Source: Alphaproteobacteria bacterium (GTDB lineage: Bacteria > Pseudomonadota > Alphaproteobacteria > GCA-2731375). Taken from it: a DNA stretch of 61,501 nucleotides. Every line of letters begins with the position of its first letter. Position 1 is the stretch's first letter. Positions 1-61,501 of the stretch are shown here, piece after piece. Both the position numbers and the translations under genes were made by a program. The notes below the pieces were generated by a model that worked only from the letters and a program-made list of their open reading frames with translations, was not told the DNA's origin and did not search any database. Where the stretch lies: contig JAJFGG010000131.1 in the NCBI GenBank assembly GCA_021776235.1, positions 1 to 61,501 on the forward strand, given 5' to 3'.

Positions 1-5
1 GTGTC

Positions 6-45
6 GAGAAGGCTTGACGATGTCCCACATCGCCTGCGCCTTCTC
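6..45. other. nested inverted repeat at left edge
   Basis: An 8-bp perfect outer stem (GAGAAGGC at 6-13 with GCCTTCTC at 38-45) encloses a 5-bp inner stem (CGATG at 18-22, CATCG at 28-32). No T-run follows on the plus strand, so it is not a clear intrinsic terminator. It may lie in coding DNA of a gene outside the window. The structure is seen in the sequence; its role is unknown. Confidence 0.35.
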
Positions 46-71
46 TCCTACCCGAGGGCGCGCGGCGACGA

Positions 72-106
72 TCTATATGGGTTCCTATCATCGCAAGGTG
101 GTATAA
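72..106 (+). repeat. dispersed palindromic repeat, copy 1 (partial)
   Basis: These 35 bp match 36818-36852 at 33 of 35 positions, in the same orientation. The right half of the longer palindrome seen near 36.8 kb is present. The left arm (ATACCA TTTAGCG) is not recognisable here, so this copy looks truncated. It lies in the non-coding DNA upstream of the MFS gene. Confidence 0.75.
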
Positions 107-202
107 GGGCCCTAGCGGCAACATATAGTTGGCCGTTGGCCCAGGTACAATCGGTGATGCACGGCATCTTCGTCAGTGGGACAGTTGATGTAGGGGACTG
201 AT

Positions 203-1414
203 ATGGGGATGTCGGTGCAGCAATCGCGCAAAATGTGGATTTTGGTGGCGATCGGTGGCCTGATTGCACTTTTGGGCCTGGGTATTCGGGCCAATTTCGG
301 TTTGTTCCTGGCGCCCATGTCGGCCGATTTAGGCTGGGGACGGGAAGTATTTGCCCTGTCCATCGCCATTCAGAATTTGATGTGGGGCCTTGGCCAGCCC
401 GTCGCCGGCATGCTGGCGGACAGGTTCGGTACGGCCCGGATCCTGGCGCTTGGCGGACTGTTGTATGGCTTGGGCATCTATGGCATGGCGCACGCGTCCA
501 GCCCTACCGAGCTGTATATTACCGGTGGCTTGCTGGTCGGCCTGGGCATGTCCGGGGCATCATTTTCGCTGGTTTTGGCCGCCCTCGGGCGCATGGTGCC
601 GGAGCGGCACCGCACCCTGGCTTTTGGCATTACCACGGCGGCGGGCTCCATGGGGCAATTCCTGCTGGTCCCGATGGGGCAGCAGTTCATGGTAGCCTAT
701 GGCTGGTCAACCGCCCTGGTTTTTCTGGCCGTGATCGTCACCCTGATCATTCCCCTGTCGAGCGCCATGCGAGGCCGCGCCGAAGAAGTCGCCGGCGCCG
801 TAAAACAATCCATGGGCGAGGCGTTGCAAGAAGCCGGTCGGCATTCCGGCTATCTGTATTTGACCGCCGGATTTTTTGTCTGCGGCTTTCATGTCGCGTT
901 TATTGCGACCCATTTGCCCGCCTATATCACGGACCGGGGACTTTCGGCGGAGATTGGTGCCTGGTCCTTGGCAACCGTGGGCCTGTTTAATGTCTTTGGC
1001 GCCATTATGGCAGGTGTTCTGGGTAATCGGTTTCAAAAGAAGAATATTCTGAGCCTGATTTACCTGTCCCGCGCAGTGTTTATAGCGCTGTTCGTGCTGA
1101 TGCCCATTAGCCCCACCAGCGTGTTGCTGTTTTCCGCCGCCATCGGTCTGTCCTGGTTGTCCACCGTACCCCTGACCAGCGGTATTGTGGCCCAGGTTTT
1201 TGGCCCGCGGTATATGGCAACCCTGTTCGGATTTGTCTTCCTATCGCACCAGTTCGGCTCGTTCCTGGGGGTCTGGTTGGGCGGTTATCTGTTCGACCAA
1301 ATCGGTTCCTACGACATGGTCTGGTGGCTTGGCGTTGCCTTGGGGCTATTCGCAGCCGTGGTTCATCTGCCCATAAACGAGCGCCCCGCTGTCCGTGTGG
1401 CGGCTGCGGAATAG
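203..1414 (+). CDS. MFS transporter (oxalate/formate or monocarboxylate type)
   Basis: This is a 403-residue inner-membrane protein with about 12 hydrophobic segments in two halves, separated by a charged cytoplasmic loop near residues 188-215. The MFS motif A loop is clear between the second and third segments (GMLADRFGTAR, residues 69-79). The overall pattern resembles the oxalate/formate-antiporter and monocarboxylate branch of the superfamily, so an organic-acid substrate is plausible but not shown. The chosen ATG has an AGGGGA ribosome site at 192-197; an in-frame ATG two codons later is possible. The gene stands alone. The next gene follows after about 150 bp. Confidence 0.88.
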   Translation: MGMSVQQSRKMWILVAIGGLIALLGLGIRANFGLFLAPMSADLGWGREVFALSIAIQNLMWGLGQPVAGMLADRFGTARILALGGLLYGLGIYGMAHASSPTELYITGGLLVGLGMSGASFSLVLAALGRMVPERHRTLAFGITTAAGSMGQFLLVPMGQQFMVAYGWSTALVFLAVIVTLIIPLSSAMRGRAEEVAGAVKQSMGEALQEAGRHSGYLYLTAGFFVCGFHVAFIATHLPAYITDRGLSAEIGAWSLATVGLFNVFGAIMAGVLGNRFQKKNILSLIYLSRAVFIALFVLMPISPTSVLLFSAAIGLSWLSTVPLTSGIVAQVFGPRYMATLFGFVFLSHQFGSFLGVWLGGYLFDQIGSYDMVWWLGVALGLFAAVVHLPINERPAVRVAAAE

Positions 1415-1561
1415 GCTTTCGAGGCCCCACCCACAATATCTCACTAATAACGGCAGTCTTGACGAAATCTTAAGCAATTCAGTGGGTTAATGTCTAATTC
1501 ACGCGTCTGCCCCGAACCGTATCTAGTGGTTGGCCGGGCAGCGGCATCTTGAGGTTTTGAC

Positions 1562-2668
1562 ATGGGGCAACTGACCGCTGATTTGATCACCCGTCTTCGC
1601 GAAGACAGTTCGCCGGAAGTGCGCCGGGAAACCGTGACCCTGTTGGCGGACGAGTTCAATAAGCCGAACTTGACGCCGACCGAGCAACGCCTGGCCGAGG
1701 CCATATTTCGCATGATGGTGCGTGACACGGATGTGGCTGTGCGCCTGGCCTTGGCCGAGGGTTTGAAGGACAACCCGGCGGTGCCATCCGAACTGGCCAT
1801 GACACTGGCCCACGACGTCGCTGAAGTTGCGACGCCCATGCTGCTTTATTCCGTTGTCTTCACGGACGCCGAACTGATCGAAATTGCCCATAGCCGGCCG
1901 GATGCCTGGCAACAGGCGCTGGCGGGCCGGGAAACCATATCGGTTCCGGTTTCCGACGCCCTGGTGGAAGCCGGCAGCGAAAGCGCCGTAAAAATCCTGG
2001 TGCACAATCCCGGCGCGGAACTCTCCGATGTAACCTCGAACAAGGTGATCGACCGGTTCCCGGACAGCGAAGCGGTGATGACAGGCTTGATCGGACGGCC
2101 GCATTTCCCGGCCAAACTGGCTGAGCGTTTGATCAATGCGGTGTCGGATACGATTCGCCGGCGGATGGCCGGCATAGGCGGTTTGTCTCCTGCGATCACC
2201 GAACAATTGGTTGCCCATGGTCAGGCCGTCGTGGCTATGGAGATCAAGCGCTCGGAAGATCGGCAAATCCACCTGGAACGCCTGGTCCGTCGTCTGGACG
2301 TTAAGGGCCGGTTGACGGCACATATGATGCTGCGCTCTTTATGCACGGGCCATTTGACCTTTTTTGAGATGGCCGCGGCCCGGCGCGCCGGCATTGAAGC
2401 GGACAATGCCCATGCGCTGGTCGCCAACGGTGACAAGAAGGGCGCTGCGGCATTGTGCCAGGCGGCCAAATTGCCACGCAACGTCGCCGATGTCTTGGCG
2501 TCGGCCGCCGAAATTCATACCAGTATAGACGATCCCGACAGCCCCGAAGGGCGGGCGCTATTTCAGGCCCAATTGATTGAATGTTGCCGTCCACGCTATC
2601 CCGATTTGATTGCCGGTGAATCGGAAACCCTGATCGCCAAACTGGCGCCTTTCCTGAGCGGCGACTGA
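1562..2668 (+). CDS. DUF2336 domain-containing protein
   Basis: This 368-residue soluble, mostly helical protein has HEAT-like N-terminal repeats (LREDSSPEVRRETVTLLAD; LAEGLKDNPAVPSELAMTLA). I recognise it as DUF2336, a family largely confined to Alphaproteobacteria with no settled function. Two longer paralogues lie at 28027-29283 and 31234-32547 in this window, both beside a diguanylate cyclase. This copy is monocistronic. GAGG at 1551-1554 precedes the ATG by 7 nt. Residues 230-300 contain conserved-looking Arg/Leu-rich helices (HLERLVRRLDVKGRLT). The family call is confident; no biochemical role can be assigned. Confidence 0.85.
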   Translation: MGQLTADLITRLREDSSPEVRRETVTLLADEFNKPNLTPTEQRLAEAIFRMMVRDTDVAVRLALAEGLKDNPAVPSELAMTLAHDVAEVATPMLLYSVVFTDAELIEIAHSRPDAWQQALAGRETISVPVSDALVEAGSESAVKILVHNPGAELSDVTSNKVIDRFPDSEAVMTGLIGRPHFPAKLAERLINAVSDTIRRRMAGIGGLSPAITEQLVAHGQAVVAMEIKRSEDRQIHLERLVRRLDVKGRLTAHMMLRSLCTGHLTFFEMAAARRAGIEADNAHALVANGDKKGAAALCQAAKLPRNVADVLASAAEIHTSIDDPDSPEGRALFQAQLIECCRPRYPDLIAGESETLIAKLAPFLSGD

Positions 2669-2864
2669 TACCGTCGGGCACTGCTCGTCATTTATTGAGA
2701 TGCCTGGCGGGCGCTGGATTTGAACTGGATCGTCGGCAATTTCCCAACGAAAGCCAACGGTGGCATGGCTGCCGCACCGTGTGCCTTTTTCTTCACGACA
2801 AAATGATAGGTACGTGGCGCAGATCGTGCTGGCATGTCCGGCTGACGGTTCTTATCATCTGACT

Positions 2865-3425
2865 ATGAAAAATTTGGCCGGCATGCTTGCATTGTTCCTG
2901 CCGCTGACGTTTTGGTCGGCTCCTGCCGCATGGGCGGACCAAACCGATCCACGTCTGGATCAGTTATTCGTGCATTTGCATGACGTCGATACATCCGAGC
3001 AGGCCCGTTTGGTCGAACAATTGATCTGGGGCGTCTGGCTGGAAAGCAAAAGCCCGACCTTGAAGTTGCTCATGGGGCGGGTCGTCACGGCCATGGGACA
3101 GCAAAAATTCGACGACGCACTGGATATCCTGCACAGCGTAGTCGCGATCGCCCCTAATTACGCCGAAGGTTGGAATAAACGGGCCACAGTCTATTTCCTG
3201 TTGGGCCGCTACGAAGAATCGATTGCGGATGTAGAGCACACCCTAACCCTGGAACCGCGGCATTTCGGCGCCTTGAGCGGTCTTGGGATGATTTATACAT
3301 ATCTGAAAGACAACGCCAGCGCCCTGGATGCCTACGAACGGGCCCTAAAGGTTAATCCTCATTTGGGTCAAGCCAAGACGGAAGTGAAACGTCTGCGCCG
3401 AAAGGTCAAGGGTGAGAATATTTAG
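2865..3425 (+). CDS. exported tetratricopeptide repeat protein
   Basis: I chose the ATG at 2865 and not an upstream in-frame GTG at 2760. It opens a classic signal peptide: a Lys near the start, a hydrophobic core LAGMLALFLPLTFW and a likely AWA cleavage site before residue 25. The mature part of about 160 residues carries two to three TPR-like helical hairpins over residues 75-175 (LGRYEESIADVEHTLTLEPRHF; NASALDAYERALKVNP). It is probably periplasmic, acting as a scaffold or adaptor. No enzymatic motif is seen. No strong Shine-Dalgarno sequence precedes the ATG. The family is common in Rhodospirillales and lacks a defined partner here. Confidence 0.8.
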   Translation: MKNLAGMLALFLPLTFWSAPAAWADQTDPRLDQLFVHLHDVDTSEQARLVEQLIWGVWLESKSPTLKLLMGRVVTAMGQQKFDDALDILHSVVAIAPNYAEGWNKRATVYFLLGRYEESIADVEHTLTLEPRHFGALSGLGMIYTYLKDNASALDAYERALKVNPHLGQAKTEVKRLRRKVKGENI

Positions 3426-3593
3426 GTTGTTTTCGAGATCGGCTGCATAGCCGGGAAATGCTCTTGGCGGCGGCCATAAACAGGGTGGATTTCACTTTCA
3501 GGCCGGTGCCGGCAATTCGCAGTTCCGCAGCCGCAAAGAGTTCAGGCGCATTTTTGGCAAACGGGTCTATGTTCTGTAAACGTGGTCTAGGTT

Positions 3594-5009
3594 CTACGGT
3601 ATCCAGGCGATGCGGAGGCTGTTGGTGGCGCCGGGGGTGCCGAAGGGAACGCCGGCGGTGATTACCAGGCGGTCACCAGGTTCGGCAATTTCGCAATCGA
3701 CGGCGGCGCGGCAGGCCCGGTCCACCATATCCGTGAAACCGGAGGCATCCGCGCTATGTACACAAATCAGGCCCCAGGCCACGGCCAGGCGCCGGGCCGT
3801 GATCAGGCTGGGTGTCAGAACCAGGATCGGCACCGGCGGCCGCTCCCGCGCTGCGCGAAGGGCTGTGGAGCCTGACGTCGTGTAGGTGACGATCGCCGTG
3901 GCCGAGATGGTTTCCGCGACCTGGCGGGCGGCGGCGGTAATAGCGTCGGCGGACGTCGCCTCCGGGTCGGCATGTTCGGCGTCCATGAATTTGCGGTAGC
4001 CGGGATCCCCCTCGACCTGGGCCGCAACCCGGTCCATGACCTCGACAGCGGCAACGGGATGGTCGCCCGAAGCGGTTTCGCCCGACAGCATAACAGCATC
4101 GGCGCCATCGTATACGGCGGTCGCAACATCGGAGACCTCGGCTCTTGTGGGTACCGGCGCGGCGATCATGCTTTCCAGCATCTGGGTCGCCACGACCACC
4201 GGCTTGCCGGCGCGCCGGGCGCGGCGGACCAGATCCTTTTGCAGCGCCGGGACCTCCTCCACCGGCAGCTCCACCCCAAGGTCGCCGCGCGCGACCATGA
4301 TCGCATCGGCCAGTTCGATAATTTCGTCAATCTGGTGCAGCGCCGCCGGCTTTTCAATTTTTGCCATGACGGCCGCCCGGCCGGCGACCAGCCGCCGCGC
4401 CTCGGCGATGTCTTCGGGCCGTTGCACGAACGACAGGGCAATCCAATCCACGCCGGCGTCAAGCGCAAAGCGCAAGTCCGCCTGATCCTTGGCCGTCATC
4501 GGCCCCACCGGCAACAAAGCTTGCGGCAGATTGACGCCCTTGCGGTCACTGAGATGACCACCCGTTATGACCTGGCATTCGGCGAAGTCAGCGCCCGACT
4601 GTGTAACGGTCAGGCGGATACGGCCATCATCGATCAATAAATCCATGCCCCGTTCCAAAGCGGCAAAAACTTCCGGATGGAGCAAGGGTGCCCGTTGGCC
4701 GTCGCCCGGCTGGTCTGTCATGTCAAGACGGTAAAGGCCGCCTGCAGCGAGGTCGACGCCGCCGCCGGCGATCGTACCGACGCGGATTTTCGGCCCCTGC
4801 AGATCCGCCATGACGCCAATGGGCACGCCGGCGGACCGTTCAACCGCGCGTATTGCCGCCAGCCGGGCCTGATGGTCGGCATGCACGCCGTGGCTGAAAT
4901 TCAGCCGGAACAGATCCGCCCCAGCCGCATGTAGCCCGGCGATCATGTCAAGATCACCGCTGGCCGGGCCCAAGGTCGCAATGATCTTGGTAGAGCGTTT
5001 TCTTTGCAT
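3594..5009 (-). CDS. pyk: pyruvate kinase
   Basis: This cytosolic 471-residue enzyme converts phosphoenolpyruvate and ADP to pyruvate and ATP. Active-site elements are intact: FRLNFSH near 34-40 (Arg35, Asn37), LQGPKIR at 70-76, the catalytic Lys/metal Glu segment MAKIEK (Lys217, Glu219) and the ARGDLGVELP metal/phosphate loop at 240-249. The C-terminal regulatory domain is shorter than in many type I enzymes but present. It starts 9 bp after the stop of the upstream glycerate 2-kinase, so the two are co-transcribed. That pairing places glycerate carbon directly into lower glycolysis as 2-phosphoglycerate, then PEP, then pyruvate. Confidence 0.97.
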   Translation of the reverse strand: MQRKRSTKIIATLGPASGDLDMIAGLHAAGADLFRLNFSHGVHADHQARLAAIRAVERSAGVPIGVMADLQGPKIRVGTIAGGGVDLAAGGLYRLDMTDQPGDGQRAPLLHPEVFAALERGMDLLIDDGRIRLTVTQSGADFAECQVITGGHLSDRKGVNLPQALLPVGPMTAKDQADLRFALDAGVDWIALSFVQRPEDIAEARRLVAGRAAVMAKIEKPAALHQIDEIIELADAIMVARGDLGVELPVEEVPALQKDLVRRARRAGKPVVVATQMLESMIAAPVPTRAEVSDVATAVYDGADAVMLSGETASGDHPVAAVEVMDRVAAQVEGDPGYRKFMDAEHADPEATSADAITAAARQVAETISATAIVTYTTSGSTALRAARERPPVPILVLTPSLITARRLAVAWGLICVHSADASGFTDMVDRACRAAVDCEIAEPGDRLVITAGVPFGTPGATNSLRIAWIP

Positions 5010-5018
5010 GAAAACAGT

Positions 5019-6293
5019 TTACACAGGATCGATCAGAATTGCGCGAAAGTCATTGACGTTGGTTAGGGTTGGGCCGCAAATCACCAGGTCATCCAGCGCC
5101 TGAAACAGCGCATAGGCATTGTTATCGGCTAGCAAAGCGCTGGGATTCAAGCCGGCGGCAGCAGCCCGTGCCAGGCTGTCGGGCAAGACAATGGCGCCGG
5201 CGTTGTCTTCCGTGCCATCGATACCGTCAGTGTCGCATGCGATCGCGCTGATACCGGCGCGGCCGCCCAGCGCCAGTGCCAGTCCGGCCAGGTATTCGAG
5301 ATTGCGCCCACCGCGTCCGCCGCCACGCACCGTGACCGTGGTCTCGCCACCGGACAACAGCGCCAGGCGCTGCCCGGCAAATTGCTGCGCCAGGGCCATC
5401 TCGCCATGTTGGGCGCCCAGGTCGCGGGCTTCCCCTTCCAGGGCATCGCCTAACAGTTCAACCTGATAACCCGCTGCCGCCGCGACCTTTGCCGCTGCCG
5501 TGATGGAGCGCGCCGGTGTCGCGATCAACACGGTCCGGCTATTGGCCAGACGGGGATCGCCTGGCTTCGGCGTTTCCAGCTCAGCGGCCGCCAAATGCCG
5601 GGCCACCGCCGTCGGCGGCGTAATCCGATAATGCATCAGGATTTGCCGGGCTTGGGCAAAAGTCGACGGATCCGCCACCGTGGGGCCGGATGCGATGATC
5701 GCCGGATCATCACCGGGCACGTCGGAAATCAATAGACTGACGACTGTTGCCGGGGCAGCGGCGGCGGCCAGCCAGCCGCCCTTGATGGCCGAGAGATGCT
5801 TGCGCACCACATTCATTTGGTCGATCGGTGCACCACTTCGCAACAGCGCCTGGTTCACCACCTGTTTGTCCGCCAGGCTAAGACCGCTCCCGGGCAGGCT
5901 CAGCAAAGACGAACCGCCGCCGGATATCAAAACCAGCAACAGATCGCCGGCTCCCAGGTCCGACGCCATGGCGAGGATCCGCGCGGCCGCGGCCGCTCCC
6001 GCGGCATCGGGTACCGGGTGGGCAGCCTCGACGACTTCAATATGCCGGGTCGGCAGGGCATGGCCATAACGGGTGACGACGAGGCCGGTTATCTCTCCCG
6101 GGTCGCTCGCATCGCCGGGCCAATTCCGTTCCACGGCCTGGGCCATGCTGGCCGCCGCCTTGCCGGCACCTAGAACCAAGGTGCGGCCGGCGGGCCGGGC
6201 GGGCAGATGCGGCGGCAGACAAATTGCCGGATCCGCTTCGGCCACCGCAGCCTGGAACAATTGCTTCAATAGGCCGCGCGGTTGTTCCGTCAC
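5019..6293 (-). CDS. glycerate 2-kinase (MOFRL/DUF4147 family, TtuD/GckA-like)
   Basis: The protein has 424 residues, the usual size of the type-2 glycerate kinase family (historically annotated as hydroxypyruvate reductase TtuD). It has the N-terminal nucleotide-fold domain with LVLGAGKAAASMA near 40-52, the LLVLISGGGSSLL loop near 109-121 and NVVRKHLSAIKGG. The C-terminal MOFRL part ends with GGRNLEYLAGLALAL and the DTDGIDGTEDNAGA motif. The expected reaction is glycerate plus ATP to 2-phosphoglycerate. It sits 5 bp downstream of a histidine kinase gene and 9 bp upstream of pyruvate kinase, an arrangement typical of glycolate, tartrate or glycerate use. Confidence 0.93.
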   Translation of the reverse strand: MTEQPRGLLKQLFQAAVAEADPAICLPPHLPARPAGRTLVLGAGKAAASMAQAVERNWPGDASDPGEITGLVVTRYGHALPTRHIEVVEAAHPVPDAAGAAAAARILAMASDLGAGDLLLVLISGGGSSLLSLPGSGLSLADKQVVNQALLRSGAPIDQMNVVRKHLSAIKGGWLAAAAAPATVVSLLISDVPGDDPAIIASGPTVADPSTFAQARQILMHYRITPPTAVARHLAAAELETPKPGDPRLANSRTVLIATPARSITAAAKVAAAAGYQVELLGDALEGEARDLGAQHGEMALAQQFAGQRLALLSGGETTVTVRGGGRGGRNLEYLAGLALALGGRAGISAIACDTDGIDGTEDNAGAIVLPDSLARAAAAGLNPSALLADNNAYALFQALDDLVICGPTLTNVNDFRAILIDPV

Positions 6294-6298
6294 GGCGT

Positions 6299-8095
6299 TT
6301 ACGCCGCCTGTTCGATCAGCCGTTCCCGGGGGAATTGGAGACTGATTGTCGTCCCCTCCGCCAAGGCGCTGTCGATGGACATTTCACCACCGTGCAGTTG
6401 CATGAATGATTGCACCAGCGGCAGGCCAAGGCCGGTGCCCTGGTGCTCGCGGTGCAAGGGTCCTTCAATCTGACCGAACGGCGCCAAGACCTTTGGGATA
6501 TCCTGTTCTGCGATGCCGACGCCCGTATCGGCGATCTGAATCAATAGACCCCCGCCCATCGCGAGGCTTTGGCGCCTGGCCGTCACCGTGACGGAACCGC
6601 CCGCCGGCGTAAATTTGATGGCATTGGATATCAGGTTGATCAAAATTTGCCGCACCGTACGCAGATCGCCGCGCAAACCCGGCAAACCGTCGTCGCTTTC
6701 CACGCTCATGGTCAGACCGGCGTCCCGGGCAAGGCCGCTCATCATGCGGCGGACGTCGTCGAACGGCAATGCCAATTCGAAATCTTCATCGTGGATTTTG
6801 AATCTTCCGGCTTCAAGCGTCGACAGATCGAGTATCTCGTTAATAATGCGCAGCAGATGGCTGCCGCTATCGTGAATGTGCTGGGAATATTCCTGATAAC
6901 GGGCATCGCTGTGGGAACCATAGCTTTCGTCTGTCAAAATATCCGCAAATCCCAGAACAGCGTTCAGTGGTGTTCGCAATTCATGGCTCATCAAAGCCAA
7001 AAATTCAGACTTGGATCGATTGGCGCTTTCGGCATCATCCCGCGCCGCGGCCAATTCCGCCTCGCGTTCCTTCATATCAGTTATATCAACATGCACGGTG
7101 ACATAGCCACCCTCTCGCGTGCGCCGGTCCGTGGTCAAATTCCAGCGGCCCGAGGCAAGCTGTTGTTGAAAATCACCGGCGCCTTCCCGGTGGTGCCGCA
7201 GGCGCCATTCCAACCAATCTGCCTGCTGCGGTGTCCGCCCTTCGAATTGCAACGGCATGGGCACCGCTTGAGTGATGTCGGTAAAACTCATGCCCGGTAT
7301 AATCTTATCACCATCGGACCCAAACATCGTCAGATACTTTCTATTGTAATAGCGCAGGCGGTCATTCTCATCAAAGAAGGCGAAGCCCTCCGAGATACTT
7401 TCGACGGCGTCCAGCAGATCATTCCGCAAAACCTCCAGATCCTGCTCCAGGCCGGCGTTGGCAACCCGTGTATGCCCGGCATCACGGGAACCAGCATGGG
7501 CCATTCTAGCGAAAAAAATGAAAAATGCCGCAAACATGACAGCCATCGCCGCCACGGCAAGATGCATGACCGTGCCCTCGTTCAGGATGAGACCGACGGT
7601 TGGCAACAACAAGGCCAGGGCGAATAGAATTGAGGCGCGCGGGATTGATGCAAAACCGGCGGCACCGGCGGCACAGATTCCGGCCGCTACCGCAGCCAGA
7701 AACATTTGCTGCGGCAAGGCATCCGAAGGAAACATCCAGGCGAGCCCTGCACCCCAGATCAAGCCCAACGCAACCATCCGCCTTGTGGCACGGGCGATCA
7801 CCGCCGGACGGATATTGGCGGGTCTAGCTCTGGTCCGATTTCGCCACCACGACGGCAGCATCAATGCTGGCAACACGCTGACGGTAGCACACCAGATCAA
7901 GGCGAACAGAGGCTGGGTGAAATCCCACAATACAACCACTGTCAGTACGGAATTGACCAGGCTGGCAAGGGCATAAACCGGAGTTAGTTTCGATATCGAA
8001 ACTAACTGCTCGATGCGAACGGCGCGATCCTCGGGTGAATCGCTTGACGTTGGCCCGGACCATAATTTGCCAAGGATAGACATTGGCCTTAACAT
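6299..8095 (-). CDS. membrane PAS-domain sensor histidine kinase
   Basis: This 598-residue inner-membrane kinase starts with about six hydrophobic segments over residues 35-200, with no obvious periplasmic sensor domain. A PAS domain follows (about 215-340; LLDAVESISEGFAFFDENDRLRYYN). HisKA carries the phospho-acceptor His371 in MSHELRTPLN. HATPase_c follows (NLISNAIKFTP; DTGVGI; GTGLGLPL). No receiver domain is fused and no response regulator lies adjacent, so the partner is elsewhere. It heads an operon with glycerate 2-kinase and pyruvate kinase, 5 bp apart. That suggests either shared regulation or simple read-through. A second start four codons in (Met5) is possible. Confidence 0.93.
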   Translation of the reverse strand: MLRPMSILGKLWSGPTSSDSPEDRAVRIEQLVSISKLTPVYALASLVNSVLTVVVLWDFTQPLFALIWCATVSVLPALMLPSWWRNRTRARPANIRPAVIARATRRMVALGLIWGAGLAWMFPSDALPQQMFLAAVAAGICAAGAAGFASIPRASILFALALLLPTVGLILNEGTVMHLAVAAMAVMFAAFFIFFARMAHAGSRDAGHTRVANAGLEQDLEVLRNDLLDAVESISEGFAFFDENDRLRYYNRKYLTMFGSDGDKIIPGMSFTDITQAVPMPLQFEGRTPQQADWLEWRLRHHREGAGDFQQQLASGRWNLTTDRRTREGGYVTVHVDITDMKEREAELAAARDDAESANRSKSEFLALMSHELRTPLNAVLGFADILTDESYGSHSDARYQEYSQHIHDSGSHLLRIINEILDLSTLEAGRFKIHDEDFELALPFDDVRRMMSGLARDAGLTMSVESDDGLPGLRGDLRTVRQILINLISNAIKFTPAGGSVTVTARRQSLAMGGGLLIQIADTGVGIAEQDIPKVLAPFGQIEGPLHREHQGTGLGLPLVQSFMQLHGGEMSIDSALAEGTTISLQFPRERLIEQAA

Positions 8096-8379
8096 TTTGG
8101 CATTGCCCTTCTTGGCTAAATGATTGACGGGACACCAATATCGTCACTTAACTCTGTACAATTCCGTTCTGCGGCACCTTGCTCATGTGCCTTATTGAGG
8201 GTGCATTGATGACAAGAATCTCGGGTAACATCGGCCACGTGAGACAAGAATCCGACGTTGAATGCACCACTATCGCGCAAAATCCTTTCACGGTGGTAAA
8301 TTGCGAAGGTGCGGCAATGTCCCTGAATCCGGTGTGGACGGACTATGGTAGAGATCATGCAATGGGCTAGGCTGGCGGT
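8096..8379. other. divergent intergenic region with inverted and direct repeats
   Basis: These 284 bp separate the minus-strand histidine kinase from the plus-strand YbdK-type ligase. An 8-bp inverted repeat (GGTGCATT at 8200-8207, AATGCACC at 8261-8268) encloses a 10-bp direct repeat (GACAAGAATC at 8211-8220 and 8243-8252) and a CACGTG palindrome at 8236-8241. I see no convincing -35/-10 pair and no credible small gene. The arrangement looks like a regulator-binding region, but this is inference. Confidence 0.4.
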
Positions 8380-9516
8380 ATGACGATTTCAAAACCAAGC
8401 TTTACCATGGGCGTGGAGGAGGAGTACCTCCTGGTCGACGTGCAGACCAGGGACCTGGCGACCAACCCGCCGGCTGAATTGTTAGCTGAATGCGAGGCTC
8501 GTTTGGGCCCTCGGGTCACGGCTGAGTTCATGCGCAGTCAGATCGAAGTCGGCACCAAGGTTTGCGCCCATATCGGCGAGGCGCGCGGAGAATTACAGGA
8601 ATTGCGCGGCACGGTAGCCGAGGTTGCGGGCCTTTATGGCTTGGCGCCCATCGCCGCCTCTACCCATCCCTTTGCCCATTGGCGCACACAACACCACACC
8701 GACAAGGAACGTTACGCCGATTTGGCCAATGCCCTGCAGGCCACGGTGCGGCGCCTGCTGATATCGGGCATGCACGTACATGTGGCCGTGGAAGACGAGG
8801 ATATGCGCATCGACCTGATGAACCAGGCGACCTATTTCCTGCCCCATCTGCTGGCCTTGAGCACCTCGTCGCCGTTCTGGGACGGTGAGAATACAGGCTT
8901 GATGTCCTATCGGCTGACCGTTTTCGATGCCTTGCCTCGCACCGGGGTGCCGGAACGCTTCGATTCTTTTGGCGAATACGAACGCCTGGTTAACCGTCTG
9001 GTCGGCGCCGGGGTGATCGAGGACGCCACCAAGATCTGGTGGGACATGCGCCCTTCGGCCCGTTTTCCGACGCTGGAAATGCGGATGACCGACATTTGTA
9101 CCAGTCTGGAAGATACCCTGACCGTCGCCTCCCTGTACCAATGCATCCTTGCCATGCTGTACCGCCTGCGCACCAGCAACCAGCGTTGGCGTATCTATCC
9201 TTTGATCTGCGTTGAGGAAAACCGCTGGCGGGCGCAACGTTATGGGGTCACCGACACCATGGTCGACTTCGGATTGGGCGAACAGGTGCCCTATGACGAA
9301 CTGTTGGCGGAGATCATGGATATGGTTGCCGCCGACGCGGAAGCCCTGGGCTGTGCCGGCGAAGTGCGCCATGCCCGCGAAATCCTGACAAGAGGCACTT
9401 CGGCGCAAAGGCAAATTCAGATCTATGATCTGGCGATGGCCGGCGGTGCCACCAAGGCGGATGCCCTAATCCAGGTGGTGGATTGGCTGATCGCGGAAAC
9501 CGTGCGGGACCTATAG
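8380..9516 (+). CDS. carboxylate-amine ligase, YbdK family (GCS2-type)
   Basis: The 378-residue protein belongs to the glutamate-cysteine ligase type 2 superfamily. The N-terminal MGVEEEYLLVD motif carries the metal/nucleotide-binding glutamates. Further family segments are HPFAHW, ISGMHVHV and WWDMRPSARFPTLEMRMTDICT. YbdK-type proteins show weak gamma-glutamylcysteine ligase activity in Escherichia coli, and their physiological substrates are uncertain. The gene is followed 55 bp later by the DUF1244 gene on the same strand, so the two may be co-transcribed. It is read divergently from the histidine kinase operon. Confidence 0.92.
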   Translation: MTISKPSFTMGVEEEYLLVDVQTRDLATNPPAELLAECEARLGPRVTAEFMRSQIEVGTKVCAHIGEARGELQELRGTVAEVAGLYGLAPIAASTHPFAHWRTQHHTDKERYADLANALQATVRRLLISGMHVHVAVEDEDMRIDLMNQATYFLPHLLALSTSSPFWDGENTGLMSYRLTVFDALPRTGVPERFDSFGEYERLVNRLVGAGVIEDATKIWWDMRPSARFPTLEMRMTDICTSLEDTLTVASLYQCILAMLYRLRTSNQRWRIYPLICVEENRWRAQRYGVTDTMVDFGLGEQVPYDELLAEIMDMVAADAEALGCAGEVRHAREILTRGTSAQRQIQIYDLAMAGGATKADALIQVVDWLIAETVRDL

Positions 9517-9571
9517 CCTACGGCGCCCGGAAGACTATATGTTAGGACAACAGCACAAGGGGACGACTACG

Positions 9572-9892
9572 ATGAGTGAGCAAAACATAGATTCGCAGAC
9601 CCAGTTGGAGTTGGAGGCGGCGGCCTATCGCCGCATGCGCGACCATCTGCGGGCGCGTACGGATGTCCAAAACATAGACATGATGAACTTGACTGGATTC
9701 TGCCGTAATTGTCTTTCGCGCTGGTATATGGAAGAGGCCAATGAGAAAGGCTTGAGCCTGGACAAGGCCGGGGCGCGGGAAATTGTCTATGGCATGCCCT
9801 ACGACGAATGGCGCGACAAGTACCAGACGGAAGCCAACGACGAGAAAAAGGCCAAGTTCGATCAGGTGATGGATAGCGGCCAGCACGGCTAA
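9572..9892 (+). CDS. DUF1244 domain-containing protein
   Basis: This 106-residue soluble protein has the highly conserved core RTDVQNIDMMNLTGFCRNCL and the segment EIVYGMPYDEWRDKYQ, both diagnostic of DUF1244. The paired cysteines in FCRNC could bind metal, but this is not established. Function is unknown. The ATG at 9572 is preceded by AAGGGGA at 9557-9563 and is preferred over an upstream in-frame ATG at 9539. The family is widespread in Alpha- and Gammaproteobacteria. Its position 55 bp after the YbdK-type ligase suggests one transcript. Confidence 0.92.
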   Translation: MSEQNIDSQTQLELEAAAYRRMRDHLRARTDVQNIDMMNLTGFCRNCLSRWYMEEANEKGLSLDKAGAREIVYGMPYDEWRDKYQTEANDEKKAKFDQVMDSGQHG

Positions 9893-9957
9893 GGCAATTT
9901 TGAAATCTGCTTGCTCCGGACTGCCCTGATTCCGGGCAATCGAGAATCAATTAGTAT

Positions 9958-11043
9958 CTAGCCGACGGCCGTACGCAGCCTGTCTTGCGCCTGTGCCGCG
10001 GCGCGGTCGGCGATCTGCTCTTCCGCCAACTGGTCGGCGACCTCGTTGGTAGGCCGGCTTTCAAGCTCGGCGCGCCGGAATATTCCCGCCAGAGTATCGT
10101 GGATTCGGGCGCAATGGGCCAGGGCGGCATCCCGGTCATAGGCACGGCCTTCGTGAGAGATGTTGATGATACCGCCGGCATTGATCACATAGTCGGGGGC
10201 ATACAGGATTCCCCGTTCCGCCAGTGCTGCGCCGTGGCGATCCTCGGCCAGTTGATTGTTGGCAGACCCCGCCACGGCGCGCACCCGCAGGCGCGAGATG
10301 GTCTGATCATTCAGAATGGCGCCCATGGCGTTCGGGGCAAAGATATCCGCCGCCACGTCATAGATCGCATCTACCCCGACCACCTCCGCACCCAGGCTAT
10401 CCCGGGCCCAGGCAAGGCGCGATTGGTCCAAATCGGCGACAGTCAGACGGGCGCCTGCGTCGGCCAGATGCTGGGCCAGATAGCTGCCGACATGGCCGAG
10501 ACCCTGTAGGGACACATGCACGCCTCGTAAACCGTCCCGTCCCAATCCCGCGCCCGCCGCCGCCCGCAGGCCATGGAACACGCCCCAGGCGGTGGCCGGC
10601 GAGGGATCGCCGTCGCCGGCGCCGCCGTCGGCGATGCCGGCGACAAAAGGCGTTGCGCCATGGACAATTTCCATGTCGGCGGGGCTGGTGCCAACGTCCT
10701 CGGCGGTGATGTAGCGGCCGCCGAGGCTATTAACGAAATGGCCAAAAGCGGTAAACAGCGCCGGCCTCTGTTCCTCGTTCTTTGGCGCGATGATCACCGC
10801 CTTGCCACCGCCGAAGGCCAGGCCGGCCAAGGCCGCCTTATAGGTCATGCCCCGCGACAAACGCAGGACGTCATCAAGCGCTGCCGTCTCATCGTCGTAG
10901 GACCAATAGCGGCAACCGCCCAAGGCCGGTCCCAATGCCGTGCTGTGGATGGCAATGATGGCGAAAAGACCGCTGGCCTGATCCTGATGAAATAAAACCT
11001 GCTCATGATTACGGAAATTTTTCTCGGCGAATACGGACATCAC
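9958..11043 (-). CDS. Leu/Phe/Val (Glu-family) dehydrogenase
   Basis: A 361-residue amino-acid dehydrogenase that interconverts a branched-chain or aromatic L-amino acid and its 2-oxo acid with NAD. The catalytic region GGCRYW...GMTYKAALAGLAFGGGKAVI has both expected lysines (Lys69 and Lys81, matching Lys68/Lys80 of Bacillus leucine dehydrogenase). The NAD-binding fold has GLGHVG at 181-186. The size fits leucine or phenylalanine dehydrogenases and not hexameric glutamate dehydrogenases. AGGAAA lies about 9 nt upstream of the start; Met1 and Met2 are both possible. It is 351 bp downstream of a glutamine synthetase-like gene on the same strand. The exact amino-acid substrate cannot be read from sequence. 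Confidence 0.9.
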   Translation of the reverse strand: MMSVFAEKNFRNHEQVLFHQDQASGLFAIIAIHSTALGPALGGCRYWSYDDETAALDDVLRLSRGMTYKAALAGLAFGGGKAVIIAPKNEEQRPALFTAFGHFVNSLGGRYITAEDVGTSPADMEIVHGATPFVAGIADGGAGDGDPSPATAWGVFHGLRAAAGAGLGRDGLRGVHVSLQGLGHVGSYLAQHLADAGARLTVADLDQSRLAWARDSLGAEVVGVDAIYDVAADIFAPNAMGAILNDQTISRLRVRAVAGSANNQLAEDRHGAALAERGILYAPDYVINAGGIINISHEGRAYDRDAALAHCARIHDTLAGIFRRAELESRPTNEVADQLAEEQIADRAAAQAQDRLRTAVG

Positions 11044-11394
11044 AAATTTTCCTGACTAGGTCTGGAGACAGCCCATATTTCACAGGCAATTTGTTAATTT
11101 TCAATTAGATAACGGCTGGATACTACAATTCGCCAGATTCTGTCGCGGTCTCTTCCGGGGCCGGAGAAATATTTCAGACCGACCTGATTATGTGAAATTT
11201 GCTGTCGCAGATTAAGCGGCGCCAAATTGCCGATCGTGGTTTCGACCGCTGGATCATACCGATCGTGGATTTCCCGGCCGGATACCGGCAGGGTGCTCAA
11301 ACAGGGCAGGGGCGGCAATGCCTTCCGGGCCCGGCTGGCGCTTGGCCTACGGCAAGCCCGTGGTAATTCGGCCGAGCGTGGAGCCCCGCGCAGA
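11044..11394. other. 351-bp intergenic region upstream of the amino-acid dehydrogenase
   Basis: No credible gene is seen. The half next to the dehydrogenase is AT-rich (11080-11115) and should hold its promoter, but no good hexamer pair is visible. Two direct copies of CCGATCGTGG, each containing the CGATCG palindrome, lie 29 bp apart at 11230-11239 and 11259-11268. They are candidates for a regulator-binding pair. The remainder is ordinary GC-rich DNA. Confidence 0.4.
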
Positions 11395-12813
11395 TCAAAT
11401 AATCTCGAAATACCGTTGCAACTGCCAATCAGTAACGGCGCGGCGGCTTTGCCGCTCTTCCCAGTTTCGGCTGGCGGCGAAATGTTCGACAAAGGCATCG
11501 CCAAACAGGACCCGTGCCGCTTTCGAACGCGCAAACCGTTGGGCCGCTTCGCCCAGACTTTGCGGCAGGGCCAGGCGTTTCGGCTGGCGCTGGTCGTAGG
11601 CGTTGCCCGACATCGGGGCCGTCGGCTCGATGCCATGTTCGATACCCCACAGACCTGAGGCAAGAGCTGCGGCCAGGGCCAGGTAGGGGTTGGCGTCGGC
11701 GGCGGCGGTCCGGTATTCAACCCGTTGCGATTGAGCGCCACCACCGATCACCCGCAGGGCGCAGGTCCGGTTGTCCAATCCCCAGGTCGCCTCCGTCGGG
11801 GCCCAAAAGCCCGGAATCAGCCGGGTATAGGCATTCACGGTCGGTGCGATCATGGCCAGTAACTCGGGCATCAAGGCTTGCTGACCGCCCAGAAAGTGGC
11901 GCATGACGGGGCTGACGCCATCCGCCGCCTTGGCGGCGAAAAAGGCCGATTGGCCGTTCCTTATGTTATTCAGGGAAAGATGTATATGGCCCGATTGGCC
12001 GGGGTAATCGGGCGACCATTTGGCCATGAAAGTCGCCATCAGGCCGTGCCGCTGGGCCTCGACCTTGGCGAAGGTCTTGAACAGGGCGGCCTTGTCGGCA
12101 GCGGCCAGGACCAGATCCTTGTCGATACTCGCCTCCAACACGCCGGGGCCGGTTTCGGTATGGAAACCCTCAAGGGGAAAGTCCATTTCCCGGCAAGTCT
12201 GCAACAGGGCGCCATGGAAATCCGCCCAGGTCGAGGCGCGCAGCATGGAATAGCCGAAATTGCCCGGCGAGATGGGCTGCAAGCCGCGATAACCCTTGGC
12301 AGCGGCGCTGTTGGGCGTTTCATCGAACAGAAAGAATTCATACTCAAGCGCGGCCGTGGCCGCCAGGCCCATGTCCTTGGCCCGCGCCACGACCCGGCGC
12401 AAAACGCCCCGGGGACAGATCTGTTCCGCCGGACCAGCGAATTCACCCAGGAACAATAGGCCACGGCCATCAAACTCGAAAGGTAGATCCCGGCAACTTT
12501 CGGGTAAGATCCGCACCTGGGCGTCAGGGTAGCCCGTATGCCAGCCGGTAAATGTGGTGTTGTCGTAGAGCTGATCGGCGCTATCCCAACCCAAAACCAC
12601 GTCGCAAAATCCAAAACCCTTGTCCAAGGCGGACAGAAATTTCTCCCGTCCCATGAATTTGCCCCGCAACACCCCATCGGCGTCGAACACGCCCACTTTG
12701 ATATAGTCCAGGCCCCGTTGCTTGACGATCTGGCGGGCCTGCGCGACGGTACGCACCGCACGGGCGGCGCTGCCGGCAGCCGTGGTTTTCGCCGAATTGC
12801 GGGGCACGGCCAT
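11395..12813 (-). CDS. glutamine synthetase family protein (PuuA-like)
   Basis: The 472-residue protein belongs to the glutamine synthetase superfamily. The catalytic domain shows LEYEFFLFDE (metal-binding glutamates), FHTETGPGVLEAS, GQSGHIHLSL (active-site His) and NRTCALRVIGG with the substrate Arg. The divergent N-terminal domain (IKVGVFDADGVLRGKFM) is typical of gamma-glutamyl-polyamine or -amine synthetases and related catabolic ligases, not of housekeeping GlnA. A likely reaction is ATP-dependent gamma-glutamylation of an amine. It begins 2 bp after the stop of the MipA-like gene and lies in a minus-strand cluster with a leucine-type dehydrogenase and a 2-hydroxyglutarate oxidase-like flavoprotein. 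Confidence 0.9.
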   Translation of the reverse strand: MAVPRNSAKTTAAGSAARAVRTVAQARQIVKQRGLDYIKVGVFDADGVLRGKFMGREKFLSALDKGFGFCDVVLGWDSADQLYDNTTFTGWHTGYPDAQVRILPESCRDLPFEFDGRGLLFLGEFAGPAEQICPRGVLRRVVARAKDMGLAATAALEYEFFLFDETPNSAAAKGYRGLQPISPGNFGYSMLRASTWADFHGALLQTCREMDFPLEGFHTETGPGVLEASIDKDLVLAAADKAALFKTFAKVEAQRHGLMATFMAKWSPDYPGQSGHIHLSLNNIRNGQSAFFAAKAADGVSPVMRHFLGGQQALMPELLAMIAPTVNAYTRLIPGFWAPTEATWGLDNRTCALRVIGGGAQSQRVEYRTAAADANPYLALAAALASGLWGIEHGIEPTAPMSGNAYDQRQPKRLALPQSLGEAAQRFARSKAARVLFGDAFVEHFAASRNWEERQSRRAVTDWQLQRYFEII

Positions 12814-12815
12814 TA

Positions 12816-13682
12816 CTAAAAACGGACACCCGCCAAGATCGAACCGGTCATGAAGGTATCGCTCTCGGTAATGGAACTATCAGCGGCCTGCTGCAACAAG
12901 GCTGTCCCGCGCAATTCGGTTGCGACATAGAAGGCTTGGGTGAAGTCATAGACAAATTGAACGAAGCCGTTGACGTCACGAAAACCTCCAGTCGCCGCAT
13001 AGGCCGGGCGTGTGGCCAGGGCATTCGCCGCCGACACAGTGAAATAGCTCTCGGCATAGCTGTCGTCCATATAGGTCGTGCGCGCGCCGATAATCGCAGA
13101 GATGTTCTTGGTCCAGCGGCTGCCCCAGGCCACCTCGCCATTAATCAACAGGCCGCCATGACCGCCACCGACTTCCTTGCGGAAATCGCCCTTGAAACGC
13201 CAGGCGGAAACGAAACCTTCAAAAAACACACCCACCTCAGTTCCTATATCTATATCGGGCAGGCCGGTCAAATTCACCGAATCCCCCGATTCGCGACCGA
13301 AATCAAAGGTAATCCTGGGTCCCGCCCGAAGTGTCCGTTTGCGCCACATGTTCCAGCCGATGCCTTGTTGCGTGGATAAAAACAAGGTGCCGGCATAATT
13401 CACGTCCAACAGGGGCAGGATTCGCGCTGACACTTCATCGGAACCAAGATATTCCGGCGCCGCGACGGTGCCCAGCCCGGCATTGACGCGAAAAGGGCTC
13501 ACATTTCCCCGTCTTGCCGGCAACACGGCATTGGCGGCAGACGTCCAAAGCTCCCAGTCATTATACCTAACGTCCAGCCCCGCCCCGGCCTGGGCCATGG
13601 ACAAGCTCAACGCCAATAGCAGCACCGGCAGCACGGCGCGCCGCAGAGCGAAAAAAACGCCACCAATCAAGAACCCGCCCAT
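12816..13682 (-). CDS. MipA/OmpV family outer-membrane protein
   Basis: A 288-residue protein with an N-terminal hydrophobic signal (LRRAVLPVLLLALSLSMAQA, cleavage near residue 32) followed by alternating beta-strand sequence. It ends in a terminal aromatic residue (ILAGVRF), as expected of an outer-membrane barrel. GTVAAPEYLGSD and the C-terminal SSITESDTFMTGSI match the MipA/OmpV family, which includes the MltA-interacting scaffold protein of E. coli. AAAGGAT precedes the ATG. The stop lies 2 bp before the glutamine synthetase-like gene, so the pair is co-transcribed; a functional link between them is not obvious. Confidence 0.85.
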   Translation of the reverse strand: MGGFLIGGVFFALRRAVLPVLLLALSLSMAQAGAGLDVRYNDWELWTSAANAVLPARRGNVSPFRVNAGLGTVAAPEYLGSDEVSARILPLLDVNYAGTLFLSTQQGIGWNMWRKRTLRAGPRITFDFGRESGDSVNLTGLPDIDIGTEVGVFFEGFVSAWRFKGDFRKEVGGGHGGLLINGEVAWGSRWTKNISAIIGARTTYMDDSYAESYFTVSAANALATRPAYAATGGFRDVNGFVQFVYDFTQAFYVATELRGTALLQQAADSSITESDTFMTGSILAGVRF

Positions 13683-13754
13683 TGCCTATCCTTTTTCGCC
13701 TCCCCGTGCCCTTGCGCAAACTATCCCATGCCTCACCAAAGTGACAAGCAGCCC

Positions 13755-14933
13755 TCAATCGGACAATAATGAAGCCACATGCTCGGCGATGGCCAAAGAG
13801 GCGGTCAAGCCCGGTGATTCAATACCATAAAGGTTTATCAGCCCCGGCACGCCATGGTTGTCCGGTCCTTGAATCAGAAAATCCTCGGCCCCGGCCCCGG
13901 CACCGGGCCTTTGCAGCTTGGGCCGCATGCCACTATAGGCTGGTTGCAACGAATCGTCCGGCAGGCCTGGATAATAGCGGCGCACTGCATCATAGAAAAC
14001 ATCAGACCGGTCCGGTTCGACGCGATAATCGACGGCGCCGTCCATATCCTCCACCGCTCCCTCCAACCATTGCTGGTCCGGGCCGAAGCGCGCCTGGCCG
14101 CCCAGATCGATCGTCAGATGGACGCCGAGACTGGCCGAAGCCGGCACCGGATAAATCAGGCGGGAAAACGGCTGCCGGCCAGCAAGGGAAAAATAATTGC
14201 CTTTGCAGTAATACAGCGGTGGCACCGTGTCCGGATTCAAACCGTCGATGGTTCGGGCCAAAGGCTGGGCATAAAGGCCGGCCGCATTGATCAACCGCTG
14301 GCAGGCCAAATCCATTTCGCCGCCGTCTTCGCTGCTAACGCGCAGTGCGATACCATCGTCCAGCACCCGCCCGCCTATGGCGCGGCTGCGAAAGGCAATG
14401 ACGGCGCCGTGATCCTCCGCTTCGCCCTGATAGGCCAGCATCAAGCCGTGGCTGTCGATAATACCCGTGGAAGGGGACACCAGCGCCCCGGTGCAAAACA
14501 ATGCCGGCTCCTGGCTCATAGCCTCGGGCGCGCTGATTTCATACAAATCATCGACCCCATTGGCCGCCGCCTTGGCTTTGATGCCGGCCAGAATTTCCAG
14601 TTCGTCGGGAGAGGTGGCGACGATGAACTTGCCGCTATTTCGATGTGCCACGCCGTGGGCTGCGCAAAACTCGTAGAGCAAGGCTTTGCCGGCGACGCAG
14701 AAGCGGGCCTTCAAACTATTCTTGGCGTAATAGATCCCGGCATGGATCACCTCGCTATTGCGTGACGAGGTTTCCGTGCCGATGGCATCTGCGGCTTCCA
14801 GGACGACGACCTCGTCGCCGGCCAGGGCCAGTTCCCGGGCGATGGCAAGGCCGACCACGCCCGCCCCTACCACTATGCTGTCCACACGTTCGACCATGGC
14901 GCGCAACTTGGCCTGGGTCGATGCCTGGGTCAA
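13755..14933 (-). CDS. FAD-dependent oxidoreductase, L-2-hydroxyglutarate oxidase-like
   Basis: A DAO-fold flavoprotein of up to 392 residues. The dinucleotide motif is [15 protein letters not shown] (Gly23, Gly25, Gly28) followed by an acidic strand end [22 protein letters not shown] is typical of the L-2-hydroxyglutarate oxidase/dehydrogenase family. The C-terminal [20 protein letters not shown] caps the FAD site. The expected role is oxidation of L-2-hydroxyglutarate, or a related 2-hydroxy acid, to the 2-oxo acid. Translation may instead begin at Met13 (14897), closer to the Rossmann strand. It is transcribed divergently from the DUF3179 gene and lies 72 bp upstream of the MipA-like gene. 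Confidence 0.88.
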
Positions 14934-14999
14934 GCAGCTGTGATTTGCACCGTGGCACCTTCATGGCAACCATAGGGCAAAAGGAAAGGATAACCTCTC

Positions 15000-15986
15000 A
15001 TGCGACCATATCTGAATATTACCGTCTTGGCCGTACTGGCCTGGTTGGCGGCGCCAGCGCAACTTCAGGCCAATCCCGGACAATGGCGCTCTGAATGGCC
15101 CAAGACGGATTTCGATAAGCATTCGGTGCCATTCGACCAGATCATGTCGGGCGGGGTGACAAAAGACCGCATTCCCTCCATCGATCAACCCCGCTTTGTC
15201 GCAGTGGCGAAAGCCGAAGGTCTGGCGCCGACCGAGCCGGTCGTCGGCCTGACCATCAATGGCAGGAGCCGAGCCTATCCTCTGTCGGTCCTGATCTGGC
15301 ATGAAATTGTCAATGACCTCTTTGCCGGCGTGCCGGTGGCGGTGACTTTCTGTCCATTGTGTAACGCCGCAGTGGTGTTTGACCGCCGGGTCGCGGGACA
15401 GACGCTGGAATTCGGCACCACGGGCAAACTGCGTTATTCCGATCTTGTCATGTACGATCGGCAAAGCGAAAGCTGGTGGCAGCAATTCACCGGCGAAGCC
15501 ATCATCGGTGCAATGATGGGAGAAAAATTGCGGTTTCTGCCCGCCCGGTTGGAGTCATTTGCGAAGTTCAAGGCCCGCGCGCCTGAGGGCGAAGTCCTGG
15601 TGCCAAGCAATCCAAATATGCGCCGCTATGGCATGAACCCGTATGCCGGCTATGATTCATCACACACGCCGTTCTTGTACCGCGGTAAACTGCCGGAAGT
15701 CGTCGCCCCCCTGGCCCGTGTGGTGGCGGTCGGCGATCGCGCTTGGTCGGTGGATTTTCTGCAGATCAAGAAACGCATTGAAACCAAGGACGGCCTGGTC
15801 CTGACCTGGGAATATGGGCAGAATTCAGCGCTTGATAGTGCAATCATCGCCGAGGGTTATGATGTAGGCAACGTCCTCGTGCAGCGGCGAGATGGCGATG
15901 GTCAACTGGTGGATGTGCTGTACCGGGTCGACTTTGCCTTTGCCTTTTACGCCTTCCACCCGACGGCGAAGATCATCGTTGACTAG
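15000..15986 (+). CDS. exported DUF3179 domain-containing protein
   Basis: This 328-residue protein has an N-terminal signal sequence (ITVLAVLAWLAAPAQLQA, cleavage near residue 24), so it is periplasmic or surface-exposed. The DUF3179 core includes AYPLSVLIWHEIVND, the cysteine motif FCPLCNAAVVFDR and GKLRYSDLVMYDRQSESWWQQ. The family is widespread and lacks an assigned activity; the paired cysteines and the His resemble a metal or redox site. AAAGGA lies upstream of the ATG. The gene is divergent from the FAD oxidoreductase across a 66-bp gap and is followed by the VWA/J-domain pair. Confidence 0.9.
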   Translation: MRPYLNITVLAVLAWLAAPAQLQANPGQWRSEWPKTDFDKHSVPFDQIMSGGVTKDRIPSIDQPRFVAVAKAEGLAPTEPVVGLTINGRSRAYPLSVLIWHEIVNDLFAGVPVAVTFCPLCNAAVVFDRRVAGQTLEFGTTGKLRYSDLVMYDRQSESWWQQFTGEAIIGAMMGEKLRFLPARLESFAKFKARAPEGEVLVPSNPNMRRYGMNPYAGYDSSHTPFLYRGKLPEVVAPLARVVAVGDRAWSVDFLQIKKRIETKDGLVLTWEYGQNSALDSAIIAEGYDVGNVLVQRRDGDGQLVDVLYRVDFAFAFYAFHPTAKIIVD

Positions 15987-16045
15987 TTGGCAGGGGGCAT
16001 CGGCGGGAACAACACTGGACAAGTCACCATCGCATACAATGTAAT

Positions 16046-16771
16046 ATGGTGATGGCCCCAAAAAAACGCGACATAACGGCAACCGACGGCCGTACGGACG
16101 TTCAAGGTTTCCTGAACAAACTGGCCGCGACAACCACTGCCCATGCCGCCGGGACGCGTGGCCGGCTGTTGTTCGCCATGGACGCGACTGCATCACGAGA
16201 GCCGAGCTGGGACACCGCCTGTCAAATCCAGGGCGACATGTTCGCCCAGACGGCGACCCTGGGGGGCCTGGATGTGCAACTGGCCTATTACCGGGGGTAC
16301 AAGGATTTCCGCGCCACACCCTGGGTTTCCACCTCGGCCGATCTGATCCCGTTCATGAGCCGCGTGCGCTGCCTGGGCGGACAGACCCAGGTGGAAAGGT
16401 TGTTGCGCTATGCGGTGCGGGAAACCACGAAACAGCGGATCAACGCCCTGGTCTTCGTCGGCGACTGTCTGGAAGAGGATATTGACCAGGTTTGTACCGT
16501 GGCCGGCGAACTGGGTATGTTGGGGGTTCCGTGTTTTCTATTCCACGAGGGTTTTGAACCGACGGCAAGCCGGGCCTTTAAGCAAATTGCGACACTGACC
16601 CGGGGCGCCTATTGCCGCTTTGATGCCTCGTCCGCGACACAGTTGCGGGATTTGCTTGCCGCCGTTGCTGTCTATGCCGCCGGCGGGCGCAAGGCGCTGT
16701 CGGATTTTTCCCAGGGCAAGGCCGCCAGCGTTCTGCAGATCGCCCATCAGGTGAGCGCACGGCGATCATGA
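16046..16771 (+). CDS. von Willebrand factor A-like protein
   Basis: A 241-residue soluble protein with a VWA-type Rossmann fold. RGRLLFAMDATASRE (about residues 38-52) is a modified MIDAS motif: DATAS in place of the usual DxSxS. Later elements are GGTQ-like GGQTQVERLLRYAV and NALVFVGDCLEEDID, consistent with the remaining MIDAS Thr and Asp. No signal peptide or membrane segment is present. The stop overlaps the start of the next gene by 4 bp (ATGA), so translation is coupled to the J-domain protein. No precise function is recognised; an adaptor or assembly factor working with a chaperone is plausible. A second Met two codons in could be the start. Confidence 0.85.
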   Translation: MVMAPKKRDITATDGRTDVQGFLNKLAATTTAHAAGTRGRLLFAMDATASREPSWDTACQIQGDMFAQTATLGGLDVQLAYYRGYKDFRATPWVSTSADLIPFMSRVRCLGGQTQVERLLRYAVRETTKQRINALVFVGDCLEEDIDQVCTVAGELGMLGVPCFLFHEGFEPTASRAFKQIATLTRGAYCRFDASSATQLRDLLAAVAVYAAGGRKALSDFSQGKAASVLQIAHQVSARRS

Positions 16772-17502
16772 TTGGCTACTTCATATTGGGGGTTTGTTTG
16801 CTGGGCGCCTTGGGGTTGATGGGCAAATTGCTAGTCACCGCGGACCCGAAATTCCTTGCCAAGGTTTTGCGCTATACGGCGTTTGGCCTGTGTGCCGCGG
16901 TGGCCCTATTTCTTTTGTTGACCGGGCGCTTTGCCCTGGGCCTGCCCCTGGCGTTCATGGCCGCTGCATTTCTGCGCCGATGGGCCCTGCCCAAGTTGGG
17001 GCCGCGCATTGGCGGCGGGTCGGGGCCGTCCACGGGCCGCAGCTCAAACGTGGAAACCGACTATCTGCGCATGACCCTGGACCATGATAGCGGCGCCATG
17101 CGTGGGGAGGTGCTGCGGGGCACCTACGCGGGCCGTGACCTGAACGGTCTGACCTTGGACGAGTTGATTGAATTGCTGGCGGAATGCCAGCGTGAAGATG
17201 GCGAGGCGGCGCAGGTGTTGGAAGCCTATTTGGACAGGACCCAGGGTAGTGATTGGCGCCGGAACGCCGAAGATCATGGTCAGCATCACGGCGGGCGCAG
17301 TGGTGCCAATCGTCATGCGGGAATGGGCAGTATGAGCCTGGTAGAGGCGTGTGAGGTTTTGGGCCTGGAGGCCAATCCGTCGCCCGGTGAGGTTCGCGCC
17401 GCACATAAACGCCTTATGTTGAAACTGCACCCGGACAAGGGCGGCTCTTCCTACCTTGCGGCAAAAATCAATCAGGCCAAGGATTTGTTGCTGGGCGTGT
17501 GA
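16768..17502 (+). CDS. membrane-anchored J-domain (DnaJ-like) protein
   Basis: The 244-residue protein has two or three hydrophobic segments at the N-terminus (residues 3-20, about 33-65), a middle region with a conserved acidic helix (LTLDELIELLAECQREDGEA), a His/Gly-rich linker and a C-terminal J domain. The HPD tripeptide is at 221-223 (LHPDKGGSS), so it should stimulate an Hsp70 ATPase. The C-terminal placement of the J domain after a membrane anchor resembles Tim14/DjlA-like topology, not canonical DnaJ. It overlaps the VWA gene by 4 bp. The two genes probably act together on a membrane-linked client. Confidence 0.9.
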   Translation: MIGYFILGVCLLGALGLMGKLLVTADPKFLAKVLRYTAFGLCAAVALFLLLTGRFALGLPLAFMAAAFLRRWALPKLGPRIGGGSGPSTGRSSNVETDYLRMTLDHDSGAMRGEVLRGTYAGRDLNGLTLDELIELLAECQREDGEAAQVLEAYLDRTQGSDWRRNAEDHGQHHGGRSGANRHAGMGSMSLVEACEVLGLEANPSPGEVRAAHKRLMLKLHPDKGGSSYLAAKINQAKDLLLGV

Positions 17503-17598
17503 CGGCATGGCTTGCGTGGTGGCCTTGGCCATGGCAGAAGGTCGTCACGGCGCCGGACTATTTTCAATTTGCGCAATGGTACGAAGGGTTCGATTGGC

Positions 17599-18471
17599 AT
17601 GCGTGTACGCAAGGCGGTTTTTCCCGTGGGCGGATTAGGCACGCGTTTTCTGCCAGCAACCAAGGCGTTGCCAAAAGAGATGTTGCCTATTGTCGATAAA
17701 CCCTTGATCCAATACGCGGTTGAAGAAGCTCATGCGGCTGGAATTGAAGAGTTTATCTTTGTCACCGGCAGGGGCAAAACGGCGATCGAGGATCATTTCG
17801 ATCATTCCTATGAACTGGAAGATCTGCTGTCCTCGCGCAACAAGCTGCAGGCCCTGGAAGCATTGCGGGCCGCCGTTCCCGGCGCCGGCCAGATCGCCTA
17901 TACCCGGCAACAAGTGCCCCTTGGTCTTGGACATGCGGTCTGGTGCGCCCGAAAATTGGTGGGCGACGAGCCTTTTGCGGTCCTGCTGGCCGATGATCTG
18001 ATCTTGAGTGAAGAGCCCTGCCTGAAGCAAATGGTGGCTGCCGCCCACGAAACCAAAGGCAACATTGTCGCTGTGATGGATGTGCCTCGCGAACAAACCT
18101 CACGCTACGGCATCTTGGACGTAGGCAGCGACGATGGCCGCCTGGCCGAGGTTCGGGGCCTGGTGGAAAAGCCCGAACCGGCCGCGGCGCCATCCACCTT
18201 GTCGGTCATTGGGCGTTACATTCTGATGCCTGAGGTGTTTGACCATCTGAGCCGAAAGGAACCGGGCGCCGGTGGGGAAATCCAGTTGACGGACGCAATG
18301 GCCAGAATGCTTGGCGGGAAGCCTTTTCATGGTCTGCGCTTTGACGGCACGCGTTTTGATTGCGGCGATAAATTGGGATTTTTGCAGGCGACGATCGCCT
18401 TTGGTCTGGCCCGGGATGATTTACGGCAAGGTCTAGGTGATTATTTATCGATGATCGCCAAGGACCTCTAG
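17599..18471 (+). CDS. galU: UTP-glucose-1-phosphate uridylyltransferase
   Basis: A cytosolic 290-residue nucleotidyltransferase making UDP-glucose from UTP and glucose-1-phosphate. The N-terminal nucleotide loop GGLGTRFLPATKALPKEMLP, VPLGLGHAVWCA and the metal-binding LLADDL segment are intact, as are VEKPEP and GEIQLTDAMA. I use the ATG at 17599 (VRKAVFPVGG), because the in-frame extension upstream to 17512 has no family similarity. GAAGGG precedes it by about 11 nt. It opens a run with ugd and a phosphohexomutase that supplies precursors for LPS, capsule or exopolysaccharide. Confidence 0.95.
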   Translation: MRVRKAVFPVGGLGTRFLPATKALPKEMLPIVDKPLIQYAVEEAHAAGIEEFIFVTGRGKTAIEDHFDHSYELEDLLSSRNKLQALEALRAAVPGAGQIAYTRQQVPLGLGHAVWCARKLVGDEPFAVLLADDLILSEEPCLKQMVAAAHETKGNIVAVMDVPREQTSRYGILDVGSDDGRLAEVRGLVEKPEPAAAPSTLSVIGRYILMPEVFDHLSRKEPGAGGEIQLTDAMARMLGGKPFHGLRFDGTRFDCGDKLGFLQATIAFGLARDDLRQGLGDYLSMIAKDL

Positions 18472-18516
18472 AATCGTGAAGCCAATGCCGAAATCAAGAA
18501 CAAGGCGTACCTAGCG

Positions 18517-19833
18517 ATGCATGTCACCATGATCGGAACCGGCTATGTCGGTTTGGTATCGGGCGCTTGTTTTTCCGAATTCGGGCATACCGTTACCTGC
18601 GTCGATAAGGATGCGGGCAAGATTGACGCCCTGCTGGCGGGCCGCATACCGATTTTTGAACCGGGTCTTGAGGAACTGGTGGCGACCAATGTCGCGGCCG
18701 GCCGCCTGACCTTTACGACGGAACTGCAACGGCCAGTGGCGGATGCCGATGCAGTGTTTATTGCAGTCGGCACGCCGTCCCGCCGAGGTGATGGTCATGC
18801 GGATCTAAGCTACGTCTTTGATGCCGCACGCGAAGTGGCAACGGCCCTCGATGGCTATACCGTGATCATCACCAAATCCACTGTGCCGGTCGGTACCGGG
18901 GCGGAAGTGGCTAGAATTATTGGCGAATGCCGGCCGGATGCCGAGTTTGATGTTGCCTCAAACCCAGAGTTTTTGCGCGAAGGCGCAGCGATCAGCGATT
19001 TCATGCACCCGGATCGCGTGGTTGTGGGCACTGAAAGTGACAGGGCCCGTGAGATTATCCGCGAATTGTACAGATCCCTGTTCTTGAACGAGACACCGGT
19101 GATGTTTACCGCCCTGCAGACGGCGGAATTGATTAAGTATGCCGCGAATGCGTTTTTGGCCACAAAGATCACCTTTATCAACGAGATCGCCAATCTCTGC
19201 GAACAGGTTGACGCCAATGTCCAGGACGTGTCCCGTGGCATCGGCCTGGATGGCCGCATCGGCAACAAATTTCTGCACGCGGGTCCCGGCTATGGCGGCT
19301 CCTGCTTCCCCAAGGACACCCTTGCCCTGTTGCGCACGGCCGAGGGTTTCGGCCTGGCGTTAAACATCGTCAAGGCCACGGTGGCGGTCAATGATCAACG
19401 CAAGAGGGACATGGCACAAAAGGTCATCGATGCCTGCGGTGGCTCGCTACGGGGCAAATCTGTTGCGATCCTGGGCCTGACCTTCAAGCCGAACACCGAC
19501 GACATGCGCGATTCTCCCAGTCTGGATATCATCCCGGCCCTGCTGGCGGCGGGCGCCAAGGTCCGGGCCCACGACCCCGAGGGCATGGACGAGGCGCGTA
19601 AATTGTTGACTGGGATCGAATATTGCGACGACGCCTATGACGCCTTGGCCGATGCGGATGCCCTGGTGATCGTCACGGAGTGGAACGCGTACCGCGCCCT
19701 GGACATGCCTCGCGTGAAAGCGCTTTTGCGGGCGCCCGTTCTGATCGATATGCGCAACATCTACGACCCCGGGACCATGTACGATCTGGGTTTCACCTAT
19801 GTTTCAATTGGCCGTCCAGCGGTGAATCCCTGA
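18517..19833 (+). CDS. ugd: UDP-glucose 6-dehydrogenase
   Basis: A 438-residue cytosolic enzyme that oxidises UDP-glucose to UDP-glucuronate with two NAD. The Rossmann motif MIGTGYVGLVSGACF opens the protein, the catalytic Cys263 lies in GPGYGGSCFPKDT, and the FKPNTDDMRDSPS segment binds the UDP-sugar in the C-terminal domain. It starts 45 bp after galU, its substrate supplier. The phosphohexomutase begins about 19 bp after its stop. Complete, no anomalies. Confidence 0.97.
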   Translation: MHVTMIGTGYVGLVSGACFSEFGHTVTCVDKDAGKIDALLAGRIPIFEPGLEELVATNVAAGRLTFTTELQRPVADADAVFIAVGTPSRRGDGHADLSYVFDAAREVATALDGYTVIITKSTVPVGTGAEVARIIGECRPDAEFDVASNPEFLREGAAISDFMHPDRVVVGTESDRAREIIRELYRSLFLNETPVMFTALQTAELIKYAANAFLATKITFINEIANLCEQVDANVQDVSRGIGLDGRIGNKFLHAGPGYGGSCFPKDTLALLRTAEGFGLALNIVKATVAVNDQRKRDMAQKVIDACGGSLRGKSVAILGLTFKPNTDDMRDSPSLDIIPALLAAGAKVRAHDPEGMDEARKLLTGIEYCDDAYDALADADALVIVTEWNAYRALDMPRVKALLRAPVLIDMRNIYDPGTMYDLGFTYVSIGRPAVNP

Positions 19834-19840
19834 ACCTGGG

Positions 19841-19846
19841 AAAGGA
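19841..19846 (+). promoter_or_regulatory. ribosome binding site that argues for an upstream start of the phosphohexomutase
   Basis: AAAGGA lies 6 nt before an ATC codon at 19853, which is in frame with the conserved mutase N-terminus. No ATG, GTG or TTG exists in frame between the preceding stop (19823-19825) and the GTG at 19898, which lies inside the conserved motif. Confidence 0.5.
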
Positions 19847-19852
19847 TACAAG

Positions 19853-21235
19853 ATCCAAAATCACGCCTTTCATGCCACGGTACTGCGCGAATACGATGTG
19901 CGCGGCGTTGTCGGCGACACTCTGTCCACGGCGGACGCCTATGCGGTTGGCCGTTCATTTGGATCCATTGTAGCGCGCGGAGCCGGGCAAAGGGTCGCCG
20001 TGGGCTATGACGGTCGCCTGTCCTCGATCGAAATGGCGGACCATCTTGTCCGGGGCCTGAACGATGCTGGAATTGACGCCCTGCGGATCGGCCGCGGGCC
20101 GACACCCATGCTGTATTTTTCGGTTTATCATTTGCAGGCCGATGCCGGGGTAATGATCACTGGCTCGCACAATCCGGCGGATTATAACGGTTTTAAGATG
20201 ATGCTGGGTGGCAAGGCATTTTTCGGTGATCAGATCCAGGAACTTGGCCGCCTGGCCCTGGCGGGGGAATGGGCCCAGGGCGAGGGCGGATCGGAAAATC
20301 ACGACGTGCGCCCGGCCTATTTGGAAGAACTGACCGCAGCCTATACCACCGAAGTCCCGCTTTCCGTGGCCTGGGATTGCGGCAATGGCGTGGCCGGCGA
20401 TATTCTTCCTGAATTGATCACAAGACTGCCGGGACGCCATGTGGCTTTGAATGAAGTGGTCGACGGCACCTTTCCGGCCCACCACCCCGACCCCACGGTG
20501 GCGGAAAATTTGGTGCAATTGCAGTCAACCGTGCGCCAGAACAGCCTGGACTTGGGAATCGGCTTCGACGGCGACGGCGACCGCATTGGCGTGGTGGACG
20601 GCCAGCAGCGGATTTTATGGGGCGATCAATTGTTGGCGATCCTGGCCCGCGATGTCTTGGAGGAGCGGCCCGGCAGTACCATTATCGCCGACGTGAAAGC
20701 CAGCCAGGTACTGTTCGACGAGGTGGCCCGGCTTGGTGGAAAACCATTGATGTACCGCACGGGCCATTCCCTGATCAAAAGCAAGATGGCCGAGACCGGC
20801 GCGCCCTTGGCGGGCGAAATGAGCGGCCATATCTTCTTCGCTGATAAATATTATGGCTTTGACGATGCCTTGTATGTGGCGGTGCGTTTTCTGGATGCCG
20901 TGGCCCGCGCCGGGCAAAGTGTGGCCGCGTTGCGCGACAGCCTGCCGCAAATGGTCAACACGCCGGAAGTACGGTTTGATTGCGACGATGCGCGTAAGTT
21001 TCAGGTGGTGGACGAGGTCGTCAACCAGTTGCGGGCCCAGGGCGCCGATTTTTCCGATATCGATGGCGCTCGTGTTTCGACCCCTGATGGCTGGTGGCTG
21101 CTGCGGGCTTCCAACACCCAGCCGGTCCTGGTGGTCCGCTGCGAGGCCGGCGACGAGGCGGGATTGGCGCGCCTCAAGGCAGCGGTTACCGCTGCGCTGG
21201 CGCCTTGCGGCGTGACTCCACCGTCAGATTTTTAG
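19853..21235 (+). CDS. phosphomannomutase/phosphoglucomutase
   Basis: An alpha-D-phosphohexomutase interconverting mannose or glucose 6- and 1-phosphates; it feeds the adjacent galU/ugd pathway. The phosphoserine motif TGSHNP (Ser105 on this numbering), the metal loop DGDGDRIG, GEMSGH and the C-terminal RASNTQPVLVVRCE phosphate site are all present. The conserved N-terminal strand LREYDVRG is encoded, but the first standard start codon in frame is a GTG at 19898 inside that motif. I therefore place the start at the ATC at 19853, behind AAAGGA. With that start the serine position (105) agrees with known family members (about 108). The start is inference. The stop overlaps the convergent oxidoreductase gene by 4 bp. 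Confidence 0.9.
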   Translation: MQNHAFHATVLREYDVRGVVGDTLSTADAYAVGRSFGSIVARGAGQRVAVGYDGRLSSIEMADHLVRGLNDAGIDALRIGRGPTPMLYFSVYHLQADAGVMITGSHNPADYNGFKMMLGGKAFFGDQIQELGRLALAGEWAQGEGGSENHDVRPAYLEELTAAYTTEVPLSVAWDCGNGVAGDILPELITRLPGRHVALNEVVDGTFPAHHPDPTVAENLVQLQSTVRQNSLDLGIGFDGDGDRIGVVDGQQRILWGDQLLAILARDVLEERPGSTIIADVKASQVLFDEVARLGGKPLMYRTGHSLIKSKMAETGAPLAGEMSGHIFFADKYYGFDDALYVAVRFLDAVARAGQSVAALRDSLPQMVNTPEVRFDCDDARKFQVVDEVVNQLRAQGADFSDIDGARVSTPDGWWLLRASNTQPVLVVRCEAGDEAGLARLKAAVTAALAPCGVTPPSDF

Positions 21236-22659
21236 CCGAATTTGCTCAAGAATTTGACCAGGGCGCGGGTGCGGTCGGTGAACAGTTTCGGGATGAAATA
21301 GCTGCCGGCCGCGCGGTGACCAACCTCGCCAAAGGTGGGATAAGGCCAGATGGTGCCGGCCATGGTGCCTATTTTCATGCCCTGCGCCACCGCCATGACC
21401 CAGGGCTGAATGAGTTCGCCGGCGTGCGGGCCGACGATGGAGGTGCCTAAAACGCGGCCATTCTTGGCCGTCACGATCTTGATCAGCCCGACCGTATCCC
21501 GCTCTGCTTGGGCCCGGTCATTCTCCGCGAAGGGAAAGCGTAATATTCGGATATCGCCGGACTGAGCCCTGGCCTGGTCTTCGCGCAGGCCCACGTGGGC
21601 CAATTCCGGGTCTGTGTAAGTAACCCAGGGGATTGCGGTCTGCTTGGCCTTGGCGGGCAGGCGAAACAGGGCATTGCGGATAACGATGCCGGCATGATGC
21701 CCGGCCACATGGGTGAATTGCAAGCCGCCAGCCACATCGCCAATGGCGAAGATCTTCTTGTTCGAAGTGCGCAGACGACGATCGACCAGGATACCCTTGG
21801 CTGAATACTCTACACCGGCGGCTTCCAGGTTCAGTTCCGCCACATTCGCCTTGCGGCCGGCCGCCAACAACAGATGACTGCCCTGCACGGTACCGCCATG
21901 GTCGACCCGGACAGCTATGCCGTTCGCATCATTGTCCAGGCTGGCGGCGACACTTTCGACCCTGACACCTGTCCGGATATCAACTCCTTCCCTGGCCAGC
22001 CTGTCATGCACCAGCTTGGCCAGTTCGCCGTCGTCATTGGGCAACAACCGGGCCATTTCGATCAACGTCACCTGGGTCCCCAGGCGCTGGTGAGCCTGGG
22101 CCATTTCGACCCCGATGGGGCCACCGCCAATGACAATCAGATGCGCCATGGCCCGGTCATAATCAAACAGGGTTTCGTTGGTCAGATAGGGCACGTTATC
22201 CAGGCCTGGAATAGGTGGCACCATGGGCGATGAGCCCGTTGCAATGACAAAGCGACGCGCCTTCACGGATCGCCCGCCGACCTCAATCTCGCCAGGGCCG
22301 GAAAAATGTGCGGCGCCCTGGATCACGTTGACGCCCAGGGCCCGGAAACGTTCCACCGAATCATGTGGGGCGATGGCGGCAATAACGTCGCGGACATGCT
22401 GGCGGACAGCGACCGGGTCCACGGCCAGAGGGCCGGTAGCCAATCCGAACCGGGCGGCGTTGGAAATGATATGGGCGGACTTGGCCGCGGCCAATAACGC
22501 CTTGGAGGGTACGCAGCCAAAGTTCAGGCAGTCACCGCCCATCAAGTGCCGCTCCACCAAGGCTACAGAGGCGCCAAGCTGACTGGCGCCGGCCGCCACC
22601 GACAACCCGCCCGAACCGGCGCCGATGACGCAAATGTCAACCTTCAGCGCCGCGTTCAT
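21232..22659 (-). CDS. FAD-dependent pyridine nucleotide-disulfide oxidoreductase (Lpd/MerA-like)
   Basis: A 475-residue class I flavoprotein disulfide reductase. VIGAGSGGLSVA binds FAD, the redox disulfide is Cys44/Cys49 in GGDCLNFGCVPSKAL, VIGGGPIGVEMAQ binds NAD(P)H and IFAIGDVAGG completes the FAD site. The C-terminal dimer domain is present, but the end lacks the usual HxHPTxxE motif of lipoamide dehydrogenase and has WPYPTFGEVGHRA instead. The paralogous group usually called mercuric reductase-like is therefore the better fit; no mer genes are nearby. It overlaps the upstream TVP38/TMEM64 gene by 4 bp, a pairing seen repeatedly in bacteria. The true substrate is unknown. Confidence 0.92.
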   Translation of the reverse strand: MNAALKVDICVIGAGSGGLSVAAGASQLGASVALVERHLMGGDCLNFGCVPSKALLAAAKSAHIISNAARFGLATGPLAVDPVAVRQHVRDVIAAIAPHDSVERFRALGVNVIQGAAHFSGPGEIEVGGRSVKARRFVIATGSSPMVPPIPGLDNVPYLTNETLFDYDRAMAHLIVIGGGPIGVEMAQAHQRLGTQVTLIEMARLLPNDDGELAKLVHDRLAREGVDIRTGVRVESVAASLDNDANGIAVRVDHGGTVQGSHLLLAAGRKANVAELNLEAAGVEYSAKGILVDRRLRTSNKKIFAIGDVAGGLQFTHVAGHHAGIVIRNALFRLPAKAKQTAIPWVTYTDPELAHVGLREDQARAQSGDIRILRFPFAENDRAQAERDTVGLIKIVTAKNGRVLGTSIVGPHAGELIQPWVMAVAQGMKIGTMAGTIWPYPTFGEVGHRAAGSYFIPKLFTDRTRALVKFLSKFG

Positions 22660-23426
22660 CCTGCTGTGTCCTTGCCTTGCCTGCGTGCCTGAAAAAATTT
22701 GTACAACAAGGGCAAGGCCGACAAAATCGCCAGACCGATCAGCGCCGCTAAAACATCATGGCTCAAAAGAGAGCCAACCGATAACTTTTCGTCGCTTTCC
22801 AGGATACTATCCAGACCCGTACCGACCTGGGCAAAAACGAAGGTGCCCGGAATAATACCGATGAAGGTCGCCAACACATAATCCCGTAACCTGACGCCCA
22901 AAAATGCCGGGACCAGATTGACCAGAAAAAACGGGAACAACGGAATAAGCCGCAGAATAAGCAGATAGTTGAAGGCGTTTTCCCGAAATCCATCTTCCAT
23001 TTTCAGCAGGGCAGGCCCGGCCCGGGCCCGCAAGGGGTCGCCCAGGGCGGTCTTGGCGATCAAGAATATTGCCGTGGCACCGGTTGTGGCACCAACAACC
23101 ACTAGAAGGGTGGCCATGACGCTACCGAAAAAAAACCCACTGGTCACTGTCATAAGCAAGGCGCCGGGCAGGGAAAACGCCACCATCACCGCGTAGGCGA
23201 CGACGAAGCACAAAGCCATGAAAACTGTGTGATCAGCGACATACATGGCCAGATCGGCGCGGTACAGACGCAAGCTGTCCAGGGTGAAATAGGCATCGCC
23301 ACCAACCGCCAAAAAAGCGATTAAGCCGGCCGCTAAGACCAGTAAGGGCCACAATCGGCGCAGGGACAGCAATGGCACACGCGCGGCGGCCTTTTCATCT
23401 CTCTCGCCGTGGTTCTGGCCGCTCAT
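22656..23426 (-). CDS. TVP38/TMEM64 family membrane protein
   Basis: This 256-residue inner-membrane protein has about six hydrophobic segments. The DedA/SNARE-associated core includes GALLMTVTSGFFFG, FLIAKTALGD and FRENAFNYLLILRLIPLFPFFLVNL. Members of this family are proposed lipid scramblases or transporters; the substrate here is not known. Its stop codon overlaps the start of the disulfide oxidoreductase gene by 4 bp (ATGA). The membrane protein and the redox enzyme are thus translationally coupled, which hints at a joint role at the membrane. Confidence 0.92.
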   Translation of the reverse strand: MSGQNHGERDEKAAARVPLLSLRRLWPLLVLAAGLIAFLAVGGDAYFTLDSLRLYRADLAMYVADHTVFMALCFVVAYAVMVAFSLPGALLMTVTSGFFFGSVMATLLVVVGATTGATAIFLIAKTALGDPLRARAGPALLKMEDGFRENAFNYLLILRLIPLFPFFLVNLVPAFLGVRLRDYVLATFIGIIPGTFVFAQVGTGLDSILESDEKLSVGSLLSHDVLAALIGLAILSALPLLYKFFQARRQGKDTAG

Positions 23427-23590
23427 GGTAAGATCCCAAAAATGTCCGAAGGCGACTATAGCGTAATCCCGGCCTTGAACTAGAGTGGATGTCTTGGCAA
23501 ATCGACAACCTCATCAGGTTACCGTGAAGGTGTTGCTGTCCGATCTCGCGGCGGCCGGGCGGGGCGGTTGTACAGGGGCTCCGGGCGGCG

Positions 23591-23619
23591 TTGACTTCTC
23601 GTAATCGAGACCGTATACA
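23591..23619 (+). promoter_or_regulatory. sigma70-type promoter for rpmH-rnpA
   Basis: TTGACT at 23591-23596 and TATACA at 23614-23619 are separated by exactly 17 bp, about 55 bp before the rpmH start. It is the best promoter match in the window. The spacer contains a small palindrome, TCTCG-TAAT-CGAGA (23597-23610), which could be an operator or chance. Confidence 0.75.
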
Positions 23620-23672
23620 GCGCGTCTTGTTTTGGGCCCCTAACGGGCTAATTTTTTGATGGAGGTTGAGGG

Positions 23673-23807
23673 GTGAAACGCACCTACCAACCCAGCAGAC
23701 TGGTCCGCAAACGCCGGCATGGCTTTCGTCACCGCATGGCGACCGTTGGCGGTCGCCGTCTTCTGGCAAAGCGCCGGTCCAGGGGCCGCAAGCAACTTTC
23801 GGCATAG
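23673..23807 (+). CDS. rpmH: 50S ribosomal protein L34
   Basis: A 44-residue, strongly basic ribosomal protein starting at GTG ([18 protein letters not shown]) and ending GRKQLSA. GGAGG at 23661-23665 lies 7 nt upstream. Length and sequence match L34 throughout ([20 protein letters not shown]). It heads the conserved rpmH-rnpA-yidD-yidC cluster and is served by the promoter at 23591-23619. Confidence 0.97.
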
Positions 23808-23856
23808 GATGATTCCGGCCCGGATTACTGGGTTATTGGGATCTGTGTGTATTGAA

Positions 23857-24285
23857 ATGGTGCATAGTGATTTGGGGCTCGTGCGCCTGAAAAGGCGCGC
23901 GGATTTTTTGCGCGTGGCAAAGTCCCGTCGGCGTTTCGCGGCGCCAGGTCTGGTCTTGCAGGTCGCCGGCCGGCAAAACGCCCGGCCAGGTCTCACGAGG
24001 CGGCAATCTGGCGTGGACGAGGGATCGGAGACTGCTGTGGGTATTGGTTTCACGGCCAGTAAAAAGGTCGGCAACGCAGTTGCGCGCAATCGCGCAAAAC
24101 GGCGTTTGCGGGCAGTGGTCGCAGAAGTGATTCCAGGGTACGCCGTGGGCGGCCGTGACTATGTACTGATTGGCCGCAAGGCAACTCTGCGACGGCCTTA
24201 CGCAGATCTGCTGGCCGATTTGAAGCAGGCGTTGCGCCGCACCGACAGTCTGGCGCCACCACGTGCGGAAAAGGCGCCGTCATGA
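23857..24285 (+). CDS. rnpA: ribonuclease P protein component
   Basis: A 142-residue basic protein, the RNase P subunit needed for tRNA 5' maturation. The RNA-binding motif is clear (GFTASKKVGNAVARNRAKRR), as is LKRRADFLRVAKS near the N-terminus. The start is uncertain: the ATG at 23857 gives the usual N-terminal length, and an in-frame ATG at 23809, one base after the rpmH stop, would add 16 residues. Neither has a strong ribosome site. It lies in the rpmH operon and overlaps yidD by 4 bp. Confidence 0.95.
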   Translation: MVHSDLGLVRLKRRADFLRVAKSRRRFAAPGLVLQVAGRQNARPGLTRRQSGVDEGSETAVGIGFTASKKVGNAVARNRAKRRLRAVVAEVIPGYAVGGRDYVLIGRKATLRRPYADLLADLKQALRRTDSLAPPRAEKAPS

Positions 24286-24599
24286 GTGACCTGGCAAACC
24301 TTTTGCTGCGCGGGGCAATCCACATTTACCGTCTTTGCCTGTCGCCTCTATTGCCCGGTCAATGCCGCTATTTGCCCAGCTGTTCCCATTATGGCCTGGA
24401 GGCCTTGCATCTGCATGGTCCCGTTCGCGGTATCTGGCTGACCCTTCGGCGGCTGACGCGGTGTCATCCCTGGGGTGGCCATGGCTATGACCCGGTACCG
24501 CAGAGCAATCAGCCTCATCTGACCTGCCCGCCTGCTGGCCGCCCGCTGACGACCCGTCGGCCAACCTATAATATCGATAAAGCGACGCCACATGTCTGA
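24282..24599 (+). CDS. yidD: membrane protein insertion efficiency factor YidD
   Basis: A 105-residue protein with the family signature LLRGAIHIYRLCLSPLLPGQCRYLPSCSHYGLEAL and the GGHGYDPVP segment. An amphipathic N-terminal helix associates with the inner membrane, where YidD assists YidC-dependent insertion. The C-terminal tail of about 30 residues after PVPQ is Pro/Thr-rich and dispensable-looking. It overlaps rnpA by 4 bp and yidC by 8 bp, so the three are translationally coupled. Confidence 0.95.
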   Translation: MSDLANLLLRGAIHIYRLCLSPLLPGQCRYLPSCSHYGLEALHLHGPVRGIWLTLRRLTRCHPWGGHGYDPVPQSNQPHLTCPPAGRPLTTRRPTYNIDKATPHV

Positions 24600-26370
24600 T
24601 CAACGTAATCTTATCATCGCGATCGCCCTGTCCTTGGCGATCCTGCTGGGCTTTCAATACTTTTGGGAGACGCCGCGGCAACAACAGCAGCAGCAACAGC
24701 ACGCCGAAAATCAGGCCACGCAGGGCACGGACGGATCAATGATTCCGACTGCGCCAAACGCCGCAGGCGGCGCCGGAACGGGCGCCGTCGGAACCCTTCC
24801 GGGGGCGCCTGGGATAACCGCGGTGCCGGGGGCTGCGAACGCGCTTGCCAGCCGCGACGCCGCCTTGAAACAATCACCACGCGTGGCCGTCAATGGCACC
24901 CGGCTGGGCGGCTCCATTGCCCTGAAAGGCGCCCGCATCGATGATCTGACCCTGCTGGACTACAAGGCCAGAATCGACGACGACAGCCCCGCCGTCACCC
25001 TGCTGTCGCCGCGTGGCGCCGCGAACCCGTATTTCAGCCAGTTCGGGTGGGTGCCTGTTGGCGAACTGACAGTTCCCGACGGCGATTCCCTTTGGCAGGC
25101 CGACCGTCCGTCCCTGGTACCGTCGCGGCCCCTGACCTTGAGTTGGGACAACGGCGACGGCGTGCGCTTCATCCAAGTCATCGAAATCGACGATGCCTTT
25201 ATGCTGACAGTGACCCAAAGAGTGGAAAATAACTCTGGCCAGGCAATTTCCATCCATCCCTTTGGCCGTATATCCAGGACACATACGCCGGATACCCTTG
25301 GATTTTATATTCTCCATGAAGGCCCGTTGGCGGTTTTCAACGACACCTTGAAAGAGGTCGACTACGACGACCTGCAGGAAAGCCCGACAGACGCGACGAA
25401 AAGCGTTGGCGGTTGGATCGGCATCACGGACAAATACTGGCTGGCGGCTTTGATCCCCGACCAGAAGGAGCCTTTCGCCGGCACCTTCCGTTACAGCCAA
25501 CCCAACAAACAAGATACCTATCAGGCCGATTTTTTGACCCAGGCGCCGCAGGTGATCGTACCGGGGGCGACGGCGCAAACCATCAGCCACGTCTTTGCCG
25601 GCGCCAAGGAAGTGCACTTGCTGGACAAATACGAAACGCAATTGGGCATCGCGCGGTTTGATCTGGCTGTGGATTTCGGCTGGTTCTATTTCCTGACCAA
25701 GCCGCTGTTCTTCATCCTGGACTATTTCTTCAAGCTGCTGGGCAATTTCGGCTTGGCGATCCTGTTGCTGACCGTCTGTATCAAGGCGGTGTTCTTCCCC
25801 CTGGCGAACAAATCCTACAAGGCCATGAGCAAGATGAAGGCCCTGCAACCGGAAATGACCAAGTTGCGGGAACGCTTTGGCGACGACCGGACCAAGATGA
25901 ACCAGGAAATGATGGGCCTCTACAAGCGGGAAAAGGTCAACCCGGCGGCAGGCTGTCTGCCGGTGGTGGTTCAGATTCCGGTATTTTTCGCCTTGTATAA
26001 GGTCATGTTCGTGACCATCGAAATGCGCCACCAACCATTCTTTGGCTGGATCCAAGATCTCTCGGCCCCGGATCCCATGTACATCTTCACTTTGTTTGGC
26101 GCCATTCCCTGGGACCTGCCGCAATTCCTGATGATCGGCATCTGGCCGGTCTTCATGGGCGCCAGTATGTATCTGCAGCAATTGCTGAACCCGCAACCGG
26201 CGGATCCGGTTCAGGCCAAGATCTTCCTGTTCATGCCGTTGTTCTTCACCTTCCTGCTGGGCAGTTTCCCTGCCGGTCTGGTGATCTATTGGACGTGGAA
26301 CAATGTTCTCTCCATCACGCAGCAATGGGTCATCATGAAACGGATGGGCGTGCCGATTAAGAGCAAGTGA
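24592..26370 (+). CDS. yidC: membrane protein insertase YidC
   Basis: A 592-residue inner-membrane insertase/chaperone for membrane proteins. An N-terminal anchor (LIIAIALSLAILLGFQYFW) is followed by a Gln-run and an Ala/Gly/Pro linker, the large periplasmic beta domain (about 90-355) and the conserved C-terminal five-helix region. That region starts with the FLTKPLFFILDYFFKLLGNFGLAI segment and includes NKSYKAMSKMKALQPEM and AGCLPVVVQIPVFFALYKV. The Gln-run near residues 27-36 is a simple-sequence tract in frame. The stop directly abuts the ATG of engB. Complete and typical in size for Gram-negative YidC. Confidence 0.97.
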   Translation: MSDQRNLIIAIALSLAILLGFQYFWETPRQQQQQQQHAENQATQGTDGSMIPTAPNAAGGAGTGAVGTLPGAPGITAVPGAANALASRDAALKQSPRVAVNGTRLGGSIALKGARIDDLTLLDYKARIDDDSPAVTLLSPRGAANPYFSQFGWVPVGELTVPDGDSLWQADRPSLVPSRPLTLSWDNGDGVRFIQVIEIDDAFMLTVTQRVENNSGQAISIHPFGRISRTHTPDTLGFYILHEGPLAVFNDTLKEVDYDDLQESPTDATKSVGGWIGITDKYWLAALIPDQKEPFAGTFRYSQPNKQDTYQADFLTQAPQVIVPGATAQTISHVFAGAKEVHLLDKYETQLGIARFDLAVDFGWFYFLTKPLFFILDYFFKLLGNFGLAILLLTVCIKAVFFPLANKSYKAMSKMKALQPEMTKLRERFGDDRTKMNQEMMGLYKREKVNPAAGCLPVVVQIPVFFALYKVMFVTIEMRHQPFFGWIQDLSAPDPMYIFTLFGAIPWDLPQFLMIGIWPVFMGASMYLQQLLNPQPADPVQAKIFLFMPLFFTFLLGSFPAGLVIYWTWNNVLSITQQWVIMKRMGVPIKSK

Positions 26371-27066
26371 ATGAACCAGATTTCGGCGGGCGATGACGAC
26401 AGCGCGAAGGCCGCGGCGGCCATCGAGAGGGGCCGGTTGCTTTTCGCCCAGGAATGCGAATTCGTCATGGGCGTGCGTACGGAGGCGGACCTGCCGAAAC
26501 CGGAACTGCCCGAAGTGGCCTTTGCGGGCCGTTCCAATGTAGGCAAATCCAGCCTGCTGAACGCGTTGACCAACCGGCGTACTCTGGCCCGCACTTCAAA
26601 CACGCCGGGCCGCACCCGCGAGGTCAATTTCTTCCGTCTTGGCGGGGAATTGATGCTGGTTGATCTGCCCGGCTATGGTTTTGCCCGTGCCGGCAAGGAA
26701 GAAATCGCCCGCTGGAACAAATTGATCGAGGACTACCTGCGGGGCCGCGTGAATTTGCGCCGTGTCTGCCTGTTGATCGATGCCCGGCGCGGCATCGCGG
26801 CGTCCGATCGCGCCGTGATGGAGCTGCTGGACAAGGCTGCCGTGGTCTATCAGCTTGTCTTGACCAAGGTGGACAAGGAAAAGCCCGGCGCCCTGGCCAA
26901 GATACGGGATGAGGCGGCGGCGGAGATCAGCCGCCACGGCGCCGCCTATCCGGAAGTCCTGGCAACCTCGGCCGCCAAGCGGCTTGGCCTGGAAGAGGCC
27001 CGTGCCAGTTTTGCCGCGCTGACGGAAAGCGCTTTGGCGGAAAGCACACTGGCGGACAGGAGTTGA
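26371..27066 (+). CDS. engB: ribosome biogenesis GTPase EngB (YihA/YsxC)
   Basis: A 231-residue GTPase required for assembly of the large ribosomal subunit. The P-loop is GRSNVGKSSLLNAL, followed by the switch region TSNTPGRTREVNFF, G3 DLPGYGFARA and G4 TKVDK. The ATG immediately follows the yidC stop with no gap. The C-terminal extension is rich in Ala/Glu/Ser (ALTESALAESTLA). It fits the conserved yidC-engB-argB order of many alphaproteobacteria. Confidence 0.96.
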   Translation: MNQISAGDDDSAKAAAAIERGRLLFAQECEFVMGVRTEADLPKPELPEVAFAGRSNVGKSSLLNALTNRRTLARTSNTPGRTREVNFFRLGGELMLVDLPGYGFARAGKEEIARWNKLIEDYLRGRVNLRRVCLLIDARRGIAASDRAVMELLDKAAVVYQLVLTKVDKEKPGALAKIRDEAAAEISRHGAAYPEVLATSAAKRLGLEEARASFAALTESALAESTLADRS

Positions 27067-27086
27067 GTGGGTTATAAGCCGGCGCC

Positions 27087-27989
27087 ATGACCGATACGCC
27101 AGAAGAAGAACAACTACACACCGCACGAACCTTGTCCGAGGCGCTGCCCTACATGCGCCGCTTCGCGGGCCAGACCTTCGTCATCAAATATGGCGGCCAC
27201 GCCATGGGCAATGCCGAACTGGCGGACAACTTCGCCCGGGACGTTGTGTTGATGAAGCAGGTGGGTATCAATCCGGTGGTGGTACACGGCGGCGGTCCGC
27301 AAATTGGCGCCATGCTGGATCGTCTGAAAATCAAAAGCTCGTTCATCGACGGCCTTCGGGTCACCGACGCCGCGACCGTCGAAATTGTCGAGATGGTGCT
27401 GTCCGGTTCGATCAACAAGGCGGTAGTTACCGCCATCAACGGCGCCGGCGGCGTGGCCATTGGCCTGTCGGGCAAGGACGGCCGACTGATCGAGGCGCGC
27501 AAATTGCAGCGCACCACGCGGGATCCGGATTCCAATATTGAAAAGGTGTTGGACCTGGGCTTTGTGGGAGAACCGGAGCGCATCAATCCTGACCTGCTGC
27601 AGATTTTTGCAAAATCCGATCTGATACCGGTGATCGCTCCCATTGGTGTCGGTGCCGGGGGGGAAACATATAACATCAACGCCGACACGGTTGCCGGCAA
27701 AATCGCCGCCACTCTGCGAGCCGCCAAACTGGTAATGCTGACCGACATTGCCGGGGTGCTGGACGGGGACGGCGCGTTGATCTCGAAAATGACCCTGGAC
27801 CAGGCTGATGTTTTGCAGCGCAGGGGGGTCATCAAGGGCGGTATGATCCCAAAGCTGGAAACCTGCCTAAGCGCCGTGCAACAGGGCGTCGGCGCGGCCC
27901 ATATTCTGGATGGCCGGCTGCCCCACGTGCTGTTGCTGGAAGCCTTCACCGCCGCTGGTGTCGGCACCATGATCGAAGCCGGCGGCTAG
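27087..27989 (+). CDS. argB: acetylglutamate kinase
   Basis: A 300-residue cytosolic enzyme phosphorylating N-acetylglutamate, the second step of arginine synthesis. The amino-acid-kinase motifs are KYGGHAMG near the N-terminus, [10 protein letters not shown] for the phosphate and substrate, [17 protein letters not shown], and [11 protein letters not shown] for nucleotide binding. The N-terminal helix extension ([17 protein letters not shown]) is typical of arginine-sensitive hexameric enzymes, so feedback control by arginine is likely. It starts 20 bp after engB. Confidence 0.96.
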
Positions 27990-28026
27990 CCGTGAATAAC
28001 CTATCAAGACTCCATGGCCAAGGCTG

Positions 28027-29283
28027 CTACCGCAATCGTTTCAACTGTTGTTCCAGTTCGGCCGCGCTGAGAGGATAATCGATCCCGTCGCGGGCATTCA
28101 GTATGGATTGCGGACGCACGCGGGCAATGCGGAGTTGTAATTGCATTGCCGTACGCATTGACAGGTCGGCTTTCCAGGCCAATGCGGTCACTGCCCGCGC
28201 GTTCGCCGAATCCAGGACTTCATCGACGACGTCAGCTGAAAATCCGCTGTTCAAGGCAATGCCATGAACGATGAACCCCCGGTCACCAGCATCGATCGCC
28301 TCTTGTAGTGTTTCATCGTTCAGCCCACCGCTGTTGAACAGCGCGGTGGCCGCGTTCTTGCCGCTATCCGTCCGCTCCGGATCCGGACTTTTCTTCTCGG
28401 CGGTGCTATCGGAACCAATCTCTTCCCGCACGGCCTTGGCCAGATCGGCCGCCGTGGCCGCGTCGATATCGTTGCGGCTGCATAGAGTTTCCACCAGCGA
28501 TGTGGCCACAAACCCCGCAATGCGGCGAATTGCACCGTCGGTCAATGACGGCCATTTCACCAGGGGCTTATGCCAGGGCTCCACTGTGGTGGCATTGTCA
28601 ATGATCCAATCCAGCGTATCTTCGCGCAATTGCGCGCTATCGTTTGCCAATAAGGTGGCGACCGCCTTGGCATCCAGAGTCTGGGCCACCGCATCGGCGA
28701 CGTCACCGCCCAAACCCCGGCGCTTTGCGATGGCGCTTAGGGTCCCGGCCTCCCGCCCTGCCGCAATGATCTCCAACAGATCCTGATCACTCAAAAGAGG
28801 CGAGAATTGCAGTACCGGGGCAGCGACGATGACCTCCAGGTCCCGGGCCAACTGCAAAACGATGTCCTTGGGCACGCCGTCAGCGGATTTCAGATGTTCC
28901 GAGATGATGGCCCGGACCCTGGGCAATTGATCCGCCGCCAGTTGGCGTAGCACCGTGATTGTCAGCGCTTCCGCCTTCTCTCTTTGCTCGGCGGACCATT
29001 CGGGCACCAGACAGCCAATCTTGTCGGCCAATTGGTAGCGGACCTCGTCATCACCGTCCTGCACCAGCTTGGCATCCGCTTGACGCGGCGTTGAACGGTT
29101 GGAGGCAATGGCGCGGCGCACTTCGGGCACATTGTCATCGGCAAGGTAATATAGAACCTCTGGCTGGGTATCTTCGCGCCTGGCCAGGCGCAGGCGTTCC
29201 TTGGTGTTGTCCTTTTCCAGCGTGTTGCGCTGTTCTTCATAGCTTTTCGGCTTCGAAATTCGGTCCAGTAACGACTTCAACAT
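28027..29283 (-). CDS. DUF2336 domain-containing protein
   Basis: A 418-residue soluble helical protein; the first 200 residues are HEAT-like repeats (RREDTQPEVLYYLADDNVPEVRRAIASN), followed by the DUF2336 core. It is a close paralogue of the protein at 31234-32547: both share LAADQLPRVRAII-type segments, VLQFSPLLSDQDLLEIIAAG and a C-terminal MRTAMQLQLRIARV...LNARDGIDYPLS. Its start overlaps the end of the diguanylate cyclase gene by 7 bp, so it is in the same minus-strand operon. The function is unknown; the context suggests a c-di-GMP-linked signalling role. Confidence 0.87.
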   Translation of the reverse strand: MLKSLLDRISKPKSYEEQRNTLEKDNTKERLRLARREDTQPEVLYYLADDNVPEVRRAIASNRSTPRQADAKLVQDGDDEVRYQLADKIGCLVPEWSAEQREKAEALTITVLRQLAADQLPRVRAIISEHLKSADGVPKDIVLQLARDLEVIVAAPVLQFSPLLSDQDLLEIIAAGREAGTLSAIAKRRGLGGDVADAVAQTLDAKAVATLLANDSAQLREDTLDWIIDNATTVEPWHKPLVKWPSLTDGAIRRIAGFVATSLVETLCSRNDIDAATAADLAKAVREEIGSDSTAEKKSPDPERTDSGKNAATALFNSGGLNDETLQEAIDAGDRGFIVHGIALNSGFSADVVDEVLDSANARAVTALAWKADLSMRTAMQLQLRIARVRPQSILNARDGIDYPLSAAELEQQLKRLR

Positions 29284-31175
29284 GTCGAAAATTCCTCCGC
29301 ATCGCGTCCAGCTTCGCCCGCGTCAGACCCTTCCGCCAACATCGCTTGGCCGCGCCCTTTGCTCTTCGCCTGGTAAAGGGCGCGATCGGCCCGACTGATT
29401 AAACTGTCCAGGTTTTCATCAGTTTCGGGATCGGCTACGGCAATGCCGATGGAAAGGGACAGGGGGCGTTTTGCATCCCCCGAGAAACGCTGTAAGCCCG
29501 TGGCGGCGCCCAGCAGTTCTGCCGCTTTGTGCCGGGCGCCCTCCGGACCGGTCTCCTCCAGCCAGACGACGAATTCATCACCGCCCAGGCGGCCTGATAT
29601 GTCGCTCTCACGGCCTTCACTGTTGCTCAATAATTTGGCCACGGCGACCAGGGCGGCATCACCGACCTGATGACCATGAGTGTCATTGACGGATTTGAAA
29701 TGGTCCATATCAATATACAACAGGGCGCCAAAGCGCTTCTGGCGCTTGTGCTGGGCAAGGCGTTTGCCGACGGTGTCATGAAAGCCGCGCCGGTTCAGCA
29801 AACCGGTTAGCTCATCAACGCTCGATAATTCTTCCAATCGCTCTTGTACTTCCGCCTGGGCGATAGCAATACCCAACTGCGAGGCGATATCCAGCAAGGT
29901 TGTCACCGCTTCCCCCAACGTGCCGGCGTCGTTCAGGGCAACCGCCAGCACGCCTTTGGGCTGATAGCGGAAATGGCAAGGCACCAGTAAAAGTTGCTGC
30001 CCGGCAATGACCGCGTGGCTAACGCGGTCAAGATCGCCGGCGAAGCTTTGCTCCGCCTCTACCAGAATATCAATGTCCGGGGCCCCGGCGGCGATACGGT
30101 CAACGGCCAGCTCCAGGCCGCCGTCATTGCTTCCGCGCAGGATCCAGATGTGTGTGGCCTTGATCGCTTCGGCCGTGGCGGCGGCGGCGGCGGAAAACAT
30201 CTCGTCCGGGGTCATGGCGTCGCGAATGGAATCAACAATGGAACGGCTTAATCTCTCCCTTTCCTGCGCGCGGGCCAGGGCAGCTTGATGCAGCGTATCC
30301 TCGGTGATATCACGGCAAACCCCGCGTACACTCTGCAGGGCACCCGCATCATCAAATACCGGCAGGCACGAGACGCGTGCGCAGGCGCGTGTCCCATTGC
30401 GGTCCAGTAACCAGCATTCGACCTCGTCCAGATGGGTTCGGCTTTCAAATGGGTTCGGCCCGCGATCGCCGGCCTCCCCAGCATTCCCGGTTACCGGCTC
30501 GGCCAGCAATTCCCGCGCCGGACGGCCGTCCAACTCGTCAGGGGTATAGCCCAAGAGACCGCGGCCGGAAACATAGGCAAAGCAGCCATCCGAGTCGGTC
30601 TCCCAAACGAAGTCGGTCGAGCAGGATACCAAATCTTTGAATAATTGCCGCGAAGCGACCAAGGCTCGGCTGAAATTCACATCAAATGTGCTGTCCCGCG
30701 CCAACAGCAAAATTCTCTCTGGTGCCAGATCGGTGTCGCCCGCGGAACCAACCCCGCCCGGCGCTTCTACAGCCCCGCTTTCCGGTAGCAAGGTAATATC
30801 GAAAACGCCCTCCCCGGTCGGTATCGGTAACTGAAATCGCTTGGTTTGTATGGCGCCGCCCATGACCACTATTTGCAACATGGCGCGAAGGTCGCCGCCC
30901 AATGGTCCGCGCAAGGCAGCCAGGATGGGATCCGCAAGGGCGTTGGCCAACAATACCGTTCCCGCCCCGTCGAATAATGCCATCGGACCGGCGTAATCCG
31001 CCATCAGATCGGCGGTCCGCAGCGTCAAGAGTCCGCTGATATCGGCCGCGCCTGATGGCAAAGGTCTGGCGACTTCGCCTCGTGCCGCGCGTTTCATATG
31101 GAGTTTTGCCACGTTGCCCGCTTTGTCTTTGCCGCGCCCCGTCTTAGGGTCTCTGGAATGCCATAGACTATCCAA
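29277..31175 (-). CDS. PAS/GAF-type diguanylate cyclase
   Basis: A 632-residue cytosolic protein that should make cyclic di-GMP from GTP. Two PAS-like domains (about 50-170 and 180-300, the second with VWETDSDGCFAYVSGRGLLG) precede a GAF-like domain (about 305-440) and a GGDEF domain. The catalytic motif is intact (GRLGGDEFVVW, GGDEF at 531-535), and an RxxD inhibitory site (RESD, 522-525) sits five residues upstream, so product feedback is expected. No EAL domain is present. The gene lies between two DUF2336 genes, overlaps the downstream one by 7 bp and follows the other by 58 bp. Confidence 0.93.
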   Translation of the reverse strand: MDSLWHSRDPKTGRGKDKAGNVAKLHMKRAARGEVARPLPSGAADISGLLTLRTADLMADYAGPMALFDGAGTVLLANALADPILAALRGPLGGDLRAMLQIVVMGGAIQTKRFQLPIPTGEGVFDITLLPESGAVEAPGGVGSAGDTDLAPERILLLARDSTFDVNFSRALVASRQLFKDLVSCSTDFVWETDSDGCFAYVSGRGLLGYTPDELDGRPARELLAEPVTGNAGEAGDRGPNPFESRTHLDEVECWLLDRNGTRACARVSCLPVFDDAGALQSVRGVCRDITEDTLHQAALARAQERERLSRSIVDSIRDAMTPDEMFSAAAAATAEAIKATHIWILRGSNDGGLELAVDRIAAGAPDIDILVEAEQSFAGDLDRVSHAVIAGQQLLLVPCHFRYQPKGVLAVALNDAGTLGEAVTTLLDIASQLGIAIAQAEVQERLEELSSVDELTGLLNRRGFHDTVGKRLAQHKRQKRFGALLYIDMDHFKSVNDTHGHQVGDAALVAVAKLLSNSEGRESDISGRLGGDEFVVWLEETGPEGARHKAAELLGAATGLQRFSGDAKRPLSLSIGIAVADPETDENLDSLISRADRALYQAKSKGRGQAMLAEGSDAGEAGRDAEEFSTC

Positions 31176-31233
31176 TGGGCTCTTAACGGCGCCTTAATTG
31201 CCGGCGTTTTGCCCGGGCATTTTCCCCCAGGCA

Positions 31234-32547
31234 TTACAGTTCTTTCGCCAGCAGTTTGACCATTTCCTCCGGTGTTAACGGATAATCGGTGCCAAGGCGG
31301 GCATTCAGCATTTTCTTCGGTGGAATACGGGCGGTACGGCTTTGCAATTGGATCGCCGTGCGCATGGACAAATTCGCCTTCCAGGCCAAGGCCGTCACGA
31401 CCTTGGGCGAGGCAGCATCAATAATCTTGCGCACCACTTCGGGTGCCAGTTCCGAACGCAGGGTCAAGGCTTCCAGAACGAAATCAGCCCGCCCAGATAG
31501 GATCGCCTGCTCCATGGCCTCATCGTCCAATAGCATGCTTCGATCCAGATCTCTGGCTTTCTCCTGCTCTTCCACCTGCAACTCGCCCTCGGTCTCATCA
31601 ATCCGGGCCTTGAGCCGTTGGGTCAGGAAACGGGTGGTATCCCGATCCAGGTTGTTGCGTTCCGCCAATACCTCCAACAGCGAAGAGGCGACAAAACCGG
31701 CCACCCGGCGCACCGCCCGGATGGAAAGCTCGGGCCGCATGACCAGCGGTTCGTGCCAGCTTTGCACCTCCGCCGCATTTTCGGTGATCTTGTCCAGGGT
31801 CGCTTCCCGCACCGAAGCATTCTTATTGGCCAGCAGTGTCGCCACAGACGGTACATCGAAGGCGGCGACCACCGCGTCGGAAACATCTTCCGAGACATGC
31901 TCCCGGCGGGCGATGGCGCATAGAGCTTCCTGTGCGCAGCCCGCCGCGATCACCTCCATCAAATCCAAGTCGCTCAATAATGGTGAGTATTCCAGCACCG
32001 GGGCGGAGACAATAACCGCCACGTCCAGAGCCAGTTGCCGTACAATGGAAACGGGAACGTTGCGGCTTTGCTTCAACTCCTCAGCCAACAGGGCCCGAAC
32101 CCGCGGCAATTGATCCGAGGCCAGTCGTTTGAGCATATCGAAGGTCAGTTCGCGCACCTTGTCTTGCTCGTCGCGAGGCATATCAGGCAATAGCCGGGCG
32201 ATTTTCAAGGCCAGGTCGCAGCGCACGTCTTCGTCGGCATCCTCGGCCAGCATTTCGTCCGCCTGCACGGGTGTGGCCGGATTGGCCGCCACCGCCTGGC
32301 GCACTTCGCCATTTTCATCGCCGGCCAGATAGTACAATATTTCGGGCCGCGTATCAGGCGAGCCGGCCAGTTGCAGACGCGCCGTCAGATCCGAGGCCGC
32401 CAATAATTCCTTCTGGGCGCCATAGTCCATGCCGTCCGCGGGACCTTCCCCGGACAATGGTCCCGGGATTTGCACAGGGACGGGCGCCGGCTCGGAAGAG
32501 GAACCGGCCGCCGGCGCAAATCTGCGTTTCAAAAGGTTCTTGAGCAT
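31234..32547 (-). CDS. DUF2336 domain-containing protein
   Basis: A 437-residue protein and the probable first gene of the minus-strand signalling operon. A low-complexity Pro/Ala/Ser-rich stretch (residues 12-35) is followed by HEAT-like repeats (AGSPDTRPEILYYLAGDENGEVRQAVAAN) and the DUF2336 core (VLEYSPLLSDLDLMEVIAAG). The acidic/charged insert ETEGELQVEEQEKARDLD near 320-340 is absent from its paralogue at 28027-29283. No membrane segments or catalytic motifs are seen. The downstream diguanylate cyclase starts 58 bp after its stop. Confidence 0.87.
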   Translation of the reverse strand: MLKNLLKRRFAPAAGSSSEPAPVPVQIPGPLSGEGPADGMDYGAQKELLAASDLTARLQLAGSPDTRPEILYYLAGDENGEVRQAVAANPATPVQADEMLAEDADEDVRCDLALKIARLLPDMPRDEQDKVRELTFDMLKRLASDQLPRVRALLAEELKQSRNVPVSIVRQLALDVAVIVSAPVLEYSPLLSDLDLMEVIAAGCAQEALCAIARREHVSEDVSDAVVAAFDVPSVATLLANKNASVREATLDKITENAAEVQSWHEPLVMRPELSIRAVRRVAGFVASSLLEVLAERNNLDRDTTRFLTQRLKARIDETEGELQVEEQEKARDLDRSMLLDDEAMEQAILSGRADFVLEALTLRSELAPEVVRKIIDAASPKVVTALAWKANLSMRTAIQLQSRTARIPPKKMLNARLGTDYPLTPEEMVKLLAKEL

Positions 32548-32661
32548 CGCGCGAAAAAGTCTATCGGCGGTATATTAAAGTGCTGTTAATGGGCGCTGAC
32601 CACTCGGCCGCCAACGCAGGTATGGCTTGCCTTTCATGGCGGTTACTCGCAGTCTGGCCGG

Positions 32662-33336
32662 ATGCCGGATTCAACCGCCCCAAAGCTTCAAGATATCGCC
32701 GTTTGGATCTTTGATCTGGACAATACTCTTTATCCGTCGGGCTGCGACCTGGGCGCCCAACTGGGGCGGCGCATGGGGGAGTTCGTAGCGCAGTTTCTGG
32801 ATCTTCCCCTGGATCAGGCCCGGGTCGTGCAAAAGCAGTATTTCCACGCCCATGGTACGACTTTACGCGGCCTGATGGTCGAACATGGCCTGGAACCGGA
32901 CGAATATCTCGACTATGTCCACAACCTGGATTTATCGGGCATACCCATTGATGACCGCCTGGGCCGGGCCCTGGACGCCCTGCCGGGACGCAAGGTGGTT
33001 TATACCAATGCCACCACAAAACATGCCCAACGAGTGGTTGGCCATTTGGGTATAGGGCATCATTTTGATGGCTATTTTGACATCGCCGACGCCGGTTTCG
33101 TGCCGAAACCGAACCACGGTCCCTATGATACCGTATTGAATCGTCATGACATCGATCCCTCCCGGGCCGTGATGGTCGAGGACATCGCGCAAAATCTGAT
33201 GCCGGCTGCCAATCTTGGCATGACCACGGTCTGGGTTCGTGACGGCCGGGACCTCACCCTGGCTGCGGATCAGATCCGCCATGTTCACCACATAACCGAC
33301 GATTTGCCGGGCTGGTTGCTGGAACTGCCGGCCTGA
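32662..33336 (+). CDS. HAD-family pyrimidine 5'-nucleotidase
   Basis: A 224-residue HAD phosphatase. Motif I is [13 protein letters not shown] with the nucleophile Asp and the +2 Asp. Motif II follows as VVYTNAT, the motif III lysine is in FVPKPNHG, and motif IV is MVEDIAQNL. The NTLYP motif and the helical cap ([15 protein letters not shown]) are typical of the SDT1/PHM8-like pyrimidine 5'-nucleotidase group, which releases phosphate from UMP/CMP-type substrates. It is divergent from the DUF2336 operon and lies about 95 bp upstream of dapD, the order seen in many Rhodospirillales genomes. No clear ribosome site precedes the ATG. Confidence 0.92.
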
Positions 33337-33430
33337 CGATAATCAGATACCGGCGGGGCCGGGCCCTAATGAGTTGACAGAAAGCTGGACCGGGGTAGTT
33401 TGCCCAGCGTTTGTAGCGGGGAGAAAGACA

Positions 33431-34261
33431 ATGAATACCAGCAGCCTTGAGACCATTATCGATAATGCCTGGGAAGAACGGGAAGCGGTCAGCCTCAATA
33501 CCAAGGGCGAAGTACGCGACGCCGTCGATGCGGCATTGGATGCGTTGGACAAGGGCCAGCATCGCGTAGCCGAAAAAGGCGACGATGGCTGGCGGGTCAA
33601 TCAATGGCTGAAAAGGGCCGTGTTGCTGTCGTTTCGCCTGAATGACATGACGGCAATCGACGGCGGGCCGGGGCCGGGTACGACCTGGTATGATAAAGTG
33701 CCGTCCAAGTTTGAAGGTTGGGGTGACAATCAGTTCCGGGCCGCCGGTTTCCGCGCGGTGCCCAACTGCATCGTCCGGCGCTCTGCCTATATCGCTCCCA
33801 ACGTGGTGCTGATGCCCAGTTTCGTCAACCTGGGTGCCTATGTGGACAGTGGCACGATGATTGATACCTGGGCTACGGTAGGCAGTTGTGCCCAGATCGG
33901 TAAGGATTGTCATATCTCGGGCGGCGCCGGAATTGCGGGCGTTTTGGAACCCCTGCAGGCAGAACCGGTGATCATCGAGGACAATTGCTTCATCGGCGCC
34001 CGCTCCGAGGTTGCTGAAGGTGTGATCGTCGAGGAAGGTTCGGTCCTCTCCATGGGCGTTTTCATCGGCGCCTCCACCAAGATCGTCAACCGTGCCACCG
34101 GTGAAGTGACCTATGGACGGGTCCCGGCCTATTCCGTGGTCGTTCCGGGCTCCATGCCCGGGGCGGACGGTGGGGTCAATCTTTACTGTGCGGTGATTGT
34201 CAAACAGGTCGACGCCGGTACCCGGGCCAAGACATCCATCAACGAATTATTGCGCGACTAG
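33431..34261 (+). CDS. dapD: 2,3,4,5-tetrahydropyridine-2,6-dicarboxylate N-succinyltransferase
   Basis: A 276-residue left-handed beta-helix acyltransferase that succinylates tetrahydrodipicolinate in the lysine/diaminopimelate pathway. The N-terminal helical domain ([13 protein letters not shown]) is followed by hexapeptide repeats over about 110-240 ([36 protein letters not shown]). The ATG at 33431 has GGGAGAAAG just upstream and gives the normal N-terminus; an upstream in-frame ATG at 33374 is rejected. dapE follows 19 bp later, so the two successive pathway enzymes are co-transcribed. Confidence 0.96.
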
Positions 34262-34280
34262 ATCCTCGGAGCTGCCCAGC

Positions 34281-35483
34281 ATGGCTGATAACAAGCCCAC
34301 GGACGCGGTCGAATTGACCCGCGCCCTGATCCGTTGCGCTTCCATCACGCCCCACGACGGAGGCGCCCTTGGGGTGACGGCGGCGGCCTTGGAACGCCTG
34401 GGCTTTAGCTGTCACCAGATGACATTTTCCGCGCCCGATACGGCGGACGTGGATAACCTGTACGCCCGCCTGGGCGACAGCGGCGCCAATTTCTGCTTTG
34501 CCGGTCATACCGATGTTGTGCCGGTGGGCGATGCCGACGCCTGGAGCCTGGAGCCCTTTGCCGCCGACATCCGCGACGGCATATTGTACGGCCGGGGCGC
34601 CACCGACATGAAAGGCGCCGTGGCCGCGTTCATCGCCGCCGTTGATGTTTTCCTGACCAGGCGCGGCGGCCAGTTCGATGGCTCGATTTCACTTTTGATT
34701 ACCGGTGATGAGGAAGGCCCCTCCATCAATGGAACCCGCAAGGTGCTGGACTGGCTGGCGGAACGTGATGAACGCCTGGATCATTGTCTGGTTGGCGAGC
34801 CGACGAACCCGGAAAGCCTGGGCGATATGGTGAAGATTGGCCGCCGTGGCAGCCTGACCGGCACTCTGGTGGTGCATGGCGTACAGGGGCATGTGGCCTA
34901 TCCCCATTTGGCCGACAATCCGCTGCCCCGCTTAACTGAAATTCTGCACCGGCTGACCCATCACACCTTCGATACCGGTACCGAGCATTTCTCGCCCACC
35001 AATCTGGAACTGGCAACCATTGACGTGGGCAATACCGCCACCAACGTGATTCCCTCCCAGGCTCGGGCGGTATTCAATATTCGCTTCAATACAGAGCAGA
35101 CAGCCGACGGCCTGCAGGACTGGCTGCGGCAACAATGCGATGCGGCCGGCGGTGCCTATGATCTAAGCTTTCATCTGTCCGCCGAGCCATTCCTGACCGC
35201 GCCGGGCCCTTTCACCGACCTCATTGCCCAGGCGGTCGCCGATGTTACCGGGCAACGGCCCGCCCTGACCACCACGGGGGGCACCTCGGACGCGCGCTTT
35301 ATTCATCATCATTGCCCAGTGGCGGAATTCGGCCTGATTTCCGAGAGCATGCACAAGGTCGATGAACAGGCATCCGTCAGCGACATAGAGCAGCTGGCCA
35401 TGGTTTACGCCCGCATGCTGGAACTGTATTTCGCGCCGGATGGCATTGGCGGTGGCATTGGAGATGGAACCGGTGCTGCTTGA
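34281..35483 (+). CDS. dapE: succinyl-diaminopimelate desuccinylase
   Basis: A 400-residue M20-family di-zinc hydrolase that cleaves N-succinyl-LL-diaminopimelate to LL-diaminopimelate and succinate. Metal and catalytic elements are all present: CFAGHTDVVPVGD, GRGATDMKGAVAAF, ITGDEEGPSINGT with the general-base glutamate, VGEPTNPE and the C-terminal FIHHHCPVAEFG. The ATG at 34281 gives the standard start. The tail of about 13 residues is Gly-rich ([13 protein letters not shown]) and overlaps the next gene. Confidence 0.96.
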   Translation: MADNKPTDAVELTRALIRCASITPHDGGALGVTAAALERLGFSCHQMTFSAPDTADVDNLYARLGDSGANFCFAGHTDVVPVGDADAWSLEPFAADIRDGILYGRGATDMKGAVAAFIAAVDVFLTRRGGQFDGSISLLITGDEEGPSINGTRKVLDWLAERDERLDHCLVGEPTNPESLGDMVKIGRRGSLTGTLVVHGVQGHVAYPHLADNPLPRLTEILHRLTHHTFDTGTEHFSPTNLELATIDVGNTATNVIPSQARAVFNIRFNTEQTADGLQDWLRQQCDAAGGAYDLSFHLSAEPFLTAPGPFTDLIAQAVADVTGQRPALTTTGGTSDARFIHHHCPVAEFGLISESMHKVDEQASVSDIEQLAMVYARMLELYFAPDGIGGGIGDGTGAA

Positions 35484-36054
35484 AGTCACCCGGTCCATCC
35501 ATGGCGCCTGGCGCATTGCCCGCCTGGATCCTGATGCGCTGGCCTATTTCAATGTAACCGCGGATGGATTTTGGCGCTCCTTCTCAGCCCTGATCCTGGT
35601 CATACCCGTCTATATCGGCTTCCTGATACTCAGCCACAGTCATCAGCCGGGGTTGGAACTGCCAACCGGGCCGGGGACCTCCGTCGAATGGTTTGTCACG
35701 GTGAAGCTGGTGTCGTTCGTGGCAAGCTGGCTGATCTTTCCCCTGGTCATGGTGGCGATTTCCAGGCTGTTGGATCTGACGCAAACCTATGCCCAATACA
35801 TAATTGTCTGGAACTGGGCCAGCGTGCTGGAAATGGCGGTGTTTCTGCCGGCGGTCATGTTGTTTCTATCGGGTGCCTTGCCAGGCCAGGGTGCCGCCAT
35901 GATCCTGATGGCCGCATATATCACCATGTTGTTCTATGGCTATCTGGTTGCGCGCATCGGTCTGCTCTGCAAGCCGGTCACCGCGGTCGGAATCGTCGTC
36001 TTCAACTTCCTGCTGGGGTGGCTTTTCAACGGCCTGGCATCCCAGCTTCTTTAA
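35464..36054 (+). CDS. multi-pass membrane protein of unknown function
   Basis: The 196-residue protein has about five hydrophobic segments ([88 protein letters not shown]). It resembles YIP1-type membrane proteins in its layout, but I do not assign it firmly. Starts at ATG 35440 or 35464 are both possible; either overlaps the end of dapE (20-44 bp), so translation is coupled. The 3' end overlaps truA (convergent) by 4 bp. The same position between dapE and truA is occupied by similar membrane proteins in related genomes, as far as I recall. Confidence 0.75.
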
Positions 36055-36803
36055 GCCTTGTTCTCGGGGTAATCGACGGCCGTCAGATATAGTCCTTCGG
36101 CCGGCGCCACCGCCCCGCACCGGGTGCGGTCATGGGCCGCCAGGGCGGCGGCCAGGTCCGGCGCCGACCACTTTCCCAGGCCCACCTGATGCAGGCTGCC
36201 GACGATGGAGCGCACCTGATGATGCAGGAAAGCGCGGGCCCGCGCCCGGACATGAATTTCGCCATCCTGGCGCCCAACCTGCAACAGGTCCAGTGTTCGA
36301 ATGGGCGATTTGGCCTGGCATTGAGCCGCCCGAAAAGTGGTGAAATCGTGCTTGCCCACCAGGCATTGCGCGGCCCGCTGCATGGCGTCGGCGTCCAGAG
36401 GGCCGCGCACATGCCAGGCCCGGCCGCGGCGCAGCGCCAGCGGCGGGCGCTGGTCGGCGATGCGGTAAAGATAATGGCGAGCGACGGCGGAATGCCGGGC
36501 ATCGAAGCCCGGCGCCACCGCCTCGGCCCGCAACACGACGACCGGGCGCGGCCTAAGATGATAGTTCACCGCGTCACGCACCTTGTCGCTGGGAAAATGC
36601 CGCTGCAAATCGAAGTGCGCCACCTGGCCCAAGGCATGCACACCGGCGTCCGTACGTCCGGCGGCCTGCAATGTCACGGCCTCGCCGGAAAACGCCAGAA
36701 TGGCCTCTTCCAACGCCTGCTGCACGGCATAGCCATTGGCCTGGCGCTGCCAGCCGACAAAATCCTTGCCGTCGTATTCTATGATCAGCTTATAGCGCGG
36801 CAT
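36051..36803 (-). CDS. truA: tRNA pseudouridine synthase A
   Basis: A 250-residue enzyme that makes pseudouridine at positions 38-40 of tRNA anticodon arms. [21 protein letters not shown] opens the protein, the catalytic Asp lies in [19 protein letters not shown], and the substrate loop HYLYRI and [13 protein letters not shown] are intact. The start codon is directly preceded by a palindromic repeat (36805-36850), leaving no visible ribosome site. The gene is convergent with the upstream membrane-protein gene and overlaps it by 4 bp. Confidence 0.96.
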
Positions 36804-36804
36804 A

Positions 36805-36850
36805 ATACCATTTAGCGTCTATATGGGTCCCTATCATCGCAAAGTGGTAT
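36805..36850 (+). repeat. dispersed palindromic repeat, full copy
   Basis: An imperfect 46-bp palindrome. The left arm (ATACCATTTAGCG) and right arm (CGCAAAGTGGTAT) are complementary apart from one-base offsets. The centre contains GGGTCCC. Its right 33 bp plus two more bases match a second copy at 72-106. It fills the gap just upstream of truA and so forms the mRNA leader of that gene. It resembles REP/ERIC-type elements in size and symmetry. Confidence 0.75.
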
Positions 36851-36857
36851 AACAGGC

Positions 36858-37865
36858 TCACCGGCGTGGCACACGCCCCTCGATGGGATAGGCCGGGTCA
36901 TTGTAGCCCGGCGTCGATGGATGGCCCATGGGGATCAGACTGTCGACCAGGGCTTCGTCCTCGCTGGTGAACTGATAGTCCAGCGCGCCCAGGTTCTCGG
37001 TCCATTGGGCCATGGTTCGAGGACCCGCAATGGCGCCGTGCACCAGTGTGTTGTGCAAAACCCAGGCAAGGGCGAATTGCCCGGCGGTGATGCCCCGTGC
37101 CTCTGCATGCCGGCGCAGGGTCTGGGCAATTTGCAAGGACTCCGGCCGCCATTCCGACTGCATCATGCGGCGGTCATTGCGTCCGGCGCGGCTGTCTTCG
37201 GGCGGCGCGTCATCCGGCGCATATTTGCCGGTCAGAACGCCACGTGCCAGGGGGCTGTAGGGCACCACGCCCAGGCCGAAATAGTCACAGGCCGGCAGAT
37301 GCTCGACCTCGGGCATACGGTTCATGGCGTTGTAATAAGGTTGGCTGACAACGGGCCGGTCAACGCCGAGGCCATCGCAGATATGGCAGATTTCAGCAAC
37401 CCGCCACGCGCGGTAGTTGGATAATCCGAAATAACGGATCTTGCCCTGGCGGATCAGGTCAGCCATGGCATGGACCGTCTCCCGCAGCGGGGTGTACGGA
37501 TCTTCCTTATGCAGATAATAGATATCAATATAGTCGGTGCCCAGCCGGCTCAGGCTGTCCTCGCAGGCCCGCATCAGCCATTTCCGTGACAGTCCGCGCT
37601 GGTTCGGTCCATCGCCCTTGACGCCGGCGACCTTGGTCGCCAGCACCCAATTGTCCCGCTCGCGCGCGATCGCCGCCCCGGTTATCTGCTCGGCCCGGCC
37701 GCCGGTGTAGACATCGGCAGTATCTATGAAGTTGACCCCCGCGTCCCGCCCATGGCTGATAATCCGCTCCGCCTCGGCCGCTTCCGTGCGGCCGCCGAAC
37801 ATCATGGTGCCGAGGCAAATCGGCGATACGCGCAGGCCACTACGGCCAAGGGTTTTGTGGTTCAT
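36858..37865 (-). CDS. aldo/keto reductase
   Basis: A 335-residue NADPH-dependent oxidoreductase with a TIM-barrel fold. The catalytic tetrad is visible: Asp in FIDTADVYTGGRAEQ with Tyr, Lys in VLATKVAG and His in YYLHKEDP. GLSNYRAWRV and the cofactor-binding AIAGPRTMAQWTENLGA are also present. It resembles the AKR11/YajO-type general aldehyde or sugar reductases. The substrate cannot be inferred. The gene is isolated, with 222 bp upstream before dapB. Confidence 0.92.
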   Translation of the reverse strand: MNHKTLGRSGLRVSPICLGTMMFGGRTEAAEAERIISHGRDAGVNFIDTADVYTGGRAEQITGAAIARERDNWVLATKVAGVKGDGPNQRGLSRKWLMRACEDSLSRLGTDYIDIYYLHKEDPYTPLRETVHAMADLIRQGKIRYFGLSNYRAWRVAEICHICDGLGVDRPVVSQPYYNAMNRMPEVEHLPACDYFGLGVVPYSPLARGVLTGKYAPDDAPPEDSRAGRNDRRMMQSEWRPESLQIAQTLRRHAEARGITAGQFALAWVLHNTLVHGAIAGPRTMAQWTENLGALDYQFTSEDEALVDSLIPMGHPSTPGYNDPAYPIEGRVPRR

Positions 37866-38024
37866 GGCTTAATCCGTATCAGTCTTCGAAAGGCGTCATC
37901 GCGAAGGGTTGAGAGCCATTTATAGGACGAACGTTTGCCGGCTCCAATCAAACATTTGGATGCTGGATAAGCTGGCCAGAGCGCGCTGATGGGGAGATAT
38001 CCGTCCCACGAGCAGGCGCGATAG

Positions 38025-38030
38025 TATAAT
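38025..38030 (+). promoter_or_regulatory. candidate -10 element upstream of dapB
   Basis: A perfect TATAAT lies 58 bp before the dapB ATG. No good -35 hexamer is found 16-18 bp upstream, so it may need an activator or be chance. Confidence 0.3.
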
Positions 38031-38088
38031 ATCCCATTGAGTCCGGCGGGATGGGATCGGATCAGCCCAGATTGGAAAGGGACGAGGG

Positions 38089-38895
38089 ATGACGGATTTG
38101 CAAATTGGCGTGGTCGGCTGCGCTGGCCGCATGGGCATCAATCTGCTGCGGCAAATCACGGCCTCGGACGGCTGTGCCATTGCCGGCGGTTCCGAGCGGC
38201 CGGGCCACGATGCCGTGGGCCAGGATCTGGGTGATTTGGCCGGCCTGGGCAGCCTGAACATGATGGTCGACGCGGACCCACGGGCGATGTTCGAACGGGC
38301 CGCTGTCGTGCTCGATTTCACCACCCCCGCCGCCAGCGTGGCCCATGCCGCACTGGCGGTAGAGACTGGGACCAATCTGGTCATCGGCACCACGGGCATG
38401 TCACCCGCGGATGATGAGGCAATTAGCCAGGCGGCAACGAAAATCGCCATAATGCGGGAAGGAAATATGAGCCTGGGGGTCAATGTGCTGGCCCAGTTGA
38501 CCAAACGGCTGGCCAGCGTCCTGGACGATGATTTCGATATCGAAATTGTCGAGATGCACCATCGATATAAGGTCGATGCCCCATCGGGCACGGCTTACAT
38601 TCTGGGGCGGGCTGCGGCGGCAGGCCGGCAGGTCGACCATGATGCGGCTGCCACGGGCGGACGCCATGGCCTGACCGGCGAAAGGCGCCGGGGCGATATC
38701 GGTTATGCCGCTCTGCGCGGCGGCAACGTGGCTGGCGAACACACAGTGATTTTCGCCGCCGATGACGAACGGATCGAACTGACCCACAAAGCCACGGACC
38801 GGGCCATTTTTGCCCGTGGCGGGCTGCGCGCCGCCCGTTGGCTGGCCGACAAGGAAACCGGCCTCTACGGCATGGCCGATGTTCTGGGCCTATAG
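38089..38895 (+). CDS. dapB: 4-hydroxy-tetrahydrodipicolinate reductase
   Basis: A 268-residue NAD(P)H-dependent enzyme of lysine/diaminopimelate synthesis. VVGCAGRMGINLLRQI binds the cofactor, TTPAASVAHA and GTTGMS line the nicotinamide site, and EMHHRYKVDAPSGTA holds the catalytic His/Lys. FAADDERIELTHKA and the C-terminal GLYGMADVLGL are typical. AAGGGACGAGGG precedes the ATG. dapD and dapE are about 3 kb away on the same strand. Confidence 0.96.
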   Translation: MTDLQIGVVGCAGRMGINLLRQITASDGCAIAGGSERPGHDAVGQDLGDLAGLGSLNMMVDADPRAMFERAAVVLDFTTPAASVAHAALAVETGTNLVIGTTGMSPADDEAISQAATKIAIMREGNMSLGVNVLAQLTKRLASVLDDDFDIEIVEMHHRYKVDAPSGTAYILGRAAAAGRQVDHDAAATGGRHGLTGERRRGDIGYAALRGGNVAGEHTVIFAADDERIELTHKATDRAIFARGGLRAARWLADKETGLYGMADVLGL

Positions 38896-38899
38896 GGTA

Positions 38900-39421
38900 T
38901 CAGGCGCGGCCAAGGCGCTGCAACGCCAGGCCGAGGGCATCGGCAAAGGACTGCCTTTCCGCCGCCGCCAGGAAACGGCCCAGGCGCACGCCCTGGCCGT
39001 GCGAGGTGACCAGCACGCTGCCATGACCGCCGATAAAATTGCCATCTTCGCCGTCGTCCCCGCCGTTGACGTCAAGACTATTGTCCGCTTCCAAACGAAC
39101 CCGCGTCCAATAGGGCTGAAAAGACCATTGGCGCCACCGTCCGTTGGGATGGATGCGCCGGATCGACAATTCCTCTCCCCACAGTTTGACCGTCTCGGCC
39201 AGCCGGCCGGCGCGGTAGCTGAGGCGGAACGCCAGATAGACCGCCGCCACGTCCAGGCCAAGGAAGCCCAGCACCGGCCAGGCGCCCTGCAGGTAGAAAA
39301 ACAGCCCGACCGCCAGGCAAACCAGGCCGATAGCCGCCATCAGAATGCGAAAGCCGGACGGGCTCAAACTGCGGTGTGGCCGCAATTCGGCGGCGAACAG
39401 CAGCTCTCTTTCCCTATGCAT
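38900..39421 (-). CDS. DUF2244 domain-containing membrane protein
   Basis: A 173-residue protein with two hydrophobic segments near the N-terminus (FRILMAAIGLVCLAVGLFFYL; WPVLGFLGLDVAAVYLAF) followed by a soluble beta-rich domain (WGEELSIRRIHPNGRWRQWSFQPYWTRV...HGQGVRLGRFLAAAERQSFADAL). This matches DUF2244, an integral membrane family of unknown function. I start it at the ATG at 39421 (MHRERELLF), because the upstream in-frame extension to 39457 is a translation of a dispersed repeat. It is divergent from nth, a conserved neighbourhood in related genomes. Confidence 0.88.
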   Translation of the reverse strand: MHRERELLFAAELRPHRSLSPSGFRILMAAIGLVCLAVGLFFYLQGAWPVLGFLGLDVAAVYLAFRLSYRAGRLAETVKLWGEELSIRRIHPNGRWRQWSFQPYWTRVRLEADNSLDVNGGDDGEDGNFIGGHGSVLVTSHGQGVRLGRFLAAAERQSFADALGLALQRLGRA

Positions 39422-39430
39422 ACTCTTATA

Positions 39431-39448
39431 CCAATGGTCATTGATATT
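39431..39448 (+). repeat. 18-bp dispersed palindromic repeat, copy A
   Basis: The 18 bases CCAATGGTCATTGATATT occur here and, inverted, at 55706-55723 without mismatch. The core CAATG-GT-CATTG is palindromic. This copy lies in the 53-bp gap between the divergent DUF2244 and nth genes. Confidence 0.65.
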
Positions 39449-39474
39449 AGTCCCCATAACAGCCAGTGTAGACC

Positions 39475-40110
39475 ATGAAAAAGGCCGAAATCGAGACCTT
39501 CTTTGCCCGCTTGCAGGCGGCCGATCCGGAACCGAAGGGTGAATTGAACTATTCCAACAACTACACCTTGCTGGTCGCCGTGGTGCTGTCCGCCCAGGCG
39601 ACGGATGTAGGCGTCAACAAGGCGACCAGAAAACTGTTCGAAACCGTCGACAACCCGGCCGCCATGCTGGCCCTGGGCGAGGCCGGATTGAAGCAACACA
39701 TCCGCACCATTGGTTTGTTCAATACCAAGGGCAAAAATGTAATTGCCTTAAGCCGCCGCCTGCTGGATGATTTTGACGGACAGGTTCCCGAAAGCCGGGA
39801 AGAACTGGAAAGCCTGCCCGGCGTCGGCCGCAAGACCGCCAACGTGGTTTGCAATATCGCCTTCGGCCAGCCCACCATCGCCGTTGATACGCATCTCTTT
39901 CGCCTGGGCAACCGCACCGGCCTGGCGCCCGGCAAAACGCCACTGGAAGTCGAACGCAAGCTGGAAAAACGGGTGCCAAAAGTCTATCTGCAGCATGCCC
40001 ACCATTGGCTGATCCTGCATGGCCGATATGTCTGCAAGGCACGCAAACCCGATTGTCCGGCCTGTCTGGTCAATGACTTATGCGGCTACAAGGCCAAGAC
40101 GACGGTTTGA
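39475..40110 (+). CDS. nth: endonuclease III
   Basis: A 211-residue DNA glycosylase/AP lyase removing oxidised pyrimidines. The helix-hairpin-helix LPGVGRKTANVV carries the catalytic Lys, and VDTHLFRLGNR carries the catalytic Asp. The [4Fe-4S] cluster cysteines have the canonical 6-2-5 spacing in CKARKPDCPACLVNDLC. The gene is complete and divergent from the DUF2244 gene. Confidence 0.97.
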   Translation: MKKAEIETFFARLQAADPEPKGELNYSNNYTLLVAVVLSAQATDVGVNKATRKLFETVDNPAAMLALGEAGLKQHIRTIGLFNTKGKNVIALSRRLLDDFDGQVPESREELESLPGVGRKTANVVCNIAFGQPTIAVDTHLFRLGNRTGLAPGKTPLEVERKLEKRVPKVYLQHAHHWLILHGRYVCKARKPDCPACLVNDLCGYKAKTTV

Positions 40111-40248
40111 CGGTAATCGTCGGTACGACGGTCCATTACTAGAGAAATTTTCAATTTTTCGTGGTCGCTTGCGCGACCTAAGTAATTGGTTCAATTGCTC
40201 TATCTTAAAGAGTCTGAGCACATTTTCTTCGAATGTGCTCTGGCCGGA
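40111..40248. other. convergent intergenic region with hairpins
   Basis: Between nth (plus) and the M50-HlyD gene (minus) are three inverted repeats: CGTCG-GTA-CGACG near 40121-40133, GGTCGC-TTGC-GCGACC at 40163-40178 and the 9-bp stem at 40216-40240. Together they probably end transcription from both sides. No gene is seen. Confidence 0.5.
40216..40240 (-). terminator. candidate terminator after the export operon
   Basis: A perfect 9-bp stem (GAGCACATT at 40216-40224, AATGTGCTC at 40232-40240) with a 7-nt loop lies just beyond the last gene of the minus-strand export operon. On the minus strand it is followed by AGACTCTTTAAG, only a weak T-tract. Confidence 0.5.
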
Positions 40249-42381
40249 TCAGAACCCGCTTTCCCGAATGAGCACGCCGGCAGCGAAGCGGAAAATCCGA
40301 CCGGCAGCGCTTCGGGCCTGGCCTTCCAGGTATACCGTGCCGCGGACGATGTGAGAGAGACGGGCGGCCTCGCCCGCGGGCCGCAGCGTCACGCGGTAGA
40401 TACTCTCTTCGGGAACTAACGTATCTTTTCTGGGGCCCTGGCGAACGGCGAGCGGGCCGCCGAAATCAGAGGCGAGGTAGGGCTTTGGCAGGGCCTGGGT
40501 GGCGGAGGTATCGATATCGGTGACCGTTAGCAAAATGGGCGGCAGCACCTCGCCTTCGGCATGAAAGCGGGCGTCGGCGCCCACCATGACACGGGCCAGG
40601 TCGTCCTCTTTCAGATACGCCGTGACCCTGAGTTCGCCTTCCGCTACCACCCGCGCCACGCGGTGGCCGGCAGGCAGCCAGCGTCCTGGATGCAGGTTAG
40701 GATCCCGGTCAGCTATCCGCCCTGCCAGCGGCGCGGCCAATGTCAATCGGCGCCGCTCTTCTTCAATACCCGCAAGCAGGGTCATAGTTTCCACAAGTTG
40801 CTGGGCAAGAACCCCAACCTGACCGCTGAGTTTTGCCTGGCTTTCCGAACGGGCGATTTGCCACTTCAGGATATCAATCTGGTGCCGGGTCTTAGCTTCC
40901 CGGAAATCCAATTCAGGCCATTCCAGGCGGAGCAGTGGATCGCCCCGGGGGACGCGGTTTCCCTCTTGCATGGTAAGCGCCGTGATGCGTCCCGGCGTTG
41001 GGGTGAAAACATCGACCGCTTCACCGGCATGCAGAAAGGCCGGTACCGTGATGCGTCCGTGCCATGGAACAAACAGGCCGGCGACGGCAACCGTCAGGGC
41101 TGCGAAGGTAAGACAGACATTCAGATTGAGCCCCCCCTTTTCCCGGCGGTCCCACCATTCCTTCATCTCCAGGACGATGGGCCGGAGAATGAACCACCAG
41201 ACTTCAACGGCCATCAGGAATATGCCCAGCACCTTGAAGAACAGGAAATAGACCAATACCGCAATACCGAGGAACAGAAAGAAACGGTAGACCCAGGTTC
41301 CGTAGGCATAGGCCAGCATGGTCCGGTAATACGGCACGGGGGCCGGTTCGGGGCAGGGTTCCTGAAACTTGAACAATAGCTCGCGAAGGCGCCAGCGCGC
41401 GAGGCGGAAGGCGCGGGACTGCAAGTTCGGGATACCGAGAAAATCGGCCAGAAGATAATAGCCATCAAACCGCATGAACGGGTTCAGGTTGACGGCCAGG
41501 GTCATTATCCACGTTGTGGTTGCCAGCAGAAATACCGCGCTTTTCAGCGGGCCATCAGGCAGAAAGCTCCAGGCCAGAGTGGCCCCGGCCGCAAGCCCCA
41601 ATTCAGCCGCCATGCCGGCCAGGCCGATCGCCAGGAACGGCCGCCGTCTGGTCAGCCGCCAGGCGTCGGAGGTATCCGTATATAGGACGGGGAACATCAC
41701 CAGAAACGCCACCCCGATGCTGGGCACCCGTAGCCCGTAACGCTTGGCGGTATAGGCGTGACCCAGTTCGTGGATGATCTTTGCGATGACCAGCGCCGCC
41801 CCGTAATAGGCAGTCCCTTCCCAGGTAAAGAAATAAAGGAATGTATGGGTGAACTGGTCCCATTGGCGGACCACGAGGTAAAGCCCGAGGAGCGCGGCCA
41901 ACAGCACCAGCACCCGAAACCATGCCGTGAACATGAACGAGATGTAGGGCAGGGTGCTTTCCAGGAAGCGGTCCGGGCGGACCACCGGGATGCGGACGAA
42001 AAGGTAGTGGTGGAGCAGCCAAACCAGGGGATGTTGACGTGCCTTCTTGGCCTTTTCGGACAGGCTTGCGCCCTGACGCGGACCGCTTTGCGTGGAAAGC
42101 TCGTTGGCTTCGAGAAAGCGCCCGACGGCCTCGACCTCGTCGGGCGTGACGGTCAACGGTGTCTCGGCCCGGATCCGTTCGGCCACCACTTTCGCCTGCG
42201 CCGGCGCCCAGCGGGCCAGCACCTCGAACTCGTGCCAGCCAATGCGGAAGAACCGGTCCCTGACCGGGTCGTGGATCGTCCAGGTTGCCGAGCCGTCCGC
42301 CGCCCGTGGCCCTGCTATGAGCTTCAGATCGTTCCGCAAGGGTGGCAGGATCTGCGCCGTAGCGTCCGCTGGCATGCTCAT
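40249..42381 (-). CDS. M50 (site-2) metalloprotease fused to a HlyD-like adaptor
   Basis: A 710-residue polytopic inner-membrane protein. The N-terminal part (about 1-100) resembles the PqqD-like domain of peptide zinc-metalloprotease proteins. Several membrane segments follow from about 145 to 435, with the zinc motif HELGH (His204, Glu205, His208) and the second metal motif NPFMRFDGY (Asn300, Asp306), both intact. After residue 440 comes a HlyD-like part: lipoyl-like half-motifs (ITALTMQEGNRVPRGDPLLRL; LAAPLAGRIADRDPNLHPG), a helical hairpin and a beta-barrel-type end. It overlaps the GAF-HlyD gene by 4 bp and is last in the operon. It probably cleaves a membrane-inserted substrate, perhaps the giant protein encoded upstream, and contributes to its export; that role is inference. 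Confidence 0.88.
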   Translation of the reverse strand: MSMPADATAQILPPLRNDLKLIAGPRAADGSATWTIHDPVRDRFFRIGWHEFEVLARWAPAQAKVVAERIRAETPLTVTPDEVEAVGRFLEANELSTQSGPRQGASLSEKAKKARQHPLVWLLHHYLFVRIPVVRPDRFLESTLPYISFMFTAWFRVLVLLAALLGLYLVVRQWDQFTHTFLYFFTWEGTAYYGAALVIAKIIHELGHAYTAKRYGLRVPSIGVAFLVMFPVLYTDTSDAWRLTRRRPFLAIGLAGMAAELGLAAGATLAWSFLPDGPLKSAVFLLATTTWIMTLAVNLNPFMRFDGYYLLADFLGIPNLQSRAFRLARWRLRELLFKFQEPCPEPAPVPYYRTMLAYAYGTWVYRFFLFLGIAVLVYFLFFKVLGIFLMAVEVWWFILRPIVLEMKEWWDRREKGGLNLNVCLTFAALTVAVAGLFVPWHGRITVPAFLHAGEAVDVFTPTPGRITALTMQEGNRVPRGDPLLRLEWPELDFREAKTRHQIDILKWQIARSESQAKLSGQVGVLAQQLVETMTLLAGIEEERRRLTLAAPLAGRIADRDPNLHPGRWLPAGHRVARVVAEGELRVTAYLKEDDLARVMVGADARFHAEGEVLPPILLTVTDIDTSATQALPKPYLASDFGGPLAVRQGPRKDTLVPEESIYRVTLRPAGEAARLSHIVRGTVYLEGQARSAAGRIFRFAAGVLIRESGF

Positions 42382-43742
42382 AATCCCGACATGCGGCGGG
42401 CGGACGAAACAGGTTTGCGCATCAGGAACCAGAAAAGAGTTACCTTCTCACCGAACACTTTTGCCGTACCTCTATGCCCGATACGGGGAAGCGGCCCCGC
42501 GTCGCGAAACCGGGCCGTTAGCCGGTAGGAGAGAATGCCTTGTTCCGTCGGCTCCGGTTCGTAACTCATTGTCTGAAGAATCGCTTCCCTGGGCGAAAGC
42601 GGGGCAACGTTCAAGAAGGCCTGGACCCGGGCACCCTTGGAAAACAGCAGGAGATCGTCGGCGGGAAGCTGCATCTGCAGTTCGACTTCTCCCGGATCGG
42701 CGATGATGAGAATGCGTTCGCCCGTGCTGGCGGGCCGGCCAATCCAATCGTTGGCGTCCTTGAAAACGGCGATGCCCGACCGGTCGGCACGGACTTCGAG
42801 CCGGGCAAGCTGTTCTTCCGTGAAGACCAGTTCGGCCCGCCGTTCGGCGACCCGTGCCTTTAACACGGCGACCTGGCTCTTGGCCTCTGGGTCGAGAAAC
42901 GCGCGTTTTTCTATGCGGTCCAACTCGGCCTGGGCTACCAGCAGGGTCTGATGGGCCACATTCCGCCGGTTTCTGAGATTTGTGTCGTCGACCCGGAACA
43001 GCACCTGTTGTTTCACGACTTTCTGGTTGGGACGAACCAGGAATTCCTTGATGACGCCGTCCAGGGGAGCACTAATGACGCTTGGGTTCACTGGTATCAC
43101 CTCGGCCGGCGCCAGTGCCGATTGCCTTACGGGGAGGAACAGGGCGCCCCCAGCCAGGGCCAGCAGCAGAACCGCTGCCCCTTTTGACAGCACCGCGCGC
43201 TGGAGCCGCTGGCCCGCCGACGGGCCCTTCGGTTCCAGCGCGTGCCAGGCATGGGCATAGGCATCGGTCAGTCGCCGCAAAAGGGTTTTCTCGGCGTCGC
43301 TCCAGGGTGATGGGCGGGCGATTGCCAGGATGCCAAGCCGCCGTCCGGTCGGGGCGACGAGGGGAATTGCCAGCAAATGTTCCGGCAGCCATTCGGCCCA
43401 GCCATCGGCGACGCCGCTTTTCACATCCGCCGCCGTCAGTTCATGGGCGCTTTCGTTGTGCGGCGCGGCAGACAACTCGTCCCCCAGTGTGCTGAGCCAG
43501 AGGGCCATGGGGGCCGTCTTCTCGAACTGGGTGGTGCCGGAAATGTTGGCGAGGCGGCTCCGGCTTCGGCCCTGTTGCCGCCACAGAAAGGCATGGCGGT
43601 AGGGAACCAGACGATACGTCTCGTTGACCATAACGAAACCCAGGTCTACGGGCTGCTCAGCCTGCCGCGCCTCTTGTTCCAGCTGCACGAGTGTGCTGAG
43701 TCCTTCGATCTGACGCTCGAGTGCGCCGTCCGGGGCGTTCAT
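42378..43742 (-). CDS. HlyD-family adaptor with N-terminal GAF-like domain
   Basis: A 454-residue membrane fusion protein. Residues 1-175 have a GAF-like pattern (VQLEQEARQAEQPVDLGFVMVNETYRLVPYRHAFLW; LLAIPLVAPTGRRLGILAIARP) and should be cytoplasmic. One membrane segment (about 186-204) is followed by periplasmic HlyD elements: ISAPLDGVIKEFLVRPNQKV, a coiled-coil hairpin about 255-320 and a beta-barrel domain with LPADDLLLFSKGARVQAFLN. It lies 1 bp after the short periplasmic adaptor gene and overlaps the M50-HlyD gene by 4 bp. A cytosolic sensor or dimerisation domain on an export adaptor is unusual and could gate export. Confidence 0.87.
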   Translation of the reverse strand: MNAPDGALERQIEGLSTLVQLEQEARQAEQPVDLGFVMVNETYRLVPYRHAFLWRQQGRSRSRLANISGTTQFEKTAPMALWLSTLGDELSAAPHNESAHELTAADVKSGVADGWAEWLPEHLLAIPLVAPTGRRLGILAIARPSPWSDAEKTLLRRLTDAYAHAWHALEPKGPSAGQRLQRAVLSKGAAVLLLALAGGALFLPVRQSALAPAEVIPVNPSVISAPLDGVIKEFLVRPNQKVVKQQVLFRVDDTNLRNRRNVAHQTLLVAQAELDRIEKRAFLDPEAKSQVAVLKARVAERRAELVFTEEQLARLEVRADRSGIAVFKDANDWIGRPASTGERILIIADPGEVELQMQLPADDLLLFSKGARVQAFLNVAPLSPREAILQTMSYEPEPTEQGILSYRLTARFRDAGPLPRIGHRGTAKVFGEKVTLFWFLMRKPVSSARRMSGL

Positions 43743-43743
43743 T

Positions 43744-44532
43744 TCAGTTGCCGATACTGAATTGCGCCGTGCCGCTCATGCCGGGCAGCAGATCCGGTTG
43801 CCGGCCGTCTACATCGGCATAGACCTGAAGTGTCTGGCTGGCCGGGTCGACGTTGGCGCCGGTCGCGCGGACCCGCGCCTGGTAAACCTTTTGGGTTTCG
43901 TCAATCCGAACGATGACGGGCGAGCCCGGGCCAAGTTTTACGGCGACGCTGGCCGGCGCCAGAATCTCCAGCCGCATTGCCGTGTCGTCCAGGATCTCAA
44001 GAACCGGCTGGCCGGGCGTGACGTGTTCAAAGGCCTGTGCCTCTAGGGCGACGACGCGGCCGTCAAAGGGAGCGGCAATGGTGCAGCCGGTGACTTCGGC
44101 CTTCATGATGGCTACGTCCGCCTCGGCCTTCTGTATATTGGCCTTGGCCAGCGCCAGCTCCAATTCCCGGACCGCGTTCAGACGTTGCAGCTTCTGCTGC
44201 GCCTCCAGGGTCTTTCCCGCCTGGAACAGTTCGGCATCGGCCTTCTTCAGGTTGGCACGCTGCACGGCGCAATCAAATGTAACCAGGGTGGCGCCCTTTT
44301 TGAACCTGGCCCCTTCCGTCTTGTGGATGGAGATGATGCGGGTTGATAGCCGGCTTGCAAGTGTCGTTTCCGCCCAAGGTTTGACCAACGCGCGCGCGGC
44401 GACTTCCGAGACAACAGGGGGGGCCGTCGAAAGGGTTTGCGCCGGCGCGAATGTGGGAGCCACGGTCGACCCCAACAGACAAAACGCACCTAGGAAAGAT
44501 AGGGCGTTCGCTTTTCGGTAATGCTTTTCCAC
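43744..44532 (-). CDS. short periplasmic adaptor (HlyD/RND membrane fusion protein type)
   Basis: A 262-residue protein with an N-terminal signal sequence (ALSFLGAFCLLGSTVAPTFAPAQ) and no other membrane segment. The lipoyl halves (LSTRIISIHKTEGARFKKGATLVTFD; GCTIAAPFDGRVVALEAQAFEHVTPGQPV) flank a helical hairpin (about 90-150), then a beta-barrel and a membrane-proximal end. It is shorter than typical RND adaptors (about 350-400 residues). It should bridge the inner-membrane adaptors to the TolC-like protein. It is 28 bp downstream of the TolC-like gene and 1 bp upstream of the GAF-HlyD gene. Confidence 0.88.
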   Translation of the reverse strand: MEKHYRKANALSFLGAFCLLGSTVAPTFAPAQTLSTAPPVVSEVAARALVKPWAETTLASRLSTRIISIHKTEGARFKKGATLVTFDCAVQRANLKKADAELFQAGKTLEAQQKLQRLNAVRELELALAKANIQKAEADVAIMKAEVTGCTIAAPFDGRVVALEAQAFEHVTPGQPVLEILDDTAMRLEILAPASVAVKLGPGSPVIVRIDETQKVYQARVRATGANVDPASQTLQVYADVDGRQPDLLPGMSGTAQFSIGN

Positions 44533-44560
44533 GCAAACACCCTTTCCACCGGGCCCCTAC

Positions 44561-46333
44561 TCATGGCGCGGCCTCGGCTTTTTCTGCATGGAGTTCCTCG
44601 GCGTTGGCCTCTCTCTGCAGGAAGGACCAGAAACCCTCGCCCTCGTTCTCTTCAGTGCCCGCCGTTGTCCCGCTCACGTCGTTCGGTGCCACCATGTCAA
44701 GTCCGGCGAGCGTAAAGGGGGACACGTCTTCCGTCTGCGATTTGCCGCCCTGCGCGCCACCCCGCGCCAATGTCGCAGCCGCTGGTTCATTGTTGCCGGC
44801 TGTTTCATTGGCGCCATCTAGGGCCGCCAAAGGGAGATCCCCACTCTCGATGGCTTCCAGGTAGGTCTCGATGGCTTTTGAGGCCGTGTTGATATCTGCG
44901 GCGGCGATCATATCCGGCAGTGGGTGCACCCCGGACGCGTTGAGGACGCGCCCGAAGGCTTCCTGAAGGTCCGCGTAGGCGAGGGCCCGCTCGACCGAAG
45001 AGAGCACCGCTTCGGCCTCCGCCTCCGCCAGGGACAGTTCGTCGCCTGTGCCCGACTGACGCTGCGCGCTGACCTGATCCAGCAACCTTTCATTCACATC
45101 CGCCAACTGTTTGACAATCACAAAATCCGCCTTCGACAGGTTGTAACCCTGATGGGCCACGTTGACCTGGGTCAACACCGCCATGTTGATCGCCATGCGG
45201 CGGGTGTCTGCCAGGGCCTGGCGGGTCTCCGCCACGTCAATCCGGGCCGGGCCGGCCACCAGATCGACAAGGTTATAGGTGACGAGGGATCCCACCTGCA
45301 GCCAATCATTGTGCAACATGAAGCTGTTCGAATCATAACGGGCCGCTGCGTTGAGTTCGATCCCCGGCAGCATGCGGAGGATTTCCTTCTTCACATCCGC
45401 GACGGCAATGCGTTTCTGGTAGCGTTCCTGGTTGATTTCCGGGCGGGTCAGAAAAGCGTTCTGTTCCAGGCCAGGAAGCCGCTTCGCCAAATCCGGCAGC
45501 CCTGGCTCGGTGTTGGAGGGGACGGCAAGGGTGTAACGGATCCCCGGACGCAGGTTCATGAGGGCGGAAAGTTCCGTTCGCACGATCTGCAGCCGACGCG
45601 AAGCCAGCTGCAGATCCTGGCGGGACTCCAGCAGGCGGCGCTGCAGCGACAGCGCCTCGACCGGCTGTTGCAGGCCGCTCTGTTCGATCTTCTCGGCCTC
45701 GGCCAGGGCCCCGTCGATAACTTTCAGGACCCGGTCAATGCGGGTGATAAAACGTTCCGCCGCGACGGCCCGCCAATAGGCCGAACGCACATCCTGGATA
45801 ATGTTCTGGATCGCCTTGCGCCGCCGTTCCTCCTGCACCAGGACCTGATCGGCAGACTGCTTGGCGGCGTAATAGCTGACGCCGAAATCCAGAATGTTCC
45901 AGGTCGCGTCGATGCTGGCAACCTTGGATGTGCGGTCGCTGGACTGCGACGTTTCCAGTGACTGCTGCTGCGTCGCCACGGACTTGCTGCTGGACGCACT
46001 GATCTTGTCCCGATTTGTTATCCCAGCCTCCGTGTTGACGTCCGGCAGGAAGGAATACTTGCTCAGATCATGATCACCGCGGGCCACCGCCTGTTCCATC
46101 AAGGCGACCTTGTGGTCAAGGTTGTATTTGAGGGCCCGGGCGATTGCCTCGTAAAGGGTAACGTTCCGGGAAACCGGTTCCTGATCCTGGAACAAGCGGC
46201 CAAGATCGGCCTTGGCCAATTGCGTCCGTTCCGCCAGGGTCAGAGGCTCCGGCGCCACTGTACAGGCAGCAGCCAGCAGCGTAGCCGCCAACAAGGCGGA
46301 CCGATTTATCGAAACCGTCATCATTCGCTTCAT
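44561..46333 (-). CDS. TolC-family outer-membrane lipoprotein
   Basis: A 590-residue outer-membrane efflux protein, started at the ATG at 46333. That ATG opens a lipoprotein signal (NRSALLAATLLAAAC, likely acylated Cys), preferred over the in-frame ATG at 46408. Two TolC-type repeats of long helices and strand pairs are visible (TLYEAIARALKYNLDHKVALMEQ; TYNLVDLVAGPARIDVAETRQAL). A C-terminal extension of about 120 residues after the second helical repeat is low in complexity (ANETAGNNEPAAATLARGG...ELHAEKAEAAP) and unusual. It follows the giant gene by 116 bp and starts a tightly spaced set with three adaptors. It is likely the outer-membrane exit channel. Confidence 0.9.
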   Translation of the reverse strand: MKRMMTVSINRSALLAATLLAAACTVAPEPLTLAERTQLAKADLGRLFQDQEPVSRNVTLYEAIARALKYNLDHKVALMEQAVARGDHDLSKYSFLPDVNTEAGITNRDKISASSSKSVATQQQSLETSQSSDRTSKVASIDATWNILDFGVSYYAAKQSADQVLVQEERRRKAIQNIIQDVRSAYWRAVAAERFITRIDRVLKVIDGALAEAEKIEQSGLQQPVEALSLQRRLLESRQDLQLASRRLQIVRTELSALMNLRPGIRYTLAVPSNTEPGLPDLAKRLPGLEQNAFLTRPEINQERYQKRIAVADVKKEILRMLPGIELNAAARYDSNSFMLHNDWLQVGSLVTYNLVDLVAGPARIDVAETRQALADTRRMAINMAVLTQVNVAHQGYNLSKADFVIVKQLADVNERLLDQVSAQRQSGTGDELSLAEAEAEAVLSSVERALAYADLQEAFGRVLNASGVHPLPDMIAAADINTASKAIETYLEAIESGDLPLAALDGANETAGNNEPAAATLARGGAQGGKSQTEDVSPFTLAGLDMVAPNDVSGTTAGTEENEGEGFWSFLQREANAEELHAEKAEAAP

Positions 46334-46417
46334 GCGAGAACCAACCCCACGCGCCGGTGATTTAGCTTGCTTGCTTTCAAGTTTGATCGCTACCACGTTC
46401 CGGTACATACCAAAGAT

Positions 46418-46446
46418 ATAACAGCATTCTATTCAATTTTCTTCAA
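46418..46446 (-). promoter_or_regulatory. candidate promoter for the tolC-adaptor genes
   Basis: On the minus strand TTGAAG (46441-46446) and TGTTAT (46418-46423) are 17 bp apart, each matching the sigma70 consensus at 4 of 6 positions. It lies directly after the stop of the giant gene and would give the export genes transcription independent of their substrate gene. Confidence 0.4.
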
Positions 46447-46449
46447 CGG

Positions 46450-49400
46450 TCATATGAATGCCGCCAGTAAATTCGCTTTTTCCGCGTCAAAGCGTCCAGC
46501 CGCAAACGCCAGCTGCGCGTCAAGGCCTTCAGCGCCCTGGAAACCCGAACCGCCCTGCAGCGCAGGCTCCCCGCTGCCAGGCCAGTAGGATTGCTGCCCC
46601 GCTGCCGGCGCGGCGTCTGGATCGCCGGTCGGCGGCGCTGCCGGTGTACCGGTCGCCGGTGCCTCGGGCGCCGGCGTTCCATCGCCAGGGGCGCCGGGCG
46701 TGGCGGGGGTTTGCCCTTCCGTTTCGGGCGCCGGGGCGGCGCCGTCGGCGGGCGCCGCATCAGATGGCGCCGGGTCCGCGCCGTCCGGTGCCTGGCCTTG
46801 GGTCCCATCGCCGGTTGTCTCGTCTTCGCTGCCGCCCGCTTCCGGCGCGATATCGCCCAAGGCATTGGCCGTGCCGGACGTCGCGCCGGCGCCAAAACCG
46901 CTTCCGCCACCGGATTGCGAGCCGGCGTTGTTGGCTTCACCCTTCGCATCGAGCACGGCATCCGAGACGGAATTGACGTTCTGTACGGTTTGGCCTTGGC
47001 CGCCGCCGCCGCCAGCCGCGTTCTGGGCCGAGGTTATGCCGTCACTGACAGAGCCGGTATTCGCGGCCGGCGGCTGGAAAGTGTTGCTGCTGGGAGCAGC
47101 AGCCTGATCCGCTAACGGCGGGGCGTCGCCTGTAACCGCACTGGGGGCCGGTGCCTCGCCCTCGGCGGCGCTCGGGTTACCACTGTCACCGCTATCCCCC
47201 TGATCTTGATTCAGGCCCAACGGGGCGGCGATAGACACCGTAACAACCTGCGTTACCGACAGGACGCCGCCGGAGCCTTGGCTGCCGGCATTGCCGTCGT
47301 TCAGGGTGATGTCGAGGCTGAGCGTGCCCGTCGCCGCACCGTCGTCGTTGAGATAGCCCAAGGACTGGAAAAAACTATCCACCAGCGCCGAGGTCGCGTT
47401 GCCGTTGAAGGTAACGGTGATGCTGCCGGACGCCGCGCTTCCCGCCGTAACGGTCCCGATATCGGTGGCAGAGACCGTGATGGTGTCGCCATTGTCAAAC
47501 GCCGTGGATCCGTTGGCCAGGCCAAACCGGTCATCCGCATCCGCGCCACCGGTTCGGGCCAGCGTCACGCTCGCACCGTTATAGTTGCCGGCCGCGGCAT
47601 CAAGCGAATCCAGTTCCTCATCGGCGGCGAGCGCCGCCGTTCCGGCATCCAGCGCGACAAAGCTTGCAGAACCAGCCAGGAACGAAATGTTACCCGCATC
47701 GGGTCCCATGTCGCTCAGGGTCGGGGCATCGTTCGCCGCCGTCAGCGTCACTGTAGAGGCAACTGACAGGGCTGAATTCACATTGTCGTCGGAACCGCCG
47801 TTCAGGCCGCTGTCGGTCAACGAGGTGATCGTCACCACCCGGTTGCTGGTGGCCGGGGCCTGGCTGTTGTTCTGATAGCTCATGGCGTCGAGCAGCGTGT
47901 TCATCCCGGCGTTGTCGACGCCGATGCTCGTCACCGTCACCGTCGCCGTGCCGCCCGCCAGGCTGACTGAAAACGAAGCCGAGTTGCCCGACGTCGTGCC
48001 GCTGTTGCCATCGTTCAGCGCGATCGCCGTGCCGTCGAAGTTGACAACCTCGTCCGCGCCCGCGCTGGCGCCGTCAGCGACGTTGCTGACCGTGAAAGTC
48101 AGCGCCGCCAGGGTCTGGCCGCTCTCGATGGTCGAGGCCGCGGCACCGCTGAACAGAGAAGCCGCCTCGCCGCCTTCGGTGAAGGTCGGGTTCGAACCCG
48201 TCGCCGTCAGCGTCGGCTCATCATTCACGTCAGTGATGCTGACCGTCGCCGTGCCCGTCGTTGCGCCGGCGCCGTCATCCGCTATGACGTCAAGCGTGAC
48301 ACTCGCGGGCGGTGTGTCGGATGAATTGCTGTAGGTGATATTTTGCAGCACATCCTGCACCAGCGCCGTGGTCGGCGCCGTGTTGGCGTTGGTGAAGGTA
48401 ATGACAATCTGCCCGCCGGTCGCCGTATTGACGGTCGCGATGGTCTGCCCGCCGGCCTGAATGTTCGCGCCCACAACGGTAATGCCGCCGCCGGTCTGCA
48501 CCGCCAGGGTGTCGCTGGCCTCGGCCCCGCCGCTGCGCCTGACCGTAAACGTCGCGCCGTTCCAATCCCCCGCCGCGCCGTTCGACGCGTCCAGTTCCAC
48601 GTCCGCGACGGTCGCGTTGCCATCGACGGTCACCGCGGCCCCACCCTCGGTAAAGGTCGCACCACCATCGAGGCCCGTGAATACCGGCAGATTGTTGATG
48701 GTGACCGTGACCGAACCGGTGCTGGTCTGGCTGACCGTGCCCGCTGCCTCCAGGGTCGAAAGCGCCACCGCCGTCGCCGTCGTCTTGCCGAACACTACGT
48801 AAGACGCACCTGCATTCCCATTATTTGGGTCGGCATTCTTTGCCCCGACAATCAGGTCGGCAAGGCCGTCGCCATTGACGTCGCCGGCCGCACTGACGGA
48901 AAAACCTGAATAGTCGCCGGCACCAACGCCGTCGATGACAAAGCCGCCGCCACTGCCCGCCTCGATGGTCGAAAGCTCCACCGCCGTCGCCGTTGTCTTG
49001 CCGAACACCACGTAGGACGCACCTGCACTCGAGTCGCCGGCTGGGTCGGCTGCAAATGCCCCGACGATCAGGTCGGCCAGGCCGTCGCCGTTGACGTCGC
49101 CGGCGCCACTGACGGAACGGCCCGAAAGGTCGTTGGCATCGACGCCGTTGATGACGAAGCCGCCGCCGCTGCCCGCCTCGATGGCCGAAAGCTCTACCGC
49201 CGCCGCCGTCGCCTTGCCGAACACCACGTAGGACGCACCTGCATACGTGTTGCCGTTGGGGTCGGCATCACGTGCCCCGACGATCAGGTCGGCCAGGCCG
49301 TCGCCGTTGACGTCGCCGGCGCTGCTCACGGAACGGCCCGAAAAGTCGCTGGCATCCACGCCGTTGATGACGAAGCCAGGCGTGATGGCCGTCGGATCGG

Positions 49401-52400
49401 TGAGGGTGTATTCGATCTGCGCGCTGGTTTCCGCGCCGGCGGTGCTGGAATAGGTGATCTTCTGCAGCGCCGAGTTGACCAGCGCCGTGGTCGCCGAGCT
49501 GTTGAAGCTCAACAGCAAAGTGCCGCCGGAATTGGTCGTCACCGTGCCGATGGTGGTGCTGTCCACCACCAGGTTGCCGCCCGCCGTCAGGGCGCCCAAG
49601 CTGCCCGAGTTGGCAAAGGCGTCATTGCTGTTGGCGCCGCCGCTCCGTTGCAACCGCAGGGTCGCCCCGTCGAAATTGCCGTTGCCTGAATTGAGCAGCC
49701 CCAGCTCCTCGTCCGTGATGGTGCCATTGGCATCCAGCACCACCGCCGCCCCGCCCCGTTGAAAGGTGGGCGTCCCGTCCAGGTTGGTGAAAACGCCGGC
49801 ATCATTGCGCGCCGCCGGCGTCACCGTCACCGTCGCCGCCGTCGTGGTGCCGCCGTCGCCATCCGCCACCGTGAACGACACCGTCCGGGCGCTGGTGTCG
49901 ATGGCACTGGTCGTGGTGGTATTCCGGTAGGTGATCTGCTGCATCAGGGCGCTCACCCGCGCCGCCGTGGCGCCCGAATTGAAGGTCACCACCAGGTTCT
50001 CGCCGGCGTCCACCTGATCGCCGCCGACCGCCGTAATGGCGCCGATAGAGGTGCCGCCGACGCTGACCACGCTGGCATTGTTCAAACCGTTGGACAAGGT
50101 CACCCGGGTCGGGTTGGTGGTGTTGCTATCGGTCTTGATGCCAAGCTGATCCTGCGCTGCCGTGCCCCCCGCAATCGAGACCGTCAGATTGCCGCTGTTG
50201 AAGTCGGCGCTGTCGGTGTCGGCAACCTGGGCCGCGTTTTCCTGGTCGATGATGATCGCCGTGCCGTCCTCGGCGAACGCCACTTTGTCGCCATTCAGGT
50301 TCGACGTGGTCGGTACAGAATTGACCGCCGCCACCGTCGCTGTCACATCCGCATTGCTGGAGGTGCCGCCATCGCCGTCATTCACGGTCACCCGGATGGT
50401 CCGCGCCCCGGTGGTCGGGGCGACCGTGTCCGTGTTCTGGTAAGTGATGGCCCGCACCAGGGTCTGCACGTTGGCCGCCGTCGAATTGCCGTTCAGGCTG
50501 ACTACAAGGTCATTGCCGGCCGAAATGGCGTTTGTCAGGGTGCCCACCACGGTGCCGCCGACCGTGACGTTCGAGCCCGCCGTGGTCCCGGCCAGGGTGA
50601 CCGTGCCGGAATCAAAGCTCAACACATCCTCCGCCGCGTCCTCGCCTGACGTGATCGTCACGGTCAGGTTGCCGCCGCTGAGATTGGCGCTGTCCACATC
50701 CGCCACGGTGGCATTGCCGCCCTGGTCGATCACGGTCGCCCCGTCGCCTTCCGTGAAGGTGAAACTGTCGCCGTTCAGGTCCGTCGTCGTCGGCGCATCG
50801 TTGACCGCCGCCACCGTCGCCGTCGAGGCCACGGCCAGGGTTGAATTGACATTGTCGTTGGAACCGGTGTTGGAGCCGCTGTCGGTCAGCGAGGTGATGG
50901 TCACCACACGGTTGTTGGTGCTCGGGTCCTGGCTGTTGTTCTGATAGCTCATGGCGTCCAGCAGGGTGTTCATCCCGGCGTCGTTGACGCCGATGCTGGT
51001 CAGCGTCACCGTCGCCGTGCCACTCGACAGACTGACCGAGAAGGAAGCCGAATTGCCCGACGTGGTGCCGCTGTTGCTGTTGTTCAGGGCGATCGCCGTG
51101 CCGTCGAAGTTGATGACCTCGTCCGCCCCCGCCGTCGAGCCGTCGGCAACGTTGCTGACCGTAAACGTCATGGCCGTCAGGGTCTGGCCGCTCTCGACCG
51201 TCGAGGCCGCGGAAGAGCTGAACAGAGAGGCCGCACCGCCGCCTTCCGTGAAGGTCGGGTTCGAGCCCGTCGCCGTCAGCGTCGGCTCGTCATTCAACGC
51301 CGCAACGGTGGCCGTCGAGGCCACCGACAGGGCCGAATTCACATTGTCGTTGGAACCGGCGTTGGAGCCGCTGTCGGTCAGCGAGGTGATGGTCACCACA
51401 CGGTTGTTGGTGCTCGGATCCTGACTGTTGTTCTGATAGCTCATGGCGTCCAGCAGGGTGTTCATCCCGGCGTCGTTGACGCCGATGCTGGTCAGCGTCA
51501 CCGTCGCCGTGCCGCCCGCCAGGCTGACCGAAAACGAAGCCGAATTGCCCGAAGTGGTGCCGCTGTTGCTGTTGTTCAGGGCGATCGCCGTGCCGTCGAA
51601 GTTGATGACCTCGTCCGCCCCCGCCGTGGAGCCGTCGGCAACGTTGCTGACCGTGAAGGTCATGGCCGTCAGGGTCTGCCCGCTCTCGACCGTCGAGGCC
51701 GCGGAAGAGCTGAACAGAGAGGCCGCACCGCCGCCCTCCGTGAAGGTCGGGTTCGAACCCGTCGCCGTCAGCGTCGGCTCGTCATTCAACGCCGCCACCG
51801 TGGCCGTCACATCGGCGTTGGCAGAGGTGCCGCCGTCGCCGTCGTTCACCGTCACCCGGATGGTCCGCGCCCCGGTGGTCGGATTGTCCGTGTCCGTGTT
51901 CTGGTAGGTGATGGCCCGCACGAGGGTCTGCACGCTGGCCGCCGTCGAACTGACGTTCAGGCTGACCACAAGGTCATTGCCCGCCGAAATCGCGTTGGTC
52001 AGGGTGCCCACCACCACGCCGCCGACCGTGACATTCGAGCCCGCCGTGGTCCCGGCCAGGGTGACCGTGCCAGAATCAAAGCTCAGCACGTCCTCCGCCG
52101 CGACCTCCCCCGACGTGATCGTCACGGTCAGGTTGCCGCCGCTGAAGTCGCCACCGTCGGCGTCCGCCACCGTGGCATTGCCGCCCTGGTCGATCGCCGT
52201 CGCCCCGTCACCTTCCGTAAATGTGAAGCTGTCGCCGTTCAGGTTTGTTGTGGTGGGCGCGCTGTTGGTCGCAAGGGTGAAATTGTTGTTTACCGTGGCG
52301 CCGACATTCAGTGTGTTGGCGGTTGAGGAGCCGTCGCCGCCGGCGCTGGCGCCGCTTTTGTTGATGCCGTCCGTGCCGCCGCCGCCGGCATTCGCCGTGG

Positions 52401-54276
52401 CGCCCGAGCCGAAGGTCAGGCTGCCGTTGTAATTGAAGGACGAGCCGCTGCCATTGTAAATGCCGCCGATGCCCCTACCGCCGGCGCCGGAGGCCTGGCC
52501 GCCGCTGAAACCGCCGCCGCCGCCGCCGCCGCCGCCGGCATTCAGGGTCATGGAGGTATTGTTGATGCTCAGGGTGCCGCTGTTGAAAATGCCGCCCGCA
52601 GCCAGGCCGCCGGCGCCTCCGGTTCCGGTGTTGACAGTATAGCCGCCGCCGCCGCCGCCGATCACATTGCCGCCGTTGATCACCGCCGTGCCGCCGCCGC
52701 CGCCGCCCGAGGCCGTGCCGTCATTGCCCCCGGCGCCACCTGCAGTGCTGCCGCCCTTGCCGGCATAGTTAACGGCATTAGCAATATTACTGTAACCGCC
52801 CCTGCCGCCGGTACCGGACCCGCCGCTGGTAGGCGCATTGTTGTTGTTGCCGCTGGCGCCGCCGGCGCCGCCGCCGCTGCCGCCAAAGCCGCCGCCGCCG
52901 CCGCCGCCATAGCCCCTGTACGCGACAAAGGTGGCGGCGCCGCCGCCGCCGCCGCCGCTGGCGTGGTTGTTGGTGATCACGCTTTGGTTGATGATCAGGA
53001 AGCCGGAGTTGCGAATGGCGCCACCCTCGCCGGCGCCGCCGGCGCTGCCTGTGGCGCCCGAACTGCCAGCGCCACCGGCGCCGAAGACCAGGCCGTTCTG
53101 AAGTCTGACGCCAAACAGCTCCACTTCACTGCCGTTGCTACCGCCTGTGACGTTGAATACCCGGCTGTTGTCGCCGCCGCTGATGGTGATGTCCTGGGCA
53201 GCGGCGAAGGCATTGTCGTTGTTGATGTCGCCGTCAATGGTGAGTTGCTTGTCAAGGGTGAGCTGCCCCTGAGTCAGCGTAATGGTATTGCCGGCCAGGG
53301 CCCCGGCGAAGGTGATGGTGTCACCGGCGCTGGCCGCGGCGATGGCCTCGCGCAGGCTGGTGCCACCCGCCCCGGTGTCGTTGTTGACGTCAACGGTGAT
53401 GGTGGCGAGGCTGTGGCCATAGCCCGACAGGGCCGCGCTGGTCAGTACGCTGTCGGCTTCGACGCTGCCGGTACTGATTTCCAGTTCGGCATCGCCGCCG
53501 AGCGCCGTCGAGGCCGTGCGGTCGTCGGAAGCGGCGACGTCGGCGCCGGTCAGCTGGGCATACAGGTCAATGAAGGCCTTGCCGCGGTCGCTTTCCGCCA
53601 GGTTGCAACCATAGAACAATGTATCGCCCGTCTCAGCCAAGGCCGCACCGATGGCGCCAAGCTGGCCGGCAAAGTCCGCCAGGTTGTCATTGGTCAAGCG
53701 GCTGTCGCCCAGGTAGAGCTCGCCGTCGTTGCCCTCTGCGATAATATGGATGGCGGCAACGTCCTGCATGCCCTTGAGCGCCGCGGCGATCTGGCCCAGG
53801 CCGTCCGATCCGGCATCCAGGGCGACCACCTGCAGGTTGTCGTCCAGCCCCCGCAGCAGCACCTCCGGGTCCTGCACCCGGTGATCAACGAAGACAATCT
53901 CGCGCTGGGTGGGGGTATCGATGACCAGCAGTTCATCCGCCGCGTCGTCCTGATCGTTGCGCTCGGCCGGCGGGACGAATTCTTTCGCGGCTTCGGCGAG
54001 GGCGTCGGCCTCCGTTTCCGCCTGTTTGGCGTCTTCGGCGGCCTTGGCCTCGGCGGCGCCGGTGTCCTCGGCCGCGGCAACCGCCTCCAGGGCGGTCACG
54101 GCCGCCGCGCCATCCAGCATGATCCGTGGTTCCAGCGCCAGCATCAACGCCGTGTACGAGATTCTTGATGCGGGCCGCGGCAAGGCCGATCCGGACTTAG
54201 AGGACTGCGGCAAGGCAGGCGAACGCATGCCGCCGCCTTTTGCCGAAAGTCCGTCGAGGAAGGTCATGATGCGCAC
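46450..54276 (-). CDS. giant surface/adhesin-like protein (LEPR motif, DUF4347, cadherin-like and FG-GAP repeats)
   Basis: A 2,608-residue protein (GTG start; ATG three codons later possible). Order: LEPRIMLDGA motif (48-57); acidic Ala/Glu helix (60-100); DUF4347-like domain (about 125-285, with FYGCNLAESDRGKAF); beta-helix-like segment beginning TSLREAIAAASAGDTITF (about 306-395); Gly-rich block (about 395-640); then about 100-164-residue beta repeats of cadherin/VCBS type (TFTEGGGAASLF; TVNDGDGGTS), with three FG-GAP-like units (SAGDVNGDGLADLIVGA) inserted. A Pro/Ala/Gly-rich tail of about 220 residues and a short helical end (LAFAAGRFDAEKANLLAAFI) close it. No standard signal peptide or RTX nonapeptides are seen. 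It is probably exported by the downstream TolC/adaptor genes; adhesion is inferred from architecture. Confidence 0.88.
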   Translation of the reverse strand: MRIMTFLDGLSAKGGGMRSPALPQSSKSGSALPRPASRISYTALMLALEPRIMLDGAAAVTALEAVAAAEDTGAAEAKAAEDAKQAETEADALAEAAKEFVPPAERNDQDDAADELLVIDTPTQREIVFVDHRVQDPEVLLRGLDDNLQVVALDAGSDGLGQIAAALKGMQDVAAIHIIAEGNDGELYLGDSRLTNDNLADFAGQLGAIGAALAETGDTLFYGCNLAESDRGKAFIDLYAQLTGADVAASDDRTASTALGGDAELEISTGSVEADSVLTSAALSGYGHSLATITVDVNNDTGAGGTSLREAIAAASAGDTITFAGALAGNTITLTQGQLTLDKQLTIDGDINNDNAFAAAQDITISGGDNSRVFNVTGGSNGSEVELFGVRLQNGLVFGAGGAGSSGATGSAGGAGEGGAIRNSGFLIINQSVITNNHASGGGGGGAATFVAYRGYGGGGGGGFGGSGGGAGGASGNNNNAPTSGGSGTGGRGGYSNIANAVNYAGKGGSTAGGAGGNDGTASGGGGGGTAVINGGNVIGGGGGGYTVNTGTGGAGGLAAGGIFNSGTLSINNTSMTLNAGGGGGGGGGFSGGQASGAGGRGIGGIYNGSGSSFNYNGSLTFGSGATANAGGGGTDGINKSGASAGGDGSSTANTLNVGATVNNNFTLATNSAPTTTNLNGDSFTFTEGDGATAIDQGGNATVADADGGDFSGGNLTVTITSGEVAAEDVLSFDSGTVTLAGTTAGSNVTVGGVVVGTLTNAISAGNDLVVSLNVSSTAASVQTLVRAITYQNTDTDNPTTGARTIRVTVNDGDGGTSANADVTATVAALNDEPTLTATGSNPTFTEGGGAASLFSSSAASTVESGQTLTAMTFTVSNVADGSTAGADEVINFDGTAIALNNSNSGTTSGNSASFSVSLAGGTATVTLTSIGVNDAGMNTLLDAMSYQNNSQDPSTNNRVVTITSLTDSGSNAGSNDNVNSALSVASTATVAALNDEPTLTATGSNPTFTEGGGAASLFSSSAASTVESGQTLTAMTFTVSNVADGSTAGADEVINFDGTAIALNNSNSGTTSGNSASFSVSLSSGTATVTLTSIGVNDAGMNTLLDAMSYQNNSQDPSTNNRVVTITSLTDSGSNTGSNDNVNSTLAVASTATVAAVNDAPTTTDLNGDSFTFTEGDGATVIDQGGNATVADVDSANLSGGNLTVTITSGEDAAEDVLSFDSGTVTLAGTTAGSNVTVGGTVVGTLTNAISAGNDLVVSLNGNSTAANVQTLVRAITYQNTDTVAPTTGARTIRVTVNDGDGGTSSNADVTATVAAVNSVPTTSNLNGDKVAFAEDGTAIIIDQENAAQVADTDSADFNSGNLTVSIAGGTAAQDQLGIKTDSNTTNPTRVTLSNGLNNASVVSVGGTSIGAITAVGGDQVDAGENLVVTFNSGATAARVSALMQQITYRNTTTTSAIDTSARTVSFTVADGDGGTTTAATVTVTPAARNDAGVFTNLDGTPTFQRGGAAVVLDANGTITDEELGLLNSGNGNFDGATLRLQRSGGANSNDAFANSGSLGALTAGGNLVVDSTTIGTVTTNSGGTLLLSFNSSATTALVNSALQKITYSSTAGAETSAQIEYTLTDPTAITPGFVINGVDASDFSGRSVSSAGDVNGDGLADLIVGARDADPNGNTYAGASYVVFGKATAAAVELSAIEAGSGGGFVINGVDANDLSGRSVSGAGDVNGDGLADLIVGAFAADPAGDSSAGASYVVFGKTTATAVELSTIEAGSGGGFVIDGVGAGDYSGFSVSAAGDVNGDGLADLIVGAKNADPNNGNAGASYVVFGKTTATAVALSTLEAAGTVSQTSTGSVTVTINNLPVFTGLDGGATFTEGGAAVTVDGNATVADVELDASNGAAGDWNGATFTVRRSGGAEASDTLAVQTGGGITVVGANIQAGGQTIATVNTATGGQIVITFTNANTAPTTALVQDVLQNITYSNSSDTPPASVTLDVIADDGAGATTGTATVSITDVNDEPTLTATGSNPTFTEGGEAASLFSGAAASTIESGQTLAALTFTVSNVADGASAGADEVVNFDGTAIALNDGNSGTTSGNSASFSVSLAGGTATVTVTSIGVDNAGMNTLLDAMSYQNNSQAPATSNRVVTITSLTDSGLNGGSDDNVNSALSVASTVTLTAANDAPTLSDMGPDAGNISFLAGSASFVALDAGTAALAADEELDSLDAAAGNYNGASVTLARTGGADADDRFGLANGSTAFDNGDTITVSATDIGTVTAGSAASGSITVTFNGNATSALVDSFFQSLGYLNDDGAATGTLSLDITLNDGNAGSQGSGGVLSVTQVVTVSIAAPLGLNQDQGDSGDSGNPSAAEGEAPAPSAVTGDAPPLADQAAAPSSNTFQPPAANTGSVSDGITSAQNAAGGGGGQGQTVQNVNSVSDAVLDAKGEANNAGSQSGGGSGFGAGATSGTANALGDIAPEAGGSEDETTGDGTQGQAPDGADPAPSDAAPADGAAPAPETEGQTPATPGAPGDGTPAPEAPATGTPAAPPTGDPDAAPAAGQQSYWPGSGEPALQGGSGFQGAEGLDAQLAFAAGRFDAEKANLLAAFI
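47735..48226 (-). repeat. diverged copy of the 164-residue adhesin repeat
   Basis: This third copy of the unit found in tandem at 50811-51794 has the same length but more substitutions (for example SGAAASTIESGQTLAALTF against SSSAASTVESGQTLTAMTF). It is separated from the tandem pair by other modules. Boundaries are approximate. Confidence 0.65.
48760..49385 (-). repeat. three FG-GAP-type repeats
   Basis: Three consecutive units of about 210 bp encode FVINGVDANDLSGRSVSGAG, DVNGDGLADLIVGA and GASYVVFGKT-type segments. The Ca-binding DVNGDGLAD loop is repeated in each, as in integrin-alpha-type beta-propeller blades. Three blades are too few for a closed seven-bladed propeller. Confidence 0.75.
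50811..51794 (-). repeat. two nearly identical tandem 492-bp units in the adhesin gene
   Basis: The segment GTCGGCTCGTCATTCAAC recurs at 51281 and 51773, a period of 492 bp (164 codons). The two encoded units differ at only a few residues (SVSLAGGTA versus SVSLSSGTA; NAGSNDNVNSALSV versus NTGSNDNVNSTLAV). Such similarity implies recent duplication or gene conversion and makes the array prone to length change. Confidence 0.8.
52511..52537. repeat. (CCG)9 trinucleotide run in the Gly-rich block
   Basis: Nine uninterrupted CCG triplets encode Gly on the minus strand. Several shorter CCG runs lie within 52300-53000. Length changes would stay in frame and alter the Gly-rich region only. Confidence 0.8.
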
Positions 54277-54648
54277 GCGTCTCCACTGGTTACAATCAAG
54301 TCCGGGCTATATGCAGTCCCTCGAAAGGCCGCTTGCCCTGTTAACTTCCGCCAAGCTTCGCCTCCGTCCCCCTCTTGCGTCTATTTGCCGACCCCGTCGT
54401 ATGTTTTCCGATGATGGAAATGAGGGTATTGGGAAACTGGCCGCAACCTCCACACTGAGACCGCCATCTGTCCACAAGTCTAGTCAGCCGTCAGCGAGTT
54501 GCCCGCCTCGTCAACCTGCTTGCCTATCTCGGCCCTATCCCTATGGTTCAAAACGCATAACGGCAAGTTAACACAATGTTAGTGAATTGTAGCCTAGGCC
54601 CTTTGCATAGGGCAAGTGGATAAACGCGGTGATCGTATGGTGCCGCGA
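54277..54648. other. 372-bp region between the sulfotransferase and giant-protein genes
   Basis: No gene is seen. The giant-protein promoter should lie here on the minus strand, but I find no convincing hexamer pair. TGTTAACTT at 54339-54347 recurs inverted as AAGTTAACA at 54565-54573; each contains the GTTAAC palindrome and could be a regulator site. AT content rises near 54555-54600. Confidence 0.4.
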
Positions 54649-55569
54649 CTACTCGTCTTTTTCGGGTGCCGGTAGTATGGGAGACGGCGCACCGCCAGGC
54701 TTGGGCTCAACCGTGACCTCGACACTGCGCGGCCGTTTTGCATCTTTTGCGGCAATGACAGAGGCGTTCGTCGCCTTCCGATTGTTCCAAAAGGACATGC
54801 TGGCGTACTGCTCGAACAGGTCGGGTGGCAAAATCGTGCGCCGCGGCTTGAATTGCACCTTGCCTTGCACCCGGTGCAATCCGGGTGTCCCCAAACGGTC
54901 GTCATAGGCGTCCGCCTCGTAGGCGACATTGTCAAAATCGTGGCTAAAGGGCGCCTCGCCCAGAAACTCATAAATCAGCTCCAGCGTGCGTTTGGGCTTT
55001 TGCGTCAAAAGGTCATAGTCAACCAGAAGGAGTGATTTCGAATGCTCACCGTAATAGGCCTCCTTCAGGGCGGACCAGGCGTAGCCAACCACGCGGCCGC
55101 GCTGGCCCAGGCTGTCGACCCGGGAATATACGGTGTTGCGTTCGGCCTCGTCGTTGAACAACTGCGAGACCTCAAGTGGATTGCGGCGGACCGCGCGCTC
55201 GAAACTATCCATGATCCAGCCCACGTTCCGCACGCAGCAAATCAGCTTGGCGTCGGGAAAGAACTCGGCCAGGGCCCAAAGGCGGGCGCACCACATGCGG
55301 TTGGTGTCGAAGATCACCTCGCGATCAACGATGCCATAATAACTGTCGAACAGGCCCTCCAGGATCCGGCGTTTCTGCTCCTCTTCGATGAATACGTAGA
55401 ATTCGTTGTTCACGCTCATGGCGTTGAGCAAGGTCGTGAACAAGCCGCCCACGGGACTCGTCATCCCCGCATGAAACCTGGGATTTTGGCTCAGGATGGA
55501 TGCGATTAGTGTCGAGCCGGCGCGCGGCAGCCCGGAGATGAAGTGTATCGGTCGATCCAAGATGTTCAC
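54649..55569 (-). CDS. sulfotransferase family protein
   Basis: A 306-residue cytosolic enzyme of the PAPS-dependent sulfotransferase fold. The 5'-phosphosulfate loop is FISGLPRAGSTLIASIL near residues 10-26. The 3'-phosphate site matches CVRNVGWIMDSFERAVRRNP (Arg and Ser positions). YDLLTQKPKRTLELIYEFLGE is the usual C-terminal helix region. The final about 25 residues are Pro/Glu-rich. It is the next gene upstream of the giant-protein gene on the same strand, 372 bp away. The acceptor could be a sugar or a tyrosine of an exported protein; sequence alone does not tell. Confidence 0.88.
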   Translation of the reverse strand: MNILDRPIHFISGLPRAGSTLIASILSQNPRFHAGMTSPVGGLFTTLLNAMSVNNEFYVFIEEEQKRRILEGLFDSYYGIVDREVIFDTNRMWCARLWALAEFFPDAKLICCVRNVGWIMDSFERAVRRNPLEVSQLFNDEAERNTVYSRVDSLGQRGRVVGYAWSALKEAYYGEHSKSLLLVDYDLLTQKPKRTLELIYEFLGEAPFSHDFDNVAYEADAYDDRLGTPGLHRVQGKVQFKPRRTILPPDLFEQYASMSFWNNRKATNASVIAAKDAKRPRSVEVTVEPKPGGAPSPILPAPEKDE

Positions 55570-55648
55570 CCTATCGCTTTCCCGAAGCCGGGAATTCGTG
55601 CCCGTCGGACCCGATCAATTCCGGATTTATCCAAAACTTCCAACGAAG

Positions 55649-55674
55649 CGCCCGGGTGCCTCGGCACCCAGGCG
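55649..55674. promoter_or_regulatory. strong inverted repeat upstream of the sulfotransferase gene
   Basis: Two 12-bp arms (55649-55660 and 55663-55674) are complementary at 11 of 12 positions around a 2-bp centre. The site is 80 bp upstream of the sulfotransferase start, in the divergent region with the acetyltransferase gene. No T-run follows on either strand, so an operator is more likely than a terminator. Confidence 0.45.
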
Positions 55675-55705
55675 ATCCAATCCATCATGCGCAATTAATC
55701 AGGTC

Positions 55706-55723
55706 AATATCAATGACCATTGG
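55706..55723 (-). repeat. 18-bp dispersed palindromic repeat, copy B
   Basis: The exact inverse of the 18-bp element at 39431-39448. It lies in the divergent gap between the sulfotransferase and acetyltransferase genes. Confidence 0.65.
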
Positions 55724-55817
55724 CACAACCATTGCCCTTGCGCAATAATTGCCCTTTCATTGCATGCTGGCATTTGACCCGGCAGAAAGAATGACTGGGC
55801 CGCGGGTAAGGGGCAGC

Positions 55818-56360
55818 ATGGCAAATCGCAAGGACGCCCATAACAAGGGCCCTGATAGCAGAGGGATACAGTCCATAGCCGGTCTTGTGTTGCGGCCCGA
55901 GGGTGAGCCGGACCTGGATTTTCTTCTTCGCTTGTATTCGAGCACCCGCCAAGAGGAACTGGCGCAAGTTGATTGGAGCGACACGGAGAAGGCGGCTTTT
56001 TTGCGCTCCCAGTTCGAGGCGCAGCGTAGCCACTATCTTAAGCATTACAGTGAAAGCCGTTTTGACATCATCGAACAGACAGGCACCGCCATTGGACGTC
56101 TTTACGTCGCGCGATGGCCGGATGATATCCGCATCGTCGATATCGCCTTCATGCCGGAACACACAGGCCATGGACTTGGCGGCGGCCTGTTGCGGGCGTT
56201 GCAGGCCGAAGCCGCCGAGACCGACAAAAGCGTCTCCATCCATGTCGAGATCTACAACCCGGCACTACGTCTGTACGAACGGTTGGGTTTCAAAGCCAAG
56301 GGTGAAGACAACGGCGTATATCGTTTGATGGAATGGCGCCCCGGCCCGAAAATGCGCTAA
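55818..56360 (+). CDS. GNAT family N-acetyltransferase
   Basis: A 180-residue acetyltransferase. The acetyl-CoA site is EHTGHGLGGGLLRALQ, preceded by the core strand VDIAFMP, and the C-terminal NPALRLYERLGFKAKGED is a classical GNAT ending. ATG 55818 is preceded by AAGGGG with 5-nt spacing and is preferred over in-frame ATGs at 55749 and 55791. The acceptor is unknown. Its end overlaps the convergent DUF6916 gene by 4 bp. Confidence 0.9.
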   Translation: MANRKDAHNKGPDSRGIQSIAGLVLRPEGEPDLDFLLRLYSSTRQEELAQVDWSDTEKAAFLRSQFEAQRSHYLKHYSESRFDIIEQTGTAIGRLYVARWPDDIRIVDIAFMPEHTGHGLGGGLLRALQAEAAETDKSVSIHVEIYNPALRLYERLGFKAKGEDNGVYRLMEWRPGPKMR

Positions 56361-56653
56361 TTGAAGATGATTTCGTAGCGCTGTCCTTCGTCCACAGGGC
56401 CCAGGGGCACGGCGAATAATTCGAGGGCGCCTAGGGTGTCGTGGCGTAGCGTGTAGGGCCCCTGGGGCAATAGCGGTTCCATGGGACCCATGAAAGTCAG
56501 GGAAAAGGACAACCGTGCGTCGGGACGCGAATAGCGTTCATCCATGACGTCGACGGTGGATAAGGTCAACTTGATGGAGGCGCCTTCGCAGGACATCTCG
56601 AAGACATCATTCACCAGGGGTTTGAAGTCGTCGCTCGTCAGGTCGTCAAGCAA
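56357..56653 (-). CDS. DUF6916 family protein
   Basis: A 98-residue soluble protein with the pattern LTSDDFKPLVNDVFEM...FSLTFMGPMEPLLPQGPYTLRHDTLGALELFAVPLGP. I recognise it as DUF6916, a small beta-rich family often encoded next to phage-tail-collar/microcystin-dependent proteins, as here. Function is unknown. It is divergent from the three tail-collar genes across 256 bp. Confidence 0.8.
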   Translation of the reverse strand: MLDDLTSDDFKPLVNDVFEMSCEGASIKLTLSTVDVMDERYSRPDARLSFSLTFMGPMEPLLPQGPYTLRHDTLGALELFAVPLGPVDEGQRYEIIFN

Positions 56654-56684
56654 TCGGATGTCTCCCGCTAATAGATGCCGTTAG

Positions 56685-56704
56685 GCTGGCCGAAAACGGC
56701 CAGC
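56685..56704. promoter_or_regulatory. perfect hairpin in the DUF6916/tail-collar divergent region
   Basis: An 8-bp perfect stem (GCTGGCCG, CGGCCAGC) with an AAAA loop lies 32 bp upstream of the DUF6916 start. It could be an operator or leader structure. The remaining divergent region has no clear promoter. Confidence 0.4.
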
Positions 56705-56909
56705 ATAGATATTATCGGCCGAGAGTCACCCGGTGATTGCCCATTATCGAGGCCATGCCCAGTATCAGGATTTCGTACAGAAGCCGCATGTGCAATCAAT
56801 CTGGCCGTGCTGCGCCTGGCCCATGCGATCCACAATTTTTTACCAGCATGACTTGCAGACCCAGGCCTCCGCTCTTAGACTGAAATACAATTGAAAGAGG
56901 GAGAAAAGC

Positions 56910-57416
56910 ATGTCTGAACCATTTATTGGCAGTATTGCCATGTTTGGCTTCAACTTCGCGCCCCGGGGCTGGGCCTTTTGCAGCGGCCAAATTTTGCCGA
57001 TCAATCAGAACCAATCGCTGTTCAGCCTGCTGGGAACGACCTATGGTGGTGACGGGCGCACGACGTTTGCCCTGCCTGATCTGCGCGGCCGGGCGCCCAT
57101 GCACACGGGCAACGGGCATGCACTTGGCCAGCGGACCGGTAGTGAAACCGTCACCTTGACGACGGACCAGATGGCGCCCCATAGCCACTCTGCCCAGGCA
57201 TCGTCAGATGATGCAACCGAGTCGACGTCTGCCGGTCAGGTGCCGGCGAACATTGCCTCGCCGCAGAACAACTATGGCGATGCGGCAGCTTTGGTTGCGG
57301 GCGGTGCGGACCAAATATTACCGGCTGGCGGGGGCCAAGCCCACAATAACATGCAGCCTTCCAACACGCTGAATTTCTGCATTGCCCTACAGGGCTCGTT
57401 CCCGTCGCGGAATTGA
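56910..57416 (+). CDS. phage tail collar / microcystin-dependent-type protein, copy 1
   Basis: A 168-residue protein with an N-terminal tail-collar domain: IGSIAMFGFNFAPRGWAFCSGQILPINQNQSLFSLLGTTYGGDGRTTFALPDLRGRAPMH. The C-terminal half has LTTDQMAPHSH and ends QPSNTLNFCIALQGSFPSRN, typical of Mdp-type proteins. No signal peptide is visible. Such proteins form trimeric, collar-like structures, and many free-standing copies occur outside phages. AGAGGGAG precedes the ATG. It is the first of three tandem homologues, 10 bp before the second. Confidence 0.9.
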   Translation: MSEPFIGSIAMFGFNFAPRGWAFCSGQILPINQNQSLFSLLGTTYGGDGRTTFALPDLRGRAPMHTGNGHALGQRTGSETVTLTTDQMAPHSHSAQASSDDATESTSAGQVPANIASPQNNYGDAAALVAGGADQILPAGGGQAHNNMQPSNTLNFCIALQGSFPSRN

Positions 57417-57426
57417 GGAGGATAAC

Positions 57427-57945
57427 ATGTCAGACCCCTTTACCGGTGAAATCAGGATGTTTGGCGGCAATTTCGCGCCGCGCGCCTGGGCGTATTGCGA
57501 CGGACAGCTTTTGGCGATTTCCCAGAACGATGCCTTGTTCTCACTGCTTGGCACGATTTATGGTGGCGATGGACGCACCACATTCGGCCTGCCGGATTTA
57601 CGCGGCCGCGTGCCCATCCATATGGACCAGGGGCCCGGCTTGACCAAGCGCCCGATTGGCAGCAAATTCGGCACCGAGAGAGAGACCCTTACAGTACCCA
57701 ATATGCCAAGCCACGGCCATACGGTCCACGTGACGGGTAATGCCGGGACCACGCACGAACCCGCGGGTAAGGTGTCTGCGCTGGCGCCGGTAGAGGCCTA
57801 TCACAGTACACCGGACGCGAATGGGCAATTCGCCGCCGCCGCCATCGGAAGCTCCGGCGGCGGACAAGCGCACGGCAATTTGATGCCCTTCTTGAACGTA
57901 CACTTCATCATCTGTCTGTTCGGCATCTACCCGTCGCGGAATTGA
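57427..57945 (+). CDS. phage tail collar / microcystin-dependent-type protein, copy 2
   Basis: A 172-residue paralogue of the preceding protein with the same layout (EIRMFGGNFAPRAWAYCDGQLLAISQNDALFSLLGTIYGGDGRTTFGLPDLRGRVPIH; end NVHFIICLFGIYPSRN). The ATG at 57427 has GAGGAGG just upstream; an upstream in-frame ATG at 57382 is inside copy 1 and rejected. The short gap to copy 3 is nearly the same sequence as the gap before this gene, a mark of tandem duplication. Confidence 0.9.
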   Translation: MSDPFTGEIRMFGGNFAPRAWAYCDGQLLAISQNDALFSLLGTIYGGDGRTTFGLPDLRGRVPIHMDQGPGLTKRPIGSKFGTERETLTVPNMPSHGHTVHVTGNAGTTHEPAGKVSALAPVEAYHSTPDANGQFAAAAIGSSGGGQAHGNLMPFLNVHFIICLFGIYPSRN

Positions 57946-57955
57946 GGAGGCTATC

Positions 57956-58486
57956 ATGTCGGAACCTTTTATCGCTGAAATCAAGATTACCGCTATTAAT
58001 TTCGCGCCGCGGGGTTGGGCGCGGTGCGACGGCCAAACGCTGCCAATCGCCCAGAATACGGCGCTGTTCTCGCTGCTCGGCACGACCTTTGGCGGCGATG
58101 GACGTACCACTGTGGGTTTGCCGAATTTGCGGGACCGCGTACCGATGCATCCGGGCCGGGGGCCGGGTCTAACGGCCCGGCGGCTAGGGGAAGCGGGGGG
58201 CAGCGAAAGCCATACACTGACGCTGCAAGAGGTGCCGGCCCACAACCACGGTTGGCAGGTGTCCAATGAATTGGTCGATCAGAAGGACCCCACGAACAAC
58301 GTTCTTGCCAAATCGCCCTCGCGGCGCGGCGGCTACCTTTTGTATGGGGCCGCCCAGAATTTGGGCCCCATGGCTTCGCAGACGGTGGCGGATAGCGGTG
58401 GCGGGCGCGCGCACACTAACCTGCAACCGGTCCTGCCCCTCAATTTTATCATCGCGCTGCAGGGCCTGTTCCCGTCACGCAGCTAG
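57956..58486 (+). CDS. phage tail collar / microcystin-dependent-type protein, copy 3
   Basis: A 176-residue paralogue (EIKITAINFAPRGWARCDGQTLPIAQNTALFSLLGTTFGGDGRTTVGLPNLRDRVPMH; end PLNFIIALQGLFPSRS). GAGGAGG precedes the ATG. The middle region is more diverged (NELVDQKDPTNNVLAKSPSRRGGYLL), so the three copies may recognise different partners. A gene for a Tat-exported protein follows 59 bp downstream. Confidence 0.9.
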   Translation: MSEPFIAEIKITAINFAPRGWARCDGQTLPIAQNTALFSLLGTTFGGDGRTTVGLPNLRDRVPMHPGRGPGLTARRLGEAGGSESHTLTLQEVPAHNHGWQVSNELVDQKDPTNNVLAKSPSRRGGYLLYGAAQNLGPMASQTVADSGGGRAHTNLQPVLPLNFIIALQGLFPSRS

Positions 58487-58545
58487 AGGGGCGGAAACGC
58501 CGGGACAGCGGTCTTTCTAAACATTGCCTTGATGGAGGAAACACG

Positions 58546-59349
58546 ATGAAGAAATTTTCGGCCTTCAATCTCAGCCGTCGTGAAGTCCTTGCCGCCGGTT
58601 CCGCCCTTGCGGCGACCGCCGGCATCACCAACGCCGCTTATGCCGGCGCCGGCGGCTGCTTCGGGCATCAGCGAACGGCGCAATTATCCGTTGCATATTT
58701 GCAAGGCAGCGAGACCTGGGACTATCTGCATGGCCTGACACCGGACCTGGGGGCGGTGACCGAGGACATGACGGTGGACGAAGCGCCCTTGATCGCCGCC
58801 GAATCAATCGCCAGCGGCGACGTCAGCTTCGCCGTCCGTGGTGCCCGGATCGCGATCCACGGCTTGGTCGCGAAGCCGACCGCGGGTCTGCCGGCGATGC
58901 ACCTCAAGGCCCATTACCAGCCCTATCATGAAGGCACGCATGTCGCCTGGGGCTTCGAAGGTTCGGAGCTCTGCTGCGCTCAGCCGGCGACGGCCTTTAC
59001 CATGCCGGTCGAGGCCGGCACCGGTCTTCGCCTCTCGCTTGAAGTACGGCCGCGTGGCAGCCAGGCGGAAGACGGCGAGGCGGCAGTTGCCGAAACGAAA
59101 CTGGGTTTGGGCGTTTTGCCCGGCGGCGCCAAGTTGCGCCGGGGCGCCTACCTCATGGCCTGGGGCCTGCCGGACGGGCCCTTGCTGCCGCCCTGGTCCC
59201 GCTACCGGGTCGTCGCGGAACAGATCGAAGCGCCGGGAGAGGGCCTGCGGGCAAGCAGACGTTTCATGGTACAGGATGCCTCCGGTGCGGCGACGACATT
59301 GCAGGCCGTCTTGCTGACGGTTGACTATGGCGACAGCGTCAGCGCCTGA
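58546..59349 (+). CDS. Tat-exported protein of unknown function
   Basis: A 267-residue protein with a twin-arginine signal (NLSRREVLAAGSALAATAG, cleavage near AYA at 33), so it should be exported folded. The mature part is beta-rich and hydrophilic with two Cys close together (ELCCAQ, about residue 145). No catalytic motif or cofactor site is recognised. The final domain (APGEGLRASRRFMVQDASGAATTLQAVLLTVDYG) resembles a small beta-sandwich. It lies 59 bp after the third tail-collar gene and 90 bp before the HExxH/methyltransferase-like gene, in the same direction. Confidence 0.8.
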   Translation: MKKFSAFNLSRREVLAAGSALAATAGITNAAYAGAGGCFGHQRTAQLSVAYLQGSETWDYLHGLTPDLGAVTEDMTVDEAPLIAAESIASGDVSFAVRGARIAIHGLVAKPTAGLPAMHLKAHYQPYHEGTHVAWGFEGSELCCAQPATAFTMPVEAGTGLRLSLEVRPRGSQAEDGEAAVAETKLGLGVLPGGAKLRRGAYLMAWGLPDGPLLPPWSRYRVVAEQIEAPGEGLRASRRFMVQDASGAATTLQAVLLTVDYGDSVSA

Positions 59350-59439
59350 CCCGGCCTGGAATTCGCAGTTTGCCCGGGTTGGGACTCTCGGTATCCCCAT
59401 ATTAAAATAACCTCGACTGGTTTCTGGGGGTAACTCGCG

Positions 59440-61218
59440 GTGTCGGGAAAAGGCAAGAACGAAATCCTATCGATCATTCTGGCCTTTTTGCACGACATCG
59501 GCCTGGAAGCCCGCCCGGCGGAGTTGGCGGAGGATACCTTTCTGCCCGGTTTAACCATCGACTATGGCCGGATCCTGTATGATGAAGCCCGCCTGACCTA
59601 TGTCGGCGATCTGTTGCACGAGGCCGCCCACATCGCGGTTGTTCCCCCGGATCAAAGACCGGCGCTGCAAGGGGGGCTTGCGGACACAGGTGGTGTGGAG
59701 ATGGCGGCCATCGCCTGGACTTACGCCGCCGCCCTGTATCTGAAGCTCGATCCAGCCATGGTATTTGATGCCGGTCCGGACGGCTACCAATCTGGAGCTG
59801 CGGCGATTGTCAGCAATTTTTCCCAAGGCCATTACTTTGGCGTTCCCATACTTGCCTGGCGCGGCATGGCGGTGGACCCGCAACAAGCCGGTCCGGACGA
59901 CCCGCCACCTTATCCCGCGATGCAGCATTGGCTGTGTCCGCGGCCGGATCCGCTGGACGAGGCACAGGCGGCGTCCGCAGCGGCAACCGCCGAGGACGTT
60001 GGCCCCAGGGCTGAAATTGTTGACGTGCCGTCCCCTACGCCCGTCGCGCCGCCGCAGCCACCGCCGGCAAAACCCCCAGAACTGGTGCTGCTGCCTTTCA
60101 CTGGCTCCCGAGACGAGGCGCGGGAGAGATTTTCGGCAATCAGCAAATGCCTTCTGGGAGATGACGGCGGCCCCGGCGAACTTCGTCAGGCGGCCAACGA
60201 CCTTTACGCATTTTTTAACGAGATCGGTGGCCAGCCTCAGGATATTGTGGGTGGCGCTGCTTTTACCTGGCAACAGGAGACGCGGTTGCCCAGCGGCAAA
60301 GCCATCAATCCCTTCACGGCGGCGACCTGCCTGCTTGATTACGCCCGCACCCGCGCATTTGCCCGTGGTGTCCAGGCCGCGATCCGGGCAGCGCAAACCC
60401 GCTTTCCGGGCGAGCGCATCGAAGTCCTGTACGCCGGCACCGGGCCTTTTGCCCCGCTGGCGTTGCTGCAGACACCGTTTTTTGGCCCCCACGAAGTGCG
60501 TTTCACCTTGATTGATACGCATCCGGCGGCTTTGAAATGCCAGTCGCAGATCGTCTCCGTGCTCGGTCTGGAAAGCTATATCGAAGCGGCCATTCCAGGC
60601 GATGCGATCCAATGGACCCCGCCCGAGGGCAGGGCATATCACGTCGTCGCCGCCGAAGTGATGCAACGGGGACTGGTCATCGAGCCGCAGGTTGCCATGA
60701 CCCTCGCCATAGCCAGACATCTGCGGCCCGGCGGCTTTCTGGTGCCGGAACGGGTCGAACTTTCGTTCTGTCTGCTTAATCTTCAGGCCGAGATAAACCT
60801 GGTCGAGGACGGCATCGCCCGGCAGGCGGAATATTTCCGATTGAGTGGCGACAGCATACCCGACGCCGAGCTTCCTGCGTCCCATTGCGGCCTGGAGACG
60901 ATCCGCGAAAGGCTTGATTTAGGCAGGATCTTCACGCTGACCGCATCTGTTGCCGAAGACTACGATGTTTCGGACGCAGGCCGGATAGGCCTGCCGCCGC
61001 TCCGTATGCCTGACGATCCACCTGCTGGTCGCGAATTGCGCGTTCTAACCAGGATCACCACGTCGGGCGACATCGTGCTGGACGATTACGCAAGCGGGTT
61101 GACCTTTCCCGAACTGATATTTGATGCTCCGTCCCTGACGCCTGGCGTATTATATGAGGTCTGGTACGAAACACTTGGAACGCCCGGCCTGCGTCTGCAG
61201 CCAACCGGCACAGCATGA
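59440..61218 (+). CDS. HExxH-motif protein with C-terminal methyltransferase-like domain
   Basis: A 592-residue cytosolic protein starting at GTG behind GGGGG. Residues 1-170 carry LLHEAAHIAV (His60, Glu61, His64), a zinc-peptidase-like HExxH. A Pro/Ala-rich linker (about 190-215) follows. The C-terminal part has VLYAGTGPFAPLAL (329-342) and LIDTHPAAL, which look like motif I and the acidic motif of an S-adenosylmethionine methyltransferase, then ARHLRPGGFLVPERVELSF, a pattern reminiscent of PRMT-type enzymes. I do not recognise the family as a whole. It is followed 15 bp later by an LLM-type flavin monooxygenase gene, which suggests a biosynthetic or modification pathway. Confidence 0.8.
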   Translation: MSGKGKNEILSIILAFLHDIGLEARPAELAEDTFLPGLTIDYGRILYDEARLTYVGDLLHEAAHIAVVPPDQRPALQGGLADTGGVEMAAIAWTYAAALYLKLDPAMVFDAGPDGYQSGAAAIVSNFSQGHYFGVPILAWRGMAVDPQQAGPDDPPPYPAMQHWLCPRPDPLDEAQAASAAATAEDVGPRAEIVDVPSPTPVAPPQPPPAKPPELVLLPFTGSRDEARERFSAISKCLLGDDGGPGELRQAANDLYAFFNEIGGQPQDIVGGAAFTWQQETRLPSGKAINPFTAATCLLDYARTRAFARGVQAAIRAAQTRFPGERIEVLYAGTGPFAPLALLQTPFFGPHEVRFTLIDTHPAALKCQSQIVSVLGLESYIEAAIPGDAIQWTPPEGRAYHVVAAEVMQRGLVIEPQVAMTLAIARHLRPGGFLVPERVELSFCLLNLQAEINLVEDGIARQAEYFRLSGDSIPDAELPASHCGLETIRERLDLGRIFTLTASVAEDYDVSDAGRIGLPPLRMPDDPPAGRELRVLTRITTSGDIVLDDYASGLTFPELIFDAPSLTPGVLYEVWYETLGTPGLRLQPTGTA

Positions 61219-61233
61219 TTGATGGGGAGTAAT

Positions 61234-61501
61234 ATGCGTATTGGCATGTTTACCGCGTCGCAATGGCGCGCGGACGAGGACCCTAAAGCTGTCCTGGCGG
61301 ACCTGCGCCAGCAGATCCGAACGGCAAGAGAGAACGGCTTTTCTTCCCTGCTGTTGGGGCAGCATGTGGTGAGTGGCCCCATGGGCATGTTCCAGACCGT
61401 GCCGCTGCTGGGCCAGGTTGCCGAGGACGCCGCGGGCATGCAGATCGGCCCGGGGGTTTTGCTGCTATCTATGATGAACCCGGTGCTGGCGGCGGAAGAG
61501 G
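61234..61501 (+). CDS. LLM-class flavin-dependent oxidoreductase (partial)
   Basis: The gene begins at ATG 61234 (GGGGAG at 61224-61229) and runs off the right edge after 89 codons. The N-terminal MRIGMFTASQW, the helix LADLRQQIRTARENGFSSLLLGQH and the strand GMQIGPGVLLLSMMNPVLAAEE fit the bacterial luciferase-like monooxygenase family (F420- or FMN-dependent). The substrate is unknown. It is co-directional with the HExxH/methyltransferase-like gene, 15 bp away. Confidence 0.85.
   Translation, partial: MRIGMFTASQWRADEDPKAVLADLRQQIRTARENGFSSLLLGQHVVSGPMGMFQTVPLLGQVAEDAAGMQIGPGVLLLSMMNPVLAAEE

Follow-up and report, generated by a model that had tools for sequence, protein, structure and literature searches.

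An M50 protease fused to a HlyD-type adaptor and its probable partnership with giant proteins carrying an N-terminal LEPR tag

The locus described here raises the question of what a single polypeptide that joins an intramembrane protease to an export adaptor acts on, and of the route by which its substrate would leave the cell. The window, which is the whole stretch of DNA analysed, comprises 61,501 nucleotides of an alphaproteobacterial contig (JAJFGG010000131.1, assembly GCA_021776235.1). The gene encoding the fusion protein, M50-HlyD, is the last of a tightly packed five-gene operon, and its start is overlapped by four bases by the gene of the second HlyD adaptor. In operon order, the genes are as follows:

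46450..54276, minus strand: giant protein of 2608 aa with a tag, a DUF4347 domain and FG-GAP repeats, first gene of the operon (Pfam/NCBIfam)
44561..46408, minus strand: TolC-family outer membrane channel, 615 aa (PF02321 in two stretches, E 1e-31)
43744..44532, minus strand: small periplasmic adaptor, 262 aa (TIGR01730, 111.5 bits against a cut-off of 94.9)
42378..43742, minus strand: second HlyD adaptor, 454 aa, with an N-terminal region of about 170 aa that is weakly GAF-like in some homologues (Pfam/NCBIfam, homologue scan)
40249..42381, minus strand: M50-HlyD, a fusion of an RRE-like domain, an M50 intramembrane protease and a periplasmic adaptor, 710 aa (ORF call, Pfam/NCBIfam, alignment, model)

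An earlier note on this DNA had described M50-HlyD as a protease in which both zinc-site motifs are intact on the same polypeptide as adaptor elements. That part list was borne out by the sequence, an 80-row alignment, an AlphaFold2 model and a fold match, and was incomplete in one respect, since it missed the N-terminal RRE-like domain; nor did the note bring up the lack of an ABC transporter in the operon, the conserved C-terminal motifs of the giants or the SecA-like ATPase of a sister family. The parts of M50-HlyD are located as follows:

42097..42360, minus strand: RRE/PqqD-like domain, about aa 8-95, three strands and three helices (model pLDDT >90 over most of it, RRE fold matches, PF05402 in 7 of 80 homologues)
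41758..41772, minus strand: HELGH zinc motif, aa 204-208 (sequence; H204, E205 and H208 invariant in 80 of 80 rows)
41458..41484, minus strand: NPFMRFDGY, aa 300-308, with Asp306 as third zinc ligand (D306, G307 and Y308 invariant in 80 of 80 rows, partly by selection)
40252..41067, minus strand: HlyD/MacA-type adaptor domain, aa 439-710, after the last predicted transmembrane segment at 420-438 (Pfam, model, fold match, hydropathy)

The HExxH motif and the distal NPxxxxDG motif lie in a multi-transmembrane core, as is typical of M50 enzymes, and protease activity is predicted. Of the at least 579 relatives in genome_contigs, the best 80 make up loci L026-L105; the alignment (A3) took in 71 of these 80 loci and eight others, leaving out nine loci whose matches were long or nearly duplicated, together with L007 and fragments. 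Residues K201, H204, E205, H208, N298, D306, G307 and Y308 are invariant in all 80 rows, 71 of which derive from those best 80 relatives. The genome_contigs scan that supplied the 71 rows used patterns that included FDGY and lacked HExxH, so the invariance of D306-Y308 is partly selected. Peptidase_M50 (PF02163) and Biotin_lipoyl_2 score under their Pfam cut-offs (23.5 against 27.2 and 22.5 against 29.8 bits, respectively), and HlyD_3 at 547-629 reaches 52.7 bits against 22.2. The structure prediction of the protein alone that had been proposed in the earlier note was carried out with AlphaFold2 on the 80-row alignment and gave a mean pLDDT of 87.8. Its C-terminal part (441-688) resembles MacA (9qgy_G; Z 17.0, 219 residues, rmsd 4.3) and matches adaptors of the MacA/MexA/EmrA class (Z 14-17); together with the HlyD_3 score, an adaptor fold after a transmembrane segment identifies this part as HlyD/RND-type. 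A helical hairpin is formed by helices 489-512 and 516-544 (24 and 29 residues), whose shortness sets the protein apart from those adaptors. The matches listed in a fold search with the whole model cover only the adaptor part and include no M50 chain, so the fold of the M50 core was neither supported nor contradicted by that search. Hydropathy gives seven transmembrane segments and the model seven long helices, which are not the same seven throughout; an odd number would place the N-terminus inside and the adaptor outside. The joint presence of an M50 site and an adaptor in one polypeptide is far from chance.

The N-terminal region was modelled separately as residues 8-122. Among its first 90 residues pLDDT is mostly above 90, and the model shows three strands followed by three helices. 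This is the arrangement of RRE domains, and the best fold matches are leader-binding RREs, namely a lasso B1 protein with its leader (6jx3_B; Z 10.1, 82 residues, rmsd 2.9), TbiB1 with its leader (5v1v_A, Z 9.7; 5v1u_A, Z 9.6) and PqqD (5sxy, Z 8.7). MccB, LynD and CteB match at Z of about 7, so that the similarity to known RREs spans Z 6.8-10.1. Non-RiPP chains follow close behind, including 8hkr_B (a methyltransferase, Z 8.3), 7vzz_B (6.8) and 4bxf_A (6.5). A Foldseek search with the domain returned no RRE at E ≤ 0.001, the best having E 0.02 and a probability of 1.00. PqqD (PF05402) was detected at E ≤ 0.05 in seven of 80 homologues, most of which come from the 80 top loci out of at least 579, and no other family matched this domain in more than one of the 80. 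The architecture of RRE, M50 and adaptor is assigned on the strength of these fold matches and PqqD sequence matches. In contrast to known RREs, this one sits on a membrane protease, and its capacity to bind a peptide is predicted from the fold.

The peptide in question would be carried by the giant protein, in which the earlier note had singled out an LEPR region as a candidate cleavage or recognition site. Two features lie near the N-terminus of the giant:

54085..54135, minus strand: LEPR tag, LEPRIMLDGAAAVTALE, aa 48-64 (NF012209; profile A2, E 2e-14, the window being one of the 16 rows of A2; consensus of 102 tags)
53407..53898, minus strand: DUF4347 domain, aa 127-290 (PF14252, E 2e-49)

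The LEPR match is real: the LEPR-XLL family NF012209 scores 18 bits at aa 45-65 against a cut-off of 17, and 24.1 in the genome search. Seventeen giants encoded beside cassettes of this kind have LE[PA]R[hydrophobic][LM][FLY]D[GA]A in common, and 14 of the 17 have T at +13, a position that was not used for finding them. NF012209 alone exceeded its cut-off in 20 of 289 alphaproteobacterial genomes, in many cases in short frames; it was therefore too weak for a study of co-occurrence, and the tag profile A2 was built from 16 of the 17 cassette-side tags, with the LEAR tag of L099 omitted. The consensus is LE[PQS]R-x-[ML]-F-D-[AG]-A-x3-T-A-x-[ED]. Among 102 distinct tags above 20 bits with A2, some of which come from close relatives, L, E, R and D are invariant, partly through selection by the profile. 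At position 3, P predominates (73 tags), with Q (14), S (12), A (two) and N (one) as alternatives; 88 tags have F at +6, 100 have A at +9, 79 have T at +13 and 67 have E or D at +16.

The tag region lacks the hydrophobicity of a signal peptide or a transmembrane helix. A 15-residue Kyte-Doolittle maximum of at least 1.8 is reached between -16 and +26 in one of the 102 tags, against 48 of 66 N-termini of small adaptors, a comparison that is rough because the starts are uncertain. The repeat proteins adjoining M50-HlyD in the diverged loci L171 and L177 begin with MRKLEQRVVLDAA and MRKLEERVVLDAA, respectively, so that a signal peptide could not fit ahead of the tag.

The distribution of the tag was compared with that of M50-HlyD by searching the same 672 genomes, in three taxon samples, with the window protein (P0001) and with A2. 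In the Alphaproteobacteria, M50-HlyD matches at E ≤ 1e-10 were found in 15 of 289 genomes (13 at E < 1e-100), and the tag at E ≤ 1e-5 in nine, all among those 13. In the Gammaproteobacteria, 41 of 274 genomes have an M50-HlyD match at E ≤ 1e-10, mostly to a diverged sister family, and the six tag genomes each have a match of at least 37% identity; in one of the gammaproteobacteria (G461) the match is an 88-residue fragment at a contig end. In the Nitrospirota, M50-HlyD was matched in 13 of 109 genomes, 12 of them at E < 1e-100, and the tag occurs in exactly those 12. Overall, 27 of 27 genomes with a strong tag contain a relative of M50-HlyD (E ≤ 1e-10), against 69 of the 672 genomes. Hypergeometric p values, which ignore kinship, are 2e-14 for the Alphaproteobacteria (against 13 genomes), 3e-16 for the Nitrospirota (against 12) and 8e-6 for the Gammaproteobacteria (all 41); the last becomes 2e-9, likewise ignoring kinship, with 12 close genomes that were chosen after the list had been seen. 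Three genomes of the alphaproteobacterial sample (G033, G162 and G260) belong to one genus, and G716 has the same tag as L049, which is one of the rows of A2. In the other direction, the tag was found at E ≤ 1e-3 in 48 of 50 M50-HlyD genomes drawn from the best 80 of at least 579 loci, and in 38 of 40 from the same set after removal of the ten genomes that had supplied rows of A2; no tag was found at E ≤ 1e-3 in the other two of the 50 (G289 and G303).

The association also holds over distance. In G309 and G305 a tagged giant and the cassette share a contig yet stand more than 200 kb apart, and in G647, G705, G327, G329 and G302 a tagged giant lies inside a contig other than that of the cassette, which argues that the link between tag and M50-HlyD is more than gene order. 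G457 and G247 were dropped as further examples of unlinked tags, since their giants or cassettes stand at contig ends and may adjoin. These data make a dedicated partnership of M50-HlyD with tagged giants highly probable. As a signal shared with its partner, the LEPR region has thus been upheld as a candidate recognition site by co-occurrence in three taxa, the sharp motif and the RRE fold; cleavage, with LEPR itself as the site, and a membrane-held substrate, both envisaged in the earlier note, are putative.

Several genomes depart from the pattern. Four alphaproteobacterial M50-HlyD genomes (G070, G091, G109 and G147) have no tag at E ≤ 1e-5. The M50-HlyD matches of G070 and G109 run to a contig edge, and G070 has a weak tag match of 0.0017; that of G147 lies on a 15.7-kb contig without a giant; in G091, a LEAR variant was spotted by eye just downstream. 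No strong tag was found in several gammaproteobacterial M50-HlyD genomes, e.g., G438, G491, G531, G532, G573 and G576. Among tagless gammaproteobacterial loci, L183, L185 and L186 are short contigs, and L184 (G532) has no recognised cassette partner. The gammaproteobacterium G583 encodes a giant with a tag-like LEKR motif (E 4e-4), yet has no M50 match.

An RRE fold beside an M50 site also invites the reading that both serve a RiPP-like peptide pathway of which the giant is not a substrate. Among NCBIfam families, the M50 part is indeed matched best by a daptide protease, daptide_HExxH (NF041824), which spans aa 41-392 with E 1e-44; its score of 153.1 bits is under the equivalog cut-off of 300. 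No RiPP modifying enzyme was detected with Pfam and NCBIfam in nine ORFs scanned around M50-HlyD, the M50-HlyD relatives in all 27 tag genomes speak for the giant as substrate, and most tags sit in open frames longer than 1000 aa. The peptide-pathway reading is thus very improbable. M50-HlyD has its M50 core in common with the M50 proteases of RiPP pathways (daptide HExxH, YydH/LiaK and EpeP) and differs from them in its fusion to an adaptor and in a proposed substrate of thousands of residues.

The N-terminal domain would instead probably read the LEPR tag, the fold suggesting that it binds the tag peptide. Covariation was dropped as strong evidence for this step. In 42 genome pairs, which represent few events, RRE residues 31, 48 and 51 covary with the choice of P or Q at tag position 3; residue 447 does so as well, and the averages of the domains are nearly equal (1.18 for the RRE, 0.73 for M50 and 1.07 for the adaptor, from the same pairs).

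The known type I secretion systems (T1SS), such as HlyB-HlyD-TolC and LapBCE, provide the nearest comparison for the operon as a whole, and their substrates carry conserved C-terminal motifs. The present system resembles them in its HlyD-type adaptor, its TolC and its giant repeat proteins with conserved C-termini; it differs in that the gene set lacks an ABC transporter, the adaptor is fused to an M50 protease and the tag of the giant is N-terminal. Neither an ABC transporter nor, in contrast to the MacA, MexA and EmrA adaptors, a partner like MacB, MexB or EmrB was found in the window operon with Pfam and NCBIfam.

The same operon set recurs in Proteobacteria, in Nitrospira and on E. coli plasmids; an E. 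coli plasmid, Azospirillum and Kosakonia carry the same genes. A neighbourhood table was made of 87 loci, namely the window, six plasmid records and the 80 top-ranking genome_contigs loci out of at least 579, with flanks of up to 10-20 kb; many of the contigs are too short for the whole gene set. With 80 of the 87 loci being those best relatives, the second HlyD gene adjoins M50-HlyD in 83, all four export genes were recognised somewhere in the locus in 61, and the order TolC-adaptor-HlyD-M50 was seen in 51, a count lowered by short contigs. A long frame in L004 that looked like a fused protein was rejected as an out-of-frame reading.

In a conventional type I secretion scheme, the ABC transporter would come in trans and M50-HlyD would do no more than process the N-terminus of the giant, whose C-terminal motifs recall those of T1SS substrates. 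T1SS ABC transporters above the LssB cut-off are present in 22 of 73 cassette genomes (one ABC family searched), and a strong T1SS-type ABC match (>200 bits) lies within the flanks of L025 and L076; no TolC or small adaptor was recognised in the plasmid locus L025. However, these are just two of the 87 loci (80 of them the best of at least 579), the operon already has three adaptors and a TolC, and in 18 of the 73 genomes, some of them drafts, the best match from the one ABC family searched is no better than E 3.5e-121, the range of ordinary ABC exporters. ABC matches at E ≤ 1e-30 occur in all 73 cassette genomes and in all 14 controls. Supply in trans is accordingly rather improbable, and export by the M50-HlyD system is probably independent of an ABC transporter.

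The C-termini of the giants bear on the order of events. The window giant has the following region:

46453..46524, minus strand: C-terminal motif region of the giant (LDAQL..., last 24 aa; loose pattern only)

Cassette-side giants often end with [FL][ST]xQ[LV], mostly 20-45 residues before the C-terminus. The giants counted were 48 frames longer than 1000 aa upstream of M50-HlyD, part of which were checked for a tag. The loose pattern [FLVIM][STNADG]xQ[LVIM] was present in 33 of the 48 against 168 of 2880 internal windows, and the stricter [FLV][ST]xQ[LVM] in 22 against 60 of 2880, both patterns having been derived from the same proteins. C-termini could be read for 18 other tagged giants, some of them in a wrong frame, and seven of the 18 match the loose and four the stricter pattern; two further C-termini of tagged giants have LHRQL or LHQQL. 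A second type of ending, PAWxxFDP, is common to four giants (L319, L322, L324 and L326). The giants thus likely carry a C-terminal signal too, which keeps a C-terminus-first order of export possible.

This order is the basis of the main rival to export through M50-HlyD. LapA-type adhesins are retained at the cell surface by an N-terminal module that is cut by a periplasmic protease under the control of LapD. By analogy, the giant would be exported C-terminus first, the RRE would hold its tag at the membrane and thereby keep it on the cell, and, in response to a signal for which the N-terminal region of the second HlyD adaptor is a possible sensor, the M50 protease would cut the tag and so free the giant. 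Both types of C-terminal ending fit such a scheme, as do the adhesin-like repeats in the giants. However, the gene set is without a T1SS ABC transporter, and the supposed sensor region is weakly GAF-like: among 12 homologues of the second adaptor, GAF was matched at E ≤ 0.05 in two and GAF_2 in one, with neither in the window protein, and a firm GAF annotation was dropped for that reason. Anchoring and release is unlikely, although it is the strongest of the alternatives.

The reading that we prefer, and judge to be probable, is that M50-HlyD sits in the inner membrane, where it reads and cuts the tag, as part of a TolC-dependent exporter or processor of LEPR-tagged giant surface proteins that works without an ABC transporter. 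The partnership itself is well supported, and cleavage, the order of events and the source of energy are inferred. The RRE would bind the LEPR tag in the cytosol, as RREs bind the leaders of RiPPs. The M50 core, next to the RRE in the membrane, may then cut in or beside the tag, a step to which we give a little better than an even chance. The adaptor domain, the two partner adaptors and TolC would constitute the conduit, with the housekeeping Sec system or the proton motive force as candidate motors. The tag may act either first, as a leader, or last, as an anchor that is cut to release the giant. A possible precedent for a combined role in cleavage and export is the M50 protease EpeP, which is thought both to cut its peptide EpeX and to export it (PMC10885120).

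The 87 close loci, 80 of which are the best of at least 579, yielded neither a conserved ATPase nor a SecA-like gene. The situation is different in the sister family, which was detected in the gammaproteobacterial and Nitrospirota searches, is mostly 24-33% identical to the window protein and likewise combines M50-HlyD with a HlyD and a small adaptor. Thirty diverged loci were examined, with G394, G432, G554, G571 and G633 left out. A SecA-like gene, mostly of 650-700 aa, lies beside M50-HlyD in 20 of them (six of the first 11 and 14 of the later 19), and all 20 proteins have a P-loop and a DEAD box. The SecA-like protein of L172 contains SecA_DEAD (E 6e-68), P-loop_SecA and the preprotein cross-linking domain. 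In the genome of the window, SecA is represented by a single frame of 921 aa, which lies on a different contig. The sister ATPase suggests that Sec drives exporters of the M50-HlyD kind. On a bolder and more tentative view, these systems could form a distinct class of secretion system, in which a RiPP-style leader on a giant protein is read by an RRE fused to a protease and TolC adaptor, the protease takes the place that an ABC, RND or MFS pump has in known tripartite exporters, and the motor is Sec, in its housekeeping form here and as a dedicated short SecA-like ATPase in the sister family.

Every part of M50-HlyD comes from a known fold family. In the open-licence PMC literature, searched by titles and the starts of abstracts, no description was found of this combination of parts, of the gene set or of a tripartite conduit whose pump is replaced by a protease. 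If export without an ABC transporter proves true, the M50-HlyD system would be a class of its own and would provide a TolC-dependent route of that kind. The LEPR-XLL domain and many giant DUF4347 and cadherin-like proteins would likewise acquire a function, and the logic of leader peptides would extend beyond RiPPs to very large proteins.

The system is also mobile on plasmids. A scan of viral_contigs with the window M50-HlyD returned no relative, and matches were found in 74 plasmid records, 58 of which cover at least 80% of the query. Among the six plasmid loci of the neighbourhood table, the tag is present in L020 (as LESR), L021, L023 and L024 and absent from L022 and L025. L022 is pMSR-1 of Magnetospirillum, in which a 492-aa repeat protein replaces the giant in the gene set. 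The plasmid type of the M50-HlyD gene was detected in 24 of 5426 E. coli genomes.

A short SecA-like ATPase with an intact P-loop is encoded beside the gene of a diverged M50-HlyD protein, a member of the sister family of the fusion in the window, and other HlyD adaptor genes at locus L172 and 19 further loci (L167-L169, L173, L174, L288-L292, L294, L295, L297-L299 and L302-L305; L293 is not among them).

L172:10330-12285, SecA-like ATPase gene

The ATPase, the diverged M50-HlyD protein and the HlyD adaptors possibly form a SecA-driven export system.

In the record of an E. coli plasmid (L020, NZ_CP081687.1), IS transposase genes lie on either side of the five-gene cassette. A search of 5426 E. 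coli genomes with only the M50-HlyD gene of L020 as query detected matches of at least 99% identity in 24 of them, and 21 of the 25 places of the L020-type gene in E. coli were plasmid-borne. The annotation "tail fiber protein" is given to genes in the vicinity of the cassette in Azospirillum (L021:4-1868) and immediately after it in Kosakonia (L024:20128-22235). The window contains a further neighbouring gene.

54649-55569, same strand as the giant gene and upstream of it, sulfotransferase-like gene (PF13469)

A second LEPR tag, distant from the cassette, was observed in genome G028 (L154/L190) within an open frame of just 213 aa. This frame may represent a tagged protein that is either disrupted or short. 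One giant carries a variant tag.

L178:12340-15945, DUF4347 giant with LEKR tag

No M50-HlyD match was found in the genome that encodes this giant; the genome may be incomplete. Four tagged giants located away from the cassette (L319, L322, L324 and L326) share PAWxxFDP as a second conserved C-terminal motif.
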